Below are positions 1 through 64,000 of a DNA stretch of 64,000 bases, piece by piece (position 1 is the stretch's first letter; each line of letters opens with the position of its first letter). The DNA lies in the NCBI RefSeq assembly GCF_008065115.1, contig NZ_CP042913.1:1400338-1464337 (forward strand), written 5' to 3'. This DNA is from Bythopirellula goksoeyrii. GTDB lineage: Bacteria > Planctomycetota > Planctomycetia > Pirellulales > Lacipirellulaceae. The notes below the pieces were generated by a model. It did no database searches. It saw nothing but the letters and a program-made list of their open reading frames with translations, and was not told where the DNA came from. The translations under genes and the position numbers were made by a program.

Positions 1-1565
1 TTCAGATTGTGGTTCAGCGAGTTTTCACTGAACATTCTGAGAAGAATGCGGAATCTAGCGAGTCCCCTCCAGCGGAGACACTTGAATCTTCTACTCAGCT
101 TGCGGATCCCGTTTCCACCGAGACCAATGGCGATGTGAAGTCCAACGAGGATTGGTCTGCGCTCAATGACTTTATAGCTTCTCTTAAAAAGAAAGATGAC
201 CAGCCGAGCAGAGAGGGGTGTTTGAATGAAGACACTCCCGAAAGTTTGCCGCTGAAGAAAGTAATTGAGCTGGCGAACGATGAAGAGAAGCAAAAAATCC
301 ACAAGTTGGTTGCAGCTGTCAGGAGCAATCCCTATTCCTTTGACTACCTTGAGGGATATGTAGAGCTGGCTAAAGGTCATATTGAGACCGCTCTTGAGTT
401 TTTCCGTCGGGCAGAACAGGCCGAACCACTTCGTCCATGGCTTCCAATTCAAATTGGAGAGGCTTATCTGCAATTGAAGAAATGGGCAGACGCCGAGCAA
501 AGTTTTCTCAGAGCATTGCAAATGGACGATGAGAACGCATATGCGTTCGCTGGCTTAGCCAGGAGCTACTTGGGTCGACGCATGAACCAAGAAGCTGCGA
601 ATGCTGCGATTAATGCAGTTGGTATTCTCCATCACTACGCATTTGCTCATTATCTTTTGGGTATCGCCTTACATCGTTTGGGAAAAGTTAAGCGAGCGGT
701 TCAAGCCTTTGAAATGGCCGTCACTATCAATCCGAATTTTGCGGAAGCCCATCGGCGTCTGGCTCTAATTGAAGAAAAATCTCTCGGCAATACTCCGAAA
801 GCAAAGGAACATCGAAAGCTAGCAAGACGTGGTTACTTTTCTTCACTGCGAAATCGACCCAACGTACTGCCAAAACCTGTCTTTGGCATTGCATGCCCGG
901 GGCAGAAGGCAGGCGGCAGTACTAACGGGTTTTCTCATGTAATTGAGAATCGCTTGGCATTAAGACCTGACATCAATCTAAACAATATCGTTACCGTTGT
1001 TTCAGGCCTACCTCGTTCAGGAACCTCGATGATGATGCAAATGTTGGGTGCTGGGGGCTTGCAACTTTTGAGTGATGAAGAGCGTAAGCCTGACAAGGAC
1101 AATCCGCGTGGATATTTTGAGTACGAGGCGGTGAGGCGTCTGCAAAGTGAAACTTCCTGGATTGGCAAAGCTCGCGGCAAGTGCGTCAAGGTAATTGCTC
1201 AATTACTTCCCAGCCTACCGGAAGGGCGGTATCGCTTGATTTTCATGGATCGCGATTTGGACGAAGTGATCAGCTCCCAGCGAAGAATGTTGCAGCGAGT
1301 TGGCAAGGATGGCGCCGTCCTTTCTGATGAACAGTTGAAAAACACATACGCCAAACAGGTATCAATACTAGGAAAGCTGCTAAAGCGAAGTCGTATACCA
1401 GTACTCCTTGTAAATCATCGACAATGTGTTGAACAACCACACATTGTTGCTGACGAAGTAAACCGTTTCTTGGGAGGAAGGCTTGACACCACGGCAATGG
1501 TCCATGCTGTGGATCCCCGTCTCTATCGACATCGAGTAGATTCGTTGTGCGAAATGAAAAGTTGA
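1..1565 (+). CDS. TPR-repeat sulfotransferase-like protein, 5' end cut by window
   Basis: The reading frame is open to the left window edge, so the GTG at position 9 is probably not the true start. About 518 residues are visible. Residues ~1-100 are acidic and low in complexity. Residues ~105-275 carry three to four tetratricopeptide units, including one around the GEAYLQLKKWADAEQSFLRA segment. At residue ~328 lies VVSGLPRSGTSMMM, the PAPS 5'-phosphosulfate-binding loop typical of sulfotransferases, followed by a typical sulfotransferase-fold tail. TPR-sulfotransferase fusions are common in planctomycetes and are thought to sulfate glycans or proteins. The acceptor cannot be read from sequence. 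The gene points toward PEP-CTERM genes, but a shared transcript is only a guess. No signal peptide can be judged because the N-terminus is missing. Confidence 0.8.
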   Translation, partial: QIVVQRVFTEHSEKNAESSESPPAETLESSTQLADPVSTETNGDVKSNEDWSALNDFIASLKKKDDQPSREGCLNEDTPESLPLKKVIELANDEEKQKIHKLVAAVRSNPYSFDYLEGYVELAKGHIETALEFFRRAEQAEPLRPWLPIQIGEAYLQLKKWADAEQSFLRALQMDDENAYAFAGLARSYLGRRMNQEAANAAINAVGILHHYAFAHYLLGIALHRLGKVKRAVQAFEMAVTINPNFAEAHRRLALIEEKSLGNTPKAKEHRKLARRGYFSSLRNRPNVLPKPVFGIACPGQKAGGSTNGFSHVIENRLALRPDINLNNIVTVVSGLPRSGTSMMMQMLGAGGLQLLSDEERKPDKDNPRGYFEYEAVRRLQSETSWIGKARGKCVKVIAQLLPSLPEGRYRLIFMDRDLDEVISSQRRMLQRVGKDGAVLSDEQLKNTYAKQVSILGKLLKRSRIPVLLVNHRQCVEQPHIVADEVNRFLGGRLDTTAMVHAVDPRLYRHRVDSLCEMKS

Positions 1566-1638
1566 AATGTAGACAAACTACACGAGTTACCACGAGATCC
1601 TCTTTTATCAACTCTTTTTATAGTGAGGTGCTTCAATA

Positions 1639-2808
1639 ATGAAAAAGAAACAAAAACAAGCAAAAAGAGAGCGTCGCGCATTTGACGTTCGTTTACACAG
1701 CTACGCGAATCAGGCGAAACTGGCATTATCCGACACTGCATGGCGAGAGAAGTTGGGAGTTGCCTGCACGATGTCCGCTGCGGCAGGAGCAGCACTTTCG
1801 ATGAGCCCAGCAGCCGAGGCCGGAATCCGGTATAGCGGGGTCGTAAACAACACCGTTGAACGACCGAATCCAGCAACCTTTCTTTATCCTGGACCACCAC
1901 AAATCACGTATGGAGCATTTGGAAATTTTGCAATCACAAATACAGCGGGCTCCGAGGTAGGACGATTCGCATTAGCAGCACGTATTTTCAACGTTTATGG
2001 CTATCTCGGCATAGCTGCATTTGGGTCGACGCCAGCTATTTACTATCATTGTAACTCGGCTTGTGGTCCTACAGATCCCAATTTTCAGGCTCTCGGGCGA
2101 CCTCGACTATCCAATGGAAGAATGCGACCTAGCCCTGTACCGGATGGAGTATCGATTGGTCCGTCTGGGGCTCAGTTCAATGAAGGCACGACGGGAGGAG
2201 GGACGTCACCAGTATCACTGACTTTCTTTGATCAACTTCCTACACCGGGCAACGACGACCGTTCGCTTCGCAAGTGGTCCTATGGAACTGAGCAGACTGA
2301 TTTTCATCTCTGGGAAGGAAGCCCAGGAACTTTGTCTGCTGGTGAATTTGCTGGCATCAAACTAACGATCGACGGTCAGCCCCATTTTGGTTGGATTCGA
2401 ATTGCAATTGCCAATGAAAACCATCCTCCTGGCACTGCGAATGCCCGTAACGGGAACCCATACCAGGTAACAGCAATCGACTGGGCATACGAAACGATAC
2501 CCAACACTCCGATCTTAGCTGGCGACACCGGAGTTTCTGCGGGTTCGGCCGACTATGATGGTGATGGTGACGTAGATGGCAATGACTTCTTCGAGTGGCA
2601 ACGCGGCAACTCGACAAATGGCTTAACACCCGGCGATCTGGAGTTGTGGCAGCAACAGTATGGAACAAACCCCTTGACGGCCGCAGTGGGTGCCGTACCT
2701 GAGCCGTCAACCGCAGCAATTCTTAGCTTGGGAGTTCTGGCATTAGGGGCAACAGGGGTGCGCCGACATCGAAATGTGAACAGGGATAGGCAGGAGCAAA
2801 GCTTGTAG
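1639..2808 (+). CDS. PEP-CTERM protein with dockerin-like segment
   Basis: This 389-residue secreted protein has a long basic N-terminal region (many K/R in the first 30 residues), then a hydrophobic Ala/Met-rich stretch ending near SPAAEAG that acts as a signal sequence. The middle (residues ~60-295) is a beta-rich body of no family I recognise. Around residue 310 is a calcium-binding dockerin-like loop, DYDGDGDVDGNDFFEWQ, with a second helix ending in LELWQQQYG. The C-terminus has VPEPSTAAILSLGVLALG followed by basic residues, a PEP-CTERM sorting signal expected to be processed by an exosortase. A GTGAGG stretch lies about 11 bases before the ATG. The role is likely at the cell surface or in the extracellular matrix; the function is unknown. 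Confidence 0.85.
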   Translation: MKKKQKQAKRERRAFDVRLHSYANQAKLALSDTAWREKLGVACTMSAAAGAALSMSPAAEAGIRYSGVVNNTVERPNPATFLYPGPPQITYGAFGNFAITNTAGSEVGRFALAARIFNVYGYLGIAAFGSTPAIYYHCNSACGPTDPNFQALGRPRLSNGRMRPSPVPDGVSIGPSGAQFNEGTTGGGTSPVSLTFFDQLPTPGNDDRSLRKWSYGTEQTDFHLWEGSPGTLSAGEFAGIKLTIDGQPHFGWIRIAIANENHPPGTANARNGNPYQVTAIDWAYETIPNTPILAGDTGVSAGSADYDGDGDVDGNDFFEWQRGNSTNGLTPGDLELWQQQYGTNPLTAAVGAVPEPSTAAILSLGVLALGATGVRRHRNVNRDRQEQSL

Positions 2809-2994
2809 CTCATGGCCCGAGATTGTTTCGTGGTCTCGTAGCGAGGTTTCACAATTCAATTAACCAATTATGGGGACCCCATGTTTTCACCGACTTAAGT
2901 GTACAAGTACTTTTAGTAGAGGATCTTCAGGTAACCGCTGTGGTAAACCTGCTAACTTTCTGTCTTTTCGTTTCTAACTTTGGAGGATTGACTA

Positions 2995-3657
2995 ATGAAT
3001 GAAGGCTTATCTTTACGAGTCCAATGGTTCGCAGTTGCTATGCTTGCCTCTTGCAGCTTTGCAGCATCTGCGGGGGCGACGATTCTTGTAGACGACTTCG
3101 AAAGCTATGCTGATGAGGCCTCGTTTGACGCGGCTTGGTTCCCTTCGGGAGCAAGTCAAGCAGCTACGGTACCTCCGTCGCTGGATACTGCGGTATTCCA
3201 TTCTGGCTCACAATCGATGCGAATTGATTACAACTTGGGAAACGACCCCTTCTTCGGCCAGGTGAGACATAATATTTCTCCCTCTCAAGACTGGTCGAAC
3301 TTAAGTGAAGTTGAGTTTTGGTACCTAGGCCAAGACACTAATTCCGAGGAGATACTAGGTTTTCGATTCTATACCAGTTTCGGAAGCGAAATCGGACGGG
3401 TCCAGTTTCCAATAAGTCAAACGAAAGTAACTACTTGGACACGGGGCGTATTGGACCTTAGCAATTTCACACCGGGAGGTGCAGTGGGGCAAGAGAACGA
3501 CGTTGCACAGATTCGAATTGCTCTGACTGGGTCAGATTTTGGAAGTGGCGTGATTTGGATCGACGATATTCAAGGTGTACCAGAGCCTACCAGCATGGCA
3601 CTGGTATTTTTGGGGTTATCTGGGGTCCTTCTTGTAAGCCGCCGGAGATGTGCTTGA
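2995..3657 (+). CDS. PEP-CTERM surface protein, CBM/laminin-G-like body
   Basis: A 220-residue protein with an N-terminal signal peptide (hydrophobic core AVAMLASCSFAASAGA, cleavage expected near residue 29). The body begins ILVDDFESYADEASFDAAW and ends IWIDDIQG, the pattern of a jelly-roll carbohydrate-binding-like fold of about 160 residues. The C-terminus VPEPTSMALVFLGLSGVLL plus RRR is a clear PEP-CTERM anchor. A strong ribosome site, TTGGAGGA, sits about 8 bases before the ATG, which fixes this start. It lies between another PEP-CTERM gene and the GH26 mannanase and may help bind substrate at the surface. The carbohydrate-binding call is by fold pattern only. A strong hairpin follows the stop codon. 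Confidence 0.82.
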   Translation: MNEGLSLRVQWFAVAMLASCSFAASAGATILVDDFESYADEASFDAAWFPSGASQAATVPPSLDTAVFHSGSQSMRIDYNLGNDPFFGQVRHNISPSQDWSNLSEVEFWYLGQDTNSEEILGFRFYTSFGSEIGRVQFPISQTKVTTWTRGVLDLSNFTPGGAVGQENDVAQIRIALTGSDFGSGVIWIDDIQGVPEPTSMALVFLGLSGVLLVSRRRCA

Positions 3658-3682
3658 GGTTCTTCTAGACTGAAAAACAGCC

Positions 3683-3714
3683 CGTCGCGATGTGTCACAA
3701 CACGTCGCGGCGGT
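3683..3714 (+). terminator. Hairpin terminator-like inverted repeat
   Basis: CCGTCGCGATGTGT pairs with ACACGTCGCGGCGG over 14 positions, two of them G-U, around a CACA loop. It begins 26 bases after the stop codon of the preceding PEP-CTERM gene. The run that follows, TCTTGTTG, is only moderately T-rich, so termination strength is uncertain. Confidence 0.6.
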
Positions 3715-3739
3715 CTTGTTGATTTGAAAAGCCTTACTA

Positions 3740-3757
3740 TTGTAGCTAATTGCTACA
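3740..3757. promoter_or_regulatory. Palindromic operator-like site upstream of GH26 gene
   Basis: TGTAGC-TAATT-GCTACA is a perfect 6-bp inverted repeat ending 49 bases before the mannanase start codon. Aligned without gaps to the recurring motif TTGCAACTACTTGCAC found elsewhere in the window, positions 3740-3755 match at 11 of 16 places, including TTG, CTA and TTGC. It is plausibly a divergent member of the same operator family. Confidence 0.4.
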
Positions 3758-3806
3758 CTAGTTCACGAAAAGATCTTGTTTCGAGTATTCAAAGGATTAT
3801 TGCAAA

Positions 3807-5291
3807 ATGCCTCGCTTTTCGATCAATAGACAATTCATGGTGCCACGGATTTTGCAAACCACGAGTTTGGCGTTTGCATTAGCTTTTATTGCCGTCAAAA
3901 CAACTACCACCCATGCTCAGGTAAGCAATGTACTGAGCTCTTCGCATTCTGCTGGGATCACCCCTTCTCCCCAGGCTCAGAATGTATATGACTTGCTCAC
4001 ACAGCTAGAGAATAATTCACGCAACGGTATCAAACAGACCATCATGGGGCAGCACGTGCAAGCGCACAAGGAAACCTATGTTGGCCAGTACTATGACCGA
4101 GTCGGTCAAATTACCAATGGTAAGCTTCCCGGGTTTTTGGAGTTAGACATTGGTTCCGGCAACTATAGTTCATCGTATAGTGCGCCCTATCTTTACCAAG
4201 GAATGACTTTGGCTACGAATGCTTGGGAAAGTGGTGATTCTATAATCGGATACAGTTTCCATATGTCTGTTCCTGGTTCTCCTAGAAAGGCTTTCGAGTA
4301 TGTTTTTCCCAAGCCCGAACACGACGATGCCTGGTTTGCGAGAACGATTGATAAGACGGGAAACACACCTGAGTACCAATTGCTGATGCAAGACCTGTCC
4401 TTCGCAGCAGATCGATTGGAAACGTTTAAGAACAATGACATCCCAATTGTGTTCCGACCCTACCATGAGATGAATAAGTTGGTCCATCCTTTCTGGTGGG
4501 GCAATCGAGATCCGGATGACTTCAAGGCGCTATGGAATCTCACGCACGAATATCTTGTCGAGGAACGAGGACTTGACAACCTGCTCTTTAGTTGGAGTAC
4601 GTATGGGTGGGATGGAACTTACGGAGGTTCTCCATGGGAGTATTATCCCGGCGACGACAAAGTCGATATTGTCGGAGTGGATATCTACGAAGGCAATCCT
4701 TACTTTCCATCTGAGTTCTACAACGACATGGAATACTTGGATAAGCCGCGAATTGTTTCTGAAACCAACAAAATGCCTGCACGGTGGGGAGACAGTGTGT
4801 TCCCTCAAAGCGTTTCTGAAATCGATGCGCGTCCTTATGCGATTTGGACGATCTGGGGGAGCTTACTTGAACTCAATCTGGACGAGTCCACTCCAAATCA
4901 GTGGAACGTCTCATCAAATAACAAAGCTATTCGCGACACGTATAACTACTTCAGCAACCAAGACGGAATTTGGAGAGTTCTGAGTGGTGGGCCCAATGGA
5001 AGTTATGATTTTTCCTACCTTGCCGATCCACCAGCAACGAATCCTGATTTCAACGCGGACGGATTGGTAGATGGAAGCGACTTCTTGGAATGGCAACGTG
5101 GATATGGGACATTGTATGACAACACCCATTTGGAGGCTTGGCAATCGGCTTACGCTGGAGGAACTACGCTGTTGACTGCTTCCTCCATCGAGATACCTGA
5201 ACCTCTCAGCGAGATAATGATACTACTCGGCATGACGATTGCATTGGCTCATAGCGGTAGAATCAACCGAGAGACTTATTGCTCGACTTAG
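3807..5291 (+). CDS. GH26 beta-mannanase-like, dockerin-like segment and PEP-CTERM-like end
   Basis: A 494-residue secreted glycoside hydrolase of family 26, whose known members are mainly endo-beta-1,4-mannanases acting with retention. The signal peptide covers about residues 1-38. The catalytic domain spans ~45-400: MGQHVQAHKETYVGQY near the start, IVFRPYHEMN with the expected acid/base Glu221, then FWWG, and VSETN with the expected nucleophile Glu319. A dockerin-like segment, DFNADGLVDGSDFLEWQ, lies near residue 412. The C-terminus (IPEPLSEIMILLGM, then a polar tail) is a PEP-CTERM-like anchor with a weak basic end. AAGGA stands about 10 bases before the ATG. It probably cuts mannan or glucomannan at the cell surface, feeding the transporter and GH130 enzyme further on. 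Lichenase or xylanase activity is possible in GH26 but less likely. Confidence 0.88.
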   Translation: MPRFSINRQFMVPRILQTTSLAFALAFIAVKTTTTHAQVSNVLSSSHSAGITPSPQAQNVYDLLTQLENNSRNGIKQTIMGQHVQAHKETYVGQYYDRVGQITNGKLPGFLELDIGSGNYSSSYSAPYLYQGMTLATNAWESGDSIIGYSFHMSVPGSPRKAFEYVFPKPEHDDAWFARTIDKTGNTPEYQLLMQDLSFAADRLETFKNNDIPIVFRPYHEMNKLVHPFWWGNRDPDDFKALWNLTHEYLVEERGLDNLLFSWSTYGWDGTYGGSPWEYYPGDDKVDIVGVDIYEGNPYFPSEFYNDMEYLDKPRIVSETNKMPARWGDSVFPQSVSEIDARPYAIWTIWGSLLELNLDESTPNQWNVSSNNKAIRDTYNYFSNQDGIWRVLSGGPNGSYDFSYLADPPATNPDFNADGLVDGSDFLEWQRGYGTLYDNTHLEAWQSAYAGGTTLLTASSIEIPEPLSEIMILLGMTIALAHSGRINRETYCST

Positions 5292-5311
5292 CAATCAATT
5301 TGGATTTAATG

Positions 5312-6373
5312 TTAAGACGCTTCGCTTGGAGCAGCAACCGAATCACGCTCTACCAGTTGTGCTTCGATTGTTACGACGCTAGTCTTTTGCATGTCCTCGT
5401 TTAACCTCTTGAGGATCATCTCAGCGACTGCCTTGCCCATTTCTTCGCTATTTAGTCGCATCGTAGTGAGCGGAGGATGAAGGTTTTCAGCAAAATCTAG
5501 GTTATTGAAGCCGACTACCGATATATCTTTCGGGATCGAGAGTCCCAATTGGCAGGCAGCAGTGTAGATTAGCCTTGCTTCGTGATCTGACACGCAAAAT
5601 ACAGCAGTGGGACGAAAATCGCTTGAAAGAAGTTCAATTGCAACTTGCAACGCATTGTCACCAGAAGGATCTATCTTCCAACTACGGCACTGTACAGTTT
5701 TTCTTTTTCCGCACTTAGCCTCAAACGCTTCTCTACGCCTGATCGCCCAAGTTTGGGCCTCGATTTCTCGGGTTGAAAAGCATGCGATTCGGCGGTGCCC
5801 TCGTTTCATAAGATATTGAGCTACTGCCGCTGCGCCCTTTTGATCGTCTGTTTCCACAACGTCAGTTAACCCACCATTAGAAGTGCTATGATCTATCACT
5901 CCAACTGGTACCGCGCGTTCGATGAGATCGCGAAAATGTTCCCGGTATGCCACGGCATACGTTGGCCAGAGTATTAGTCCATCGACTCGACGATCCAACA
6001 AGCGACTTATTAACTCAAAGCCTTCTTCTTTTTGAGATTCAAACACCCCCAACTCCCGCCAGCCGCTGGGCCAAACTGTGATCGGAAGATAGTCAGAATC
6101 AGCCAACGTCGTATGGATACCGTCTAATACGCCTACCCAATACGAATCAAAAGGGGGTATCATCACTCCTATTGTTTTGGTTTGTCCACTCTGGATGCCA
6201 CTTACGAGAAGATTTTGACGCCACCCCATGTCTTTCGAAGCACGGAGGACTCTGTTGCGTGTTTCAAGAGCATAACGATCTCCCTTGCCTCGTAGAATAC
6301 GCGAAGCAGCGCTCAGAGATACATTGGCTTCTTGGGCAACGTCTTTCAGACGGGGCACCGAACATCGAGGCAT
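5312..6373 (-). CDS. LacI-family transcriptional regulator
   Basis: A 353-residue cytoplasmic DNA-binding regulator. Residues 7-60 are the LacI helix-turn-helix and hinge region: RLKDVAQEANVSLSAASRIL followed by the recognition and hinge segment. Residues ~65-345 form the periplasmic-binding-protein-like effector domain, with IGVMIPPFDSYWVGVLDGI at its start and the domain-typical FCVSDHEARL and VVGFNNLDFAENLHPPLTTMR near the end. The family normally binds a sugar and releases a palindromic operator. The gene is convergent with the mannanase and divergent from the DUF1559 gene. A good 16-bp palindrome lies in the divergent region, 236 bases from its start codon. It is the natural candidate to control the recurring operator motif, but that is inference. 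Confidence 0.9.
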   Translation of the reverse strand: MPRCSVPRLKDVAQEANVSLSAASRILRGKGDRYALETRNRVLRASKDMGWRQNLLVSGIQSGQTKTIGVMIPPFDSYWVGVLDGIHTTLADSDYLPITVWPSGWRELGVFESQKEEGFELISRLLDRRVDGLILWPTYAVAYREHFRDLIERAVPVGVIDHSTSNGGLTDVVETDDQKGAAAVAQYLMKRGHRRIACFSTREIEAQTWAIRRREAFEAKCGKRKTVQCRSWKIDPSGDNALQVAIELLSSDFRPTAVFCVSDHEARLIYTAACQLGLSIPKDISVVGFNNLDFAENLHPPLTTMRLNSEEMGKAVAEMILKRLNEDMQKTSVVTIEAQLVERDSVAAPSEAS

Positions 6374-6808
6374 TCTTGCACCATTCGTAGTTCAGATTGG
6401 GCTAGTTACGTATCGTACCTATCAAGGAACAAACATTCTCTCGGCTCAATGAGCGATCGATGCTTCGAGCCTAGTTTCATCAATTTTAAGCGTGGTGAAA
6501 AGAGGAAAGTTAAACCCGTATCGTGCCGCATTTCCGGCTAGTTTATTGACGGAGAAAACTTTTTAGTAATGACTGGACATGAGCTAATATAGCCATTAGA
6601 ATACGCTAGTGCAAGTAGTTGCACTTAGCTTTTGCATGTAACTAATCTTTTTCAGTCTAAATTCGAAAAATCGTCAACTTTTCAGTCGGAATTGGCTTAA
6701 TTGCCGGGCAAAATCGTTCAAAAATTTGCCTGGAAAAATGTCTGCTGTGACACCTAGCAGGGAGTCCTGATCTTTATCTGATAGTTATTCTTCTAATGGA
6801 GCAATTCC
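6374..6808. other. Divergent intergenic region, LacI gene / DUF1559 gene
   Basis: These 435 AT-rich bases hold no convincing gene. They carry the 16-bp palindrome at 6609-6624. GGAGCAATTCC just before 6809 serves as the ribosome site of the DUF1559 gene. Weak promoter-like hexamers, such as TTGACG near 6546, cannot be assigned with confidence. Confidence 0.6.
6609..6624. promoter_or_regulatory. 16-bp palindromic operator (motif copy A)
   Basis: GTGCAAGTAGTTGCAC has perfect 6-bp arms, GTGCAA/TTGCAC, around a GTAG centre. Its reverse complement differs from the copy at 22087 at one base. It lies 185 bases before the DUF1559 start and 236 bases before the divergent LacI gene. Confidence 0.6.
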
Positions 6809-8113
6809 ATGTTCGAAAAAGCGAAGTATTTGCTCAGTTTGTGTTTCAAAAATGAATCTGTTGGCATGAGTAGCCGATCCAAGGCAGCCAGGCGTGGTTC
6901 TTCTTCAGGGCAGGTCTCGTGCGAATGGATTCAATCGGCGGATCGTTCATACGAACACGCAGTCGTGCCAGTGTTCTGTCGTTCTCCAATCGGTCAGATA
7001 GGCCGGCAACATCTGTTCCAAAGGATGGCTAGTCGTGGCTGTTCACGGCAAGTTATTGGCTTTACTCTCGTGGAACTCCTAGTAGTGATCGCTATTATTG
7101 GAGTGCTGGTCGCACTATTGCTTCCAGCTGTTCAAGCGGCACGTGAATCTGCCAGACGGATGCATTGCGCGAATAATCTGCGGAACATCGGACTAGCGCT
7201 ATTGAACTATCACTCCTCTCACAAGTCATTCCCACCTGCAATTACACTTCTTCCACGTGATGAATTGCCAGTCGGGACTCAAAACAATGCTACAGGAAAT
7301 GGCACGGCACTTCGTCCAAACTGGGCTATTCTACTTTTGCCTTTCTTAGAGCAACAATCTCTATATGACAGTTTTGTCCTCAAAGACCCGTCGGGGAATA
7401 GTCTCTATATCAAGGATGACTTAAATCGTGTCCCGCGTAGCACAGAGCTTGAGATCATGATGTGCCCTAGCGACGATGGACACCAAACCCATTACGGTTT
7501 GACACCTGTCGGGTTTGATTGGGCCAGAGGAAACTACGCAATCAATTCCATGCAGGGGTTTGCACCCCGGTACAAGACGGATTGGGAAGAACCATCTTGG
7601 AGAGGAATATCAGGGGTCAACACGGGTCTAAGAATTGCTCAAATTGTTGATGGAACATCAAATACACTGTTGCTGGGAGAAATCCGTGTTGGGTTATCCG
7701 AAAGCGATCCTCGTGGAACTTGGGCTTTGGGGTGGTGTGGTTCCAGTGTCTTATGTCGCCATGCTACCAATCTCACGGGAGGTCCGAACACATGCCAAAC
7801 AGGTGTTGATGATATTTTTGGAGCCGGCAAGATCCAGGCCGACGTCGGTATAGCCCGATTGGAAGCAGAATGCATGACCGTCTTTGCATCAGCTTCTTCT
7901 AGCGCTCAAACGGCCACGAGAAGTCGACACGTCGGAGGAATTAATGCCACGATGGCTGATGGTAGTACTCGATTCATAAGCGACTATATCGAAGCACCAT
8001 TAATAGTTGGGACTCAAAACCCGGATTACAACCGAAGTTTGAGAGAAGAGGGTGGGGTCTGGCAGTACTTGAACATATCGGGTGACGAGAATTCGCTCGG
8101 AACAATTGAATAG
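6809..8113 (+). CDS. DUF1559 pseudopilin-like protein
   Basis: A 434-residue protein of the DUF1559 family, very abundant in planctomycetes. After an unusual 85-residue N-terminal extension comes GFTLVELLVVIAIIGVLVAL, the type IV pilin-like cleavage/methylation signal and helix, then LLPAVQAARESARR, which continues the family hallmark. The C-terminal HVGGINATMADGSTRFI is the second conserved block of the family (H-x-G-G plus ADGS). The chosen start has GGAG at a good distance. An alternative ATG at 7025 would remove most of the extension. Proteins of this family are thought to be surface or envelope structural proteins; no enzymatic role is known. A small lipoprotein gene follows 84 bases later, an arrangement repeated at 43.8 kb. 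Confidence 0.88.
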   Translation: MFEKAKYLLSLCFKNESVGMSSRSKAARRGSSSGQVSCEWIQSADRSYEHAVVPVFCRSPIGQIGRQHLFQRMASRGCSRQVIGFTLVELLVVIAIIGVLVALLLPAVQAARESARRMHCANNLRNIGLALLNYHSSHKSFPPAITLLPRDELPVGTQNNATGNGTALRPNWAILLLPFLEQQSLYDSFVLKDPSGNSLYIKDDLNRVPRSTELEIMMCPSDDGHQTHYGLTPVGFDWARGNYAINSMQGFAPRYKTDWEEPSWRGISGVNTGLRIAQIVDGTSNTLLLGEIRVGLSESDPRGTWALGWCGSSVLCRHATNLTGGPNTCQTGVDDIFGAGKIQADVGIARLEAECMTVFASASSSAQTATRSRHVGGINATMADGSTRFISDYIEAPLIVGTQNPDYNRSLREEGGVWQYLNISGDENSLGTIE

Positions 8114-8197
8114 GTGGTCTAGAGTGCATTTTGAGGAGCAGATACTTCGTAAAATCAATCTTGCCATTAAGTCCACTATGCATAAAGTCAATTAATA

Positions 8198-8662
8198 ATG
8201 AATGCGATCGAAAAACAAGCCATTGGTATCCAATTGCTGGTGCCTCACAAGTTTTCCATCAAGCATTTCTTATTTACGGGAGCCTTCGTTTTTTGCTTAG
8301 GTTGCAATAGTGAACCCTTCGATTTTGTACAAGCTTCAGGTGACTTGGCCTATGAGGATGGCACTCCATTGCCAACCGAAGGTGGATTGAGAGTGATTTT
8401 TGCACCAACCCAACCACCTATCAACGGAGAAATGTATCCTCCTTCAGGGGCAGCTTTTCCCGACGCCACGGGAAAGTTCTCACGCGTTTCAAGTAGCCGT
8501 CCAGGTGGAGGTCTTGTACGTGGTGAACAAAAAGTAGTAATTCTTTACCAGGACCTTGATTCTAAGCGTTTCGTTCCGAAAGAATATACAAGTGCCGCTT
8601 CTACTCCACTGGTAGTCAACTCTGATGATGCGCCCTTCAAATTGAGAATCCCTCGCCCGTAG
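8198..8662 (+). CDS. Small lipoprotein with beta-sandwich (carboxypeptidase-regulatory-like) body
   Basis: A 154-residue predicted lipoprotein. The N-terminal ~25 residues are polar, followed by a hydrophobic segment and the lipobox-like FCLGC near residue 33. The mature part has an ASGDLAYEDGTPLPTEGGLRV opening and a VVILYQDLDSKRFVPKEYTS closing strand. These resemble the transthyretin-like 'prealbumin/CarboxypepD_reg' repeats that planctomycetes encode next to DUF1559 genes. It probably sits in the outer envelope and may partner the preceding DUF1559 protein. The start is the first ATG; its ribosome site is weak and the long polar leader is unusual, so a later start is possible. The paralogous pair at 43.8-45.3 kb supports a functional link. 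Confidence 0.72.
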   Translation: MNAIEKQAIGIQLLVPHKFSIKHFLFTGAFVFCLGCNSEPFDFVQASGDLAYEDGTPLPTEGGLRVIFAPTQPPINGEMYPPSGAAFPDATGKFSRVSSSRPGGGLVRGEQKVVILYQDLDSKRFVPKEYTSAASTPLVVNSDDAPFKLRIPRP

Positions 8663-8708
8663 AATTCTGACATAAGTAGTGTTCCTACGCCAAAGCTATG
8701 AAATCGTG

Positions 8709-8726
8709 TTGAAATAAGTATTGCAA
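8709..8726. promoter_or_regulatory. 18-bp imperfect palindrome before the molybdenum hydroxylase operon
   Basis: TTGAAATAAGTATTGCAA pairs at 7 of 9 positions with itself, ending 29 bases before the first ATG of the operon. It shares AAGTA and TTGCA with the 16-bp motif, but with one base less between them. It could be a separate operator or chance. Confidence 0.25.
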
Positions 8727-8755
8727 CTCCGGAAATCGAAGGGAGTAATTGATCC

Positions 8756-9391
8756 ATGGTGGATAGAAAGCAAGATTCCAAGAGTGGTTACTCTCGCAGA
8801 GAGTTCATTAAAGGGGCCGGCGTGGCTGCCTCGGGATCGACATTGCTCCTCGGCAAGGACAATCCTGCCGTGGGGGCATCTGAGAGCGAAGACCAAGGTT
8901 CGGGAATTCGTCGAATCCCAGGATCAGGCCAAATTCTAACGCTCGAAGTAAACGGTGTAAAGAAAAGTCTACATGTCACACCCAATACAACTCTTCTTCA
9001 TGTGCTTCGAGAATCACTCGATCTTACGGGTTCAAAAGAAGTATGCGATCGAGGTTCTTGCGGTGCATGCACGGTACTCCTCGATGGGCGAAGCGTCAAC
9101 AGTTGCATGCTTTTGGCTTTTGATGCCGAGGGAAAGTCAATCACTACAGTGGAAGGGTTGAGTAAAGATAATCAACTTGACCCAGTGCAAAAAGCATTCG
9201 TAGAAAACGATGCTTGTCAATGTGGATATTGCATTCCTGGTTTTGTTATGCGCACTCGTGCCTTGTTGAATGAAAAACCTCAATTGAGCAAAGAAGACAT
9301 CAAGAGTGGACTGAGTGGAAATATCTGCCGCTGTGCAGCCTATTCAGCTATTCTCTCAGCAGTTGAACAAGCAGCTCAAGGAGGCAATTAA
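8756..9391 (+). CDS. Tat-exported [2Fe-2S] subunit, xanthine dehydrogenase/aldehyde oxidase family
   Basis: A 211-residue small subunit of a molybdenum hydroxylase. YSRREFIKGAG near residue 12 is a twin-arginine signal followed by a hydrophobic stretch, so the folded complex should be exported to the periplasm. Two [2Fe-2S] clusters are visible: CDRGSCGACTVLLDG with a later Cys in VNSCML (plant-ferredoxin type), and CQCGYC followed by NICRCAAY (alpha-helical type). Length fits the family plus the leader. The Tat leader, and the 4Fe-4S signature in the FAD subunit, point to the PaoABC type of periplasmic aldehyde oxidase rather than cytoplasmic xanthine dehydrogenase. GGGAG lies 10 bases before the ATG. 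The stop overlaps the next start by one base (TAATG). Confidence 0.92.
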   Translation: MVDRKQDSKSGYSRREFIKGAGVAASGSTLLLGKDNPAVGASESEDQGSGIRRIPGSGQILTLEVNGVKKSLHVTPNTTLLHVLRESLDLTGSKEVCDRGSCGACTVLLDGRSVNSCMLLAFDAEGKSITTVEGLSKDNQLDPVQKAFVENDACQCGYCIPGFVMRTRALLNEKPQLSKEDIKSGLSGNICRCAAYSAILSAVEQAAQGGN

Positions 9392-11490
9392 TGGCTATTC
9401 AATTGGACAATCGCGTTGCACTGGAAAATGACGCCCCTCGAGCCGACATCCTTGAAAAAGTAACGGGGAAAGCCAAGTACACTACCGACTATTATCTGCC
9501 TCAAATGATGTGGGCTGCCTACATCCGGTCTCCGGGTGGACGCGTCCAGTTGAGGACTCCAGATCTTACTGCAGCTAAGGCAGTTCCTGGAGTATTGGAG
9601 ATTGAGATTAAGAAGAGCGGCGGCGGTTATCATGGTGACCGCCTGGGGCATATTTGCGCTGATTCTCGTCAGGCTCTCGAAGAGGCAATGGCGGCTCTCA
9701 ATCTCAAATTTGATCAACAAACTCCGCGAACCAGCTTAGAAAAGGAAATGACTCCCCTGGAGTCCTTAAACCCTCCTGAAAATGATGGGGAAGTGGCAGA
9801 GATCATCAAGCACAGCGAGCTTGTGGTTGAGGCAGTTTACTCTACTCAAGTTCAGACACACTGCTGCTTGGAAGCCCACGGAGCTGTTGTCGACCATAAA
9901 GGGAGCTCTGCAGTGGGCTATGGATCAACTCAGAGTAACATAGGATTTCGAGATGATCTTGCCCAACAACTTGGGCTCAAGGCGAATCAAGTTCAGTCAA
10001 ATTGCGAATACGTAGGCGGCGGATTTGGAAGCAAGTTTGGCTTAGGGGTTGAAGGACGGCTGGCGTCACAGATGAGCCTAAAATATGGCCGACCGTGTCG
10101 AGTGATTTGCAACCGAAAAGAAGAGCAGATCGATACCGGCAATCGCCCAGGAAGTTTGCAGTCCATGAAGCTTGGTCTCTCGCTGGATGGCAGTATTCGA
10201 GGCGGCCGAATAGCTACTTGGGGATCCGTTGGCCCTACCGGGGGCGGCCAATCTTCAGACGGTGGAGGGGGTGGCGGTGGAGTGAGAAACCCCTCGCGCT
10301 ACCAGTTTGGAACGATTGCAAAGACCCACGAAGATGTGACTCTCAACGGTGGATATCCCACTGCCATGCGGGCGCCGGGCCATCCTCAAGCAATGTTCGC
10401 CATAGAACTCATGATGGATCTTATGGCCGAAAAAGTCGGAATCGATCCGCTCGAGTTTCGAATCAAAAACGAGAAGAATGCTACGCGTCAAAAAATGCTT
10501 CGCGCAGGAGCTGAACTGATCGGTTGGTCAGATCGACAGCCAGCTGGATCGACGGATGGTCCCATGAAACGCGGATATGGAATTGGGGTAGCAGATTGGT
10601 GGAACAGTCCTGGCGAAGCCACCATAGCAATCAATGTCTACCGTGATGGGACAATCGAAGTACTAAGTGGTGCTCAAGACATAGGCATGGGGTATCGGAC
10701 TTTATTGCGAGACATTCTCGCATCACAGATCGGTGTTCCACACGAATTGATAGTCGTCAAAGTTGGTCGTGGAGAATATCCACCGGGTCCTGCCAGTGGA
10801 GGATCGGTTACGAGTCGCTTCACGGCTCCAAGGGCTTTTCAAGCTTCTGACATGGCCAGAAACGCTATCTTTAAATTGGTTGCCAAGGAATGGGGAATAC
10901 AGAGTTTCTCTGATTTGGAATGCTCTGACGGCTTCATTAAACATCAGGACAATTCGATCTCATGGCTCAAAGCATGTCGATTGATGAATCAAGATCGAAT
11001 CTCTGTTTCGACAAGTGAAAGTGGTCCCTACTGGAAAGATCCCACGCAAAGTGAAGCAGTGCAGTTTGCAGAGGTGAATGTAGACGTCGAAACAGGTATT
11101 GTACGAGTAAAAAAGATTGTGGCTATCCAAAGTGTGGGATTGCCGGTCAATCGCCTTGCGATTGAAAATCAAGTAAGTGGAGCTGTGATTCAAGGATTGA
11201 GTTACTGCTTGTTTGAGAATCGTATCCTCGATCGTAATACCGGCACCATGGTGAACGCCAACATGGACATGTACAAGATTGCTGGTCCGCTCGATGTGCC
11301 GGAAATCGTACCCATCATCTGGAAACCAGATAGAGAAGTGGGAGTTAATTCCGTAGGGGAACCTCCGGTGATTCCAACTGCCGGTGCCATTGCAACAGCC
11401 GTAGCGAATGCAATAGGTGTGCAAGTTCGTTCACTGCCCATTACACCTGATAAAGTGCTTAGCGCGCTCGCTGAGAAGGAGAAGTCATAG
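9391..11490 (+). CDS. Molybdopterin-binding catalytic subunit, xanthine dehydrogenase/aldehyde oxidase family
   Basis: A 699-residue large subunit carrying the molybdenum cofactor. ILEKVTGKAKYTTDY near residue 21 opens the a/b hammerhead domain. GGGFGSKFG at ~209 and MRAPGHPQAMFAIE at ~328 are cofactor-contacting loops. VGEPPVIPTAGAIATA contains the catalytic Glu657 that deprotonates the Mo-OH in this family. It has no leader of its own, so it is expected to be exported together with the Tat-bearing small subunit. A run of nine glycines and serine/aspartate around residue 290 is an oddity in a loop. The substrate is unknown; an aldehyde, possibly sugar-derived, fits the neighbourhood. It is coupled at both ends by 1-base overlaps, a tight operon. 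Confidence 0.92.
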   Translation: MAIQLDNRVALENDAPRADILEKVTGKAKYTTDYYLPQMMWAAYIRSPGGRVQLRTPDLTAAKAVPGVLEIEIKKSGGGYHGDRLGHICADSRQALEEAMAALNLKFDQQTPRTSLEKEMTPLESLNPPENDGEVAEIIKHSELVVEAVYSTQVQTHCCLEAHGAVVDHKGSSAVGYGSTQSNIGFRDDLAQQLGLKANQVQSNCEYVGGGFGSKFGLGVEGRLASQMSLKYGRPCRVICNRKEEQIDTGNRPGSLQSMKLGLSLDGSIRGGRIATWGSVGPTGGGQSSDGGGGGGGVRNPSRYQFGTIAKTHEDVTLNGGYPTAMRAPGHPQAMFAIELMMDLMAEKVGIDPLEFRIKNEKNATRQKMLRAGAELIGWSDRQPAGSTDGPMKRGYGIGVADWWNSPGEATIAINVYRDGTIEVLSGAQDIGMGYRTLLRDILASQIGVPHELIVVKVGRGEYPPGPASGGSVTSRFTAPRAFQASDMARNAIFKLVAKEWGIQSFSDLECSDGFIKHQDNSISWLKACRLMNQDRISVSTSESGPYWKDPTQSEAVQFAEVNVDVETGIVRVKKIVAIQSVGLPVNRLAIENQVSGAVIQGLSYCLFENRILDRNTGTMVNANMDMYKIAGPLDVPEIVPIIWKPDREVGVNSVGEPPVIPTAGAIATAVANAIGVQVRSLPITPDKVLSALAEKEKS

Positions 11491-12458
11491 TGTTGCCATT
11501 TCGCCTCTCCATTGCTGACAACTTCGACGCGGCTCTGGCCGAATATTCCGAAAGCAAGTCGACTCTGATTGCTGGTGGAATCGATTTATTAGATCAGATG
11601 AAGGAGCAGATTCTCACGCCAGAATCTGTGTTGTCCATTGGGAGACTTACGGAGCTAAACTACATTCGTGTTGAAGATGATGGAGTGCATATCGGAAGTG
11701 GCTGTACACTGGCAGATATTTCCCGTCATGATTTGCTTGCTCGCGAGTACCGGGGATTTCACCATTCGGCCGCTAAAGCGGCGACTCCGCAGATACGAGA
11801 GCGTGCGACTGTTGGGGGAAATCTCTGTCAGCGGCCTCGGTGCTGGTACTTCCGCAACTCAGAATTTGATTGCCTAAAAAAAGGTGGTTACACGTGCTTT
11901 GCCGTCGAAGGCGAAAACCGCTATCACGCAGTTTTTGGTGAAGGACCGTGTCACATCGTACACCCTTCTAACATAGCACCGGCACTTGTTGCCTTGGATG
12001 CATTCCTTGTAGTGAACTCAATGGAGAATCACGAGCAACGGTATCCCGTTGTAGATTTCTTCAAGATGCCACACGAGATGCTGTATTCAGAAAACCTTCT
12101 TCGGCCAGGTCAGATTATCTCAGAAGTTATCTTGCCAAAACGGCCGTCTCATAGTGCATCTATCGAATTTCGTGAGAAGCAAAGTTTTGACTGGCCATTG
12201 GTAAGCTGTTGCGTCGCGAGAATTGATAAGAAATGGCGAGTTTGCTTAGGGGGAGTTGCCCCCATTCCTTGGCTGAGTCACTCAGCAATGAAGGTACTAG
12301 GAGACAAGGATGTCACCCCTGAGCTCGCCGCCCTCGCTGGAGACGCAGCCGTGGAAGGCGCCGATCCAATGTCAGATAATGATTACAAATTGGCAATGAT
12401 CAAAGTCGCTACTAAGCGATCACTACTTGCCGCTTCAGGAATAGAGGTGCCATTATGA
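11490..12458 (+). CDS. FAD-binding subunit with extra [4Fe-4S] cysteines (PaoB/YagS-like)
   Basis: A 322-residue FAD subunit (CO dehydrogenase flavoprotein family) of the molybdenum hydroxylase. TLIAGGIDLLDQMKEQ near residue 25 and ATVGGNLCQRPRCWY near 109 are FAD-binding loops. Four cysteines, in RPRC, EFDC, YTC and GPC, are spaced as in PaoB and in 4-hydroxybenzoyl-CoA reductase beta subunits, which carry an additional [4Fe-4S] cluster; plain xanthine dehydrogenases lack them. The start is GTG, overlapping the previous stop by one base (TAGTG). The C-terminal domain ends GIEVPL. The stop overlaps the next gene's ATG by four bases, so the small cysteine-rich protein that follows is translationally coupled. 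Confidence 0.9.
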   Translation: MLPFRLSIADNFDAALAEYSESKSTLIAGGIDLLDQMKEQILTPESVLSIGRLTELNYIRVEDDGVHIGSGCTLADISRHDLLAREYRGFHHSAAKAATPQIRERATVGGNLCQRPRCWYFRNSEFDCLKKGGYTCFAVEGENRYHAVFGEGPCHIVHPSNIAPALVALDAFLVVNSMENHEQRYPVVDFFKMPHEMLYSENLLRPGQIISEVILPKRPSHSASIEFREKQSFDWPLVSCCVARIDKKWRVCLGGVAPIPWLSHSAMKVLGDKDVTPELAALAGDAAVEGADPMSDNDYKLAMIKVATKRSLLAASGIEVPL

Positions 12459-12700
12459 ACGACATAAACTCTTCATCCAATCCCATAAACGATTCTTCTC
12501 AACCCCCTCAGAAATGTTGCCAAAGCTTGCGTTCAAAGAGCATGTATTATCTCCCAGACGAACGACCGGGAAAAATACATCTAAGCGATACACAGCCATA
12601 TTGGTGCGGGGAGACGCAAGAACAACTTGGACCCGATGGAAAAGTAGCGACGCCGACGCTGTGCACATCGGGCCGACAATGTTACTGCGACGGAGTTTGA
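12455..12700 (+). CDS. Small cysteine-rich protein coupled to the molybdenum hydroxylase operon
   Basis: An 81-residue protein starting on the ATGA overlap with the FAD subunit, strong evidence that it is translated. It contains six cysteines: a CC pair near residue 20, one in YWCGETQ, and CTSGRQCYC near the end. The segment from MYYLPDERPGK through LGPDGK is conserved-looking and followed by the C-terminal cysteine knot. There is no signal peptide or membrane segment. I recognise no named family. I have a memory of similar WC-x-x-T-x-x-x-LGPDG proteins next to planctomycetal xanthine-dehydrogenase-type genes, but cannot verify it. A metal- or Fe-S-binding accessory, maturation or electron-transfer role is inference from cysteines plus context. 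Confidence 0.7.
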   Translation: MNDINSSSNPINDSSQPPQKCCQSLRSKSMYYLPDERPGKIHLSDTQPYWCGETQEQLGPDGKVATPTLCTSGRQCYCDGV

Positions 12701-12756
12701 ATTGAAATTATTTCATCCTATACGCACAAAAACATATTTGCCCTAAAGCAATTTCA

Positions 12757-14148
12757 ATGAGTTCTAAAACAAAAACATCAGGTAAGGTCTCAGATCGATT
12801 AGACCATCACTCTCGTCGTTCTTTTCTAAGAGCGGCGGCTACAGGTGCAATCACCGCCCCATATTTTGTTCCTGCGAGAGCATTTGGTGCGAACGCTCCG
12901 AGCAATAGGATCACGCTGGGCTGTATCGGACTAGGTAATCAGGGCACGCCTCTAATGAAACGGTTTCTTGAGCAAGCTGATGCTCAGGTGCTTGCCGTTT
13001 GCGATGTTAATCGTGGAAGCAATGGTTACAAGGATGACCACCAACTTCTAGGTCGAGAACCGGCCAAGCAGATAGTTGAAAACTTCTATGCTGAGCGACG
13101 ACCGAGTAATGTATACAAAGGGTGTGACGCTTATAACGACTTTCGCAAAGTTATCGAACGAGATGACATCGATGCCGTGATTGTGGCAGCACCTGACCAT
13201 TGGCACGCGATCATGACATTGATGGCGATCGAAAATCATAAAGACGTTTATTGTGAGAAACCTCTTGCGAGAACTGTTTCTGAACAGCAGGCAATAGTAC
13301 GAGCGGTACGACAACACAAACGTATTCTGCAAACTGGTAGTCACGAACGCTCAAATCCTCTGGTCCGACGAGCCTGCGAATTAGTTCGCAATGGAAAGAT
13401 TGGAGAAGTCAAGCGTGTCGTTACACACGTGGGACGCCACAATAAAGTAGGTCCCGGACCAGGATGGACCCCGACCCCTGTACCAGACGGGTTTGACTAT
13501 CCAATGTGGTTAGGTCCAGCACCCGAAGCTCCATATCACAAGGATCGATGTTTGTACCGATTTCGTTTCAACTATGATTATGCAGGCGGACAGGTGGCAA
13601 ACTTTGGTGCACATTCTAACGACATGGCTCAATGGGGGCTCGGAATGGACGACTCTGGTCCAGTCGAAGTGGAATGTCTCTTCGCGGATTTTCTTCCGGA
13701 AGGTAGCTTATTCAACGCGGCAACTTACACCTGTTTTCGGTGCGTTTACGCCAATGGAATCGAACTGATTTGCCAAACTGCGGAGCCAAGCGTTAGATGT
13801 ATTTTCGAAGGCAGCGAAGGACTAGTCCGAGTTGATCAATTGGGAGCAAATTTCTTTACAATTCCAGAATCGCTTGCAACTTGGGAGCCTGGAGCCAATG
13901 ATATTCGGCTTGGTTCCGGAGACAATCACTATCGAAATTTCTTAGACTGTGTCAAAAGCCGAAATGAACCTATTGCTCCAGTTGAAGTCGGCCATCGCAG
14001 CGGGACTATTTGCCATATTGGCAACATAGCGTGTCGAATGAATGCTCGATTGAATTGGGATCCAGCTTCAGAGAGATTCATCGGCTCGAAGGCGGAGGAG
14101 GCGAATTCCTATTTAGAGTCTGATCTCACTAGGCCATGGCATTTGTAA
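12757..14148 (+). CDS. Tat-exported Gfo/Idh/MocA-family oxidoreductase
   Basis: A 463-residue NAD(P)-dependent oxidoreductase. HSRRSFLRAAATGAIT near residue 23 is a twin-arginine signal, so the enzyme acts outside the cytoplasm with a pre-bound nicotinamide cofactor, as in the glucose-fructose oxidoreductase branch. The Rossmann motif ITLGCIGLGNQGTPLMK starts near residue 51. VYCEKPLARTVSEQQAIVRA near 165 contains the conserved EKP lysine. DHWHAIMTLMAIEN precedes it. The C-terminal domain has the family's RVDQLGANFF and DNHYRNFLDCVKSR blocks. The substrate is probably a sugar or inositol derivative. It follows the molybdenum hydroxylase operon in the same direction after 56 bases and may share its transcript. 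Confidence 0.88.
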   Translation: MSSKTKTSGKVSDRLDHHSRRSFLRAAATGAITAPYFVPARAFGANAPSNRITLGCIGLGNQGTPLMKRFLEQADAQVLAVCDVNRGSNGYKDDHQLLGREPAKQIVENFYAERRPSNVYKGCDAYNDFRKVIERDDIDAVIVAAPDHWHAIMTLMAIENHKDVYCEKPLARTVSEQQAIVRAVRQHKRILQTGSHERSNPLVRRACELVRNGKIGEVKRVVTHVGRHNKVGPGPGWTPTPVPDGFDYPMWLGPAPEAPYHKDRCLYRFRFNYDYAGGQVANFGAHSNDMAQWGLGMDDSGPVEVECLFADFLPEGSLFNAATYTCFRCVYANGIELICQTAEPSVRCIFEGSEGLVRVDQLGANFFTIPESLATWEPGANDIRLGSGDNHYRNFLDCVKSRNEPIAPVEVGHRSGTICHIGNIACRMNARLNWDPASERFIGSKAEEANSYLESDLTRPWHL

Positions 14149-14252
14149 CTAGCCATTTTAGAGTGCATTCTCCTCGGATAGGCATTGGACGACGCTTTCG
14201 TCTGCCAGTTTGCAACAAAAGGGTGGTAACTTGAAATAAACCCTGGCAGGGT

Positions 14253-14268
14253 GTACAACTACTTGTAT
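14253..14268. promoter_or_regulatory. 16-bp operator-like motif (copy D)
   Basis: GTACAACTACTTGTAT shares the core CAACTACTTG with the copies at 22087, 27200 and 6609 (reverse complements where needed). It matches the 22087 copy at 12 of 16 places and keeps TACAA/TTGTA arms. It lies 81 bases before the first gene of the GH/SSS/GH130 operon, in otherwise featureless intergenic DNA. Confidence 0.5.
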
Positions 14269-14349
14269 TGGCAGTTTTACAGTCGCGTCAAACAAGGAAT
14301 ACGTTGCTTCCTGTTGATGAACTGGTAGTTAACCGTCTTTGTTGCGCCG

Positions 14350-15873
14350 ATGCGATCTAATTATCTCTCTTCTGAACTGGGGACTCCTCGACAATTGCCA
14401 ATTATCGAGGTCCGTGTCGATCTTAGTCGCGCGGTCTCTCGGGACTTTCTGGGAGTTGGTGTGCAGTGCGACGCCTATCCATGGTGGGATATTAACGAAC
14501 TTGAGTGGGATCGTATTTTTAAGAGATTGTCGTATATGAGATCGCCACTTTTCCGAACAATGCAATCCGCCTTTTATTATTGGCATGATATTGATGGAAG
14601 CGGAAAGCCGACTTACAGGTTCGACTCTAGTTACGTCAACAAACTTGTAAAACTGCTTGATTGGTGTGAGGCGAACGGTACTCAGGTTATTTTGGGGGAA
14701 TGGGGAGCTCCCACGAGCGTCACAGGAATTTCGTTGGCAAATGATGACCCGCTCTGGACTAGGATTGTCGTGGAATTCCTCATGGAACTCTTCAGGCGAC
14801 GCTCTTATCAGTGTGTGCGTTATTTTAATCTGATCAATGAGCCACATGGTTCTTGGTCTTCAACTGCAGGGTGTTTTGACGAATGGCGCAGTGCAATTTT
14901 AAATCTCCATCAGGATCTCCAACGCTCCGGACTTCATGACAGGGTTGCTATCGCGGCGCCTGACGCAAATAGCGAATGGCTAAGAAAAACTCTAACCGAC
15001 TCTGAACTACGCGAAGTTACTGCCATTTATGATGAACACTGGTATGTCACTCGCGATGAGATCAACGCGGGTGCAGTTGAACAGAGATGCCGTGAGCAAT
15101 GCCGCTGCATTTCGCAGTGTGACCCAGGCAAGCCCTATATTTTAGGCGAATTGGGGATTGTGGATGGTAAAACGGAAGATGATCGACAGCCAAACGTATT
15201 CGGTTTCTCCTATGGCGTGGAGATGGCCGACGCCGCAGTTCAGCTCATGAGGGGTGGATCCCATGGCTTTATTGCTTGGTATCTCGATGATGCAATGCAC
15301 TTCTTCGGTGACGGTGAGATCGTGCGAAGCGACGATGAGCCACTTCCTAAGGATGCTTACGAGCGGCGGAAAGTTTGGGGGATGTGGAACAGTCTAGGAA
15401 ATCAAATGGGCGATCCCAGCGATGCCCAACTCCGACCATGGTTTTTTACTTGGTCGCTACTTTCACGTTATTTCCCTGCAGGTTGTGAGATTGTCAATGT
15501 AGAGTTGGATCAAGACGCCCCTGTCATTATCGCAGCAGCGCGAATAAGCCAAGAAGGTACGAACCACATATCATTGGCGATTGTAAATCGCGAAGATGCT
15601 CCTCGAACTGTTAGAGTCCATATACCGGAAATGCAGGTTCTAACTACGTTGGCACGCTTTGATTACTTCGATTTGGATTCCGATGATCGACCAGATTCTT
15701 GGCCGACCAGTATCGATAACCAAGGATGTGACGTGTTTCCCTCACCGTCACTGTTTCTGTCAGAAGTCGATTTCCAGAGTGGATTAAAGATAGCCCTCGA
15801 TGGCCGAGGGGTTGTGATCCTGACTTCACTCGAAACGGCTGAGACAATGCCCCCTTTGTATCGATCTCCATAG
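14350..15873 (+). CDS. Clan GH-A glycoside hydrolase-like protein, cytoplasmic
   Basis: A 507-residue protein with a TIM-barrel glycosidase pattern. Residues ~24-340 hold the barrel: DFLGVGVQCDAYPWW opens it, FNLINEPHG contains the NEP acid/base candidate Glu164, and PYILGELGI contains the nucleophile candidate Glu267. The ~100-residue spacing is normal for retaining clan GH-A enzymes (GH5/GH39/GH30 types). The C-terminal ~120 residues look like a beta-sandwich. I cannot place it in one family. No signal peptide is seen, so it probably acts in the cytoplasm on imported oligosaccharides, consistent with the sodium symporter gene 52 bases downstream. The ribosome site is weak. It heads the operon ending at 20758 and has an operator-like site upstream. 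Confidence 0.75.
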   Translation: MRSNYLSSELGTPRQLPIIEVRVDLSRAVSRDFLGVGVQCDAYPWWDINELEWDRIFKRLSYMRSPLFRTMQSAFYYWHDIDGSGKPTYRFDSSYVNKLVKLLDWCEANGTQVILGEWGAPTSVTGISLANDDPLWTRIVVEFLMELFRRRSYQCVRYFNLINEPHGSWSSTAGCFDEWRSAILNLHQDLQRSGLHDRVAIAAPDANSEWLRKTLTDSELREVTAIYDEHWYVTRDEINAGAVEQRCREQCRCISQCDPGKPYILGELGIVDGKTEDDRQPNVFGFSYGVEMADAAVQLMRGGSHGFIAWYLDDAMHFFGDGEIVRSDDEPLPKDAYERRKVWGMWNSLGNQMGDPSDAQLRPWFFTWSLLSRYFPAGCEIVNVELDQDAPVIIAAARISQEGTNHISLAIVNREDAPRTVRVHIPEMQVLTTLARFDYFDLDSDDRPDSWPTSIDNQGCDVFPSPSLFLSEVDFQSGLKIALDGRGVVILTSLETAETMPPLYRSP

Positions 15874-15925
15874 CAATACATACCTTTCGTTGAATCGCGC
15901 AGAATCGCTGATATGGTGACTATCG

Positions 15926-17890
15926 ATGAATTACCTAGATAGACCGGACTATATCGTAATCGGTGTCTATTTTGCTGCGATGATCTTGATCGGAATTGGA
16001 TTGCAGCGGAAGGCATCGAAGAGTATGCAGTCCTATTTTCTGGCCGAGAAGCGATTGCCCTGGTGGATGCTGGGTGCATCGGGCATGGGCTATTCGTTTG
16101 ATGTCGCTGGAACCATGCTGATCGTATCGCTCTTGTACATTCTCGGGCCACGTGGACTTTACATCGAATTCCGAGGCGGTGTTTCACTGGCACTAATTTG
16201 CCAAATGATTTGGACTGGAAAATGGCATTGGCGTTCAGGATGCATGACTCTTGCAGAATGGATGACTTTTCGTTTCGGCGAGACACGAACCTCGGATATT
16301 GCAAGATTGGCAACCGCGATCTCATTCATCGTCTTCACAGCAAGCATGATTATCTATCTTGCTGTGGGAACAGGATTATTCTTCTCTCTGTTCCTCCCAC
16401 TCTCCCCTTTGCAATGTTCTGCCATTATCTTCGGGATTACCACCCTCTATACGGCTGCATCAGGCCTTTACGGAGTCGTGATAGGCGACCTCTTCCAATG
16501 TGGTTTAGTAATTGCTAGTTGTGTCATTCTGATAGTGGTCGCCGTGAGTGAAATTGGTAGTGTGACGGAGTTTCAGCAGTTGGTAGTGGATGTCACGAAA
16601 ATGGAGACGTGGACCTTATCATTTCCTAACTACCACGAACCGAACATGCCTGCTGGCTACGAACAGTACAAGTATTTGCTTTCATACACTCTGTTTTTTC
16701 TCATATTGAACAAGTTGATTATTAACGGTTTCGGGACCGGTCATGAACCGCAATTTTTTGCAGCCCGCAACGAGCGAGATTGCGGCAAACTGGCCTGTCT
16801 GTGGTCGGTCTTAATGACGATGCGTTGGCCCATGATGATGTCTTGTGCAGTGTTGGGCGTCATAATGATCCATAAGACAATCCCAGATCAAAGTGTTTTG
16901 CCAGAAGCAGCAGCACTGATCCGAGAACATGTCGACACGACACCGGCTCATTGGCGCGAAACTATATCAGATTTGCAGCATAACTCTCGAGAGGTTCCTG
17001 CTGAACTTACAAGCGGTTTGAGTACTCTTCTTGGCTCCGACTGGTCAGATAAACTTTCACTGCTTACTTATCAAGGCACCGTCGACGCCGAACGCATCAT
17101 GCCAAATGTATTGCTTACCTCAATACCCAGCGGGTTTCGTGGTGTCGTCCTGATCGCGCTCATGGCTGCTCTTATGTCGACTTTCGACATGACGATGAAT
17201 AAATCGGCAGCAATGTTTACCAACGACATCTATCGCAGGTTTATCAGACCCGAGGCATCTATGCGCGAACTTCTCTTCGCGACGTACACCTTTTGCATTT
17301 TGTTAGTCGTAGTGTCATTCGTGCTCGCATATAAGGTGCCAAACATAAACATGATTTGGGGCTGGATTGCCATGGGATTATGGTCAGGAATTGGTATGCC
17401 GATTCTGTTACGTCTTTATTGGTGGCGATTCAATGCGACAGGTTTTGTTACAAGTATGATCGGTGGTTTGATTGCTGCACTTGCGGTGCTCATTGCAGAT
17501 ACTTTTTGGGGGTTCTCGCTTACGGAAGTACAGCAGTTTCTGGTACTTACTCCAATCAGCTTGGCGGCTGCAGTCGGTGGTACGTACTTATCAGCTCCGA
17601 CGGATAAGAATACCCTCGAGCGTTTCTACCGAATTACGCGACCATTTGGCTTCTGGAAGCCATTAGAATCCGCTCTTGCAGATGATGAGCTGACTGAAAT
17701 GAAACGGGAGCATTTCAATGATCTCATGTCCCTTCCCTTTGGACTTACTTGGATGGTCTCGATGTATTTGCTTCCGATGCAGTTGTTGATTCAACAATGG
17801 CTACCTGCAGCAATCACTGCATTCGTGTTCACTGTTAGCGTGGCTGGACTATATCACTATTGGTACAAGAATTTGCCGCAATCTTCCTAG
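15926..17890 (+). CDS. Sodium:solute symporter (SSS family)
   Basis: A 654-residue integral membrane protein of the sodium/solute symporter family. PDYIVIGVYFAAMILIGIGL forms the first helix. SMQSYFLAEKRLPWWMLGAS is the conserved segment before helix two. GLYGVVIGDLFQCGLVIAS and FRGVVLIALMAALMSTFD with MTMNKSAAMFTNDIY are family signatures. About 13-14 hydrophobic helices can be counted. The length is greater than a basic SSS transporter (~500) because of a C-terminal extension with extra helices, as seen in SGLT-like sugar carriers. It sits between a cytoplasmic glycosidase and a GH130 phosphorylase-like gene, so it most likely imports a mannoside or another sugar with sodium. Spacing to neighbours is 52 and 24 bases. 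Confidence 0.9.
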   Translation: MNYLDRPDYIVIGVYFAAMILIGIGLQRKASKSMQSYFLAEKRLPWWMLGASGMGYSFDVAGTMLIVSLLYILGPRGLYIEFRGGVSLALICQMIWTGKWHWRSGCMTLAEWMTFRFGETRTSDIARLATAISFIVFTASMIIYLAVGTGLFFSLFLPLSPLQCSAIIFGITTLYTAASGLYGVVIGDLFQCGLVIASCVILIVVAVSEIGSVTEFQQLVVDVTKMETWTLSFPNYHEPNMPAGYEQYKYLLSYTLFFLILNKLIINGFGTGHEPQFFAARNERDCGKLACLWSVLMTMRWPMMMSCAVLGVIMIHKTIPDQSVLPEAAALIREHVDTTPAHWRETISDLQHNSREVPAELTSGLSTLLGSDWSDKLSLLTYQGTVDAERIMPNVLLTSIPSGFRGVVLIALMAALMSTFDMTMNKSAAMFTNDIYRRFIRPEASMRELLFATYTFCILLVVVSFVLAYKVPNINMIWGWIAMGLWSGIGMPILLRLYWWRFNATGFVTSMIGGLIAALAVLIADTFWGFSLTEVQQFLVLTPISLAAAVGGTYLSAPTDKNTLERFYRITRPFGFWKPLESALADDELTEMKREHFNDLMSLPFGLTWMVSMYLLPMQLLIQQWLPAAITAFVFTVSVAGLYHYWYKNLPQSS

Positions 17891-17914
17891 GCAATCGAAA
17901 TAGGAATTTTTTGA

Positions 17915-18949
17915 ATGAGCGTAAAATGTCTCAAGCAGTTAAAGCTTAAACGTTTCGAACAGAACCCTATTCTCTCTCCAAATCCCATGCATGATTGGGA
18001 GAGCTTGGTCACAACCAACCCTGGCGCGTGGTATGATGAAGAAACTGGTAAGGTCATGCTGCTCTATCGAGCTGCAGGGAATGATGCGGAGCATGTTGTC
18101 CGCCTGGCCTTAGCAACGAGCGAGGACGGGTATCACTTTCAAAGGCACGATACCCCCTTTTTCTCTCCTAGCAAGGATGGTTTCGACGCAGGGTGTGTGG
18201 AGGATCCTCGCATTGTCAATCATGATGGCTGCTACTTAATCACCTATGCCACGCGCCCCTATCCGCCAGGCGAGTATTGGCTGTCACCGCGCAAACGTTG
18301 GCGTCCTCCACTAGTAAATCCCTGTTACCCTCATGCTTTTCGGACGAATTCAACGAGTACTGGATTGCTCATTACTCATGATTTTCGGACGTTCATCCGA
18401 GCGGGAAGAATTACTGATCCGACGCTCGATGACCGAGACGTAGTATTATTTCCTGAAAAGATTGGAGGAGAATACTACATGATGCACCGACCCATGGAGT
18501 GGGTGGGAGATGAATACGGCACTGTCTTCCCTAGCATCTGGATTGCGCACGGGGAAGATCTGCTCAAGCTCGGTAATAGTCAACTATTGGTTAGCGCCAA
18601 ATACGATTGGGAGACGAAGATTGGAGGAAACACGCCTCCAATACTCACCGATGAAGGGTGGCTGACTATTTATCACGCAGTTGGGCCTGACGAACACTAT
18701 CGATTAGGTGCTCTCTTATTAGATAGAGATGACCCCACACGCGTCTTGCATCGCACACCAAATTGGATTCTACAGCCTGAACTTGACTATGAAATTCACG
18801 GCCCTTATGAAGGTTGCGTATTCCCATGTGGAAAGGTAGTTCTCAATGGCATACTCTTCGTCTATTACGGCGGAGCAGACAAGTATGTAGCGTTGGCAAC
18901 TTGTCCTTTGGATGAGATTATCGACCATTTACTCGCTTGCCCAGACTGA
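17915..18949 (+). CDS. GH130 family beta-mannoside phosphorylase-like enzyme
   Basis: A 344-residue cytoplasmic enzyme of glycoside hydrolase family 130, whose characterised members mostly phosphorolyse beta-mannosides to mannose 1-phosphate. Five-bladed propeller signatures are visible: NPGAWYDEETGKVMLLYRAA near residue 35, AGCVEDPRIV near 91 (the family EDPR motif with the catalytic-region Asp), KIGGNTPPILTDEGWLTIYH near 232, and VYYGGADKYVALAT near the C-terminus. There is no leader peptide. AGGA stands about 9 bases before the ATG. Next to a sodium symporter and two glycosidases, and with a surface GH26 mannanase upstream, it argues for intracellular phosphorolysis of mannan- or N-glycan-derived oligosaccharides. 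Some GH130 members are hydrolases, so the reaction is not certain. Confidence 0.9.
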   Translation: MSVKCLKQLKLKRFEQNPILSPNPMHDWESLVTTNPGAWYDEETGKVMLLYRAAGNDAEHVVRLALATSEDGYHFQRHDTPFFSPSKDGFDAGCVEDPRIVNHDGCYLITYATRPYPPGEYWLSPRKRWRPPLVNPCYPHAFRTNSTSTGLLITHDFRTFIRAGRITDPTLDDRDVVLFPEKIGGEYYMMHRPMEWVGDEYGTVFPSIWIAHGEDLLKLGNSQLLVSAKYDWETKIGGNTPPILTDEGWLTIYHAVGPDEHYRLGALLLDRDDPTRVLHRTPNWILQPELDYEIHGPYEGCVFPCGKVVLNGILFVYYGGADKYVALATCPLDEIIDHLLACPD

Positions 18950-18967
18950 CTATGGAGTTGGGAAACA

Positions 18968-20758
18968 ATGTGGCGTATCCGAAACCGCTCTATCGTAACA
19001 AAAGATAAACGTGCCATTACTTTTTGTGCTCACAACTTGAGAAATCAATTGGAGTACCCGAGGTTTCCGTTATTTCTTTTATGTGTTGTTCTTCTGTTTC
19101 AGTATTCAAACCTCACGATCTTTGCACAGGACGCCAACAAAAGTGTCACTTTGCGCTTGCCGCAAGGTCAATTCGAGCGATGGTCACAATTGACCTTCGA
19201 GATCGAGTTTGACCTAGCTACCGAACAAACCAAACGCGATTTACTGGACTCGGCAAATGTTGAAGTGATCGCTATTGCCTCAAATGGTGAGAAGATTGTC
19301 CTTCCTGCATTTACAAATCAGAAAGACGAAGCGCGCGGTCTTTGGCATTGCAGATTTACTCCCCGAGAGGTTGGCAGTTACACCGCGTACGCTCTGCTGA
19401 ACGGGGAAAGTAAAGCAGAGAGTGTACCAGTTGCGTTCAATGTTGTTGAAGGTTCTCGAAAGAGAGGGTTTCTGCGGGCTAATCAAAAAATGCCATACTT
19501 TATGCGATTTGACAATCAAGAATTGTTTCGCGGAATTGGCTTGAATATTGGATGGGAGCCCCGTCGACGTAGGCATGCTGAACATACTTACGATGTCTTG
19601 TTCCCCAAGCTTTCCGATCAAGGCATGAACACGGTCCGAACTTGGATGTGTCCCTGGAATATGCCCTTAGAATGGGACAGAGAATTGGGAGATCACAACC
19701 AGGATTCACTTAGACGGTTGGATGAATTGTTGGAGTTGGCAGAACTGAATGGCATCTACATAAATCTCGTACTAGGCTACCACGGAGAGTTGCAGACAGT
19801 TTCGGGTAGTTTTCCTGGCAACGATCGTTGGAAAGAGAATCCCTACAATTCCAAAAATGGTGGGCCTTGTAATACGCCGGAGGAGTTTTTCACGAACAAA
19901 GAAGCGATCACCTTGTACAAGCGAAAGCTGCGACATCTCGTAGCTAGAATTGCGTCACACCCTCATTTGCTTGCTTGGGAGTTTTGGAATGAAGTTGACC
20001 ACATTCAGAATCGAGGACCGGTTTCCGGAGCCGCTCTAGTTGCTTGGCACAAGGAGATGGCCGAATACCTACATGAAATTGATCCATACGGCCACCCGAT
20101 TACTACCAGCATCTCCGTCAAAGCACCGGACGGACTCTGGGAGATTGACGATATTGACCTGGTTATGCTCCATCCCTATGGAAAAACTGATGGACTGGTA
20201 AAACTTCTACGGCAGACCAACTCGAAGTTTGGCAAACCGGCAGTCGCTGGTGAATTCTCTTATTCCTGGAAGTCGGGAGATCGGAGTCAGGCGCAAAAGT
20301 TCAAGCGAGAACTACATCTTGGACTGTGGCGGGGAATGATGTCCCCGACACCCATTCTGCCTCTTACTTGGTGGTGGGAGTTTCACGATTCTCAAGGCGA
20401 TTGGAAGCTGTACAAGCCTGTTGCAAAGTTTTTGGCTTGCATGACTGAATCAAACAGCAAGGATTGGAGCGACATTGCTATAACAGCCAGCCAGGAATCC
20501 ATTGAGAGCCAATGTATCCGCATTAATGGCAGTCTATTTGTTTGGGTACACAATAAAGGGAGTTTGAAAGCCGCTGAATCCTCGATCTACTTCCATGAAG
20601 TACCCTCTGGAGATTATACGATGCGACTTTTCGATACGCTTTCCGGGGAGTTTCGTGAGTTGGAACAGGTTCAACTCGAAGAATCGAACGGCACCTCATC
20701 ACTTTCTCTTCCGTCGATAGATCCTGGGCAGGATATGGCGTTGATTATTGAAAGGTGA
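18968..20758 (+). CDS. DUF5060-containing glycoside hydrolase (GH-A), secreted
   Basis: A 596-residue protein with a long, basic N-terminal segment and a signal anchor (hydrophobic FPLFLLCVVLLFQYS around residue 35, then AQD). Residues ~60-160 fit the DUF5060 beta-sandwich found before cellulase-fold domains (WSQLTFEIEFDL, LWHCRFTPREVGSYTAYAL). The barrel follows, with GMNTVRTWMCPWNMP, LAWEFWNEVDH (acid/base candidate Glu342) and PAVAGEFSYS (nucleophile candidate Glu429). The final ~100 residues form another beta domain. It starts 18 bases after the GH130 gene. It likely hydrolyses an oligo- or polysaccharide outside the cytoplasm, mannan or glucomannan by context. Activity cannot be read more exactly. 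Confidence 0.82.
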   Translation: MWRIRNRSIVTKDKRAITFCAHNLRNQLEYPRFPLFLLCVVLLFQYSNLTIFAQDANKSVTLRLPQGQFERWSQLTFEIEFDLATEQTKRDLLDSANVEVIAIASNGEKIVLPAFTNQKDEARGLWHCRFTPREVGSYTAYALLNGESKAESVPVAFNVVEGSRKRGFLRANQKMPYFMRFDNQELFRGIGLNIGWEPRRRRHAEHTYDVLFPKLSDQGMNTVRTWMCPWNMPLEWDRELGDHNQDSLRRLDELLELAELNGIYINLVLGYHGELQTVSGSFPGNDRWKENPYNSKNGGPCNTPEEFFTNKEAITLYKRKLRHLVARIASHPHLLAWEFWNEVDHIQNRGPVSGAALVAWHKEMAEYLHEIDPYGHPITTSISVKAPDGLWEIDDIDLVMLHPYGKTDGLVKLLRQTNSKFGKPAVAGEFSYSWKSGDRSQAQKFKRELHLGLWRGMMSPTPILPLTWWWEFHDSQGDWKLYKPVAKFLACMTESNSKDWSDIAITASQESIESQCIRINGSLFVWVHNKGSLKAAESSIYFHEVPSGDYTMRLFDTLSGEFRELEQVQLEESNGTSSLSLPSIDPGQDMALIIER

Positions 20759-20809
20759 ATTCAATGCACGCGGATGTCCGACGTCAATTTGAAAATCCTC
20801 GATTGCCGG

Positions 20810-22048
20810 TTAATCGATCGAGATAAACTTCACAACGTCTCCATTTTGTGTTGTGAAATACATTTCTCCATCATCGTCCTCTCCAAAAGAAGTTATCGGC
20901 TTACCTCCTTTTAAAATCGTACGGTTTGCAGTGACTCGATCCGATGGTGCGTCATACCAGAGGGCCCAGATTTGACCGCTAACGTAGTCGCCATATACAT
21001 ACGCTCCTGACAAAGCAGGCACGGCCTTTCCACGGTATACGCTCCCGCCGGTTATAGATTTGCCAACACTATGGTTGTATACCCAAATAGGCTCGATGAG
21101 GTCTGATCTTGGACCGCTCCCGCTCCGATACCAATGAAAGTCGTGTTTCCCTTCGCGCAAACTCCAGCCGTAATTGCCACCCTTACGAATGATATTAATT
21201 TCCTCCCACTCATCTTGCCCCACATCAGCACCCCAGCATACTCCGCTGTCGCGATCGAATGACAATCGCCACACATTGCGGAGCCCTAACGCCCAGATTT
21301 CTTTTCGCGCATTTGGATGAGCGACAAACGGATTGTCTGGCGGAACTGCATAAGGTAGTCCCGACTCCTGTCGGTCAACATCAATTCGCAATACCTTGGC
21401 ATACAGTTCCTGAAGGCTCTGCGCATAGTCATGGGGATCGCCAGCGGCGCCGCCATCTCCCACTACGATGTATAGATATCCATCCGGACCAAATACAACC
21501 GTACCACCGTTGTGGTTGTTATAGGGTTGCGGAATCTGCATCAATACTCGCTCACTCTCAGGGTCGCCGACATTTTTATCGCTTGAGGAAGTCGAGAAGA
21601 CTGAAACAATGGTAAGATGGGGATTCTCGCTAGTTGGGAGTGCTGTGTAGCAAACAACGAATAGACCGTTTTCATTGAAGCGTGGATGAAAAGCCAAGCC
21701 AAGAAACCCTTCTTCATTATCCTCCGTCCGGAAATCGACTCGATCTCTTAGGTCCAGGAACAGCGGCGTTTGATTGACCATTCCTTCAGTTGGCACGATG
21801 TGAATGGTTCCTCGTTGCGTCGCCACAAACAGCCTCTTTGATCCGTCGCCTGCCCCCGTAGTAAGGACTGGTCGAACCTCTTGATGGAGGCCACTATCGA
21901 CTCCCGTCAACCAATCTGGCCAGACTCCAGAGTCAACTACTTTCTCAATGCCAATGACCAATGGCCGCTCGTCTATCTCAGTTTGGGCGACAGCGAGATC
22001 GGCAAGAAACAGCAGTACAAGACAACAGGCAACTCTGGAACGTTTCAT
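20810..22048 (-). CDS. PQQ-dependent sugar dehydrogenase-like (GSDH family), secreted
   Basis: A ~412-residue protein of the glucose/sorbosone dehydrogenase family, a six-bladed propeller that oxidises sugars with PQQ and passes electrons to the respiratory chain. I chose the ATG at 22048 because MKRSRVACCLVLLFLADLAVA is a clean signal peptide and GAAAGGGA precedes it; a longer frame runs to 22114 without function. Family marks include FLGLAFHPRFNENGLFVVCY, GPDGYLYIVVGDGG, NPFVAHPNARKEIWALGLRN and WGADVGQDEWEEINII. It is convergent with the glycosidase operon. Motif copy B lies 39-54 bases upstream of the start, well placed for operator control. Whether PQQ is made by this organism cannot be seen here. 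Calcium-dependent lactonase-type members are an alternative. Confidence 0.85.
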   Translation of the reverse strand: MKRSRVACCLVLLFLADLAVAQTEIDERPLVIGIEKVVDSGVWPDWLTGVDSGLHQEVRPVLTTGAGDGSKRLFVATQRGTIHIVPTEGMVNQTPLFLDLRDRVDFRTEDNEEGFLGLAFHPRFNENGLFVVCYTALPTSENPHLTIVSVFSTSSSDKNVGDPESERVLMQIPQPYNNHNGGTVVFGPDGYLYIVVGDGGAAGDPHDYAQSLQELYAKVLRIDVDRQESGLPYAVPPDNPFVAHPNARKEIWALGLRNVWRLSFDRDSGVCWGADVGQDEWEEINIIRKGGNYGWSLREGKHDFHWYRSGSGPRSDLIEPIWVYNHSVGKSITGGSVYRGKAVPALSGAYVYGDYVSGQIWALWYDAPSDRVTANRTILKGGKPITSFGEDDDGEMYFTTQNGDVVKFISID

Positions 22049-22086
22049 GCAACGATCCCTTTCAATGAAACTCAGGAATGAACGAA

Positions 22087-22102
22087 TTGCAACTACTTGC
22101 AC
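22087..22102. promoter_or_regulatory. 16-bp palindromic operator (motif copy B, best reference)
   Basis: TTGCAACTACTTGCAC has GCAA/TTGC arms around CTAC. Its reverse complement matches the copy at 6609 at 15 of 16 places; it matches the copy at 27200 at 14 of 16. It lies 39 bases before the sugar dehydrogenase ATG, in the expected promoter zone. Confidence 0.6.
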
Positions 22103-22279
22103 AGCGTAACCCAAGTTCGGTGCTTCTCAAAGTCGAATGGTCAAGGATTCCGTGAAAATGTCAGGCAGTCCGCGCGGCAAGTCGAGCTCACCGGGGCCTT
22201 AAGAATCCAAGAAAACCCCGAGATATCGAGGGGTAGATACGGGTCCATGCCATCTAGTACAATGCCCTGCTCGCCTTAG

Positions 22280-23317
<1,038 letters not shown>

Positions 23318-23526
23318 GTTGCTTACGCATTATAATTCGTGGCGAGCGTTCTTGTGAAGGTGGGATTGTCTCTGCATTCTACGTCGAACTCGTGGCAAGA
23401 TGTTTAAGACGTGCAGAGGTCCGGATTGCCGAAATCAGCGTCGAAATAGTTGAAAGGCTATGGCAATAGTTAAGACACCCCGATGATGCGAGCACCACCG
23501 GGGTGTCTATACCTCTTACATTTAAT
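23318..23526. other. Integrase-junction intergenic DNA
   Basis: About 210 bases between the truncated integrase and the PEP-CTERM gene. Beyond the terminator at 23473-23508, no gene or recognisable integrase N-terminal codons are present. This supports loss of the integrase 5' end by deletion rather than by a frameshift alone. Confidence 0.5.
23473..23508 (-). terminator. Hairpin terminator of the PEP-CTERM gene
   Basis: AGACACCCCG and CGGGGTGTCT form a perfect 10-bp stem with a 16-base loop, starting 19 bases beyond the stop codon of the leftward PEP-CTERM gene. It is followed on that strand by TTAACTATT, a poor U-tract. Confidence 0.6.
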
Positions 23527-24750
23527 CTAGCATTGGAGAGTGAACCTTCGCGAACGACCGTACCCAACAGCTCCAAATGCTATGATAGAAAGAACTGCAG
23601 ATGTCGGCTCAGGCACAGGTGCAAAATCCAGCCGCACGTTGTCGAAGAGGTAGGTGGCTCCGGCTTCCTGGCCATCTGCAACCATCACCAATCGCAGATC
23701 TCGCCCGATATCCGCCGATCCAGCTGGAATAGTAAGGCTAACAGAAACGTCTGTAAACGAAGTGCTGTTGGCCGATCCAACTGGAAAGATATTCTCACTC
23801 AACAATGAGGTGCCACCGCCAACTGCTTCAAAGTTCAACTTAAACGGGGTTGAGGTCGGTTCGGAGCCGGAATCATAGGCAACCCCGATCGTCCAAGTGT
23901 AAGTTCCCTCGGCAATTGTGGTCACGTCTTGGAAGAGTGCTCCAAAGCCCCCGCCGGAGTTTCGCAAGGCAATAAACCCTAATTGATCGCCCACCTGATT
24001 TGGTAGTGCTGGTGCAAGGGGCTTATATTCACCAGCGCTGTTCCCTAAGCTGGCAGGTCTTTGCCAAGCTAGAGGATCAAATAAATGCTGCCCTACGACA
24101 ACAGGTTCCGGAGTTCCCGCTGGAGGAGTATAGTCCATTCGGACATTGTCAAGGTTATAGGTCGCTCGTGAATTGGCAGGAACACTTCCGGCATCTTGCC
24201 CTTCTACCAATAAGACAGGCCGCAAGTATTGACCAATGTTAGCTGATCCGTTCGGGATTGTTACCGTTGCCGTCGCGCTTGTTAAATCGGTACTGTTGAA
24301 TGATCCTACCAAGAAATCGTTGGTTCCCAGAAACGCAAAAGGACCGAAGTCAACCGCTTCAAAGTTGATTTTAAAAGGTACGGTAGTCGGCTCAGCACCC
24401 GGTTCGCGGGCAACGTCGACTGTCACTGAGTATGTTCCCTCTTGTATTCGCGTCACATCTTGAAAGAAAGCCGCACCGCCAGCCTGTGTCCCACTGACCG
24501 ATAAAAATCCAACGTTGTTCCCATCCTGGCTAGGAAAAGGAGGGGCGGGTGAATAAGTGCCGACATCCCCACCAGACCAAGCTGCTAAACCCCAACTACC
24601 ACGACCATCAGTGGGAGCACTGGTTGCAGGCAAGGTAGGCGAATCAAACAATGCATTGTTCACCGGAATGTCGATCGCAAATGCATCGCCTGTTACCATT
24701 GCAGCGCCACAAATCATGGCTACTGCAAATGCTAGTTGTCTCATTTTCAT
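23527..24750 (-). CDS. PEP-CTERM protein with two tandem copies of an uncharacterised beta domain
   Basis: A ~407-residue secreted protein. I chose the ATG at 24750 because GAGGTG lies about 10 bases upstream and MKMRQLAFAVAMICGAAMV begins a clean signal peptide ending at AFA. Two homologous units follow (~residues 26-205 and ~215-395). Each runs: N-terminal strand, FPSQDGNNVGFLSV-type loop, FFQDVTRIQEGTYSVTVDVA or equivalent, PTxxPFKxNFEAV, a GSxNST segment, and a closing YxxDNVRxDY strand. The C-terminus VPEPTSAVLSIIAFG plus SRR is a PEP-CTERM anchor. The same domain occurs twice in the protein at 42.0-43.5 kb. It is probably a sugar-binding or structural jelly roll; I know no name for it. 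Confidence 0.83.
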   Translation of the reverse strand: MKMRQLAFAVAMICGAAMVTGDAFAIDIPVNNALFDSPTLPATSAPTDGRGSWGLAAWSGGDVGTYSPAPPFPSQDGNNVGFLSVSGTQAGGAAFFQDVTRIQEGTYSVTVDVAREPGAEPTTVPFKINFEAVDFGPFAFLGTNDFLVGSFNSTDLTSATATVTIPNGSANIGQYLRPVLLVEGQDAGSVPANSRATYNLDNVRMDYTPPAGTPEPVVVGQHLFDPLAWQRPASLGNSAGEYKPLAPALPNQVGDQLGFIALRNSGGGFGALFQDVTTIAEGTYTWTIGVAYDSGSEPTSTPFKLNFEAVGGGTSLLSENIFPVGSANSTSFTDVSVSLTIPAGSADIGRDLRLVMVADGQEAGATYLFDNVRLDFAPVPEPTSAVLSIIAFGAVGYGRSRRFTLQC

Positions 24751-25152
24751 TAGAACACACCTCGCTTCAAGAAAAGGGAAAGTAAACTCCGAGATCAAAA
24801 GTGATCACAACAAAAAAGTCAAGATAAAGTGATTTCCTTAAAACTTAAGGATTCGACTCACAGAACGTACTCCACGCAATACTCACAAGATGTCGTTTTG
24901 CTCACGACTTCCCACGTGCATCTCTTTCCCATATTTCCATGCGATGCAAGCTCCAACAAGGAGATTGTTTGTCTGGCAGGGTAATGTATTTTTGCGGCAA
25001 ATGAAGAAAATACAGGCGTTTTGAGAGCTGGGGCAGTCTCGTTGAGGGCGAATCAGAATCAGATAGGTCAATAAAATCGGAGAATATCACCACAAGAGCT
25101 TGGCGTCAGCACATGAAGATAGCTGCGATTCGCCTCAATTGAACCAGTCCCG
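24751..25152. other. Intergenic, no gene seen
   Basis: About 400 AT-rich bases between two leftward genes. They must hold the promoter of the PEP-CTERM gene and the 3' trailer of the sialidase-like gene. Short frames here have no coding character, and I see no strong hairpin or repeat. Confidence 0.5.
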
Positions 25153-26865
25153 TCAATACCAAGCCAACAATCGAAAGTCCTTAATCCGATGAAATGTTGA
25201 TAAATCAGCATCGTGGAAGTGACCTGATTCTCGTGCCGTTCGCGAAAGGATGACGATGTCATCTCCATCAATTAGCATGGAGGGATACATAAACGATTGG
25301 CCAGGGGTAGGTGCAAAAGCCACGCAGCCGGCAGGCAACCAATTTAGCCCATCATGGCCAAAGTAAAGCATGAGATACCTTCTGTCCGGAGCTTCTTCTC
25401 CCAAAGGTCCCATGGCTAGGTTACATGCCATCCAGAAAAGATTCGTCTTTGAATCGTGAAGAATGGCGAACTTGCTTTGCGCACCCGGCCAAGGATAATG
25501 TTGATCATACGATAGAGTGAGTTGACCATTTTTGTCCTCTAGATCAAATAAGGTTGCGATTGCAGGTGTTCCTCCTGGATTTGGGTTCACTCGAGCCGCG
25601 ATGCGAATTTGATCGTCGACGAGCATTAGGTTTCCTTCAAGATTCCAGTCGCGAAAGCGACTTTTCTCTTTCTGCGAAGCATAGCGTTTTGTACCAGTGG
25701 GACGAAACTCTGGCGGCGTCATCACAGGTTCGAGAAAATTTGAGACCCTCCAAGCTTTAGGATCAAGGAGATCCATAGATAGATCTCCAGCGATTGCCAC
25801 GGTGCCCTGATGATTCTTGTCGAGAACCCAGTAGAGATTTTCATCTTTTTCGACGAAGTTTGTTTGACAGTTCCAAAAAGGACCTTCCATGACTTTAACA
25901 GCTTCGGTCCAGCTCTCACCGTTGTCACTGCTACACATATAATAAACATCTTGATGTTGCTTCGGTTGGGTAAATAAATAGAGCTTGTCTTGTGCCAAGA
26001 ATGGAGTTGCTTCGGCGTACGGCAGATCGGGCATTCGCTCCCAAGTCTTACCTCCATTTTTGCTCTTGGTGACTATAATATATCCACCTTCTTTTTTTCC
26101 TACCCGTGAGGGACGTTTCCAACAAGGACTGAACGCGATGAATTCACCATTAGGAAGCTGAATAAACCCTGGGTCGTGGATAAAGTATCTGAGGCTGGGT
26201 ACTTCGGCGGCGATGGTATAGTGCTGTGCCAGCGGAGGATCAAATGGTGAACCTTGACGTCTGGAAACTGCTCCAACACTTCCAGAGATCATAGGAGTTT
26301 CCGCAATGATAATGCACCACTTTCCCTTGCTGATGGGTACTGGTTGCGTTTCACTGCTGGGATGCGACTTGAGGACTACCTTAGGCGAAGGTAAATCAAT
26401 TCGCTCGTCCTTTTCTACATGTTTTGCATATACATTGCAGAGTAGACCATCCCATTGCTCGCCAAAGGGGGCGAATTCAGCGATTCCTTTGACTAAACGA
26501 AATCCACGCCTCTCCAGTTCAGGTACTTGGCTGAACGATTGCAAACGCCTTATCGGGGTAATGGCATAAACCAGTCCCGGTTTTGTGCAAACCTTGCGTG
26601 TTCCGATGAAATTGGTGCGGATAAAATCTTTACCTATGAGTTCTTTCGGGAGATCGGTAAAGACAAAATCTGTATCAAGGAATGCCATTACACCAAGCTG
26701 AAGACTTTCTGTTTTCCACTCGAGTGGCAATAGCTCAGCAAAGTTATCATCTTGCAAGTCGTTAGCCTGAACAGTGACCGGAATGCCTATGAAAGCTATC
26801 GAGGCAACTAGTACTGATAGCTCGCGTACGAAGTAGAGGCGTGTACGTTTCGAGAAAGCTAACAT
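25153..26865 (-). CDS. Sialidase-like (BNR/Asp-box) propeller protein, secreted
   Basis: A ~570-residue protein. The ATG at 26865 is preferred because it gives a signal peptide (VLVASIAFIGIPVTVQA); the longer frame to 26985 adds an unlikely polar leader. Two Asp-box motifs, SKNGGKTW and SSDNGESW, mark a sialidase/BNR six-bladed propeller (residues ~230-560). The first ~200 residues form a separate domain with no family I know. Other blocks are FIHDPGFIQLPNGEFIAFSP and MYPSMLIDGDDIVILSRTAR. Asp-boxes stabilise the fold but do not prove sialidase activity; many planctomycetal homologues act on other sugars or are uncharacterised. Motif copy C lies in the divergent region 335 bases upstream. It is a neighbour of the dipeptide epimerase. 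Confidence 0.75.
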   Translation of the reverse strand: MLAFSKRTRLYFVRELSVLVASIAFIGIPVTVQANDLQDDNFAELLPLEWKTESLQLGVMAFLDTDFVFTDLPKELIGKDFIRTNFIGTRKVCTKPGLVYAITPIRRLQSFSQVPELERRGFRLVKGIAEFAPFGEQWDGLLCNVYAKHVEKDERIDLPSPKVVLKSHPSSETQPVPISKGKWCIIIAETPMISGSVGAVSRRQGSPFDPPLAQHYTIAAEVPSLRYFIHDPGFIQLPNGEFIAFSPCWKRPSRVGKKEGGYIIVTKSKNGGKTWERMPDLPYAEATPFLAQDKLYLFTQPKQHQDVYYMCSSDNGESWTEAVKVMEGPFWNCQTNFVEKDENLYWVLDKNHQGTVAIAGDLSMDLLDPKAWRVSNFLEPVMTPPEFRPTGTKRYASQKEKSRFRDWNLEGNLMLVDDQIRIAARVNPNPGGTPAIATLFDLEDKNGQLTLSYDQHYPWPGAQSKFAILHDSKTNLFWMACNLAMGPLGEEAPDRRYLMLYFGHDGLNWLPAGCVAFAPTPGQSFMYPSMLIDGDDIVILSRTARESGHFHDADLSTFHRIKDFRLLAWY

Positions 26866-27347
26866 TGAACTCTTACTGACTGTGATCGTGCAAAGGGCAC
26901 AAGGCTGCTGGGTTAAGTGCAGTCCACTCAAGGAGGAAGGATTATAAGTTGAAGGGGCCTCAACAGAGCCTGTCCCAGCGTTCATGCTCGGCCCGACTCA
27001 ACCGACATTTCCCCACAGTCTTTCACGCAAGGTTTTCACTAACAAGGAGTATTTGCATCTCTTACAGGGAGAGTTTTTAGCTAATCACATGCTAGATACT
27101 GCCTGCTTAGTTATCCTTATGGGACTAAGTATCTGGACGCATGAATCTTAAGTTTTTATTTGAGTGTATGAGATCGCAAGTCATTTTCGCTCATGGGAGT
27201 TGCAAGTAGTTACAATACCTGCAACTTGAGAGATCAAGCCTTTCCGTTCAAGTCGGGCGAGACCGCTTGGACCAACTGCGAGTTATTCGGAGAAAAGGCA
27301 TAAGTTCACATTCGGCCACTAATTGGTTGTCGAGCGGAGATATTAGC
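26866..27347. other. Divergent regulatory region, sialidase-like / dipeptide epimerase
   Basis: About 480 bases with motif copy C at 27200-27215 and no convincing gene. GCGGAGATATTAGC directly before 27348 is the ribosome site of the epimerase. The region could serve both divergent genes. Confidence 0.55.
27200..27215. promoter_or_regulatory. 16-bp palindromic operator (motif copy C)
   Basis: TTGCAAGTAGTTACAA matches the reverse complement of the 22087 copy at 14 of 16 places. It lies 132 bases before the epimerase start and 334 bases before the divergent sialidase-like gene, on the island side of tRNA-Lys. Confidence 0.55.
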
Positions 27348-28367
27348 ATGAAACTACTACTTCACGAAATATCAGTCCCTCTTCTCAAGCCGTTTAAGAT
27401 CTCTCGGGGCACTGTGAATGAACAAACAATCTTGATTGTCGAACTCCAGAAAGACGGCCAGAGTGGGTTCGGCGAAGTCGGTGAAAACGGCTATTACGGC
27501 CATTCACTGGAAACCATGACAGAATCCATTCTTCGTGTCACATCTCGCGTAGAATCAACTTGCCTGTCCTCGGGCGATGCCGTTTGGGAAGCTGTCAATG
27601 AGCAGCTTTCCTCTGACCGATTTGCACTCTCTGCCTTGGATATGGCTGCACAAGATCTTTTTGCTAAACTCCACGGTCGCCCCTGTTATCAAGAATGGGG
27701 TTTGCAATGGACGAGCTTACCTGAATCCAGTTTTACAATCAGTATCGGCACTCCGGAGGAAATGGTACTCCAACTCAAGGAACAACCTGGTTGGAGGATC
27801 TACAAAATCAAACTAGGGGTGCCTGACGATATTGAGATCGTTCGTGCTTTGCGACTCCATACGGATGCGGTGCTGCGTGTCGACGCTAATTGTGCATGGA
27901 CTGTACAAGAAGCTATCACAAAATCCATCGTTCTTAAAGATCTCGGTGTCGAGTTTATCGAGCAACCACTACCTCGGGAATCAACAAAGGAAGAGCAAGA
28001 ACTGGTCTACCGAGAATCTGCATTGCCGATCATCGCCGATGAGAGTTGTTGCCTCCCTAGAGATGTCGAACGTTGTGCCGGAGCCTTTCACGGGATCAAT
28101 GTGAAATTGTGTAAATGTGGCGGGCCAACTCCCGCCCTTGCGATGCTCAAGCAAGCGCGCTCACTAGGCTTACACACAATGATAGGCTGCATGCTCGAGA
28201 CTTCAATTGGCATTTCGGCGGCTGCCCAATTACTGCCTTTGTTAGATTACGCCGATCTTGATGGAGCGATTCTTTTAGGCAATGACCCCGCAGAAGGTGT
28301 AACAATTGATAGAGGCGTCGTGTCTTTGGCGAATCGTCCTGGATGTGGCGGTCGTTTGAAGCAGTAA
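27348..28367 (+). CDS. Dipeptide epimerase (enolase superfamily, L-Ala-D/L-Glu epimerase-like)
   Basis: A 339-residue cytoplasmic enzyme of the muconate-lactonizing branch of the enolase superfamily. All catalytic landmarks are present: the KIK pair with Lys153 and Lys155, metal ligands Asp179 (RVDANCAW), Glu205 (EFIEQPL) and Asp231 (IIADES), and Lys253 (GINVKLCKCGG). GCMLETSIGISAAA near 285 is typical of dipeptide epimerases, which invert the second residue of L-Ala-D/L-Glu or related dipeptides and normally help recycle murein peptides. The ATG at 27348 has GGAG at a good distance; an upstream TTG frame start is ignored. It precedes L-serine ammonia-lyase by ~50 bases, suggesting joint catabolism of peptide-derived amino acids. 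Specificity cannot be set from sequence. Confidence 0.88.
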   Translation: MKLLLHEISVPLLKPFKISRGTVNEQTILIVELQKDGQSGFGEVGENGYYGHSLETMTESILRVTSRVESTCLSSGDAVWEAVNEQLSSDRFALSALDMAAQDLFAKLHGRPCYQEWGLQWTSLPESSFTISIGTPEEMVLQLKEQPGWRIYKIKLGVPDDIEIVRALRLHTDAVLRVDANCAWTVQEAITKSIVLKDLGVEFIEQPLPRESTKEEQELVYRESALPIIADESCCLPRDVERCAGAFHGINVKLCKCGGPTPALAMLKQARSLGLHTMIGCMLETSIGISAAAQLLPLLDYADLDGAILLGNDPAEGVTIDRGVVSLANRPGCGGRLKQ

Positions 28368-28417
28368 ACACGTGTCATCCAAACAATTTCCGAACGACAA
28401 TACAGAGGCACACTCCT

Positions 28418-29797
28418 ATGGCAATTAGTGTTCTAGATTTATTTACAATCGGTATCGGCCCCTCTAGCTCACACTCAATCGGCCCCATGCGAGCCGCTGG
28501 GAATTTCCTCGAGCGGATTCGTGATGCCGGCAAACTGGAACAATGTGGAAGAGTAGTAGTGCGCCTCTTCGGCTCACTCGCGCTGACTGGCAAGGGGCAC
28601 GGCACTGACACGGCGATACTTCTCGGACTAGAGGGTGCGATACCAGAAAAGGTGAATCCTGATGATATTGAATCTCAGATTCAATCGATCCGCACTAAAA
28701 AGAAATGTTGCTTGCCTGGAGGCCCCACGATTTCTTTTGATGAAGGAGTTGATCTGCTGTTTCTAAGAAAGGAGACATTGCCATTTCATCCGAACGGCAT
28801 GCAGTTCACAGCCTACGATTCAATTGGTGAGATTCTGATAGACTACACATGCTATTCGATTGGTGGTGGATTCGTAGTTGATGAATCTGACGCTGCCCAA
28901 GACCAGTTGTCTTCGGATAAAGCAGTGCAGCCTTTCTTATTCCGCACGGGCAATGACTTGTTGCGATTGGCTGCCGAAAACGGAAAATCCATTAGCGATA
29001 TGATGCTTGCTAATGAGAGTATCTGGCGTAGTGAAGCCGAGACTTGCTCAAACCTGCTAGATATTTGGACTGTCATGAAGCAGTGCGTTGAGCGTGGATG
29101 TCGACAAGAAGGGACGCTACCCGGCGGTCTGAAGGTTCAACGTCGAGCTGCAGAAGTGTTCCGAACTCTTTCCAACCGAGACGAGCAGAACTTCCGCAAC
29201 CCGCTTGCGGTGCTTGACTGGGTCAATCTATTTGCTCTGGCCGTTAGTGAAGAGAATGCTGCAGGCAGCCGTGTGGTAACTGCACCAACGAATGGAGCGG
29301 CAGGTGTCATTCCTTCAGTTTTGCATTACTACACTCGCTTCATACCCGAGGCGAACGATGATGGGGTGATTCGATTCCTGCTTACTGCTGGAGCCATCGG
29401 AATACTGTATAAGGTCAACGCTTCTATCTCAGGTGCGGAGGTTGGCTGTCAGGGGGAGATTGGGGTAGCATGCTCAATGGCAGCAGGTGCTCTCACTGAG
29501 GTATTGGGCGGCACGGTTCCTCAAGTGGAAATGGCAGCGGAAATCGGCATGGAACACAACCTCGGATTGACTTGTGATCCGATTGGCGGACTAGTGCAAG
29601 TACCTTGCATAGAAAGATGTGCCATGGCGGCTGTCAAGGCAATAAATGCATCAACCATGGCCCTCAACAGCGACGGTTCACACCATGTCTCTTTGGATCG
29701 AGTGATTAAAACGATGCGTGAAACTGGTCGCGATATGCTCTCGAAATACAAGGAGACTTCCCGAGGTGGATTAGCAGTTGCAGTTACAGAATGCTGA
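28418..29797 (+). CDS. sdaA: L-serine ammonia-lyase, single-chain iron-sulfur type
   Basis: A 459-residue enzyme that converts L-serine to pyruvate and ammonia using an oxygen-sensitive [4Fe-4S] cluster. The N-terminal beta domain opens [20 protein letters not shown], the family hallmark. The catalytic alpha domain has [40 protein letters not shown] and [18 protein letters not shown], whose cysteines hold the cluster with the one in GCQGE. The chosen ATG has AGAGG about 10 bases upstream; the longer frame overlaps the epimerase stop. The residue after the last cluster block is Cys where many homologues have Asn (PCIERN), a small difference. It is likely co-transcribed with the epimerase, so serine from peptides would be drawn into central metabolism. 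Confidence 0.93.
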
Positions 29798-29963
29798 AAT
29801 ACTACAGGTATACGGAACGGTGTGCAGCAACCACATTCTGATATCAGAGCCAGCGGATGATTGGTTATCTGAAATGACAGTTCGCAAGATGTCAATCTTC
29901 TTTCGCAGTCCGCGTAATATGCAGAAGAAGAAGTCACAAATGTGATTTCGCTTCGTTAGTCCA

Positions 29964-31148
29964 CTAGCTTTGCACTTTGGCTCTTGCTCGTACGAATTGT
30001 TCTACTGCAAACTGCAAATCGTTTTCGCTATGTGCAGCAGAGACTTGTATTCGAATTCGGGCCTTTCCTTTCGGTACGACTGGGTATGAGAACCCTATTA
30101 CGTAGACCCCCAGGTTTAGAAGCTCAGTTGCCATTTGAGTCGCCAGCTTGGCGTCACCAAGCATTATCGGAATGATCGGATGCTGACCGGATAGTATATC
30201 AAAGCCTCGCTTGGCCATCTCCGAGCGAAACAGATTGGTGTTATTTCTTAGTTTTTCACGGAGTTGATTTGAGCAACCTGCGATTTCCAACGCTTTGATA
30301 GCACCACCTACGACAGGTGGAGCAACGCTGTTTGAGAAAAGATAGGGCCGGGATCGTTGACGCAAGAACTCAATGATTTCTCGTTTTCCACTAGTGTAGC
30401 CACCGCTAGCTCCCCCGAGGGCCTTACCCAGAGTACCAGTTGTGATGTCGATGCGATCCACAACTCCGCAGTGTTCGTGCGTTCCGCGCCCGTTCGGACC
30501 CCAAAAACCCACCGCGTGGCAGTCATCAAAATGAACCAGAGCGTTAAACTCGTCGGCTAGTTCACAGATATGATCTAGCTTGGCGATACTGCCATCCATG
30601 GAGAATACCCCATCAGTGGTGATGAGCTTGGTACGCGCGCCAATTGCATCGGCTGCTTGAAGTTGCTCGCGCAGGTCCTGCATGTTACCTGTCAGATATC
30701 GAAAACGCCTCGCTTTACATAGCCGCACACCATCAATTATCGAAGCATGATTGAGTTCGTCACTAATGATCGCATCTTCGTCGGTGAGTAACGTCTCAAA
30801 TAACCCAGCATTAGCATCGAAACATGAGGAATACAGAATGGTATCTTGTGTGCCAAGGAACTGGCTAAGTGATTTCTCCAATTCTTCATGGCATGATTGT
30901 GTGCCACAAATAAAGCGTACCGAAGCTAGGCCGTATCCCCATCTATCAAGTGCCTCATGTGCCGCCTTTACGACTTCAGGATGATTTGCCAATCCTAAAT
31001 AATTGTTTGCACAGAGATTCAACTTTTCACCAGCAGTAACTTGAACTCGCGCGTTCTGCGCCGACCTCAGGTGACGTTCTTCCTTATAGAGGCCTGCTTT
31101 GCGAGTTTCAGCCAGTTGCAATTCGATTCGTTCTATAAAAGTACTCAT
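29964..31148 (-). CDS. kbl: Glycine C-acetyltransferase (2-amino-3-ketobutyrate CoA ligase)
   Basis: A 394-residue PLP enzyme of the alpha-oxoamine synthase family. It cleaves 2-amino-3-ketobutyrate with CoA to glycine and acetyl-CoA, the second step of threonine breakdown. The match to Kbl is close along its length: [16 protein letters not shown] near residue 45, [19 protein letters not shown] near 108, [20 protein letters not shown] near 204 with the PLP-stacking His, and [15 protein letters not shown] with Lys242 as the PLP-binding residue. The start lies 9 bases after the stop of tdh on the same strand, so the pair is a standard tdh-kbl operon. It is convergent with the serine ammonia-lyase gene. 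A second, more divergent paralogue lies at 36118-37260. Confidence 0.95.
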
Positions 31149-31157
31149 GTAATATCC

Positions 31158-32186
31158 CTATGAAGTCCAGTCGAGAACGACTTTTCCCGACTCTCCAGCT
31201 CGCATCGCCTCGAAGCCCGTTTCGTACTCAGTGTAGTGCAAGCGATGAGTAATGACGGGTTGAATATCGAGTCCACTTTGAATCATTACTGTCATTTTGT
31301 ACCAGGTTTCATACATTTCACGGCCATATATGCCTTTTATGGTGAGCATGTTGAATACAACCTGATTCCAGTCAATAGCCGTATCTTCTTCGGGAATTCC
31401 TAGTAACGCGATCTTTCCCCCATGACACATGTTCGAGAGAATATCGCAAAATGCGGAAGAATTGCCTGACATCTCTAGTCCTACGTCAAATCCCTCGTGC
31501 ATATCGAGCTCTCGTTGTACTTCGGTTAGCATTGTTGATCGAACGTCGACGGCCCGACTGACACCCATCTTTGTCGCCAACTCCAATCGATATGAATTTA
31601 CATCCGTAATCACTACATGTCGCGCACCAGCATGCCTTACAATGGCTGCTGCCATGATCCCAATTGGCCCGGCTCCGGTGATGATCACGTCTTCGCCCAG
31701 CACTGGGAACGATAGGGCAGTATGGACTGCGTTCCCAAACGGATCGAAGATCGATGCAATTTCGAGATTGACTCCTTCTGCGTGATGCCAAACATTGGTC
31801 ATTGGCAAGCTGATGTACTCACAAAATGCTCCGGCGCGTGTGACCCCAACGCCCTGTGTATCCCTGCAAAGATGCCTTCGCCCTGCCATGCAATTACGAC
31901 AGCGTCCACAAACAACGTGCCCTTCGCCGCTGACGACATCCCCAGAATGAAAATCTTTGACGTTTGCACCGACCTCAACGATCTCTCCAACAAACTCATG
32001 CCCGACAACTAAACCAACCGGTACTGTTTGTTGAGCCCATTTATCCCAGTTATATATGTGCAGGTCAGTACCGCAGATGCCCGTTTTCTGAACACGGATT
32101 AGCACATCGTTTATGCCAATTTTCGGTTCAGGGACGTCAACAAGCCATAGTCCAGCCTCTGTTTTCCGTTTGACGAGAGCTTTCAT
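31158..32186 (-). CDS. tdh: L-threonine 3-dehydrogenase
   Basis: A 342-residue zinc-dependent medium-chain dehydrogenase that oxidises L-threonine to 2-amino-3-ketobutyrate with NAD. The catalytic zinc region has [15 protein letters not shown] (Cys38) and [10 protein letters not shown] (His63, Glu64). The structural zinc cysteines Cys93, Cys96, Cys99 and Cys107 are all present in [19 protein letters not shown]. The Rossmann segment is [21 protein letters not shown] chose the ATG at 32186 because residues before it in the longer frame are not part of the family. No strong ribosome site is visible before it. It sits first in the tdh-kbl pair. A 9-bp inverted repeat lies in the upstream region. 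Confidence 0.95.
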
Positions 32187-32580
32187 ATTAATAATGAGGT
32201 AAATCGAAGTGTGATACAACCTGACACAATATCTCAGCAGATGATCATCCACTTCGATAACAAACGCTTAGGTAATCTACATGTCCCCTAAATCAGTTTC
32301 AATTACTAGCAACAATTGTCAACGAACTGCAAGCGTTAGCATCGGATTAAATTGCAAAAGAAAAAGTATCAAGAAGTGGTTTCCGTATTCCTGAAAACTC
32401 GTCCGAATAGGTAGTGTCTGTCAAGACGCGCACCTTCGTTTCTAGGGTTAACTCTGTTGGTAGGGCCACCCCCAACTCCCTAGCAGCGTAGCTGCAATGG
32501 TGCGCTTGGGCGGGCGCGCCCGTCAAAAGTAGGCCACCTCATTGGTTCCAGTAGTGGCAGTAGTTTGTGTGTCCATGTTC
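32187..32580. other. Intergenic region between tdh and truncated gene; repeat arms and mobile-element-like debris
   Basis: ATCGAAGTG (32203-32211) and CACTTCGAT (32250-32258) form perfect 9-bp arms with a 38-base spacer just upstream of tdh, a possible operator pair or leader hairpin. From about 32410 the sequence becomes GC-richer and has an insertion-element-end look (GGCCACCTCATTGG, GGGCGCGCCCG palindrome at 32513-32523). No intact gene is present. Confidence 0.4.
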
Positions 32581-33057
32581 TTAGGGAGTTCTTGCTTGTG
32601 TCAGCATTATCACTTCCTTTGCTCCAGGATTTTCTTTTAGTAACGACTTGGGGAGCATGACGCCACCGAAGGAATAGGCGTCGGCATGTATACCTTCTTG
32701 GTGACATTGCTCTGCGAACAGTGTCGTATCAGTCATCAGATCCGCTTCCAACTCCAATTCTCCTCCATTGCAGCAGTGCATTATGATAGAATTGACTCCT
32801 AAGGCCTTGAGCCATTGGATCATTTCTAGACTTTGTCCTAGCTCCCAGAAAGACTTTTGCTCGTCCGTAGGGAAATACCCCGAACTGGCATCACGTCGAA
32901 CTCGGAAGGGCAACGGTTCCCAACTGCCAGCCATCACCAAGCCTTCACTTGAAAGCCAATCTGGCCTCTTGTTTCCGTTTAAGATGAACTGCTCCGCAAG
33001 ACAAGAGTTAAAGAAACCCAACAGCAATATTGTGGATATTGCGAAATACGTACACAT
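32581..33057 (-). pseudogene. Truncated secreted protein, N-terminal part only
   Basis: A 158-residue frame with a clean signal peptide (MCTYFAISTILLLGFFNSCLA). The body (SGYFPTDEQKSFWELGQSLE, LKALGVNSIIMHCCNGGELE, EGIHADAYSFGGVMLPKSLL) has the beta/alpha rhythm of the first strands of a TIM-barrel hydrolase. It then stops after VIMLTQARTP, far too short for a barrel. Downstream DNA switches to GC-rich element-like sequence, so the gene was most likely cut by an insertion or deletion near 32.6 kb. I do not recognise the family; a glycosidase-like protein is a guess. It reads leftward toward the tdh-kbl pair but is unlikely to matter for it now. Confidence 0.5.
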
Positions 33058-33127
33058 GACTCATATAATTTCGGTCTATAGATCTCAAGTAATGGTGTTC
33101 CGTCGAGCCTGGCTGCGCAGTGTCAAT

Positions 33128-34315
33128 CTACACAATCTTCAGCATTAGCTCGCCAACAAGCACGCCTAAAAACGTACCAACAACATACCCCCAAATTCCG
33201 ACGAGTAAGGCGGGGACAATTAGGTTCGTCCAGCCCTTGGCGATAGCCAAAGCCACAGCCGTTGGCGGCCCTCCCAGTGTTGCACTGACACAGATCAGTA
33301 ACTCTTCCAAGTCGATCTTGAGAAGCTTTCCCAGTATCAGGGTGACCGTGAGGTTGGTTAACGCCATGATGAGGCAAAACAAGAAAAGCAGAGGAACATT
33401 CCTAAGTACCGTTAAAATGTCTGCTGGCAAACCGATCGCGAAAAGGAATACGTACAACATGAAACTACCAAGCTCATCGGCACCATTTATCTTTTCTAGC
33501 AGACGATGAAAACATGTAGCCACTAGCATCGAAAAGAAGGTAACTAGCACAAACATGTTGCCAAATATAGAAGTGGCTATAGAAGGATTGAAATTGCTCA
33601 CCACGATACGGTGTAGTTGGTGGGCGCAAGCAACGACAGACAAGGCTATTGCAAAGCATTTGGCAATATCTAGTAGACCAATTGGTTTTGGTTGCCAATG
33701 TTCCGAGGCTGTTGTTCCGATGCTTTGATCATTTGATTCTGACGAATGTGGAGCGGGATAGTAACGTCGAAACCATGAACTTCCCGCAATAGCCAAAAGA
33801 ACCAAAATCATTCCTGCCATTATAAAGTTGTCGGCAACCAACAGAGGGTTTGTGAGATTCTCACTTACGCCAAACGACTCTCGTACCGCGAAAAAATTTA
33901 CTCCTCCTCCGCTATAACTGGCTGTCATTATCCCAGCTATCTCAGCAATATGGTCGATATTTCCTTGCAAAAGCACGGTCGCTAGTGCAGCGCCGAGCAC
34001 CGTACCTAGGATGCTGATGTGGAAAGCGACGAACATCCATCCGGTTTGTTCGGCAATTTGGAACAGGTTGGCACGTAACAAGAGCAGAGGGATGGCCAAC
34101 GGAACAAGAAAGTCACCTACAAATGCATAGCTGGGGGCTTCAGTCGGCATGACACCTATATTTGAGAGCACCATAGCGAGCACCAGCGCAAGGACAGGAC
34201 CACTCAGCTTGGCAGCCCACTTGTAGGACTGCTCCAGCCAAATTGCAGTCGTTGTGCCAACAATGATTACTGCCCAGAGAGCCCATGTGTTGTCCGGACT
34301 AATGAGAGAATTCAT
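33128..34315 (-). CDS. DUF819 family membrane protein
   Basis: A 395-residue integral membrane protein with about ten to eleven hydrophobic helices, matching the DUF819 (YjcL-like) family. PVLALVLAMVLSNIGVMP near residue 38, DFLVPLAIPLLLLRANL near 68, ASYSGGGVNFFAVRESFGVS near 131 and CVSATLGGPPTAVALAIAKGW near 338 are the conserved blocks. The last two are inverted-repeat-like half signatures, as in anion or amino-acid exporters and permeases. The function of the family is unknown. It is the last gene of a leftward set with a beta-lactamase-fold hydrolase (66 bases upstream) and an oxoamine-synthase-like gene, so it may transport the substrate or product of those enzymes. That role is inferred only from position. 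Confidence 0.85.
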   Translation of the reverse strand: MNSLISPDNTWALWAVIIVGTTTAIWLEQSYKWAAKLSGPVLALVLAMVLSNIGVMPTEAPSYAFVGDFLVPLAIPLLLLRANLFQIAEQTGWMFVAFHISILGTVLGAALATVLLQGNIDHIAEIAGIMTASYSGGGVNFFAVRESFGVSENLTNPLLVADNFIMAGMILVLLAIAGSSWFRRYYPAPHSSESNDQSIGTTASEHWQPKPIGLLDIAKCFAIALSVVACAHQLHRIVVSNFNPSIATSIFGNMFVLVTFFSMLVATCFHRLLEKINGADELGSFMLYVFLFAIGLPADILTVLRNVPLLFLFCLIMALTNLTVTLILGKLLKIDLEELLICVSATLGGPPTAVALAIAKGWTNLIVPALLVGIWGYVVGTFLGVLVGELMLKIV

Positions 34316-34381
34316 AGGTATAGTGTTCTGACTAATCCAGAGACATGCGTGGTAAGAATGTACCTATCGATAGCTTTCCAG

Positions 34382-36121
34382 TTACTGCTGAGATCGTCGC
34401 TCTAATTTCATGTTTGCTAAAGTTGCTGCGTGAACCAAGCTTTCCGTGTCTTGTTCGAATACAAGGTATTCATCGGCATATAGGCCTTCGGGCATTTTGA
34501 AAACAGTTGCAGTTACAGGTGTCAGGCGGTAATCAACTTCGTTTTCCGTCATCGCATAAAGGTGACCATGGTGTGCAGAGATTACTAAGGGAATGAATTC
34601 AGGCCCATAACTTCCCAAGTAGTTATTCCACTTCTTCGGGATTGAAGTCGGTATCGATGGGACCTTAGTAAAATCCTGATCGAGAGCACGAAATCCAATG
34701 ACCTTGTTCGATTCGTCTCGCTTAAACTCAAGAGTACCCCGGTTCATAATTCGTCCATCAATTTCGAACTTGAGAGGACCGATGGGGCGGACCGACATCG
34801 GCTGACCACCAATATTCGCCACGAGTTGATCACCTTTCATCTTGAGTTCGGCCCAGTGCACCGGAGACTCAAATTGGCCAATGAACGCCGCAAGCTGCTC
34901 AATTTCCATATCGATAGTAGCGGGAATATCTCGTACCGGTTCTCCGATCTTTGCCGCAAGCATTAGATCCAAAGCGGTTTCGGAAATTCGCTTTACGCGG
35001 CCAGCTACGAGATCTGAATTGGTAAAAACTACAACGGCAATCCGTGGCTTTGGCAGCACAACGAGGGACGCACTGAACCCGTAGACGGCACCCGTGTGTT
35101 GAATCGTGCGATACCTGCCGTGCTTCCCTGCGAAGAATCCTAGACCAAAACCGGTGTCATTTTCTGTCAGCTGGGGAATCGACATCTGTGCGAGAGTTTC
35201 AGACTGGACGATTCTTGCTTTTGGCACAGTGCCTCCCGCCAGCAACATTTTGGCGAAATGGGCCATATCGTTCACAGTAGAATAAAGATTGCCGGCTGGA
35301 ATAGTACCCAGTTCAAACTTCGGCGCCACGCATTCAAAGAAACCACCTTTTCCATCGGCTACACGCATATAACCTGTTGCCAGCTTATCGCGAATCCGAT
35401 CATCGACACGAAAGCTTGAATGGTTCATGCCAATTGGATCGAGAAGTTTCTCTCTTAGACACTGTTCATAGGAGCATTCACTAGTTTTGGCTACAGCCTG
35501 ACCGACTACCGTGGCACCAATATTCGAGTAGCGTGTTTTCGTGTTCGGAGGATTTACCAAAACGCACGATTCGAGACTAGCTATACTCTCCTCGATACTA
35601 GGCTCTGAGTCGTCAAAGTAGCTACCTACAGGCGACTCTCGCACCAGACCTGAGCGATGGCACATAAATTGGCGCAAAGTGACAGGAGAGGCGTTTTCAA
35701 ACGGTACTACAATGCGAAACCCAGGCAGAGCTTGCTGTAGAGGTACATCAAGATCAAGCTTGTCTTGCTCTACTAGTTGCATGGCGGCAAGGGCGGTAAA
35801 TACTTTTGAAATCGATCCAACCCGATAAACCGTATCATCGGTAGCCGGCACCTGCTGCTGCTTATCCGCATAGCCGTAGCCTGCCGATAACACGATTCGC
35901 TGACCGTCAATCACCGCAACCGAAACTCCCGTTAGTATCCCTCTCTGCAATTCGTCAGCAATCTCCTTCTCCAGTTGAGATATAGCTGCCCCGTAATCGA
36001 AGCCAGTTAATTCGGCAGGATGCTGGATTTCAGCGATAGTAGGGTTGGTGAATAAAGCAGTAGACATTGCAGTGATAGTCAGACTACGTAAACACGTCAG
36101 CAGATTGTGAGTATTAATCAT
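34382..36121 (-). CDS. Serine hydrolase, beta-lactamase/D-peptidase fold, secreted
   Basis: A 579-residue protein with a probable signal sequence in the first 31 residues. The class C beta-lactamase / DD-peptidase fold spans ~45-380 with all three motifs: SISK (Ser103, Lys106) in VGSISKVFTALAAMQL, YSN (Tyr198-Asn200) in KTRYSNIGATVVG, and HTG in IQHTGAVYGFSASLVV. The C-terminal ~200 residues form one or two small beta-barrel domains, an arrangement like that of D-aminopeptidases. It probably cleaves a peptide, D-amino-acid amide or ester in the periplasm. Its ATG overlaps the stop of the upstream oxoamine-synthase-like gene by four bases (ATGA), so the two are translationally coupled. True beta-lactamase activity is unlikely. 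Confidence 0.85.
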   Translation of the reverse strand: MINTHNLLTCLRSLTITAMSTALFTNPTIAEIQHPAELTGFDYGAAISQLEKEIADELQRGILTGVSVAVIDGQRIVLSAGYGYADKQQQVPATDDTVYRVGSISKVFTALAAMQLVEQDKLDLDVPLQQALPGFRIVVPFENASPVTLRQFMCHRSGLVRESPVGSYFDDSEPSIEESIASLESCVLVNPPNTKTRYSNIGATVVGQAVAKTSECSYEQCLREKLLDPIGMNHSSFRVDDRIRDKLATGYMRVADGKGGFFECVAPKFELGTIPAGNLYSTVNDMAHFAKMLLAGGTVPKARIVQSETLAQMSIPQLTENDTGFGLGFFAGKHGRYRTIQHTGAVYGFSASLVVLPKPRIAVVVFTNSDLVAGRVKRISETALDLMLAAKIGEPVRDIPATIDMEIEQLAAFIGQFESPVHWAELKMKGDQLVANIGGQPMSVRPIGPLKFEIDGRIMNRGTLEFKRDESNKVIGFRALDQDFTKVPSIPTSIPKKWNNYLGSYGPEFIPLVISAHHGHLYAMTENEVDYRLTPVTATVFKMPEGLYADEYLVFEQDTESLVHAATLANMKLERRSQQ

Positions 36122-37260
36122 AAATGTCTTCCAAATGCTTCGGTCAACTTCTTTATCATTTCTTCTGTATGCGTTGCAAATACTGCGATGCGGAGGGCTC
36201 CACGCGCACCGAGCCCAGCGTATTCAGACTTGTAGTCAATAAGAATTCCTTCCTCAGCCAATCCATGTTGAATGCGTCGCATGTTTTGTGAATCTCCGAG
36301 TTCAAGACTTACAATCGGCACAGGTGTGAGTTCGATTTCCAAGCCCAGATCGTTAAGCCCCTGCTTCAGCCGCAGTGCATTTTGCTTAACCCCAGCAACA
36401 AGGTTAGGCGTATTAGCCACAAGTTTCAAAGCCATGGCACTGGCTGCCGCGACAGGGATTGGGGGAGCACTTGCTCCGCTGTAGTAATGTGACGAACTCC
36501 TTGCACTCTCGATAAAAGTATTCGTGCCGGCAATGATACCACCATAACCCCCGAAGGCTTTACTGAGCGTGCCGACTGCAAATAACCGTGGAGAACCGGC
36601 TATGTCTTGATTAGGTGGCAATTCATTTATGCCTCGCTGTGGGATGCCGTGATGTTCGAAGGTACCACATCCTCGCTCTCCCAACACTCCAAATGCGTGA
36701 CAGTCATCCAAACAGAGCATTGCACCTTCGATATCCTCCAGGACATCTAGATATTCTTTCACGGGGGCAATGGCTCCGCTCGACGCGAACACTCCATCAC
36801 TCAACACGATCGGCACTTGGCCGGGTCGCAGGCGATCTTTCAGCAGTTCTCGTAAAGCCTCGGCCTCAAGGTGAGCGAATTGATATGTGGGAAGGTCGAA
36901 GCAGCGGCAAGCATCCACGACACTGTAATGTGAGTTCTCGTCCAGTAGAAAAACGCTTCCTGGTTTGGCAAGCACTGAGAGAACAACATGATTGCCTAAA
37001 TAACCTGACGCAAAATAGTAAGCCGCTTCACTATCCCAGAAACGAGCGGCAAGTTCCTCAACCTCTATAATAGGAGGAGCATTTCCGTAACCGGAACGCG
37101 AAGTGGCCGTGCCAAGGCCATAGGCTCGCGTAGCTTCGATTGAAGCCTGAATCAAATCTGCGTGACCATGCAAACCCAAATATCCAGTACCGCAGAAATA
37201 GAGGTACTGACAGTCATCAACTTTGGTTTCTGGGCCAGGCGGGCTTTGCATCAAATGCAT
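36118..37260 (-). CDS. Alpha-oxoamine synthase family PLP enzyme (AONS/KBL-like paralogue)
   Basis: A 380-residue fold-type I PLP enzyme related to 8-amino-7-oxononanoate synthase, glycine C-acetyltransferase and serine palmitoyltransferase. YLYFCGTGYLGLHGHADL near residue 19, LDENSHYSVVDACR near 106, CLDDCHAFGVLGERGCGTFE near 183 and VGTLSKAFGGYGG with PLP-binding Lys234 are present. The family condenses an amino acid with an acyl-CoA, or the reverse. It differs from the clear Kbl at 29964: GTGYLGL in place of the AS/NNYLGL block and HYYSGASAPPIPVAAA in place of the PYLFSNS block. No biotin genes are nearby. It is coupled to a D-peptidase-fold hydrolase and a DUF819 protein, so it may act on an amino acid freed by the hydrolase. 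Confidence 0.8.
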   Translation of the reverse strand: MHLMQSPPGPETKVDDCQYLYFCGTGYLGLHGHADLIQASIEATRAYGLGTATSRSGYGNAPPIIEVEELAARFWDSEAAYYFASGYLGNHVVLSVLAKPGSVFLLDENSHYSVVDACRCFDLPTYQFAHLEAEALRELLKDRLRPGQVPIVLSDGVFASSGAIAPVKEYLDVLEDIEGAMLCLDDCHAFGVLGERGCGTFEHHGIPQRGINELPPNQDIAGSPRLFAVGTLSKAFGGYGGIIAGTNTFIESARSSSHYYSGASAPPIPVAAASAMALKLVANTPNLVAGVKQNALRLKQGLNDLGLEIELTPVPIVSLELGDSQNMRRIQHGLAEEGILIDYKSEYAGLGARGALRIAVFATHTEEMIKKLTEAFGRHL

Positions 37261-37263
37261 TTA
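37251..37263. repeat. 13-mer inverted pair, left copy
   Basis: TCAAATGCATTTA is the exact reverse complement of the 13-mer at 37503-37515 and includes the palindrome AAATGCATTT. It spans the start codon of the oxoamine-synthase-like gene. Confidence 0.5.
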
Positions 37264-37663
37264 GACATTGCCTCGAGACGATTTTTTCCGGCGAACGCAA
37301 CAACCAAAGCAACATACCCAGATTTCCCTCAGCGCACAGGCCAGGCATAGAGGTAGCTAATCACGTTCTCATAATCTAGTAAAATCGAGTATGGCGAGAA
37401 GCTGCCGTCAGCAGACACACTTTGCCATGCAATTTTGTCTCAGACAAGGAGATTTCGTGTCTGAGTCTCTATATTTTTCATTAGCTCTTCAACCGGATTG
37501 ATTAAATGCATTTGAAAGCCAATAAGCGGACATTGCGGCCCACTGTGACTATTGATTGCCAAGAAGTGATCTGTGTGACATGCTCAAAAGTATCTGAGGC
37601 ATCGAAGTGAGTTTTCAAGTCGACAAGTGAAAAGTGGAATGAAGCCCCAACCAGAGATGCGAA
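37261..37663. other. Divergent intergenic region, oxoamine-synthase operon / deacylase fusion
   Basis: About 400 bases with no gene. An inverted 13-mer pair bounds part of it (37251-37263 and 37503-37515). No clear ribosome site precedes the leftward start; GAAGCCCCAACCAGAG precedes the rightward start. Any promoter hexamers are too weak to name. Confidence 0.45.
37503..37515. repeat. 13-mer inverted pair, right copy
   Basis: TAAATGCATTTGA, with the palindromic core AAATGCATTT, lies 149 bases before the deacylase fusion start and faces the matching copy at 37251-37263. It could be a pair of operator sites for divergent control. Confidence 0.5.
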
Positions 37664-40195
37664 ATGAAGAACGTTTCTAGACTAGTAATTATATGCTTGG
37701 CTTGCTTTCATTCGGAGCCAGTCCAGGGAGAAGGCCTCCGTGTACAGTACGACCTAGTGATCAAATCCGGTCTTATTGTCGACGGATCTGGAGCCTCACC
37801 TTTTACAGGAGATGTCGCTGTATTGGACGGTCGCATTACAGCTATTGGAATAATTGATGCGAAATCGGCTAGAGAGGTGATTGACGCCTCAGGTCTGATT
37901 ATCGCACCAGGATTCATCGACATGATGGTACAGACGGCGACTCCGATTCTAGAGAACGCTGAAGCATCGCTTGGTCTTTTAACTCAAGGTATTACAACTA
38001 TCAACGCTTGTGGGGGAAACTCAGCAGCGCCTACCGACCCGGAAATTGTGGGCCAGACTGGCTGGAGGAAGATGTCAGGTTATTTGCAAGCATTGGACCA
38101 AAAAGGGTTGCCCATCAATGTTGCCCAGACGATTGGTCACAATCAAATACGTCGCATTGTGATGGGCGAGGTGGATCGTTCGCCAACAAACAAGGATCTT
38201 CGGAAGATGCAGGATTTAGTCAAAGAGGCAATGGATTCGGGCGCAATTGGTATCTCCACGGCATTGAATTCTCCGCCAGCTATGTATGCGCAAACAGAAG
38301 AAATTGCTGCACTAGCACGTGTTGCCGGAAAATATGGCGGTGGTTACTTTACTGAGCTGCGAAGTGAAGGAGATCACTTCCTAGAAGCACTCGAAGAGGC
38401 AATCACGATTGGCAAAATCGCGGATGTGCCGGTTCACATATCGCAACTCCAAGCAACGGGCAAATCAAACTGGCACAAACTACCCCTTGCTCTCAAAAAA
38501 ATTGAATCTGCACGAGATCGAGGAGAAAAGGTTTCTGCAGACATATGTCCCTCTTGTGATAACCCTAAGAACTCTCAAAACAACGTCTTTGCAATTCAAC
38601 AAGAATACGTTTCCTTCTCCACCGGCGTGGGCTTACTAGCGTCTAAAGACATCCTGACTCATCCGCGTTCATTGGGAGCATTCCGATGTCTTTTCTCACA
38701 CTATGTACGGGATCTTGAAGTCGTTACTCTTGAGCAAGCCGTTTCACAGTCAACAGCTATAGCTTCTAGTGAGATAATGGCAAAAGATAGGGGGCACATT
38801 GCCATTGGCTCACCTGCAGACCTGATCGTCTTTGACGATGAGGCATTTCAAGAAGCCTCTAGTCTGAGCCAACCTCAAGATCCATCAAAAGGCATGAAAT
38901 ATGTGCTCGTGAATGGTGTTATGGCGCTCCGAAATGGGAAGCTAACAGGAAATCGTTCGGGAATGGTTCTACGAGGACCGGGCTATCAAGAGGAGCTGGC
39001 TCCGCAAAATATCGCGACAGGTGCTACTTGCAGTAGCTTCGCTAAGATTGATTCAATAATGAAAGAGAGCTTGGCAAAGCACCATATCCCCGGAGCATCA
39101 CTGGCAATTACGGATCAGGGGCGACTGGTTTACTCTCGAGGGTTTGGCTATGCCGATCTTGAGTCACAACAACCAGTGACACCCACCACCCTCTTTCGTA
39201 TTGCCAGCCTTGCCAAGCCAATTACTGCTGTGGCGATAATGAAGCTAGTAGAGTCGGAGCTGCTAGACCTTGACACACCTGTTTTTTCGGTCCTGAACAA
39301 CTACGAACCTTTTATCGAGCAAAATGCCGCTTACGACGTTCGACTTCGTGACATTACCGTTCGTTATCTGCTGCAGCACCGAGGCGGATGGGACAGAGAG
39401 GTTTCTTTTGATCCAATGTTTCGATCTTATCATATTGCTGCTTCGCTCGGCACTTCTTCTCCAGCCACGCATGACGAGATCATCAGGTACATGCTGGGAA
39501 AACCGCTCGACTTCAATCCAGGCGAACGTTATGCCTATTCAAACTTTGGTTACTGCCTTTTGGGTAGAGTGATTGAGAAGCTTTCAGGATGCACCTATGA
39601 AAACTATGTCAAAAAACATGTACTTGAGCCTCTGGGTATCACTGACATGGAGATCGGAAGAACAGCATTCAAGCTTCATCGTTCTGGAGAATCTCGATAT
39701 TACGATCCTCACTACGGCTACTCTGTATTTGACGATCACCTGAACGAAAAGGTACCTCAACCCTATGGCGCATGGCATCTCGAGGTAATGGACTCGCATG
39801 GAGGATGGATTGCGACAGCTGAGGACTTGCTGCGATTTGCAACTGCATTTGACCGTAAGCTACTCTCATCTGCTTCGGTGGAGCAAATGTTTGAACGTCC
39901 TCCTGGGCTTGCCGGTTGGACGGGAGACGGGAATAAGAATCAGATTTACTATGGTTTAGGTTGGCAAGTAAGGACAAATACTGCCGAGAACATTTCGTTA
40001 CAAATGCATGCTGGCTCACTTCCCGGTACGAGCACGATAGTAGTTCGCCGATCAGATGGTCGTTGCTTTGCCCTGCTTTTTAATGCTCGAGAATCACCCT
40101 TCACGTCGCAGATAAACTACGAAGTATTTCCTGCACTAAATGAGGCTATCGACGAGATTGGCACCTGGCCAACATACGACCTCTTCTGCGAATAA
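37664..40195 (+). CDS. Fusion: degenerate D-aminoacylase-like amidohydrolase domain + beta-lactamase-fold serine hydrolase
   Basis: An 843-residue protein. A short leader (first ~22 residues) precedes an amidohydrolase-like domain (~30-430) with N-acyl-D-amino-acid deacylase landmarks: DLVIKSGLIVDGSGASPFTG, VIDASGLIIAPGFID and HPRSLGAF. The metal sites are lost. The GFID-x-HxH block reads GFIDMMVQ, HMRDEGD reads ELRSEGD, the ISHLK His reads ISQLQ, and the SDG Asp block reads STG. About 100 residues between domain halves are also missing. The C-terminal domain (~455-840) is an intact class C beta-lactamase-type hydrolase with SLAK (Ser515, Lys518), YSN and HAGSLPG. Catalysis is therefore likely only in the second half. 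The likely substrate is a D-amino-acid peptide or amide. Confidence 0.82.
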   Translation: MKNVSRLVIICLACFHSEPVQGEGLRVQYDLVIKSGLIVDGSGASPFTGDVAVLDGRITAIGIIDAKSAREVIDASGLIIAPGFIDMMVQTATPILENAEASLGLLTQGITTINACGGNSAAPTDPEIVGQTGWRKMSGYLQALDQKGLPINVAQTIGHNQIRRIVMGEVDRSPTNKDLRKMQDLVKEAMDSGAIGISTALNSPPAMYAQTEEIAALARVAGKYGGGYFTELRSEGDHFLEALEEAITIGKIADVPVHISQLQATGKSNWHKLPLALKKIESARDRGEKVSADICPSCDNPKNSQNNVFAIQQEYVSFSTGVGLLASKDILTHPRSLGAFRCLFSHYVRDLEVVTLEQAVSQSTAIASSEIMAKDRGHIAIGSPADLIVFDDEAFQEASSLSQPQDPSKGMKYVLVNGVMALRNGKLTGNRSGMVLRGPGYQEELAPQNIATGATCSSFAKIDSIMKESLAKHHIPGASLAITDQGRLVYSRGFGYADLESQQPVTPTTLFRIASLAKPITAVAIMKLVESELLDLDTPVFSVLNNYEPFIEQNAAYDVRLRDITVRYLLQHRGGWDREVSFDPMFRSYHIAASLGTSSPATHDEIIRYMLGKPLDFNPGERYAYSNFGYCLLGRVIEKLSGCTYENYVKKHVLEPLGITDMEIGRTAFKLHRSGESRYYDPHYGYSVFDDHLNEKVPQPYGAWHLEVMDSHGGWIATAEDLLRFATAFDRKLLSSASVEQMFERPPGLAGWTGDGNKNQIYYGLGWQVRTNTAENISLQMHAGSLPGTSTIVVRRSDGRCFALLFNARESPFTSQINYEVFPALNEAIDEIGTWPTYDLFCE

Positions 40196-40333
40196 ATAGA
40201 GATGCTTCTCAATGCCCTCAGGAGCAGGAGCTATTTCTTAGGCTTGGCAGAGTATCAACGTTCTTGATCAGAATCGCAACGTGCCCAAATAAGAATTCCC
40301 ATCAGGCGTTGTTGGTCTTCAGTACTTTTGACT

Positions 40334-41524
40334 TTAGACATCCAGTTGGTCCTTCTGGTCACGATAGCTTCCCGGCGTCATACCTGTTTCTCGTTTGAAT
40401 ACAACTCCCATATACTCCGTATGCTTGTAACCTGCTAGCCGTGCTATGCAGTCTAGCGAAAGATCGGTCATCCGTAATAATTCTTTGCATCTCTCTATCT
40501 GAACATTACGGATCTCTGTTTTTGGTGAACGTCCGAAGTATTCTCTGAAACTTCGTTCTAGCCAGCTTCTAGATACTTGCAAGTGATCTAACACATCTTG
40601 AACTGTCGCACCTTCGCAGGCATGTTCACGAATATACCTCAAAGCTCGTGCAACTTCTGGATCTGGAACTGCATAACTGTCGGTTGATTGTCGAACCGCG
40701 ATGCCTAAAGAAGGAATCTCCAACATCTCTTTCTCGTTGGGAACGGGACCTTCTCGTTGCATAAGTTTGTCAAGACTTTTTGCAGCCTCGAACCCAATTC
40801 GCTCTGTGTCGAGAATAATACTGGACATTGGAGGATTTGTTAGGTTACAGATCAAATCATCATCATCGACTCCTAGTACCGCGATCTGCTCAGGAACCAA
40901 TAGTTCTGCTCTACTGCAGGCGTCCAAAACGTGATGTCCAAGAAGGTCATTCGTTGCAAGTACTGCTACGGGTTTAGGTAGCGCAGCAAGCCACTTGGCG
41001 AGGCTGTCTTGATCCTGATTCCATTTTTGTGCCTGCACTCGAAAAGGCTGCTCGTAGACCTTGCACTCGTAATTGGAAAACTCAATTCCCTCTACAAAAC
41101 CCTTTGTCCTTTGCTGGGACCAATACTGACCTTGATATTCGCAGCATGCGAAGTTTCGGAAACCTCGCTCAATAAAGTGCTGGGCTCCCAATCGCCCGAT
41201 TGCTCGATCTGCCGAACAAATGCGGTGAATGCCCATGGGAGGCAAGAAGTTACTGAGATCAATCGCCGAGATATCACGACTCTCGATGATGCTTTTTGCC
41301 TCTGGGGATAGTTGCCTGGTGATAATCCCATCTCCGTCCCACCTTGAGAGAAGTCGATTTACATCACCGGTTAACTCATGCTGTTCTATATAGATAGACC
41401 AGGGACGACTTGACAGAAGATACTTAGAGATTCCGCGTAGAATACCTCGACCGTAAGTACGGGATGTCTCTACGTCCAAAGCAACTCTAAAACCAGTTGA
41501 CATTGCGATCTTTTTTGTTTTCAA
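40334..41524 (-). CDS. XylR-type AraC-family regulator with LacI-like sensor
   Basis: A 396-residue regulator. Residues ~10-280 form a periplasmic-binding-protein-like sugar sensor of the XylR (xylose operon) kind: VALDVETSRTYGRGILRGIS, AVLATNDLLGHHVLDACSRA and VLGVDDDDLICNLTNPPMSS. Residues ~290-390 are an AraC-type double helix-turn-helix (VQDVLDHLQVSRSWLERSF and LDCIARLAGYKHTEYMGVVF). Such proteins activate pentose genes when a sugar binds. The gene is divergent from a PEP-CTERM protein that leads into a DUF1559/lipoprotein/GH127 group and the xylitol/sorbitol-type dehydrogenases, a fitting target set for pentose control. Its own operator cannot be identified by eye. A leading leucine-rich domain is absent, as expected. 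Confidence 0.9.
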   Translation of the reverse strand: MKTKKIAMSTGFRVALDVETSRTYGRGILRGISKYLLSSRPWSIYIEQHELTGDVNRLLSRWDGDGIITRQLSPEAKSIIESRDISAIDLSNFLPPMGIHRICSADRAIGRLGAQHFIERGFRNFACCEYQGQYWSQQRTKGFVEGIEFSNYECKVYEQPFRVQAQKWNQDQDSLAKWLAALPKPVAVLATNDLLGHHVLDACSRAELLVPEQIAVLGVDDDDLICNLTNPPMSSIILDTERIGFEAAKSLDKLMQREGPVPNEKEMLEIPSLGIAVRQSTDSYAVPDPEVARALRYIREHACEGATVQDVLDHLQVSRSWLERSFREYFGRSPKTEIRNVQIERCKELLRMTDLSLDCIARLAGYKHTEYMGVVFKRETGMTPGSYRDQKDQLDV

Positions 41525-42007
41525 GAGATTGGGCTGATGCTATCTACAAGCCTATTAACTGATACTCAAAAGGACTTGTCTAGCAATGCAAAAAATCTAC
41601 TAATGGATGGATCAACAAGCTCATCACCATTGAATGAACATCTACGTATCCTACTAAAGAGTTAATGCAAATAGCAAGAATAAATAGGATTAAGATCAAT
41701 ATACAACTCATTTCGCAACAGTAGAAAAAAAGTCAACAATCAATGACAAAAAAACTCCTTACGAGAGCTAAGCATCCTCCTTTTGAAATAATCTTTCCGT
41801 CCTTAGAATCCACCTTGTTGATGTTGCTCGAAGGAAGCGTCCTCTAGTGAAAAGACGCATAATCTCCTTGTCGCGACTGCAATTGGGAGCAAGATGGATT
41901 TGTAAGGGTAGCTGGCTTTGTAGTTTTCAAAACAGTCGGCCTTGGCACTTAAACTGGCTTATAGGTTCTTTTCTGAGTTTTAACTCTTATGCATGTGGAG
42001 GATATCT
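41525..42007. other. Divergent intergenic region, XylR-type regulator / PEP-CTERM gene
   Basis: About 480 AT-rich bases with no gene. TGGAGGATATCT before 42008 is a strong ribosome site. No copy of the 16-bp motif and no convincing XylR-type direct repeat could be seen. Confidence 0.5.
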
Positions 42008-43480
42008 ATGATGTTGCGTCAATGTTCTGTGGCTTTCGTTTTCGGTCTACCAGTCTTGTTGTTGAGTGTTCATTCTTATGCCGCAGTTAGTGTCTCGGTG
42101 GGAGATTTCTCTTTTGAAGAAGAAATTGCCCCTCCTACTGCAGAGGTAGTTGATGGCCCGGGTACCTGGGCTCAAGCCTGGAATGGGGGGTTTGCTGACC
42201 CATCCTTTTTGCCGGTCACTCAGCCACTCTATCCTAATCAGGATGGAAACTATCTGGGGAATATCTTTGAAACGGCCGATAGTGGTTTCGCCGCACTCTA
42301 TCAGGATGTTGTTCAGATCGAAGAAGGTACGTATACCTTTACGATCGGCGTTGCTCATGAGCCTGATGCTGAGCCGACGTCTGCACCGTTTCTCCTAAAC
42401 TTTGAAGCCGTCGGATACGGTGGTCCCACTGTGCTTGTTGATTCCTTTAGCTTTCCAGTAGGTACTCTGAACAGCAGCGGTTTGACCGACTTGGAGGTCG
42501 AAGTCACTTTCCCATCAGGCCATCCAGAAATCGGCAGAACTTTTCGGCCTGTGTTACTTACGACCGGTGCAGATGCTGGTTCCAATCCCTCTGATCCACG
42601 TGCTAGTTACATGATGGATAACGTCCGTATAGATTTTGAACCTGCTGTGGGCGCCAGCCGTTCGATTCGAGTAGGCCAGCCGTCTTTCGATCCCGTGGCG
42701 TGGAAACTGCCGTCCGGGACTGGTGATGACGCTACATCGTATCGCCCTACTACTCCCCTTTTTGCTAGTCAGATAGGGGATCAGCTCGGTGCTCTTACTG
42801 TCCGAACACTGGGTGGATGGGGAGCTGCCTTTTACCAAGATACAACCACAATTCAAGAAGGAACATATTCTTTGACAGTAGGAGTTGCGCATGACCCCAA
42901 CTACCAGCCAACAACGTCGCCATTTCTGATCAACTTTGAGTCCGTGGCCAGCGATGGGAATGTGACATTATTGGGCGAGAATATCTTTCCTGTTGGGTCT
43001 GCGAATAGCAGTGACTTGACAGATCTTACGGCTACGCTGGAGATCCCATCTGGAATGCCTAATATTGGGGAAACTTTAAGGCTAGTCTTACTCACAACGG
43101 GTGAGGATGCCGGTTCCAACCCAGGGGCCGCAGATCCTCGAGCGATCTACCTCCTCGACAATGTTCGATTAGAGTTTGAATCTGCTGGAGGCTCGTTCTT
43201 GGCAGCCGACTTTAACGAAAGCGGAATGGTTGATGGAGAGGACTTGCCGTTCTGGCAAGGCGCTTATGGCCTCAACGCTGATGGAGATGCCGATGATGAC
43301 AACGACTCTGATGGCGCTGATTTTCTCGTTTGGCAACGGCAGTATGGAACATTCCCGCTAGCCGCCAATTCGACAGCAGTTCCTGAACCTGCGACTGTGT
43401 TCATTGCGTTAACATCGTTGATTAGCGTATGTGGTTTGCGGCGACGGATTCTAAAGCAAACCGAAGGCTTGCGTTGCTAG
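42008..43480 (+). CDS. PEP-CTERM protein, two copies of an uncharacterised beta domain plus dockerin-like segment
   Basis: A ~490-residue secreted protein. The ATG at 42008 has GGAGG 6 bases upstream; MMLRQCSVAFVFGLPVLLL opens a signal peptide ending SYAA. Two homologous ~190-residue units follow. Each has a YPNQDGNYLGNIF-type loop, a YQDVVQIEEGTYTFTIGVAH-type strand pair, PTSAPFLLNFEAV, and a closing MDNVRIDFE strand. They are homologous to the two units in the protein at 23527. Then comes a dockerin-like pair (FNESGMVDGEDLPFWQ and DNDSDGADFLVWQ) near residue 402, and VPEPATVFIALTSLIS with RRR, a PEP-CTERM anchor. It is probably surface-displayed, sugar-binding or structural. It begins the gene run under the XylR-type regulator. 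Confidence 0.85.
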   Translation: MMLRQCSVAFVFGLPVLLLSVHSYAAVSVSVGDFSFEEEIAPPTAEVVDGPGTWAQAWNGGFADPSFLPVTQPLYPNQDGNYLGNIFETADSGFAALYQDVVQIEEGTYTFTIGVAHEPDAEPTSAPFLLNFEAVGYGGPTVLVDSFSFPVGTLNSSGLTDLEVEVTFPSGHPEIGRTFRPVLLTTGADAGSNPSDPRASYMMDNVRIDFEPAVGASRSIRVGQPSFDPVAWKLPSGTGDDATSYRPTTPLFASQIGDQLGALTVRTLGGWGAAFYQDTTTIQEGTYSLTVGVAHDPNYQPTTSPFLINFESVASDGNVTLLGENIFPVGSANSSDLTDLTATLEIPSGMPNIGETLRLVLLTTGEDAGSNPGAADPRAIYLLDNVRLEFESAGGSFLAADFNESGMVDGEDLPFWQGAYGLNADGDADDDNDSDGADFLVWQRQYGTFPLAANSTAVPEPATVFIALTSLISVCGLRRRILKQTEGLRC

Positions 43481-43781
43481 ACAACGGATATCAACTCTAA
43501 GGTAAGCTGCGTATGCAATAAGCATGAATCTGGGGGCTGACTCCCAAGCTCCTAGCAAAGAGATGAGAAGGTTGTTCGTCACTAGGATGTGCCATATTGG
43601 GCTTGGTGAGCGCGGCTGGGGCAGCCTCGCCAGGTCCCTTATGGCTGGATACCAAATATCCGAATTCATTTAGTAGATCCGATCAAATGGAAAGCATTTG
43701 GAGCTTGGGCGTCTAAGCGATTAAGGCAATCAGTTTTCTAAAGTTCCTTTTCATCGGCCATTTGATTTAGATAGGGAAGAT
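43481..43781. other. Intergenic with hairpin, downstream of PEP-CTERM gene
   Basis: About 300 bases without a gene. GCGCGGCTG and CAGCCTCGC (43610-43630) form an 8-of-9 paired stem around GGG, a terminator-like hairpin without a T-run. GGGAAG near 43776 is a weak ribosome site for the next gene. Confidence 0.4.
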
Positions 43782-44807
43782 ATGATGGAAAAACTCAAGT
43801 TCACTAGCTGCGAGGAATTGCTTGGAATTCTTCGCCATTGCGACGGCAAAGTTCTCTCCCGATCAAGTGCGAGAACTGCATTCACACTTGTTGAGTTGTT
43901 AGTTGTCATTGCCATTATCGGCGTCTTGGTAGCCCTCCTATTGCCCGCAGTACAATCAGCGAGAGAAGCTGCTAGACGAACTCAGTGTACCAATAATCTC
44001 AAGCAGGTTGGGTTGGGTATGCAAAACTACCAGTCTGCGCAGGGTAGCTTCCCTCCCGGTTCGCAGGCTGATGATGAGCCTGGACGAAGAATTGTTCACC
44101 AATGGACTGTCTATCTCATGCCTTACATTGAGGAAACTGCAATTGCAAATCGATATGACTGGAAAGTTGGTGATCGAGGCCCAAATTTTGCTACCGTGAA
44201 TGGCCCATTATTTCAAACACCAATTCAAGCATATCAATGCCCAAGTGACACTCACGGATTTGTAAAAGACTGGGGATGGTCACATTCAAACTATGTGGGA
44301 TGCTTCAGTGCCGATGGCTCTTGGGTGGAACCTGATGGATGGACGGCTGACAACAATATCAATCACCCATTTTACAATCCTTCAGCTGATTCGAAGAAAT
44401 TGGCTATCTTTAACTTTAACCGCACTCGGGCGCCTAAACACGTCGAGGACGGCACATCCAACACATATGCTTTTTCTGAGGTCATCACTGGTGCAGATAA
44501 CGAATTGGATTTTCGTGGCACATGGTCAGTGGATCACGGCGTCGCATATACGCATCGACTTGGACCTAATTCGACTTTGCCCGACAAAGAGGCCTATGCT
44601 TGTCCAATCGTAGCCCGTCCAGAGGCTCCCTGCAAAAGGGCTCCAAGTTTTGGAACCGCCTATTGGGCAGCTCGCAGCTACCATACTGGGGGTGTCAACG
44701 GTGCACGCATTGATGGCTCGGTTCAATTTGTATCTGACGACATCGACGGTGATGTATGGATTGGTTTGGCAAGCATTAATGGGAGCGAAGTTGATCTGGC
44801 TTTATGA
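43782..44807 (+). CDS. DUF1559 pseudopilin-like protein
   Basis: A 341-residue member of the DUF1559 family. FTLVELLVVIAIIGVLVALL near residue 34 is the pilin-like cleavage and helix signal, followed by LLPAVQSAREAARRTQCTNN. The C-terminal YHTGGVNGARIDGSVQFVSD is the second family block. A 33-residue leader precedes the helix, shorter than in the paralogue at 6809. The role is likely structural in the cell envelope; no enzyme activity is known for the family. The stop overlaps the ATG of the following lipoprotein gene by four bases, so they are translationally coupled. This repeats the pairing seen at 6.8-8.7 kb and strengthens the case that the two products work together. Confidence 0.88.
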   Translation: MMEKLKFTSCEELLGILRHCDGKVLSRSSARTAFTLVELLVVIAIIGVLVALLLPAVQSAREAARRTQCTNNLKQVGLGMQNYQSAQGSFPPGSQADDEPGRRIVHQWTVYLMPYIEETAIANRYDWKVGDRGPNFATVNGPLFQTPIQAYQCPSDTHGFVKDWGWSHSNYVGCFSADGSWVEPDGWTADNNINHPFYNPSADSKKLAIFNFNRTRAPKHVEDGTSNTYAFSEVITGADNELDFRGTWSVDHGVAYTHRLGPNSTLPDKEAYACPIVARPEAPCKRAPSFGTAYWAARSYHTGGVNGARIDGSVQFVSDDIDGDVWIGLASINGSEVDLAL

Positions 44808-45271
44808 GAATTCTGAGGAACACAGTGAAAACGGACCACCGCTTTTGGCCGTTAATGCCCTTGACATTGCTACTGATCTGCACGATCGGATGTGACGATT
44901 CGCCAATTAGAGAGATTTCTGGAACGGTCACACTTGACGGCAAACCATTGGAAACTGGTGAGATTCTCTTCAAACCACTTTCAGGAAGTACCGGTCCTAC
45001 CGCGGGTTCAGAAATTGAGAATGGTAGCTATCAGATTCCAGCAGTTACACAAGGCCTACGAGTTGGCAACGAATATCAAGTCGAAATTACCTCGATGGTA
45101 GGTAGCGGGCGCATGTCTCCTGACCCAAATGATCCAACCGGACAGCGTGAACTATTAGAGAATGTGATTCCTGAACGCTACAACACAAGCACTACATTGC
45201 AGGTAACGATATCATCCGATCGCGCTGCAAATAATATCGATTTTGAACTTGAATCAAAGCCATCTCCCTGA
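44804..45271 (+). CDS. Small lipoprotein with prealbumin-like beta domain
   Basis: A 155-residue lipoprotein. LMPLTLLLICTIGC is a signal with a lipobox ending at Cys29. The mature part reads ISGTVTLDGKPLETGEILF, LRVGNEYQVEITS and LQVTISSDRAANNIDFEL, the strand order of a carboxypeptidase-regulatory/transthyretin-like sandwich. This is the same type as the protein at 8198. It is translationally coupled to the DUF1559 gene upstream (ATGA overlap). It probably is outer-envelope located and binds or supports the DUF1559 protein. The GH127 gene begins about 90 bases later; a longer GH127 frame overlaps this gene but has no signal peptide and is not used. Confidence 0.8.
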   Translation: MRILRNTVKTDHRFWPLMPLTLLLICTIGCDDSPIREISGTVTLDGKPLETGEILFKPLSGSTGPTAGSEIENGSYQIPAVTQGLRVGNEYQVEITSMVGSGRMSPDPNDPTGQRELLENVIPERYNTSTTLQVTISSDRAANNIDFELESKPSP

Positions 45272-45359
45272 CGGCAGTCTCCGACTGCGAAATAATTACT
45301 TCGCAAGGGAAACTGCTTGGTATTTGACGTCGCTGAACTCACTCTCTCGAAGGTTCTCT

Positions 45360-47564
45360 ATGATTCGTATTACACAAGTTGCGAGATTGTTATTGCTCGC
45401 ACTACTTTCTGGAACGGCACACTCTGCTGAATCCAAGATTGAACCCGTTTGTGAAAGAGGCCCTGACACTCGAATCTCGCTATCTGGCCCAGTGAACGAT
45501 TATGCTCAAGCAGTTATCGACAATTGGTTGATGAGAGTACCTAGAGATAATCCCGCAATCTTAGAGATGTTTGACGATAGAGATGTAAAACCCTATCGAG
45601 ACCTCTTGCCGTGGTCGGGTGAATTTGCAGGGAAGTACCTTACGAGCCTCGTCGAAGTCTTGCCGATCTCTGAATCCGACCAACTAGAGAGTCTCGGTGC
45701 TGACTTTGTAAGCCAGCTAGTTGCGAAGCAAGCCAAAGACGGGTATTTAGGGCCATTCCCAAAGTTGAGTCGCCTGACAGGAACCAACGCAAGCGGCGGC
45801 AAGACTTGGGATGCGTGGGGGCACTATCACGTAATGTTGGGATTATTGGAGTGGTACGACTATTCAGGCGACGAGAGCGCACTAAATTGCGCCAGCCGTA
45901 TTGGAGATTTGTTTTGTGACAAGTTTTTGAAAACTGGCAAGAAGATTTCTTCTATAGGTAGCGCTGAAATGAACCAGGCTGTGGTTCATTCGCTCGCGAT
46001 ACTCTACCAACGCACTGGCGAAACCAAGTATCTCGATTTGGCAGAAGAAATTGTTCTCGATTTTTCGGCTCCGAATGCCGGCAACTATTTGCAAGCTGGA
46101 CTAGAAGGGCTGGAATTCTATCAGATCCCTAAACCTCGTTGGGAAAGTCTCCATTCATTGATAGGACTTGCTGAACTTTATTGGATCACAGGCAATCCCG
46201 ATTATCGCGAAGCTTTCGAGCATTTCTGGTGGAGCATTGTGAAACTCGACCGCCACAACAACGGCGGTTTTTCCTCAGGGGAAAAAGCTCATGGAAATCC
46301 ATATCATCCAGGTCCGATTGAGACCTGCTGCACCATTGCTTGGATGGCAATGAGTACCGAAATGTTAAAAATGACTGGCGATCCACTTGTGGCCGACGAG
46401 TTGGAGTTATCAACCTTGAACCAGGCGATTGCCCTGCACTCTCCATCTGGAAATTGGTCCACATACAATACCCCGATGGATGGTCAACGCATTCCTAGCA
46501 CGGTAGATATCGCATTTCAGATTCGTCCGGGCAGCAAAGAACTCAACTGCTGCAGCGTCAACGCTGCTCGCAGCTTGGGAATGATAGCTAACTGGGCCTT
46601 ATTGCATCAAGAGAATGGCTTGGTACTTAATTGGTATGGACCTTCGCGCTTTGAAGACAAACTGAGGAACATCCCGATCTCGTTAGAGCAATTTACGAAC
46701 TATCCGACAGAGGGTGAGATTGATATCGAATTAACACCGGCCCAGCCAATCGAGTTTGAACTTAAGCTTCGCATTCCTCATTGGTCTACCAATTCCAAGG
46801 TAACGGTGAATGGCAAGGAAATAGCGGTCAAGCCAGGTACTTATGCCTCCATTCAACGAGAATGGAAAGCGGGCGACAAAATAAATATCCAATTAGATAT
46901 GTCGCTTCGCTACTGGGCAGGAGAGAAGGAGTATGCGGGTAAGATGTCGATCTATAGGGGACCACTACTTCTGGCATACGAAGAGCCTTTCCCTTCGTCG
47001 CTTGAGTTCAGTGAAGACTGGAATGCTCACGGGCATTTTCGATCAACAAATAAAGCTGGTGCCTGGGTCACATATATCTTCGAAGGCGACAATGTTGAAT
47101 GGCACGGATTCTTTTTTGCTGATGCAGGTAAAGCCCGAGTACTGATTGACGATGAGGAAGTTGAAATCGTTGACCAATACGGTCCGATCTCTGAAGTTCC
47201 ATTTGTTTGGAAACGTGAAGGGTTGGGTTCTGGCAGACATGAATTGCGTTTGGAAGTGCTCGCAGAAAAAAACGCCAAGTCTTCCAACACGTGGTCCAAC
47301 GTGCGAGAGTTCAAAGCAGCAGCGAACTTACCAAAGCTTAGCGTGAAACAACTTGCCCGCAAGCAACCCCCAAATCCGGTCGAATCAGGGTTCCTATCAA
47401 TAAGTACCAAGGACACAAAGGGGCGTGACGTCCAGCTACGTGATTATGGAAGTGTGGGTCAAGGGTCTGTGATGTACTACTCTTGGATCCCAACAGAAGG
47501 AGCTGAGGCAATACCTTTTTCTAGAAGCAATCCGTCACGCACATCGAGATTTGCGACCCCCTAG
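45360..47564 (+). CDS. GH127-like (DUF1680) glycoside hydrolase, secreted
   Basis: A 734-residue enzyme of the GH127/DUF1680 group; characterised members are beta-L-arabinofuranosidases that use a zinc-bound cysteine nucleophile. MIRITQVARLLLLALLSGTA opens a signal peptide, which selects this start over an upstream frame. The catalytic signature is complete: GPIETCCTIAWMAMS gives Glu321 and Cys323, and ELNCCSVNAARSLG gives Cys397 and Cys398, matching the Cys3-Glu1 zinc set. The barrel of helices spans ~60-460. A final ~150 residues (TYIFEGDNVEWHGFFFADAG onward) form a carbohydrate-binding-like beta domain. The substrate could be arabinose-containing glycans; a pentose theme fits the XylR-type regulator and the polyol dehydrogenases nearby. 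Confidence 0.86.
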   Translation: MIRITQVARLLLLALLSGTAHSAESKIEPVCERGPDTRISLSGPVNDYAQAVIDNWLMRVPRDNPAILEMFDDRDVKPYRDLLPWSGEFAGKYLTSLVEVLPISESDQLESLGADFVSQLVAKQAKDGYLGPFPKLSRLTGTNASGGKTWDAWGHYHVMLGLLEWYDYSGDESALNCASRIGDLFCDKFLKTGKKISSIGSAEMNQAVVHSLAILYQRTGETKYLDLAEEIVLDFSAPNAGNYLQAGLEGLEFYQIPKPRWESLHSLIGLAELYWITGNPDYREAFEHFWWSIVKLDRHNNGGFSSGEKAHGNPYHPGPIETCCTIAWMAMSTEMLKMTGDPLVADELELSTLNQAIALHSPSGNWSTYNTPMDGQRIPSTVDIAFQIRPGSKELNCCSVNAARSLGMIANWALLHQENGLVLNWYGPSRFEDKLRNIPISLEQFTNYPTEGEIDIELTPAQPIEFELKLRIPHWSTNSKVTVNGKEIAVKPGTYASIQREWKAGDKINIQLDMSLRYWAGEKEYAGKMSIYRGPLLLAYEEPFPSSLEFSEDWNAHGHFRSTNKAGAWVTYIFEGDNVEWHGFFFADAGKARVLIDDEEVEIVDQYGPISEVPFVWKREGLGSGRHELRLEVLAEKNAKSSNTWSNVREFKAAANLPKLSVKQLARKQPPNPVESGFLSISTKDTKGRDVQLRDYGSVGQGSVMYYSWIPTEGAEAIPFSRSNPSRTSRFATP

Positions 47565-47704
47565 CCAGGCAATTTGTTTGAAGACTGAAGGAATATCCTT
47601 AATCTGGCTTGCACAGTTAACAGAAAACAATATCGGCCTTATTCAGCACACCTAGTATTTCATCATAACACCAAAAACCAATTCACATAATCTAAAAGAC
47701 CCGC

Positions 47705-49138
47705 ATGGACCAGCAATCGAAACAATCTTCTGCCGACAGCGATTACCAGCGCGAGCCAGTCCACGAGCATGCGAGGCTTGGATTTAAGAGTTTTGTTGGG
47801 ATGTATGCGGGTGAACATACCGCCGGTACAGAATTGATGATTGGCCCTCTATTTGTGGCAGCAGGAGTCGGTGCATTCGACCTGATAGCAGGATTGATTG
47901 TAGGTAATTTATTAGCCGTTCTAAGCTGGTTATTACTTACTGCACCAATTGCAACCCGATCTCGTTTGACGCTCTATTACCAACTCGAGAAGATTTGCGG
48001 TCGCCGCTTAGTTGTAATCTACAACCTTGTAAACGGTCTCATGTTTTGTCTTCTAGCAGCTTCTATGATAACTGTAGCTGCCACTGCTCTTGGTGTTTGT
48101 TTTAGCTTTCCCATGCCCCAACTGGATGACTTGTACCCTAATAGCATTGGCTGGGTTGTTGCCGTATTGTGTGTTGGTACCTTGATGTCGGTAGTGGCAG
48201 CTTACGGTTACGAAACCGTATCCAAATTTGCAAATATCGCCGCTCCTTGGCTTGTCCTCGTATTCTTGGCAATTGGCATCATTGCCTTTCGACTTTTTAT
48301 CGAAGTTAGCGGGACAGAGATTAGCTCTCTTTCTGACTTGTGGTACTTTGCTGAATCCAAAATCTGGAAAGGGGGAGAGCCATTGCCGGGTCAAACTAAA
48401 TTTACATTTTGGCATGTGACTTTTTTTGCATGGTTCTGCAATATCGCAATGCACATGGGCATGTCTGACCTGACTATATTTCGATTCGCTCGAAAGTCGT
48501 GGTACGGAGTTTCTCCTGCATCTGGCATGTTTCTGGGTCACTTCTTGGCATGGATAGCGGCATCGCTGCTGTACGCTCTCCAGTTGTTTGAAGATCCAAG
48601 TAATACAGATGTACTCCCCGGCCCAATGGCTTACAAAGTGTGCGGTGTAGCGGGTTTACTATGCGTAGTCATCGCCGGTTGGACGACAGCAAACCCTACC
48701 ATATACCGCTCTGGGCTTGCTTTTCAATCGATAATGCCAAAAGCATCACGTTTTTCGGCAACCCTCGTTGCAGGCACTCTGGCTACAGTGGCTGGCATGT
48801 TTCCCGCGATAGCAATGAAGTTTCTAGAGTTCATAGCGCTGTATGGATTAGTACTCATGCCAATGGGAGCAGTAATTTTTGTTGATTTTTGGTTAAGCCG
48901 CAAATTTGGTTTTCAGGACAACTTTGCTGAACGAACGGGGAGTTCTTTCAATACTGCAGCTGCACTTGCATGGTTCGTTTCAATAGCAATTTGCATTGTC
49001 TTGGTCCAATTCTTTGGGATACAGATTTTCTTCGTTAGCCTTCCTGGCTGGTTTATCGCAGCGGCCCTTTACATTGTGATGAGTCGACTATTTCAGGGAA
49101 AACCAAATTACGTACACTCTGTGAGCGAGGTCCTTTAA
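47705..49138 (+). CDS. NCS1-like (purine/cytosine permease family) membrane transporter
   Basis: A 477-residue membrane protein with about twelve hydrophobic helices. HARLGFKSFVGMYAGEHTAG, the early GPLFVAAGVGAFDLIAGLIV segment, WLLLTAPIATRSRLTLYYQL and the later GLLCVVIAGWTTANPTIYRS resemble the nucleobase:cation symporter-1 family, which carries nucleobases, hydantoins and related compounds. Similarity is moderate and the substrate here may differ. It is followed by a tiny membrane protein and two dehydrogenases in one transcriptional direction with 3-base spacing, so it may import the polyol or sugar acid those enzymes use. The start has only a weak ribosome site (AAAAGACCCGC). The gap from GH127 is 140 bases. 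Confidence 0.7.
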   Translation: MDQQSKQSSADSDYQREPVHEHARLGFKSFVGMYAGEHTAGTELMIGPLFVAAGVGAFDLIAGLIVGNLLAVLSWLLLTAPIATRSRLTLYYQLEKICGRRLVVIYNLVNGLMFCLLAASMITVAATALGVCFSFPMPQLDDLYPNSIGWVVAVLCVGTLMSVVAAYGYETVSKFANIAAPWLVLVFLAIGIIAFRLFIEVSGTEISSLSDLWYFAESKIWKGGEPLPGQTKFTFWHVTFFAWFCNIAMHMGMSDLTIFRFARKSWYGVSPASGMFLGHFLAWIAASLLYALQLFEDPSNTDVLPGPMAYKVCGVAGLLCVVIAGWTTANPTIYRSGLAFQSIMPKASRFSATLVAGTLATVAGMFPAIAMKFLEFIALYGLVLMPMGAVIFVDFWLSRKFGFQDNFAERTGSSFNTAAALAWFVSIAICIVLVQFFGIQIFFVSLPGWFIAAALYIVMSRLFQGKPNYVHSVSEVL

Positions 49139-49141
49139 GCC

Positions 49142-49345
49142 ATGCGAATTCTCCTGCAAGTTTTGTCAGTGATAGCATTGTTGAGCGTCATTCTGCCCTC
49201 AATCTTGTTTCTTGCAGGACAGATGGATCTGGATAAGACCAAACTATTCATGTTGATAGCGACAATAGTATGGTTTGTTGTCACCCCGCTTTGGATGGGG
49301 CGCGTGCCAGATTCTTCACAACAGCAAGGAGGGTCGTATGAGTAG
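49142..49345 (+). CDS. Small two-helix membrane protein
   Basis: A 67-residue protein with two hydrophobic helices: [20 protein letters not shown] and [16 protein letters not shown]. It starts three bases after the permease stop, and its final codons overlap the dehydrogenase start by eight bases, so it is held in a tight run of coupled genes. No family is recognised. A role as a small subunit or stabiliser of the NCS1-like transporter is inferred from position and size. The tail after the second helix is short and polar ([12 protein letters not shown]). It is unlikely to be a chance frame because of the overlaps at both ends and the clear hydrophobic pattern. Confidence 0.7.
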
Positions 49346-50393
49346 TCTGCGAAGCATGCCGGCGATCGTGCTAGAGAAGGCAAGACAGCTTGAGCTGCGA
49401 TCTATTGATATGGACGAACAGCTCGGTGACTTAGATGTTCGAATTCGAATTCACACCGTAGGAATATGCGGTTCTGACGTCCACTACTATCAACATGGAC
49501 GTATCGGTCCTTTTGTTGTGAAGGCACCGATGGTACTTGGGCATGAGGCATCGGGAACGGTCGTGGATGCAGGCTCAATGGTGAGTCACCTGAAGATTGG
49601 GGACCGTGTATGCATGGAACCTGGAATTCCCGATCCTAATAGCAAAGCGACAAGACTAGGAATCTACAACCTGGATCCGGCTGTGAGGTTTTGGGCGACT
49701 CCGCCGGTTCACGGTTGCTTGCGACCTGAAGTTGTGCATCCGGCAACCTTTACTTTCAAGATTCCAGAGAACGTAAGTTTTGCCGAAGCGGCTATGGTTG
49801 AACCGCTTGCGGTAGGAATGCACGCAGTGAACAAATCACGTATCAGAGCTGGTGATCTCGCAGTTGTCATGGGAGCAGGCCCCATTGGAATGGTAACTGC
49901 AATTGCTGCTCTCGCCGCCGGGGCAAGCCGTGTCATAATCACCGATGTCCAGCAGGAAAAACTGGATCTTGCTGAAAAACTCGGTCCGATCCGCGCAGTA
50001 AATATTACGAAAGAGAATTTGGCCTCGGTCGTAGATAATTTTTCCGACGGCTGGGGAGCTGAAGTTGTATTTGAAGCGAGTGGAAATGCCCGCTCCGCTT
50101 CGTCCGTCTTCGACACTCTGTGTCCTGGCGGAACGGTGGTGTTTATTGGCATGCCCAACGAATCGATCTCCTATGATGTAGTTGGTGCATCAATCAAAGA
50201 GGCTCGCGTGGAGCACGTTTTTCGCTACGCCCATGTTTATCCTTCCGCGCTTAAATTAATGGCAAGTGGCAAAATCGACGTCAAGCCACTGATCACAGAC
50301 ACATTTGATTTTGAAGATGGTATCAAGGCGTTTGAATATGCAGCAAACATGTCGCCCAGTAGTGTTAAGGCGCAGATTGTATTAGTCAAATAG
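49338..50393 (+). CDS. Zinc-binding polyol dehydrogenase (sorbitol/xylitol-type MDR)
   Basis: A 351-residue NAD-dependent medium-chain dehydrogenase close to sorbitol dehydrogenase and xylitol dehydrogenase. [19 protein letters not shown] holds Cys44, [11 protein letters not shown] holds His69 and Glu70, and [13 protein letters not shown] holds Glu155, the catalytic-zinc set. The Rossmann motif is [20 protein letters not shown]. The structural-zinc cysteines of the usual PG-x-PCRRC block are all absent (here [20 protein letters not shown]), as in mammalian sorbitol dehydrogenase. GGAGG precedes the ATG, and an upstream frame is ignored. The enzyme likely oxidises a polyol (xylitol or sorbitol) to a ketose. 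It overlaps the small membrane protein gene by eight bases and precedes the SDR gene. Confidence 0.9.
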
Positions 50394-50484
50394 TAAACAA
50401 GTACTGTATCAGAAGAGGATTCCTAGCCACGGAAAAAATCAATCTTCAGTGAAAACGGTAGAGGGAAAGAATCGGAACAACTAC

Positions 50485-51216
50485 ATGCAAATACAATTTC
50501 ACGGAAAACGAGCTCTGGTAACAGGTGCAGGCAAAGGCATCGGTCGAGTCATCGCTACGATGCTGACTTCATGCGGCGCCGAAGTCATTGCACTAAGTCG
50601 CACTAGGGCAGATCTGGATTCGCTGGCTTCTGAGATCGGATGCCAGACCCTCCAAGCCGACATCGGCGATCCAATCGAGGCAGAAAAAGCTGCAAAGCAG
50701 GCTGGCGCTATCGATTTGTTGATCAATAATGCGGGAGTTTCAATCCCACAACCCTTCCTGAATACATCTCTTGAGGCCTTCGAACAGACTATGTCGGTCA
50801 ATTTGCGAGCTGTCCTCATCATCAGCCAGACAATTGCACGAGGAATGGTCCAGAGAGGCCAAGGAGGAGCAATCGTCAATCTCTCCAGCCAAGCCTCTAA
50901 GGTTGCCTTAACCGATCATGCGGCTTACTGTGCTTCAAAAGGAGCACTGGACCAATTAACTCGAGTGATGGCATTGGAATTGGGCATGCATCAGATCCGC
51001 GTCAACGCCCTCAACCCAACGGTCACATTGACCCCTATGGGAGAAGTTGCATGGAGTGATCCCGAGAAGCGAAACGGGATGCTGTCCCAAATCCCCTTGG
51101 GAAGATTCGCAAAGCCAATCGACATAGCCAATGCGGTTGTATTCTTACTCAGCGATCAGGCTGAGATGATTCATGGTGTGACGCTCCCGGTAGATGGCGG
51201 ATTTCTTGCAAACTAA
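50485..51216 (+). CDS. Short-chain dehydrogenase/reductase (carbonyl/xylulose reductase-like)
   Basis: A 243-residue SDR enzyme. ALVTGAGKGIGRVIATML near residue 10 is the cofactor-binding TGxxxGIG motif. LLINNAGVSIPQPF contains the NNAG block, IVNLSSQASKVAL contains the catalytic Ser, and YCASKGALDQLTRVMALELG contains the catalytic Tyr-x-x-x-Lys pair. The C-terminal RFAKPIDIANAVVFLLSDQA with HGVTLPVDGGF is typical. It resembles mammalian L-xylulose reductase/carbonyl reductase and could interconvert a ketose and a polyol, complementing the adjacent zinc dehydrogenase. I prefer the ATG at 50485, which begins MQIQFHGKRAL; a GTG at 50449 gives 12 extra polar residues. A loose copy of the 16-bp motif overlaps the ATG. 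Confidence 0.88.
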   Translation: MQIQFHGKRALVTGAGKGIGRVIATMLTSCGAEVIALSRTRADLDSLASEIGCQTLQADIGDPIEAEKAAKQAGAIDLLINNAGVSIPQPFLNTSLEAFEQTMSVNLRAVLIISQTIARGMVQRGQGGAIVNLSSQASKVALTDHAAYCASKGALDQLTRVMALELGMHQIRVNALNPTVTLTPMGEVAWSDPEKRNGMLSQIPLGRFAKPIDIANAVVFLLSDQAEMIHGVTLPVDGGFLAN

Positions 51217-51238
51217 GCAAAGGAGCATAGGAACATAG

Positions 51239-52462
51239 ATGATTCACACAATTGAGTCGGGTTCGTCCCGCGCGTCGAAATGCATATCCATGGGGATATG
51301 TTTCGTTTTCCTGTTGACGTCAAGTCAGACATTACGCGCGCAAATTAAGTTGGTCTTTCCGCTAGGCGGCACTGCTTTTGAGGACTGGGTTATAGGAAAT
51401 TACAACGATGTCGATACGCGCCCTATAGCAGATTCTGACTATCGAGGGGGTAACTACACTTATGATGGACACGACGCACTAGATATAGGACTGGCTCATT
51501 TCCGAAAAATGGACGAAGGTGTCACAGTCTTAGCGGCTGCCCCGGGTACTGTTGTCACTGCAATGGACGGCGCCTTCGATCGTTGGGCTCCGTCAAACCC
51601 AAATCCACCAGGTGAAATAGGCAATTTAGTGGTCATAGATCATGGGGGAGGGATTCGCACCACCTATGCCCATCTCAAAAAAGATTCCGTTTCAGTCCAA
51701 GTAGGAGACTCCGTGATTGCTGGGCAGCAAGTGGGCTTGGTTGGAAGTTCGGGGGGGTCCACTGGACCACATCTACATTTCGCAGTCTATCAGAACGGAA
51801 ATCCGGTCGAGACCTACAAGAACCCCGACCAATGGTGGTACGACCCATTGCCGTACACGGGTGATGTACCTGGCGTACTTGACTCTGGAATTGCGAACCA
51901 TTGGCCGACACAGACTGAGGTTGAAGCTGGCGTTCATCATCAAGGTATTTACTCAGTCGAGGATGGATCAGGACAACTGGCAGTCATGTGGAATTACCTA
52001 TACGGCATTTCTGCTGGCTCCGAAATCAGTTTTCAATTCCTACGTCCCAATGGTTCTCAATATGCAAACTACCAATGGACAGATGAAAATGGCTTGACCG
52101 TAGGGTTTTGGAATATTGGAGTAGATCTACCAAGTTCCCCCGATCTTGGAGTTTGGAATGTTAATTTTCGTGTAAACGGCGAACTCATATCGAACAAATC
52201 TTTTCTAGTAGTCGAACCAATTCCAGGAGACTTCGATCTTGATGGGGACGTTGACGGCGAAGACTTCTTGTCCTGGCAGCGCGGTGATTCTCCTGTTGCA
52301 CTAAGTAGACAGGATTTTGACGACTGGCAGGAGACCTATGGTACAGCCACACCATATTCGGCAGTCTCAACGCAAATTCCCGAAGTATCATCAAGTACCC
52401 TTATCTTAATAGGCATTTTGACCTCGCTCGTTAGGCGTCAGCTGGTCACCCGAGAGGTCTGA
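51239..52462 (+). CDS. Secreted M23-type peptidase domain protein with dockerin-like segment and PEP-CTERM-like end
   Basis: A 407-residue protein. The leader runs to about residue 34 (CFVFLLTSSQTLRAQ). The LytM/M23 zinc peptidase domain spans ~70-200: DGHDALDIG supplies His78 and Asp82, TTYAHLKKDSV lies between, and GPHLHFAVY supplies His178 and His180. All four expected metal or catalytic residues are present, so murein or other glycyl-peptide endopeptidase activity is possible. A beta domain follows (~215-325). A dockerin-like EF-hand segment, DFDLDGDVDGEDFLSWQ, is near residue 330, and a PEVSSSTLILIGILTSLV-RR tail near the end is a variant PEP-CTERM signal. It starts 22 bases after the SDR stop. 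An M23 domain with this sorting tail is unusual. Confidence 0.82.
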   Translation: MIHTIESGSSRASKCISMGICFVFLLTSSQTLRAQIKLVFPLGGTAFEDWVIGNYNDVDTRPIADSDYRGGNYTYDGHDALDIGLAHFRKMDEGVTVLAAAPGTVVTAMDGAFDRWAPSNPNPPGEIGNLVVIDHGGGIRTTYAHLKKDSVSVQVGDSVIAGQQVGLVGSSGGSTGPHLHFAVYQNGNPVETYKNPDQWWYDPLPYTGDVPGVLDSGIANHWPTQTEVEAGVHHQGIYSVEDGSGQLAVMWNYLYGISAGSEISFQFLRPNGSQYANYQWTDENGLTVGFWNIGVDLPSSPDLGVWNVNFRVNGELISNKSFLVVEPIPGDFDLDGDVDGEDFLSWQRGDSPVALSRQDFDDWQETYGTATPYSAVSTQIPEVSSSTLILIGILTSLVRRQLVTREV

Positions 52463-53389
52463 CTTGCCGCCCAAGAAAACAACTCTCAGTCGACGCTCAC
52501 GAATGGATGCATTGAGAGCGGGTCGATTTCTTGAGCGCGTTGTCCACGGCGTCCAGAGAACTGATTGAAGTCCAATTCGTACTCCCTACTATTTCCCCCT
52601 ACTCCAATTCGCGAAAGTGTCGTTGAGTTTTGCCAAGGGATAATAAGCCTTGGAATCCTCGAAGCTTGTGGCTCACTGGTATTTGGAGCTTCTTACGATT
52701 TGGTGCTACCGGATGGAGCGCAAAAATCTCGGATCGGGAGCAGGCGAACTAGTAAGTCATCCCGATGGTACCTGAAGGGGTGGGGGCGGGATTAATATCT
52801 GGACTAACTCACTTTCGATTCTATCCTAGGAGGGCGTTGTTTTGCCTATATTAACAAGGGTTTGTGTGCGTCAGTTTTGATGTGGCTAACTAGGTACCCC
52901 CAAGGCGAACCCGGGGGGAGGATGGTAGAAGATCCTCTTCCGATGGGTCCCATCAGACGATTTCGAGATTGTTCGATCAACTGTTTACGCTTGCCCCAGA
53001 TTGCTCTCCCTTGAACTGCTCGGCAATGGGTGCGATTAGAATGGCGAGGTTTAAAGTCGCGAATCGCGTACTATTACGATTTAGGAGTTCTGCACGACAA
53101 GACCGACACAAGGTATTTTACACGATAGACCACTCTAAGTTCGTGTCTCCCGGGGATTGTTGTCGGAGAGAATGTGTTATCGTTTCTGGAAGGGCATACT
53201 TAAGCTCTAAGTCCCCCCTTTGTACTTTTGGAACCTACCAGCTTGGTGACACAACTGAGCGATACTGCTGATCTAGGCGGTTGTGTCGACTGCCAGCACA
53301 TTGTGTGTCCTACTTCTCTGTCCAACTTCTCCTGCGCGAGGGCAGTCTGCTTTGGGCAAACTCATGAACTACAGCAGTACGCAACCCCC
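52463..53389. other. Degenerate junction DNA, no gene recognised
   Basis: More than 900 bases with short frames only. Runs such as GTGGGGGCGGG and CCCGGGGGGAGG and a mixed base composition suggest decayed mobile or cargo DNA near the right end of the proposed island. I could not match it to a transposase, intron or RNA family. Confidence 0.5.
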
Positions 53390-53593
53390 TCACTTCTCCA
53401 CCGCAGATCCCACCATCGCCAAAATGCCTGACTTGATCGCCTTCGGGAGGCTGGCCCACTGTTCGATGACTGTCGCCAGGTCAGGGTCGAGAGGGGTGTT
53501 TTCTGCATCAACTGCTGCGCCAGAAGCTGCGCGCTGTCGAGAAATACTGTTTTTCTCTGAGTTTTCAGTACTAATGCACTGAATCTTAATCAT
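53390..53593 (-). pseudogene. Integrase C-terminal tail remnant
   Basis: On the minus strand this reads DPDLATVIEQWASLPKAIKS followed by GILAMV, a planctomycetal tyrosine-integrase end (D-L-x-x-V-x-x-W-x-x-L-P-x-x-I-K-x-G-I-x-A-M) as I recall it. A DNA segment around 53509-53532 (CAACTGCTGCGCCAGAAGCT) is nearly the same as one in the left integrase at 22494. The catalytic domain is gone. It lies directly left of the decayed tRNA-Lys segment. Confidence 0.6.
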
Positions 53594-53625
53594 TATGTTG
53601 TTGGTTCCATTCCAACGGGGAGCAC
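53576..53625. repeat. Decayed tRNA-Lys 3' part (attR-like remnant)
   Basis: GAATCTTAATCATTATG followed by TTGTTGGTTCCATTCCAACG and GGGAGCAC corresponds to the tRNA-Lys gene from the anticodon stem to the end, with 41 of 45 bases identical over 53581-53625. Similarity extends left to ~53576 with one deletion. The 5' half of the tRNA is absent, so it is not a functional tRNA. Confidence 0.85.
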
Positions 53626-53745
53626 TGACTTTGAGTCAAGCTGAAACAAGCATTTACATTACCTGCCTACGTTGGCAGTGCAGCTCTAAATCCTTGGACC
53701 AAGACGGTACATACCGTTTTCAGTCCTCAGAATCGGAGATGCATC

Positions 53746-53892
53746 GTGCCCAACCTTGTAGATTCTCTGCCTAAGTATCGTCGCCACAAGGCTTCTGCAC
53801 AGGCAATCGTTACTCTCTGCGGAAAAGACTTCTATCTTGGCCCTCATGGTAGCAAGATCAGCAAAGTCGAGTATGACCGCATACACTACTGA
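53746..53892 (+). pseudogene. Integrase N-terminal fragment
   Basis: A GTG-started frame of 48 codons reads VPNLVDSLPKYRRHKASAQA, then IVTLCGKDFYLGPHGSKISK and VEYDRI before a stop. It matches the highly conserved N-terminal arm that I recall from planctomycetal tyrosine integrases (PKYRKH-x-AS-x-QA, T-x-x-GKDFYLGPHG). No further domain follows. It is a dead 5' end of an integrase, lying just right of the tRNA remnant. Confidence 0.8.
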
Positions 53893-54050
53893 ATGGCTAA
53901 CCAATGGGCATAGATTGCCAGCAAATATCACTGAACTGTGCTAGCTATGCATTTGTTTACTCAGGCTGACTTTTCATAATCAGTGGACTAAAATCGCCTT
54001 AGTGCGTCTCATTTCTCTGTCTAAATCATTTTCCAGATGAGTGATTATCG

Positions 54051-54740
54051 ATGTACCACTTTCGCACAAATGCTTGTTCGTCATTGGTAATACTTGCCAT
54101 GGAGATTCTTCTCTGCTTCTCGTCGAATGCGGAGGAAGCTCTCTACCCTGAGGTCATTCCGATTGAAACAGAGAAACTTTCTATCTTATCACCGAGAGTA
54201 GTGGAAAGAATGGTTCTCCCTATTCGACAGCTCACTTTCTTTGGAACGGCTATGGATTTTGGTCGAACATCTCTACCTCCTTGGGAAGTGGGAAACTATT
54301 TGAGAGTAAGTTTCACGAAAGCCAAAATGGCCGACTCTAGAGAAGAACGTGCCGAATGGAGTATTGTTAATATCCATTCGGAGAACTTCTCACTAATCAC
54401 CAAGGCTCTGGAAATAGAGGAACTTGAAATAGTTGTCCTGCACAATGGAAGGTCAAACGGATCGTACCGGAGCGTGGACAACGGTTGGGTTGAAACACCA
54501 CTTGTTTATGACAATGGGTATGCAATTGTTACAGACGCACGCATCCCAAGAAAATGGTTCCGTCTGGAGCCAGAAGAACGTATGGATGAAAAGATACGAA
54601 ATGATCTGATGAAATACTTTCCACAAGCCTTTAGAGACCCCAATAAGGAGCCCGAGCTCAAAATCTCACATGGTAATGATCCTTGGCCAAAGCTAACTAT
54701 TCCCGGATACAGTTTATATCCTGAAGAATCCAACCAATAG
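54051..54740 (+). CDS. Hypothetical secreted protein
   Basis: A 229-residue protein with a signal peptide (SSLVILAMEILLCFSSNA, cleavage near residue 28). The mature part is mixed alpha/beta and acidic: FFGTAMDFGRTSLPPWEVGN near residue 62, IHSENFSLITKALEIEELEI near 105, and a proline-rich end, WPKLTIPGYSLYPE. I recognise no family. The start has only a weak ribosome site. It lies alone between integrase remnants and an insertion-sequence-like end, so it may be island cargo or a leftover gene. The signal peptide and normal codon use support a real gene; there is no functional clue from neighbours. Confidence 0.6.
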   Translation: MYHFRTNACSSLVILAMEILLCFSSNAEEALYPEVIPIETEKLSILSPRVVERMVLPIRQLTFFGTAMDFGRTSLPPWEVGNYLRVSFTKAKMADSREERAEWSIVNIHSENFSLITKALEIEELEIVVLHNGRSNGSYRSVDNGWVETPLVYDNGYAIVTDARIPRKWFRLEPEERMDEKIRNDLMKYFPQAFRDPNKEPELKISHGNDPWPKLTIPGYSLYPEESNQ

Positions 54741-54745
54741 CAGAC

Positions 54746-54771
54746 TGAGGTGGACCCCAATGTTTGGACAG
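54746..54771. mobile_element. IS3-family-like terminal sequence remnant
   Basis: TGAGGTGGACCCCAATGTTTGGACAG follows the pattern of many IS3-family (IS150-like) ends, TG-CTG-CCCC...TTGGACA. No transposase or second end could be identified. Confidence 0.3.
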
Positions 54772-55709
54772 CCAATGGGGAGTACTTATTCTTTGTTGCA
54801 ACTGGACGAATGATTGATGCGAGACCCAGTTCGCTTGCCTGAGGCCAATAAAGTCGAACGCTACACCCATCCCCCCATCGTGCCGGAACTCGCCTTGCTC
54901 GTTCCGGCCTACAAGTTCTGGCTCTCGACTGGCACAAGAATTCTTGTAGAAATGGGCCACTCAAATCGTGATAATGGGAGGCTGCAACAGCGTCTGCGCG
55001 CTCTTTTACAACCGAACATTGATCAATTTTCTGACGCGTCAGGGTCGTTAGGCCTCTGCACTTGCGCGCTGGTATGGACACGCCAGCCATTAGCAGGGCG
55101 CTGACGCTCCCCGCTCGCCTGTGGTGACCCGCAGCGCAAGGGTTTTGTCACGGAGTGGCGGAGTTTTTTCTAAAAAAACTAAGAGAGAATTGTTGCCAAA
55201 CCGCAGGAAAACGAGCATTCGATGCCGAGTTTTTAATTTTGTTTTTTGTTCGCGACTGAACTCGCGTTACAAAACTCCCCCTTTCCTGCGCAGAAGCGAG
55301 TATTCGCGGTCGCCCTGACTTCATACTTGAGAGTCCAAGCTCAAGTCGTTGGTGGCTTCGAGGTCGTTTTCAGGATCGTTGCCATTACCTCTGGCAAGCA
55401 TGACGACGCTTGTTTTAGAAAGCACTCGTCGCTGAATCTCCGAAACTTCAATCTCAATGCCCAGAGCGTTGCAACTAGCTTTCGCGTCCCTGGTTATCGC
55501 ACCCAACCGACCATTTATGAGGCTGAAATCAGTTCTATTGAAGTGCTACCTAACGATTTTCGCGACGCTAAAACCTCTTGGCTTTGCATTCAGCTCTTTT
55601 AGTGAGTACCATGGCTCTGCTTCAAGTGTCGTCTCGTTAGCTGAGCAGCGTGCAATTCGCACTCGCATTCATTCTTTTCTTTTTTCCAATTGGGTTTAAG
55701 AAGAATTCT
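54772..55709. other. Degenerate intergenic DNA with element debris
   Basis: About 940 bases without a supported gene. It contains a GC-rich block (CAGGGCGCTGACGCTCCCCG near 55096) of the sort scattered as intergenic repeats in planctomycetes, and a short A/T inverted repeat at 55162-55180 (AGTTTTTT and AAAAAAACT). Frames across it look like shadows. It bridges the accessory region and the GC-richer right part. Confidence 0.45.
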
Positions 55710-56792
55710 ATGTTAACTCGCCGTCTGATCAGGTCTGGTTGTCTGGCTCTCTTGATAGTGCTCGGCATGGGGCGCGTCTGGGCAGAGGACTCACTTCTAG
55801 TAGAACAGGTGGAAGAATTGCTGCCGAGGCACGTGGGCGCGGCAGTGATGGCCGTTGACGAAGGCAAAGTGATCTTCAAACATGCCTGGGGAAATCGCCG
55901 CTTTGATGAAACGGAGCCCTGTACAACGTCGACCAATTTTCGCCTGGCGTCTGTCAGCAAGCAATTCACAGCGACGGCAATTCTGCTCCTGGTAGATCAA
56001 AAAGTTGTAGAGCTCGACGATACCATTGACCGCTTTTTTCCGGAGTGTCCCGACTATTGGCACAACATCACTGTCCACCACTTGCTGTCACATACTTCTG
56101 GATTGCCGGACTATGAGAATTTGATTCCCGAAGGCACGACTTTGCAGCTAATGGATCTCAACGTGCTGGAATTGCTGCGGGCAACCGAGAAGCCCCTTTT
56201 TGAACCGGGTGCGAAATTCGCTTACTCCAATTCTGGTTACGCATTGCTCGGTTTGATCGTCGAAGCTGCAGCCGATTGTCGGTTCCAGGATTTCCTGCGA
56301 ACCGAGGTGTTCAAGCCCCTAGGTATGAACAGGTCGTTGTTGTATGTGGCAGGCATGAATCGTGTCCCTGAGAGGGCATTTGGACACGAATTGGATTCCG
56401 AAAAGAATTGGATCGTTGGCGACCAAAGCTTAACAAGCGCCGTGCGGGGTGATGGCGGAGTCTATTCCTCACTCGACGACCTGGAACTCTGGATTACCGA
56501 CTTGGATCAAGAACACTTGCTAAGCGACTCGTCCTATACAAAGATGTTCACTCCGCAGGTCAGATCCGATCGTGGCCAGCAGGACTATGGCTACGGCTGG
56601 TTTCTGGATACCTACCGAGGTGAGCGACGCACCATGCACGCCGGTGAAACGCGTGGATTTTCGTTGATGCTTCAACGCTTTCCCAATCGCCAAGCGGCCG
56701 TAGTCATTCTGCTGAACAGGTCGGCGCTTGATCCGCCAGGCGATTATGTAGATCAAATTGTCGATTGCTTACTATTTGATCGTGATGATTAG
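55710..56792 (+). CDS. Serine hydrolase, class C beta-lactamase/DD-peptidase fold, secreted
   Basis: A 360-residue protein. The ATG at 55710 gives a signal peptide (MLTRRLIRSGCLALLIVLGM, ending VWAE) and is preferred to an upstream non-ATG start. The three active-site motifs are present: SVSK (Ser81, Lys84) in RLASVSKQFTATAILLL, YSN (Tyr172-Asn174) in FAYSNSGYALLGLIVE, and HAGETRG near residue 311. HHLLSHTSGLPDYENL is the usual substrate-binding loop of the esterase/DD-peptidase branch. The family hydrolyses esters, D-peptides or lactams; the role here is probably envelope-associated. Only 27 bases separate it from the next gene, so they may be co-transcribed. It is unrelated by position to the two similar domains at 34-40 kb. 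Confidence 0.85.
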   Translation: MLTRRLIRSGCLALLIVLGMGRVWAEDSLLVEQVEELLPRHVGAAVMAVDEGKVIFKHAWGNRRFDETEPCTTSTNFRLASVSKQFTATAILLLVDQKVVELDDTIDRFFPECPDYWHNITVHHLLSHTSGLPDYENLIPEGTTLQLMDLNVLELLRATEKPLFEPGAKFAYSNSGYALLGLIVEAAADCRFQDFLRTEVFKPLGMNRSLLYVAGMNRVPERAFGHELDSEKNWIVGDQSLTSAVRGDGGVYSSLDDLELWITDLDQEHLLSDSSYTKMFTPQVRSDRGQQDYGYGWFLDTYRGERRTMHAGETRGFSLMLQRFPNRQAAVVILLNRSALDPPGDYVDQIVDCLLFDRDD

Positions 56793-56819
56793 CGTTTGTT
56801 TGTGGGGATCTATATTGTC

Positions 56820-59159
56820 ATGAATTTTAGGCAGCTTGCTCTTGTACTTGGTATCCTGTTCCTCACTGTGGGACAGGTTTCCAACGCGGCCGATGTCGGC
56901 AGCGAAAGCCCTGTTGTCCAGATCTCGGATGAAGTACTCCAAGATAAGATACGAGGAGGCTTGCTCGCTCAGATTCTCGGCAACTTGAACGGGCTTCCAC
57001 ATGAATTCAAATATCTAGATGAGCCCGGAAATGTGGCGAACTATGTCCCTTCGCTACCGGAAGGTGCTCGCACAGACGACGACACGGATTTGGAATGGGT
57101 AATCGTTTCGGAGATTGCGCGAAGCGGACAGGTAGAACTGCCGCCAGCGAGAATTGTCGAGCTATGGAAGACGCACATCAATAGAGCAATCTGGTGCGCC
57201 AACCGATATGCGCGCGATCTTATGGAAATCGGATTGGAACCTCCCCTCACCGGCAGCAGCGTGCTCAATCCTTGGTCGGAATTCAATATTGCGGGACAAT
57301 TTGGCTGTGAATCATTCGGACTCATGGCGCCGGCCATGCCGCAGACAGCCTCTCGGATCGGTCTTCACTACACCCGTATTGTAATTGATGGTGAACCCGC
57401 TCAGGCAACACAGCTTTTTACTGCGATGATCGCCACTGCCTTTGTTACTAGCGACATCGAGGAAATCCTGGATGCCGGCATCGCAAGTGTCGACCCACGA
57501 TCAAACGTGGCCACGATTGTCGGCGAAGTTAGGGACCTTCATGCTCAACATCCCGAAGACTGGCGAATTGCTCGAAAGTCAATCAAAGAGCGGTTGCAGG
57601 TTCATAATGGAAGCTTCCGCGATCAGAACGGCTACGAGTTGAATACCGCCGCAACAGTCGCCGCCCTTCTTTACGGAGAAGGCGATCTGGTTGAAACAAT
57701 GCAACTCGCCTTCAACTTCGGCTGGGACTGTGACAACAACGCTGCCACATCCGGGACGATTCTCGGCGTAATCAAAGGCCGGAAATGGATGGATGAACAA
57801 GGTTGGGATATCAGGGACGTCTACCGGAACACGACTCGTGATGCGATGCCAAGCGATGAAACTATCTCGGGATTCGAAAACAAGCTTATTGACTGCGCAA
57901 GGCTGGTTATATTGAACAATGATGGTTCAGAATCCAAACAGAGCGGCCAACTCACCTATCAGATACGCACCCAGCCGCCAGCCAGCGTCGAACGACTGGC
58001 CTCGCCCTCTGCTGAGCAGTCGGCTTTGCGCAACCAGTTTGTAGAGCAGCTGCCGAGCGATCTATTGAAATCGGGACCTGATGCTGCCCGAGCAGCCTAT
58101 CTAGCAATCTGTCTTGGCGAAGCCGATACCCTCGATCAGTCTGATCCACGCGCATGGAGCAATGGTCTCCGCGAATTGAAGAAATATCCGGCTGTGATAC
58201 GCAATCTCTTCGCAGCACCGCTCCCGGCAGCCGCACGGATTCAGCAAAATGGCAGACAGGCTGGGCTTGAAGCACCAGCCATACCGAAAATCGACGAGCA
58301 AGGATGGTGGCAAATTGCAGGCAATCCAGACCTCGGCGAATTAACAAGTGATAAACAAGAGCCAGTAGACTTTGGGATCTGGCAGGCGGCAGACGGCACC
58401 TGGCAGTTATGGTCGTGCATTCGCAATACAAAGGAAGACGGTGTCACGCGTCTATTCCATCGCTGGGAGGGAAGTAATCTCACCGATTCCAATTGGAAAC
58501 CATTGGGCATTGCTATGCGAGCTGACCCCGATTTTGGCGAAAGGCGGGGTGGCTTGCAGGCACCCTATGTAATTAGACAGGGTGACAAGTATCTGATGTT
58601 TTATGGCGATTGGGTCAATATCTGCCTAGCGGAAAGTGATGATGGAAAAGCATTTCGCCGGGCTTCGATAGGCAGCAAGGGTCCCCAGCTTTTTACTGAG
58701 GGCGAAGGGAATAATGCTCGTGACGCCATGCTGTTGGAAATCGACGGGAATTGGCACTGCTACTACTCGGCCATGCCCGGTCTCAAAGGTGCCATGTTTG
58801 TTCGTCGCTCGCGCAACTTACGTGACTGGTCCCATTCGTCGCCCGTCAAGGTACTCTCTGGCGGAACACCTGGATCACAGTGGTATCAAGCCGAATGTCC
58901 TCACGTAGTCAGTCATGGTGGCTACTTTTACTTGTTTCGCACTTCGAACTACAAAGGAAAACCTATTACGACCGTCTATCGATCAGCAGACCCCACAGAT
59001 TTCGGTATCGAGGACGACTCGAAAATAGTCGCGACACTTGCTGTTGCTGCTCCTGAAATCATAGTTCGCGACGGTAAGTATTGGCTTGCCGCTCTCAATC
59101 CGCAACTTGACGGCATTCGAGTAACACGACTGCGATTTGTCCCCGAGCAACAGCCTTAG
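56820..59159 (+). CDS. Fusion: ADP-ribosylglycohydrolase-fold domain + GH43-like propeller, secreted
   Basis: A 779-residue protein starting at an ATG that opens a signal peptide (LALVLGILFLTVGQVSNA). Residues ~35-350 are an ADP-ribosylglycohydrolase fold: DKIRGGLLAQILGNLNGLPH, ARTDDDTDLEWV (the TDDT-like metal site, residues 84-93) and FNFGWDCDNNAATSGTILGV near 300. A linker of ~130 residues follows. Residues ~490-775 form a five-bladed propeller of GH43/GH32 type: AGNPDLGELTSDKQEPVDFG, APYVIRQGDKYLMFYGDWV, DGNWHCYYSAMPGLKGAMF and PEIIVRDGKYWLAALNPQLD. Secreted ADP-ribosylglycohydrolase-like domains in planctomycetes probably act on sugars rather than on ADP-ribosyl proteins; that is inference. 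The fusion suggests two steps on one glycan. Confidence 0.8.
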   Translation: MNFRQLALVLGILFLTVGQVSNAADVGSESPVVQISDEVLQDKIRGGLLAQILGNLNGLPHEFKYLDEPGNVANYVPSLPEGARTDDDTDLEWVIVSEIARSGQVELPPARIVELWKTHINRAIWCANRYARDLMEIGLEPPLTGSSVLNPWSEFNIAGQFGCESFGLMAPAMPQTASRIGLHYTRIVIDGEPAQATQLFTAMIATAFVTSDIEEILDAGIASVDPRSNVATIVGEVRDLHAQHPEDWRIARKSIKERLQVHNGSFRDQNGYELNTAATVAALLYGEGDLVETMQLAFNFGWDCDNNAATSGTILGVIKGRKWMDEQGWDIRDVYRNTTRDAMPSDETISGFENKLIDCARLVILNNDGSESKQSGQLTYQIRTQPPASVERLASPSAEQSALRNQFVEQLPSDLLKSGPDAARAAYLAICLGEADTLDQSDPRAWSNGLRELKKYPAVIRNLFAAPLPAAARIQQNGRQAGLEAPAIPKIDEQGWWQIAGNPDLGELTSDKQEPVDFGIWQAADGTWQLWSCIRNTKEDGVTRLFHRWEGSNLTDSNWKPLGIAMRADPDFGERRGGLQAPYVIRQGDKYLMFYGDWVNICLAESDDGKAFRRASIGSKGPQLFTEGEGNNARDAMLLEIDGNWHCYYSAMPGLKGAMFVRRSRNLRDWSHSSPVKVLSGGTPGSQWYQAECPHVVSHGGYFYLFRTSNYKGKPITTVYRSADPTDFGIEDDSKIVATLAVAAPEIIVRDGKYWLAALNPQLDGIRVTRLRFVPEQQP

Positions 59160-59181
59160 TTTCCCCAAATAGCTTGCAAGT

Positions 59182-60381
59182 CTATTGCCGCTCCCTTAGC
59201 GCCGAGGAGCTTACATCTTCGCGAAATTGCGATTCAGGAACTTCCTCACAAAGCTCAGTTAACTCAAGAGGGATTTCCAAGTCGCTCAGCGAACAGAACT
59301 CTCCCTCCAATTTCCTGCCGAAAACCAGAAAACGACAATTCGCTTCACCAATATTACGTATTGCTAGATCGCGGAGCTTGGTGTCATCGCCGTAGTAGTG
59401 CAGGTCGGCGATTCTTTGCAGCGTATCTGCCCCCACGACAAACGTACAGTTTGACGCAAGTGCTGCTTTCTCACTGAATGTGGGGGCAGCTGTCAGCAGA
59501 ACACTTCGTGTGGGATCGTGCTTTGCGATGCTGGCAAGTCGGTTGGAAATCTCTACAAAGTCAAGCGGGGGTTTGTCGACGTTAGTGACTGACATCTCAT
59601 ATGAAACATTCGACTGCGTTAATTGCTCTGCAATTTCCGCCATGAGCCGGTGTCCTTCATGCAGTGGATTGAAGGCCCCGGGAAAAAGCACTTTGGGAAG
59701 CGCCTTGTTTGTCGTTGGTGGCAATAGAACGTATGGCTGTTTGCCGAGCAAGAGTTGAGTCCACTGAGCAAGGGCCTGTTGTTGACCGCGTTGAATCTGC
59801 TCTCCATCGAGCAACATCCTTTCGAACCTTGCGTGACAAGCATCGTCGTCCGCCTTGCAAGCTTCCCCCAGAGCCAGAAGCAAGAGTCGTGCTGAGAGTC
59901 GTTCCTCTTGCTCTCGAGTTCGTTTCCCTTTTGTCAGCGTGAGGGAATAGGAAGTCGTAGCGATTGCCGTTTGTACTCCCACATGGATGCGATGTTCCCC
60001 CCGCTTGGGTACATCGCTTATCAGACTTGCGGTGACGCCCACGCCGACTGCCGAGAGCGGGTCGGCACCAAGCTTCTTGGCTCGCATCCAAGCAGTCATA
60101 GCCATCGCCCGTGCTGTCGGTTCGCTGCATGCTTGATCGGGTGCGCCTCCTAGAAAGTCTGTGAGCGCCGCAAGCGAATAGGGCACCACTGCTTCGAGCA
60201 GCGTCTGCGATCCCCCCGGCACTGAAAGCAATTTGCCGACAGCCTGACTTCCTCCACCAGTGATGGCAATCACAGCTAGCCGTCCGCTAGAATGAATCGA
60301 AGACGCCAGTTGTTTCCACACAGAATTCTTCACAATAGTACCAAGAAATATGGTCGAACAAAAAAAGGGAACCAAGTTCAC
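59182..60381 (-). CDS. Fusion: PncC/CinA-like amidohydrolase domain + NMN/NaMN-type nucleotidyltransferase
   Basis: A ~399-residue cytoplasmic protein. Residues ~22-165 are a CinA C-terminal (PncC, nicotinamide-nucleotide amidase) type domain: VIAITGGGSQAVGKLLSVPG, TLLEAVVPYSLAALTDFLG and VGVGVTASLISDVPKRGEHR. Residues ~228-399 are a nucleotidyltransferase with the HIGH-like motif LFPGAFNPLHEGHRLM (residues 232-247) and TFVVGADTLQRI, the second half of the NadD/NadM fold. The combination suggests NAD salvage from NMN: deamidation then adenylylation. Whether both domains are active is unknown. The annotated start is a GTG at 60381; GTG codons at 60333 or 60321 are equally possible and would fit a domain starting WKQLASSIHSSG. 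It is convergent with the glycosidase fusion. Confidence 0.82.
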   Translation of the reverse strand: MNLVPFFCSTIFLGTIVKNSVWKQLASSIHSSGRLAVIAITGGGSQAVGKLLSVPGGSQTLLEAVVPYSLAALTDFLGGAPDQACSEPTARAMAMTAWMRAKKLGADPLSAVGVGVTASLISDVPKRGEHRIHVGVQTAIATTSYSLTLTKGKRTREQEERLSARLLLLALGEACKADDDACHARFERMLLDGEQIQRGQQQALAQWTQLLLGKQPYVLLPPTTNKALPKVLFPGAFNPLHEGHRLMAEIAEQLTQSNVSYEMSVTNVDKPPLDFVEISNRLASIAKHDPTRSVLLTAAPTFSEKAALASNCTFVVGADTLQRIADLHYYGDDTKLRDLAIRNIGEANCRFLVFGRKLEGEFCSLSDLEIPLELTELCEEVPESQFREDVSSSALRERQ

Positions 60382-60652
60382 AAAGAGCTCAGAGTCGAAT
60401 CGAACTCATACACTCCCTCCGTAGTCTCTGTGAACTCTGTGGCTAGTTAAATCCAGCATTGGCTGTTGCGTAACCTCAACATGATGCCAAAGTGCCACAT
60501 GGCGTGAAGGCAATACCAGCGATTTCTTCCGCTAGACTTGCCTTGTACCAAGTGCATCTTATCAGTTCCACTCTTCAAGACAACGATTGGCACAAACCTT
60601 GCAAAATACTAGCTGCTACGACGGTTCACCGGAATTGGCAGCAGGTATCGCT

Positions 60653-61801
60653 ATGGCTGAAGTCATCGAAATCAACTCGCTCGAAGAACTTCAATCCTAT
60701 CAATTGGCTTGGAATGCGCTCCATCTGCAGACTCCCCAAGCCTCCTTCTTTCAGACCTACGACTGGTTTGTCACATTCTGGAAGCACTATGGCAAGAACC
60801 AGCAGATGCGAGTTTTGATCGTCCGTGCCAGCGATTCGACGATTGGCATCGTTCCCCTCTGCATCGTAAAGAAACAACATCGCCTCACCAAAGTGCGGGT
60901 ACTCACTTATCCCTTGAGTGATTGGGGAATGTGGTACGGGCCGCTGGGGCCCAATCGGTCGGCTACCCTTTTCATGGCGATGCAACATCTGCGCAACACG
61001 TCTCGCAATTGGGACGCAATTGAACTCTGTTGGACACCGGACCACTCCGGCACTGGCGACGTGACGCGTCGAGCGATGTCTGCTGTGGGTTGGCAGCCAC
61101 AGGCTGACCCGTATCAAGAAAGCTCTGTCATTCGATTTGCGGGTTCTAATTGGGACGAGTACAGGCAAGGGCTCTCCAAGAAATGGCGGCATGAAATCGG
61201 CCGACAGACGCGCAAGCTCCAACAGGAAGGTGAAGTGGAGTTTATTCGTCATCGTCCCCAGCCCGCATCCCAAGGAGATGGAGATCCTCGTTGGGATCTG
61301 TTCGATCAATGCGTCGATGTATCGCGGGAGAGTTGGCAAGCTTCGGTCACCCAAGGGAACACACTTTGCCACGGAAGTGTGCTTGGTTTCCTTACCGAAT
61401 GTCATGCTCATGCAGCGCGGCTCGGCATGCTCGATTTAGCAATCTTGCAGTTCAATGGCAAACCGGTTGCGTACCAGTACAACTATTACTCTCAAGGTGA
61501 GATTAGTGGTTTGCGCATGGGATATCTAACCTCCGAGCGAGATTTGGGAGTTGGAAAGGTTTTGCTTTCCAAATTTCTCGAAGACAGTTTTGAGCGGGGA
61601 GACCAATCGTTGGACCTTGGCATGGGAGACTACGACTTCAAGCGACGATTTCGCACCGATGTTGAAACGAGCTATCGATATAGCTACTACCCGTGGAATG
61701 CTTTCCGAGCCCAAGGGGTGCGACTAACACACTGGCTCAAATCGCGACTGACGAGAGAATGCCAAGAAAACGAAACAAAAGCGAAACCAGCGATCGCGTA
61801 G
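60653..61801 (+). CDS. GNAT acyltransferase, CelD/BcsL-FemAB-like
   Basis: A 382-residue cytoplasmic protein. I chose the ATG at 60653 (AGGT upstream; MAEVIEINSLEELQS begins the domain); a longer frame to 60587 adds residues not seen in the family. FFQTYDWFVTFWKHYGKNQQ near residue 29 and IGIVPLCIVKKQ mark the first half of a CelD-type domain. GKPVAYQYNYYSQGEISGLR and LGVGKVLLSKFLEDSFERGD with LDLGMGDYDFKRRF mark the second, acyl-CoA-binding half. The family transfers acyl or aminoacyl groups to polysaccharide, lipid or other envelope precursors; planctomycetes have many uncharacterised members. It is not tightly linked to neighbours and ends in a possible hairpin. Confidence 0.85.
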   Translation: MAEVIEINSLEELQSYQLAWNALHLQTPQASFFQTYDWFVTFWKHYGKNQQMRVLIVRASDSTIGIVPLCIVKKQHRLTKVRVLTYPLSDWGMWYGPLGPNRSATLFMAMQHLRNTSRNWDAIELCWTPDHSGTGDVTRRAMSAVGWQPQADPYQESSVIRFAGSNWDEYRQGLSKKWRHEIGRQTRKLQQEGEVEFIRHRPQPASQGDGDPRWDLFDQCVDVSRESWQASVTQGNTLCHGSVLGFLTECHAHAARLGMLDLAILQFNGKPVAYQYNYYSQGEISGLRMGYLTSERDLGVGKVLLSKFLEDSFERGDQSLDLGMGDYDFKRRFRTDVETSYRYSYYPWNAFRAQGVRLTHWLKSRLTRECQENETKAKPAIA

Positions 61802-61826
61802 ACTTTACTAGCCGTTCCTCGGGCGA

Positions 61827-61875
61827 AGACGCCTGAGGCACGCGACGCAGTTGCGTTCGCGCCCCTCAGACGTCT
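61827..61875. terminator. Inverted repeat downstream of CelD-like gene
   Basis: AGACGCCTGAGG and CCTCAGACGTCT form a 12-bp stem with one mismatch; an inner stem, CGCGACGCA/TGCGTTCGCG, extends it. It begins 26 bases after the stop. No T-run follows, so it may be a terminator or an intergenic hairpin. Confidence 0.4.
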
Positions 61876-62003
61876 GCCACTGAGGTGCCGTCCCCCCCAA
61901 TCTCGTTCTCGACCTTGGAGCAATCGTCGAGATCAAGCGGCAAAAATCGTACTACTCTCGGTACCTCTGTCTTTGTCAGACTCGGTGAGTCGGTGAACGA
62001 TGC

Positions 62004-62246
62004 TTAGCGTTGTGGCTCACTGACCGTCGTTGCTGCCTGCTCCTTGAGAGCTGCCGCCTCGCGGGCCAGTTTGAATTCAGGACCTGGAGCGTAATACTGC
62101 ACGTCGTCAGTCAAGTAGTAAGCACTGGGCAATGTTTGGCCAGCATATTCGGCTTGGCAACCCAACGAGGCAAGCGACAACAGCATAAAGAGCCCACAGG
62201 CCAGCGTTGTCACGCGGTTTTGGATTTTGGTAGAAAAGGTTTTCAC
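62004..62246 (-). CDS. Small lipoprotein, planctomycete type
   Basis: An 80-residue predicted lipoprotein. A GTG at 62246 with TAGGAG about 9 bases upstream is the best start; a longer ATG frame to 62294 is less likely. The signal is VTTLACGLFMLLSLASLGC with the lipobox ending at Cys30. The mature part reads AEYAGQTLPSAYYLTDDVQY then a GPEFKLAREAAALKEQA helix. I recall similar short proteins (YAGQ-x-LPS-x-YYL-x-DDVQYY-x-x-GPEFKL) as frequent in Pirellulales, but cannot verify this here. Function is unknown. It is divergent from the TPR protein at the window end and may sit in the outer membrane. Confidence 0.7.
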   Translation of the reverse strand: MKTFSTKIQNRVTTLACGLFMLLSLASLGCQAEYAGQTLPSAYYLTDDVQYYAPGPEFKLAREAAALKEQAATTVSEPQR

Positions 62247-62535
62247 GTTCGATGCTCCTACAGGAGGGACTCCGCCGCGCCAGTAACAAATCATTGGCGT
62301 GCATAACCGTTATCGTCCCCCCGATCGACAAACTTTCACATCAGCTTGGAAATTGCTACGAAAAACCGTTCGAAGCTAGCATTCAAGCTCGCCAGGCGTG
62401 AAATTCGCGCTTCAAAATGGGTGAAGAAGCGGGTTTGCGAAATCGCCTTTTCCGCGGCAATTGTTAGAATGGAGGAGTCTGGGACATGTGTCGCGATGTG
62501 AGACGGTGGCAAATTGCAACTACAAGGTGCTAGCG
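62247..62535. other. Divergent intergenic, small lipoprotein / TPR protein
   Basis: About 290 bases with no gene. A 10-base identity to the operator core (TTGCAACTAC, 62514-62523) is present without its second half. AAGGTG before 62536 is a weak ribosome site. Confidence 0.4.
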
Positions 62536-64000
62536 ATGATTCTATCTCTTCGACGATCTTTTGCGCTCCTTGTGGTGTGCTTGATGTCGCTGTGCTGGCC
62601 TAGCATTTCCCGGGGCCAATTTGTACCCGGGCTACTCACAGAAACGATACCCAGCCAAGCCTATTTCGAGGCCTTCAACGACCTCTATCGCGGCGAATAC
62701 CGCGATGCCTTGCGGGCTCTCAATCGTGAAGCACGCGGGTCCATTCGAATCGGGGTAACTGAGCGGTGGATCGACGCAATTTGCTATCACGCTGCATGGG
62801 GCGAGGTTCTTTACCATGCAGGTCAACCAGCGCTTGCCTTGGAACAGTTCGATCAGGCCTGCTCGATGTTTCTGCAAGATCCGAAATGGATGCTGCAGGT
62901 CAATTTCACTTCCGATCCTCGCCCCGATGCAAGTCTCGGCCGTACGGCCATCCCTTGGGGGACCAGCACTCGGCAATTCATCCTGGGCGACATTCCGGAG
63001 ACGCTTCCTATCCAGATGGGCGATGATCTTGCGACACAGAATCAAGTCGCGCAACAAGGTGGGGTGCTGCGTCAGATGCAAATGTGGCAAATCAATGTGA
63101 TGGAGATTGTCCGAGCTACATCGCTTGCTATTCGGCGTCGCAATGAACTGCTTGGCCCCTTGGCAGTTCACGATCCTATTTCTCGTGAGATGGTCAACAA
63201 GCTCTCAAGTGGTATCGCTCCCCCCAACCATTGGTCCAATGCCTGGGCCGACTTGCAATTGGGACTTGCCTACGCCGGGCAGGGCAATCTGGATCAGGCC
63301 AACAGTATGTTGAAACGTGCCGAGCGACTAGCTGGTCGATTCGATCACCCTCTCACCTGCGTTGCCCTGCTGGAGCAAGGTAGGCTCGCAATGGAAGCAG
63401 GCAAGTTCGATCTAGCGGACCGGTTATTCGCCGAGGCTAGTTACTCAGCTTTCTACTACGAAGATGCCGGGGTGATTGATGAAGCCTTTCGGCTAGCGAG
63501 TCAGAATCGTCTCGCTGCACCCAATCCTGAACCAAACCCAGCGCTCGACAATGCCGCCGCCTGGGCTCGTCGCGAACGGTTTGATCACATCTTTGCCCGA
63601 CTATGCTTTGCAAGGGCCGAAGAATGGATGAACTCGGAAAACTGGCGCGAGGCAGCCTCCACGTTGCAAACGGGGCAAGCTCGCCTCGGCGATGCACGTA
63701 CGGGACTGCTGGGCAACTGGTCTCAGTTCCTTGAGGCCCGCGTGCTTGCTGAACTGGGTAAACCGACTGCCATCAATGTGCTTAATGAAGCACTTGCCAA
63801 TCAAATGGCAATGTCCAATCGCATGTTGCAGTTGCAATTGGCAGATCGATGGTTCGATCAACAGCAGTTGCGCGCTAGCTCTGCAAACGACGTGTATGGC
63901 AAATTGCTCAGCGACCCGCATGCGGTGGATTGGGCTTTTCGGCCTTTGGAAACGATGGCCATCATGAAGGCACCGTTGGATGGCTCTTTCGACCGCTGGT
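62536..64000 (+). CDS. Secreted TPR-like protein, 3' end cut by window
   Basis: An open frame from an ATG at 62536 runs past the window end for 488 codons. It starts with a signal peptide (MILSLRRSFALLVVCLMSLC, cleavage near FSRGQ-like GQF). The body is helical with tetratricopeptide-like units: AYFEAFNDLYRGEYRDALRA near residue 40, AWADLQLGLAYAGQGNLDQA near 235, and ALLEQGRLAMEAGKFDLADR near 275. Further repeats lie near residues 355-460. No enzymatic domain is visible. Similar large periplasmic TPR proteins are frequent in planctomycetes and may be scaffolds. The start is weakly supported by a ribosome site, but the signal peptide fits. The end of the gene lies outside the window. Confidence 0.8.
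   Translation, partial: MILSLRRSFALLVVCLMSLCWPSISRGQFVPGLLTETIPSQAYFEAFNDLYRGEYRDALRALNREARGSIRIGVTERWIDAICYHAAWGEVLYHAGQPALALEQFDQACSMFLQDPKWMLQVNFTSDPRPDASLGRTAIPWGTSTRQFILGDIPETLPIQMGDDLATQNQVAQQGGVLRQMQMWQINVMEIVRATSLAIRRRNELLGPLAVHDPISREMVNKLSSGIAPPNHWSNAWADLQLGLAYAGQGNLDQANSMLKRAERLAGRFDHPLTCVALLEQGRLAMEAGKFDLADRLFAEASYSAFYYEDAGVIDEAFRLASQNRLAAPNPEPNPALDNAAAWARRERFDHIFARLCFARAEEWMNSENWREAASTLQTGQARLGDARTGLLGNWSQFLEARVLAELGKPTAINVLNEALANQMAMSNRMLQLQLADRWFDQQQLRASSANDVYGKLLSDPHAVDWAFRPLETMAIMKAPLDGSFDRW

Follow-up and report, generated by a model that had tools for sequence, protein, structure and literature searches.

What does a PLP enzyme that resembles an alpha-oxoamine synthase do beside secreted hydrolases of peptidase type and a DUF819 membrane protein? 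The question is raised by a window of 64,000 nucleotides from the planctomycete Bythopirellula goksoeyrii (GCF_008065115.1, contig NZ_CP042913.1, positions 1,400,338–1,464,337, forward strand). With genes taken as open reading frames, every gene named in the initial annotation was found close to where it had been placed, and profile matches bear out the family assignments (Table 1). The translational coupling that had been proposed is also apparent: the stop of the PLP enzyme gene and the start of the first hydrolase gene share the sequence ATGA. The DUF819 gene comes next, and the fusion gene diverges from this run. To the left lie, as described, the Kbl/Tdh pair, SdaA and the epimerase; Kbl, Tdh and SdaA exceed the cut-offs of their own models, and the start of the SdaA gene overlaps the end of the epimerase gene (28343 versus 28367).

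Table 1. Features of the cluster and its surroundings, in positions of the window.
Feature	Position	Strand	Profile support
Dipeptide epimerase / N-acyl-D-amino-acid racemase type enolase	27267–28367	+	Best NCBIfam model DgcA, 220.7
SdaA, L-serine ammonia-lyase	28343–29797	+	TIGR00720, 680.4 bits (cut-off 345.1)
Kbl, standard glycine C-acetyltransferase	29964–31148	−	TIGR01822, 624.8 (cut-off 493)
Tdh, standard threonine dehydrogenase	31158–32252	−	TIGR00692, 476.7 (cut-off 458.35)
DUF819 membrane protein, putative peptide importer	33128–34315	−	PF05684, 281.3 bits
Secreted serine hydrolase, beta-lactamase fold, 579 aa	34382–36121	−	Pfam Beta-lactamase, 240.2 bits
PLP enzyme, oxoamine-synthase-like, 380 aa	36118–37260	−	Pfam Aminotran_1_2, 118.7 bits
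Fusion protein, 843 aa: inactivated deacylase-like half and second serine hydrolase	37664–40195	+	Amidohydro_3, 68.1; Beta-lactamase, 220.8 bits
XylR-type regulator (Peripla_BP_3 and AraC HTH), possible regulator	40334–41524	−	Pfam domains

The arrangement goes beyond chance. The initial annotation was to fall if these genes kept company in no other genome; five further genomes within the class (L155, L160, L161, L162 and L163) have the trio of PLP enzyme, serine hydrolase and DUF819. The counts that follow cover the matches listed, 80 of 577, in a contig search for relatives, and six of 14 plasmid records (H1–H6) were taken in. Among the 27 listed members, which include the near-copies L013/L015, L014/L016 and L011/L021, an epimerase, serine hydrolase or DUF819 lies within 10 kb of the enzyme in 18; at the other nine loci none of the three was found in the sequence examined. 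By counts based on reference proteins, several of them taken from the window itself, the epimerase occurs within 10 kb at 13 of the 27 loci, a beta-lactamase-fold hydrolase at 12, DUF819 at 7, and DgcN and SdaA at 3 each; for neighbours outside that reference set, family scans gave a sample only. The first three genes are absent near all 75 other oxoamine-synthase loci, the lower-scoring ones among the matches listed in the same search, and near all 18 control loci of the same phylum; taken one by one, each of the five gives zero in both sets, from which L174, the Kbl of the window genome beside DgcN and an epimerase, was left out. In L155 and L160, SdaA lies in one line with the PLP enzyme. 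Relatives of the XylR-type regulator lie near the enzyme at four further member loci and at none of the 75 listed or 18 control loci, with one non-member locus also matching. The cluster is patchily distributed, and is common in pieces to distant bacteria.

Distinct from BioF, Kbl and serine palmitoyltransferase (SPT), the PLP enzyme represents a separate clade of enzymes with the oxoamine-synthase fold. The 27 listed members form one clade (tree support 100/99), and the window Kbl groups with E. coli Kbl. All 13 NCBIfam models that the enzyme matches score below their cut-offs, including those for BioF (TIGR00858, 216–218 bits against 426.45), Kbl (TIGR01822, 156.9 against 493) and SPT (NF047599, 187.9 against 500; NF047600, 159.5 against 640). 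A standard biotin enzyme, the identity on which the initial annotation would have foundered, is excluded by score, tree position and active-site residues. The AlphaFold2 model (pLDDT 93.9), a Foldseek comparison and the PLP residues establish an alpha-oxoamine synthase fold with a PLP site; the fold is that of BioF, Kbl, SPT, ALAS and ThAOS (TM about 0.88), and the best PDB matches are SPT and ThAOS, at 26–29% identity. The gene order Ord–PLP enzyme–LysA in a sister clade hinted at a PLP-type diaminopimelate epimerase replacing DapF. That role is not favoured, because DapF is present in nine of nine sister-clade genomes checked (17 of the 20 checked in all).

It is the active site that sets the clade apart. 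Residues H133, D204, H207, K236, R361 and H368 are retained in all 27 listed members, so that the clade has in common with alpha-oxoamine synthases what we take to be the PLP lysine, the stacking His, the Asp/His pair and the carboxylate-binding Arg, R361; the roles of N47, S179 and R361 are presumed from E. coli BioF. In contrast, 25–27 of the 27 listed members have other residues at N47, S179 and the P-x-V-P loop, which vary little or not at all across 25 canonical rows: N47 gives way to T, S or C in all 27, S179 to A or P in 25, and P351 to Y in all 27. Positions M180 and A134 have likewise changed in most or all members. For the canonical rows every fourth of the 75 listed control loci was taken (19 rows), to which BioF and Kbl of E. 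coli, the Kbl of the window together with two more genes from its genome, and an SPT fragment were added. The N-terminus is shorter as well, with at most 22 residues ahead of the BioF S28 column in 23 of the 27 listed members and at least 23 in all 24 canonical rows measured, where member lengths follow the longest open frame in 18, the annotated start in five and a manually chosen start in four (L014, L140, L142 and L155). One listed member of the 27, L017, from a MAG, has a Tat-type N-terminus preceded by AGGAGA; the periplasm is not expected to contain CoA. The active site of the clade suggests that it does not perform the textbook oxoamine-synthase reaction under which databases file it.

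The hydrolases of the cluster retain their catalytic motifs. In the first, these read SISK, YSN and HTG, behind an N-terminus that appears signal-like by eye. The SxxK, YSN and HxG motifs are shared with class C beta-lactamases, AmpH and D-aminopeptidase, of which AmpH matches best (117.1 bits, cut-off 266), but the protein lies below the cut-offs of the 25 listed of 47 NCBIfam models, those three families included. The hydrolase half of the fusion has SLAK, YSN and HAG, and shorter relatives of it occur in L155 and L160 (divergent) and in L162 (same strand). A metal-dependent D-aminoacylase is expected to carry an HxH metal motif after GFID; the segment in the amidohydrolase half reads GFIDMMVQ and contains no HxH, so that the label "pseudo-deacylase" is a fair one.

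The DUF819 protein clearly belongs to its family (281.3 bits against a gathering score of 27 for PF05684), which sits in the CPA/AT clan with the Glt_symporter family; the relevant part of PMC8396727 assigns both to the CPA-reentrant fold type. The parts of the DUF819 literature considered, that paper included, name no transport substrate, whereas in the window DUF819 is tied to genes of D-peptide type. The carrier adjoining the PLP enzyme varies by lineage among a Dpp ABC system, an MFS protein with a TonB receptor, a POT protein and DUF819; Ensifer adhaerens, for instance, has the run Dpp–hydrolase–PLP enzyme–M55. Because a Dpp-ABC, MFS or POT carrier takes the place of DUF819 in some lineages, DUF819 is probably a peptide importer. 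It is found in three of 118 genomes of the class, two of which (G000 and G473) have the PLP enzyme; no reference gene of the cluster was found near the DUF819 gene of G520, and no plasmid match was obtained at E 1e-15. Other transporters near members are FecCD-type importers (L140, L142), a TOBE-type ABC system (L018) and MacB-like genes (L139). These are not obvious peptide genes, and were counted against a scavenging module, as were the nine member loci without epimerase, serine hydrolase or DUF819, the DUF819 gene of G520, and the canonical Kbl at L174 with its epimerase and DgcN.

As a recurrent unit, the neighbourhood is best read in the way the initial annotation proposed, as a set of genes for releasing, importing and breaking down peptides with D-residues. 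The annotation's alternative of acyl-CoA condensation is doubtful, because positions that vary little or not at all in canonical oxoamine synthases have changed. The source may be peptidoglycan-type or other short L,D-peptides. Secreted serine hydrolases would trim the peptide outside the cytoplasm, the product would enter through DUF819, and the enolase-type epimerase would invert the D-residue, so that ordinary peptidases could finish the task; SdaA would take serine onwards. The PLP enzyme, with its altered acyl-donor side, may act on an amino acid freed from the peptide, by chemistry at C-alpha that is most likely racemisation or retro-aldol type cleavage rather than Claisen condensation. 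Other D-peptide-type enzymes recur near members, namely M55, NlpC/P60, M81, and RidA with an FAD-binding oxidoreductase that, in L012, we read as D-amino-acid-dehydrogenase-like. In L016 an alanine racemase is encoded at a distance of about 9 kb; like the oxidoreductase of L012 it is a possible D-amino-acid enzyme, and in these two clusters a racemase function for the PLP enzyme would then be redundant. A patchily distributed module for scavenging D-residue peptides, taken by itself, is a likely interpretation. For the full statement, which adds CoA-independent C-alpha chemistry by the PLP enzyme, we estimate a probability of about 0.4. A bolder version, in which a new oxoamine-synthase-fold family has dispensed with acyl-CoA, serves as a racemase or lyase in D-peptide scavenging, is Tat-exported in at least one lineage, and is joined in planctomycetes by a DUF819 importer standing in for Dpp/POT, is rather unlikely.

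The PLP step itself is probably CoA-independent amino-acid chemistry of the racemase or lyase kind, and an unusual acyl donor is nearly as likely. The enzyme might then be a true alpha-oxoamine synthase, or catalyze reverse Kbl-like thiolysis, with an amino acid supplied by the module and with residue changes that reflect a different acyl group. This serious, if tentative, alternative is consistent with the fold shared with SPT, ThAOS and Kbl, with the retention of the PLP residues, stacking His and R361, and with a CoA-ligase-like gene near the L019 enzyme and HMG-CoA genes near that of L011. It must accommodate the altered canonical positions, P-x-V-P loop included, the Tat-exported L017 member, and neighbours among which the scans revealed no recurring acyl-CoA-forming gene, although the reference set was not designed for such genes. 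The portion of PMC11906848 considered, moreover, assigns a conserved PATP motif to a loop that shifts position as catalysis proceeds. Retention of H133 and R361 is equally compatible with an oxoamine synthase. The same source describes KtmB as an oxoamine synthase of ketomemicin synthesis, and these genes could analogously make a small ketone pseudodipeptide, with the hydrolase conferring immunity and the transporter serving export. A Ddl-type ATP-grasp gene that abuts the epimerase and PLP enzyme in L153, and the MacB-like genes of L139, would fit such a pathway; the L153 ligase, however, at 295.5 exceeds the cut-off of 243 set for a D-Ala-D-Ala ligase subfamily, and among the partners are several importers that come with binding proteins, a TonB receptor and peptidases, which makes biosynthesis improbable.

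The epimerase bears on a further possibility. Two catalytic Lys, three metal ligands and a D-x-D motif define dipeptide epimerases, and they are kept in the window enzyme (K-x-K, second Lys, metal ligands, D-L-D) and in 14 other homologues aligned with E. coli YcjG, to which the window enzyme is 34% identical; the catalytic motifs are retained in 13 of 13 linked epimerases. Nevertheless, it falls below both equivalog cut-offs, for L-Ala-D/L-Glu epimerase (PRK15129, 166.1 against 343) and for DgcA (NF042940, 220.7 against 400). DgcA is its top-scoring model, and the module might be a variant of the D-glutamate route, fed by peptidoglycan peptides, in which DgcN acetylates D-Glu and DgcA, the window epimerase, racemises N-acetyl-D-Glu. 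L160, L161 and L162 have DgcN (DUF1611) close to the PLP enzyme, and two DgcN–epimerase pairs occur elsewhere in the window genome; both observations speak for this route. The low DgcA score speaks against it but does not decide, because the epimerase adjoining DgcN at L174 also falls short (210.9). The route leaves the PLP enzyme without a role, and no DgcN lies within 10 kb at 24 of the 27 listed member loci, the window included; it is thus an improbable explanation, though one to be weighed. Ordinary serine and threonine breakdown by SdaA, Tdh and Kbl, all standard enzymes above their cut-offs, with the other neighbours present by chance, is very unlikely, because the cluster recurs: PLP enzyme, hydrolase, DUF819 and epimerase are found together elsewhere without Kbl/Tdh and are absent from the control loci. 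The inclusion of Kbl/Tdh in the system, suggested by the initial annotation, is not supported, since the pair is not conserved: of the 27 listed loci, the window alone has Tdh close to the PLP enzyme, and the window and L139 alone have Kbl there. The window genome has a second run, DgcN–epimerase–Tdh–Kbl.

In the open-access literature searched, nothing joined dipeptide epimerase with D-aminopeptidase and pyridoxal, with serine hydrolase or with DUF819, or DUF1611 with D-glutamate. Pairwise combinations of oxononanoate synthase, peptidoglycan recycling and dipeptide epimerase returned only work on alginate, and the cluster is absent from the titles and opening abstract lines that pair oxoamine synthase with racemase or with D-amino acid and gene cluster.

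The scavenging reading gives DUF819 a testable role, and the analysis names a clade of enzymes set apart by its active site from the known relatives included in the comparison. The cluster also suggests a way for planctomycetes and soil bacteria to exploit peptides that contain D-amino acids.

The genes named in the initial annotation are all present, in the order it gave, on the single 6.47-Mb contig of the genome. ATGA is common to the stop of the gene for the oxoamine-synthase-like protein (the PLP enzyme) and the start of the serine hydrolase, and DUF819 begins 66 bases past the hydrolase. The deacylase half of the fusion is without the HxH metal motif; the hydrolase half retains SLAK, YSN, and HAG. 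The orphan, whose N-terminus is signal-like, has no family match in Pfam or NCBIfam and may be a leftover of a bigger secreted protein. Three further genes of the window have strong matches beside the cluster in locus L155 and at none of the other member loci; the L155 match of the highest-scoring gene gives a BNR hit, under cut-off.

Features of the window, left to right, and three further loci of the same genome
Feature	Position	Strand	Remarks
Match in L155	23530-24798		524 bits
Match in L155	25153-26985		891 bits
Epimerase, enolase-type		+	leftmost of set; overlaps SdaA
SdaA		+	overlapped by epimerase gene
Kbl		-	
Tdh		-	
Orphan	32581-33057	-	158 aa
DUF819		-	
Serine hydrolase		-	
PLP enzyme	36118-37260	-	380 aa
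Deacylase-like/serine hydrolase fusion		+	
XylR-type regulator		-	
Match in L155	51239-52459		389 bits
L185 (own genome)	2900000-2919000		
L174 (own genome)	4283000-4297000		
L175 (own genome)	4566000-4580000		

The PLP enzyme matched 13 NCBIfam models and falls short of the cut-off of every one (bioF, 218 against 426; Kbl, 157 against 493; SPT, 188 against 500); the best bioF score of any gene in this genome, 418.5, likewise stays under its cut-off. With a single-sequence query (E 1e-60), matches occur in two of the 294 genomes of the phylum, B. goksoeyrii included, and in the second of these an epimerase adjoins the enzyme. A plasmid search matched 14 records, six of which were examined, and a scan of genome contigs yielded five clear relatives (L017–L021) among the best 80 of 577 matches. 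When the 397 genomes of the window's class were searched with profile A4, built from 13 members, 11 had a match at E 1e-88 (at least 422 bits; B. goksoeyrii included). In the class of genome G249, a match at E 1e-75 was present in 51 of 154 genomes: six hold a match of at least 382 bits, the next matches (305–343 bits) are the sister group, and the remainder reach at most 286 bits. Matches scoring at least 380 bits, with duplicates removed, were taken as the 27 members. They form one group in a tree of 60 rows (support 100/99), with a sister group of eight beside them (99/96) and the 25 canonical oxoamine synthases apart. In seven of the eight loci of this sister clade (L143–L150), LysA-like genes adjoin the relative of the PLP enzyme, as they do in five sister-like control loci (L192–L194, L198, L203); L145 also has a 2,4-diaminopentanoate dehydrogenase-like gene, and DapF was found in nine sister-clade genomes.

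Neighbors of the 27 members at a distance of up to 10 kb are an epimerase (13 loci), a beta-lactamase-fold serine hydrolase (12), DUF819 (7), a XylR-type regulator (5), Dpp permeases (4), SdaA (3), DgcN (3), and M55 (2). Eighteen members have one or more of the first three within this distance, and the other nine have none of them. Neither these three nor SdaA or DgcN was found at 75 other oxoamine-synthase loci, taken from the best 80 of 577 matches, or at 18 same-phylum control loci; five of the latter have the PLP enzyme as their best-scoring match and resemble the sister group. The initial annotation had proposed checking whether the PLP enzyme, hydrolase, and DUF819 co-occur elsewhere; they stand together also in L155 and L160–L163. 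The grouping is real, and wider than is visible from the window alone.

L155 and L160, both from the same family as the window, carry a same-strand run of epimerase, serine hydrolase, SdaA, PLP enzyme, and DUF819, adjoined by a second, divergent serine hydrolase; L160 additionally has DgcN. In L161 and L162 the PLP enzyme is accompanied by hydrolase, DUF819, and epimerase, and DgcN lies a few kilobases off. L163 has PLP enzyme, hydrolase, and DUF819, L157 has PLP enzyme and DUF819, and L020 reads epimerase, NlpC/P60, PLP enzyme. The window's hydrolase is 43–47% identical to those of L159, L161, L162, and L163 and 33–34% identical to those of L155 and L160; thus the hydrolase at this spot is not always the same one. 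Judged by eye, signal-like starts occur on the hydrolases of the window, L155, L159, L161, and L162 and on none of those of L011, L012, and L016; the frames of L160 and L163 are possibly too long for a call. The hydrolase may therefore act before or after import.

We read DUF819 as the importer of the module because other lineages have a peptide importer in its place: the carrier is a Dpp-type ABC system in Nitratireductor and Ensifer, an MFS protein with a TonB receptor in Variovorax, and a POT protein in L159. PMC8396727 assigns DUF819 the same fold type as the glutamate symporter family. A second DUF819 gene of this genome, whose resemblance to the first is only distant (49 bits), lies directly against a convergent NlpC/P60 gene in L185, and PMC12671195 reports 75 of 128 N. 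meningitidis genomes in which DUF819 comes after an M15 metallopeptidase gene, so that DUF819 once more adjoins a peptidase. The DUF819 gene of genome G520, with none of the reference genes nearby, counts against such a tie. In L140 and L142 a FecCD-type importer with no obvious peptide tie adjoins the PLP enzyme, in L142 together with an epimerase.

The inclusion of Kbl/Tdh in the system did not hold across the 27 member loci. Tdh accompanies the PLP enzyme in the window alone, and Kbl does so in the window and L139 alone; the pair looks incidental to the cluster. A second pair lies in L174, where DgcN, epimerase, Tdh, and Kbl are consecutive; canonical Kbl can thus also have such neighbors, and the 93 controls are without this Kbl. 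A second DgcN–epimerase pair marks another D-peptide-type cluster, L175, beside a class A beta-lactamase/peptidoglycan-binding/D-Ala-D-Ala carboxypeptidase fusion, a Na+/H+ antiporter family protein, and an M19 dipeptidase.

What the PLP enzyme does can be approached through its active site, with members compared with the 25 canonical rows in BioF numbering. H133, D204, H207, K236, R361, and H368 are retained in all 27. N47, invariant in the canonical rows, is replaced by T in 25 members and by S and C in one each; at S179, likewise invariant, 25 of 27 have A or P, and at A134, 24 have Y or F. P351 (24 of 25 canonical) is Y, and V353 (25 of 25) is G or D, in every member. By our reading these last two positions correspond to the conserved PATP motif, which PMC11906848 places in a loop that moves during catalysis. 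Several of the changes are common to the sister group. The stretch ahead of the S28 column is 22 residues or shorter in 23 of the 27 members; each of the 24 canonical rows measured has 23 or more there. The AlphaFold2 model, a confident one (pLDDT 93.9), best matches solved structures of SPT and ThAOS, at 26–29% identity. L017, one MAG sequence, has a Tat-type signal start (MTTRRAFLR...) preceded by AGGAGA; its nearest relative, L019, has none.

With the acyl-side residues replaced, the acyl-CoA condensation that the initial annotation had entertained is doubtful. In wild-type enzymes acyl-CoA binding sets up C-alpha deprotonation, according to PMC11906848. We favor CoA-independent chemistry, since the PLP and carboxylate sites are intact, the acyl side is altered, and one homologue is exported. 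Against this, two clusters (L012, L016) may already hold other D-amino-acid enzymes, some members adjoin FecCD, TOBE-type, or MacB-like transporter genes, and an unusual acyl donor is nearly as likely.

The other part of the earlier proposal, a system for D-containing peptides, stands as the best reading of the cluster. The common thread would be a short peptide with a D-residue, handled by a carrier, a serine hydrolase of D-peptidase fold, and an epimerase able to invert a residue in a dipeptide; M55, M81, M14, or NlpC/P60 peptidases are present in some loci. DUF819 would import the peptide, and the PLP enzyme would act on the amino acid that the module releases.
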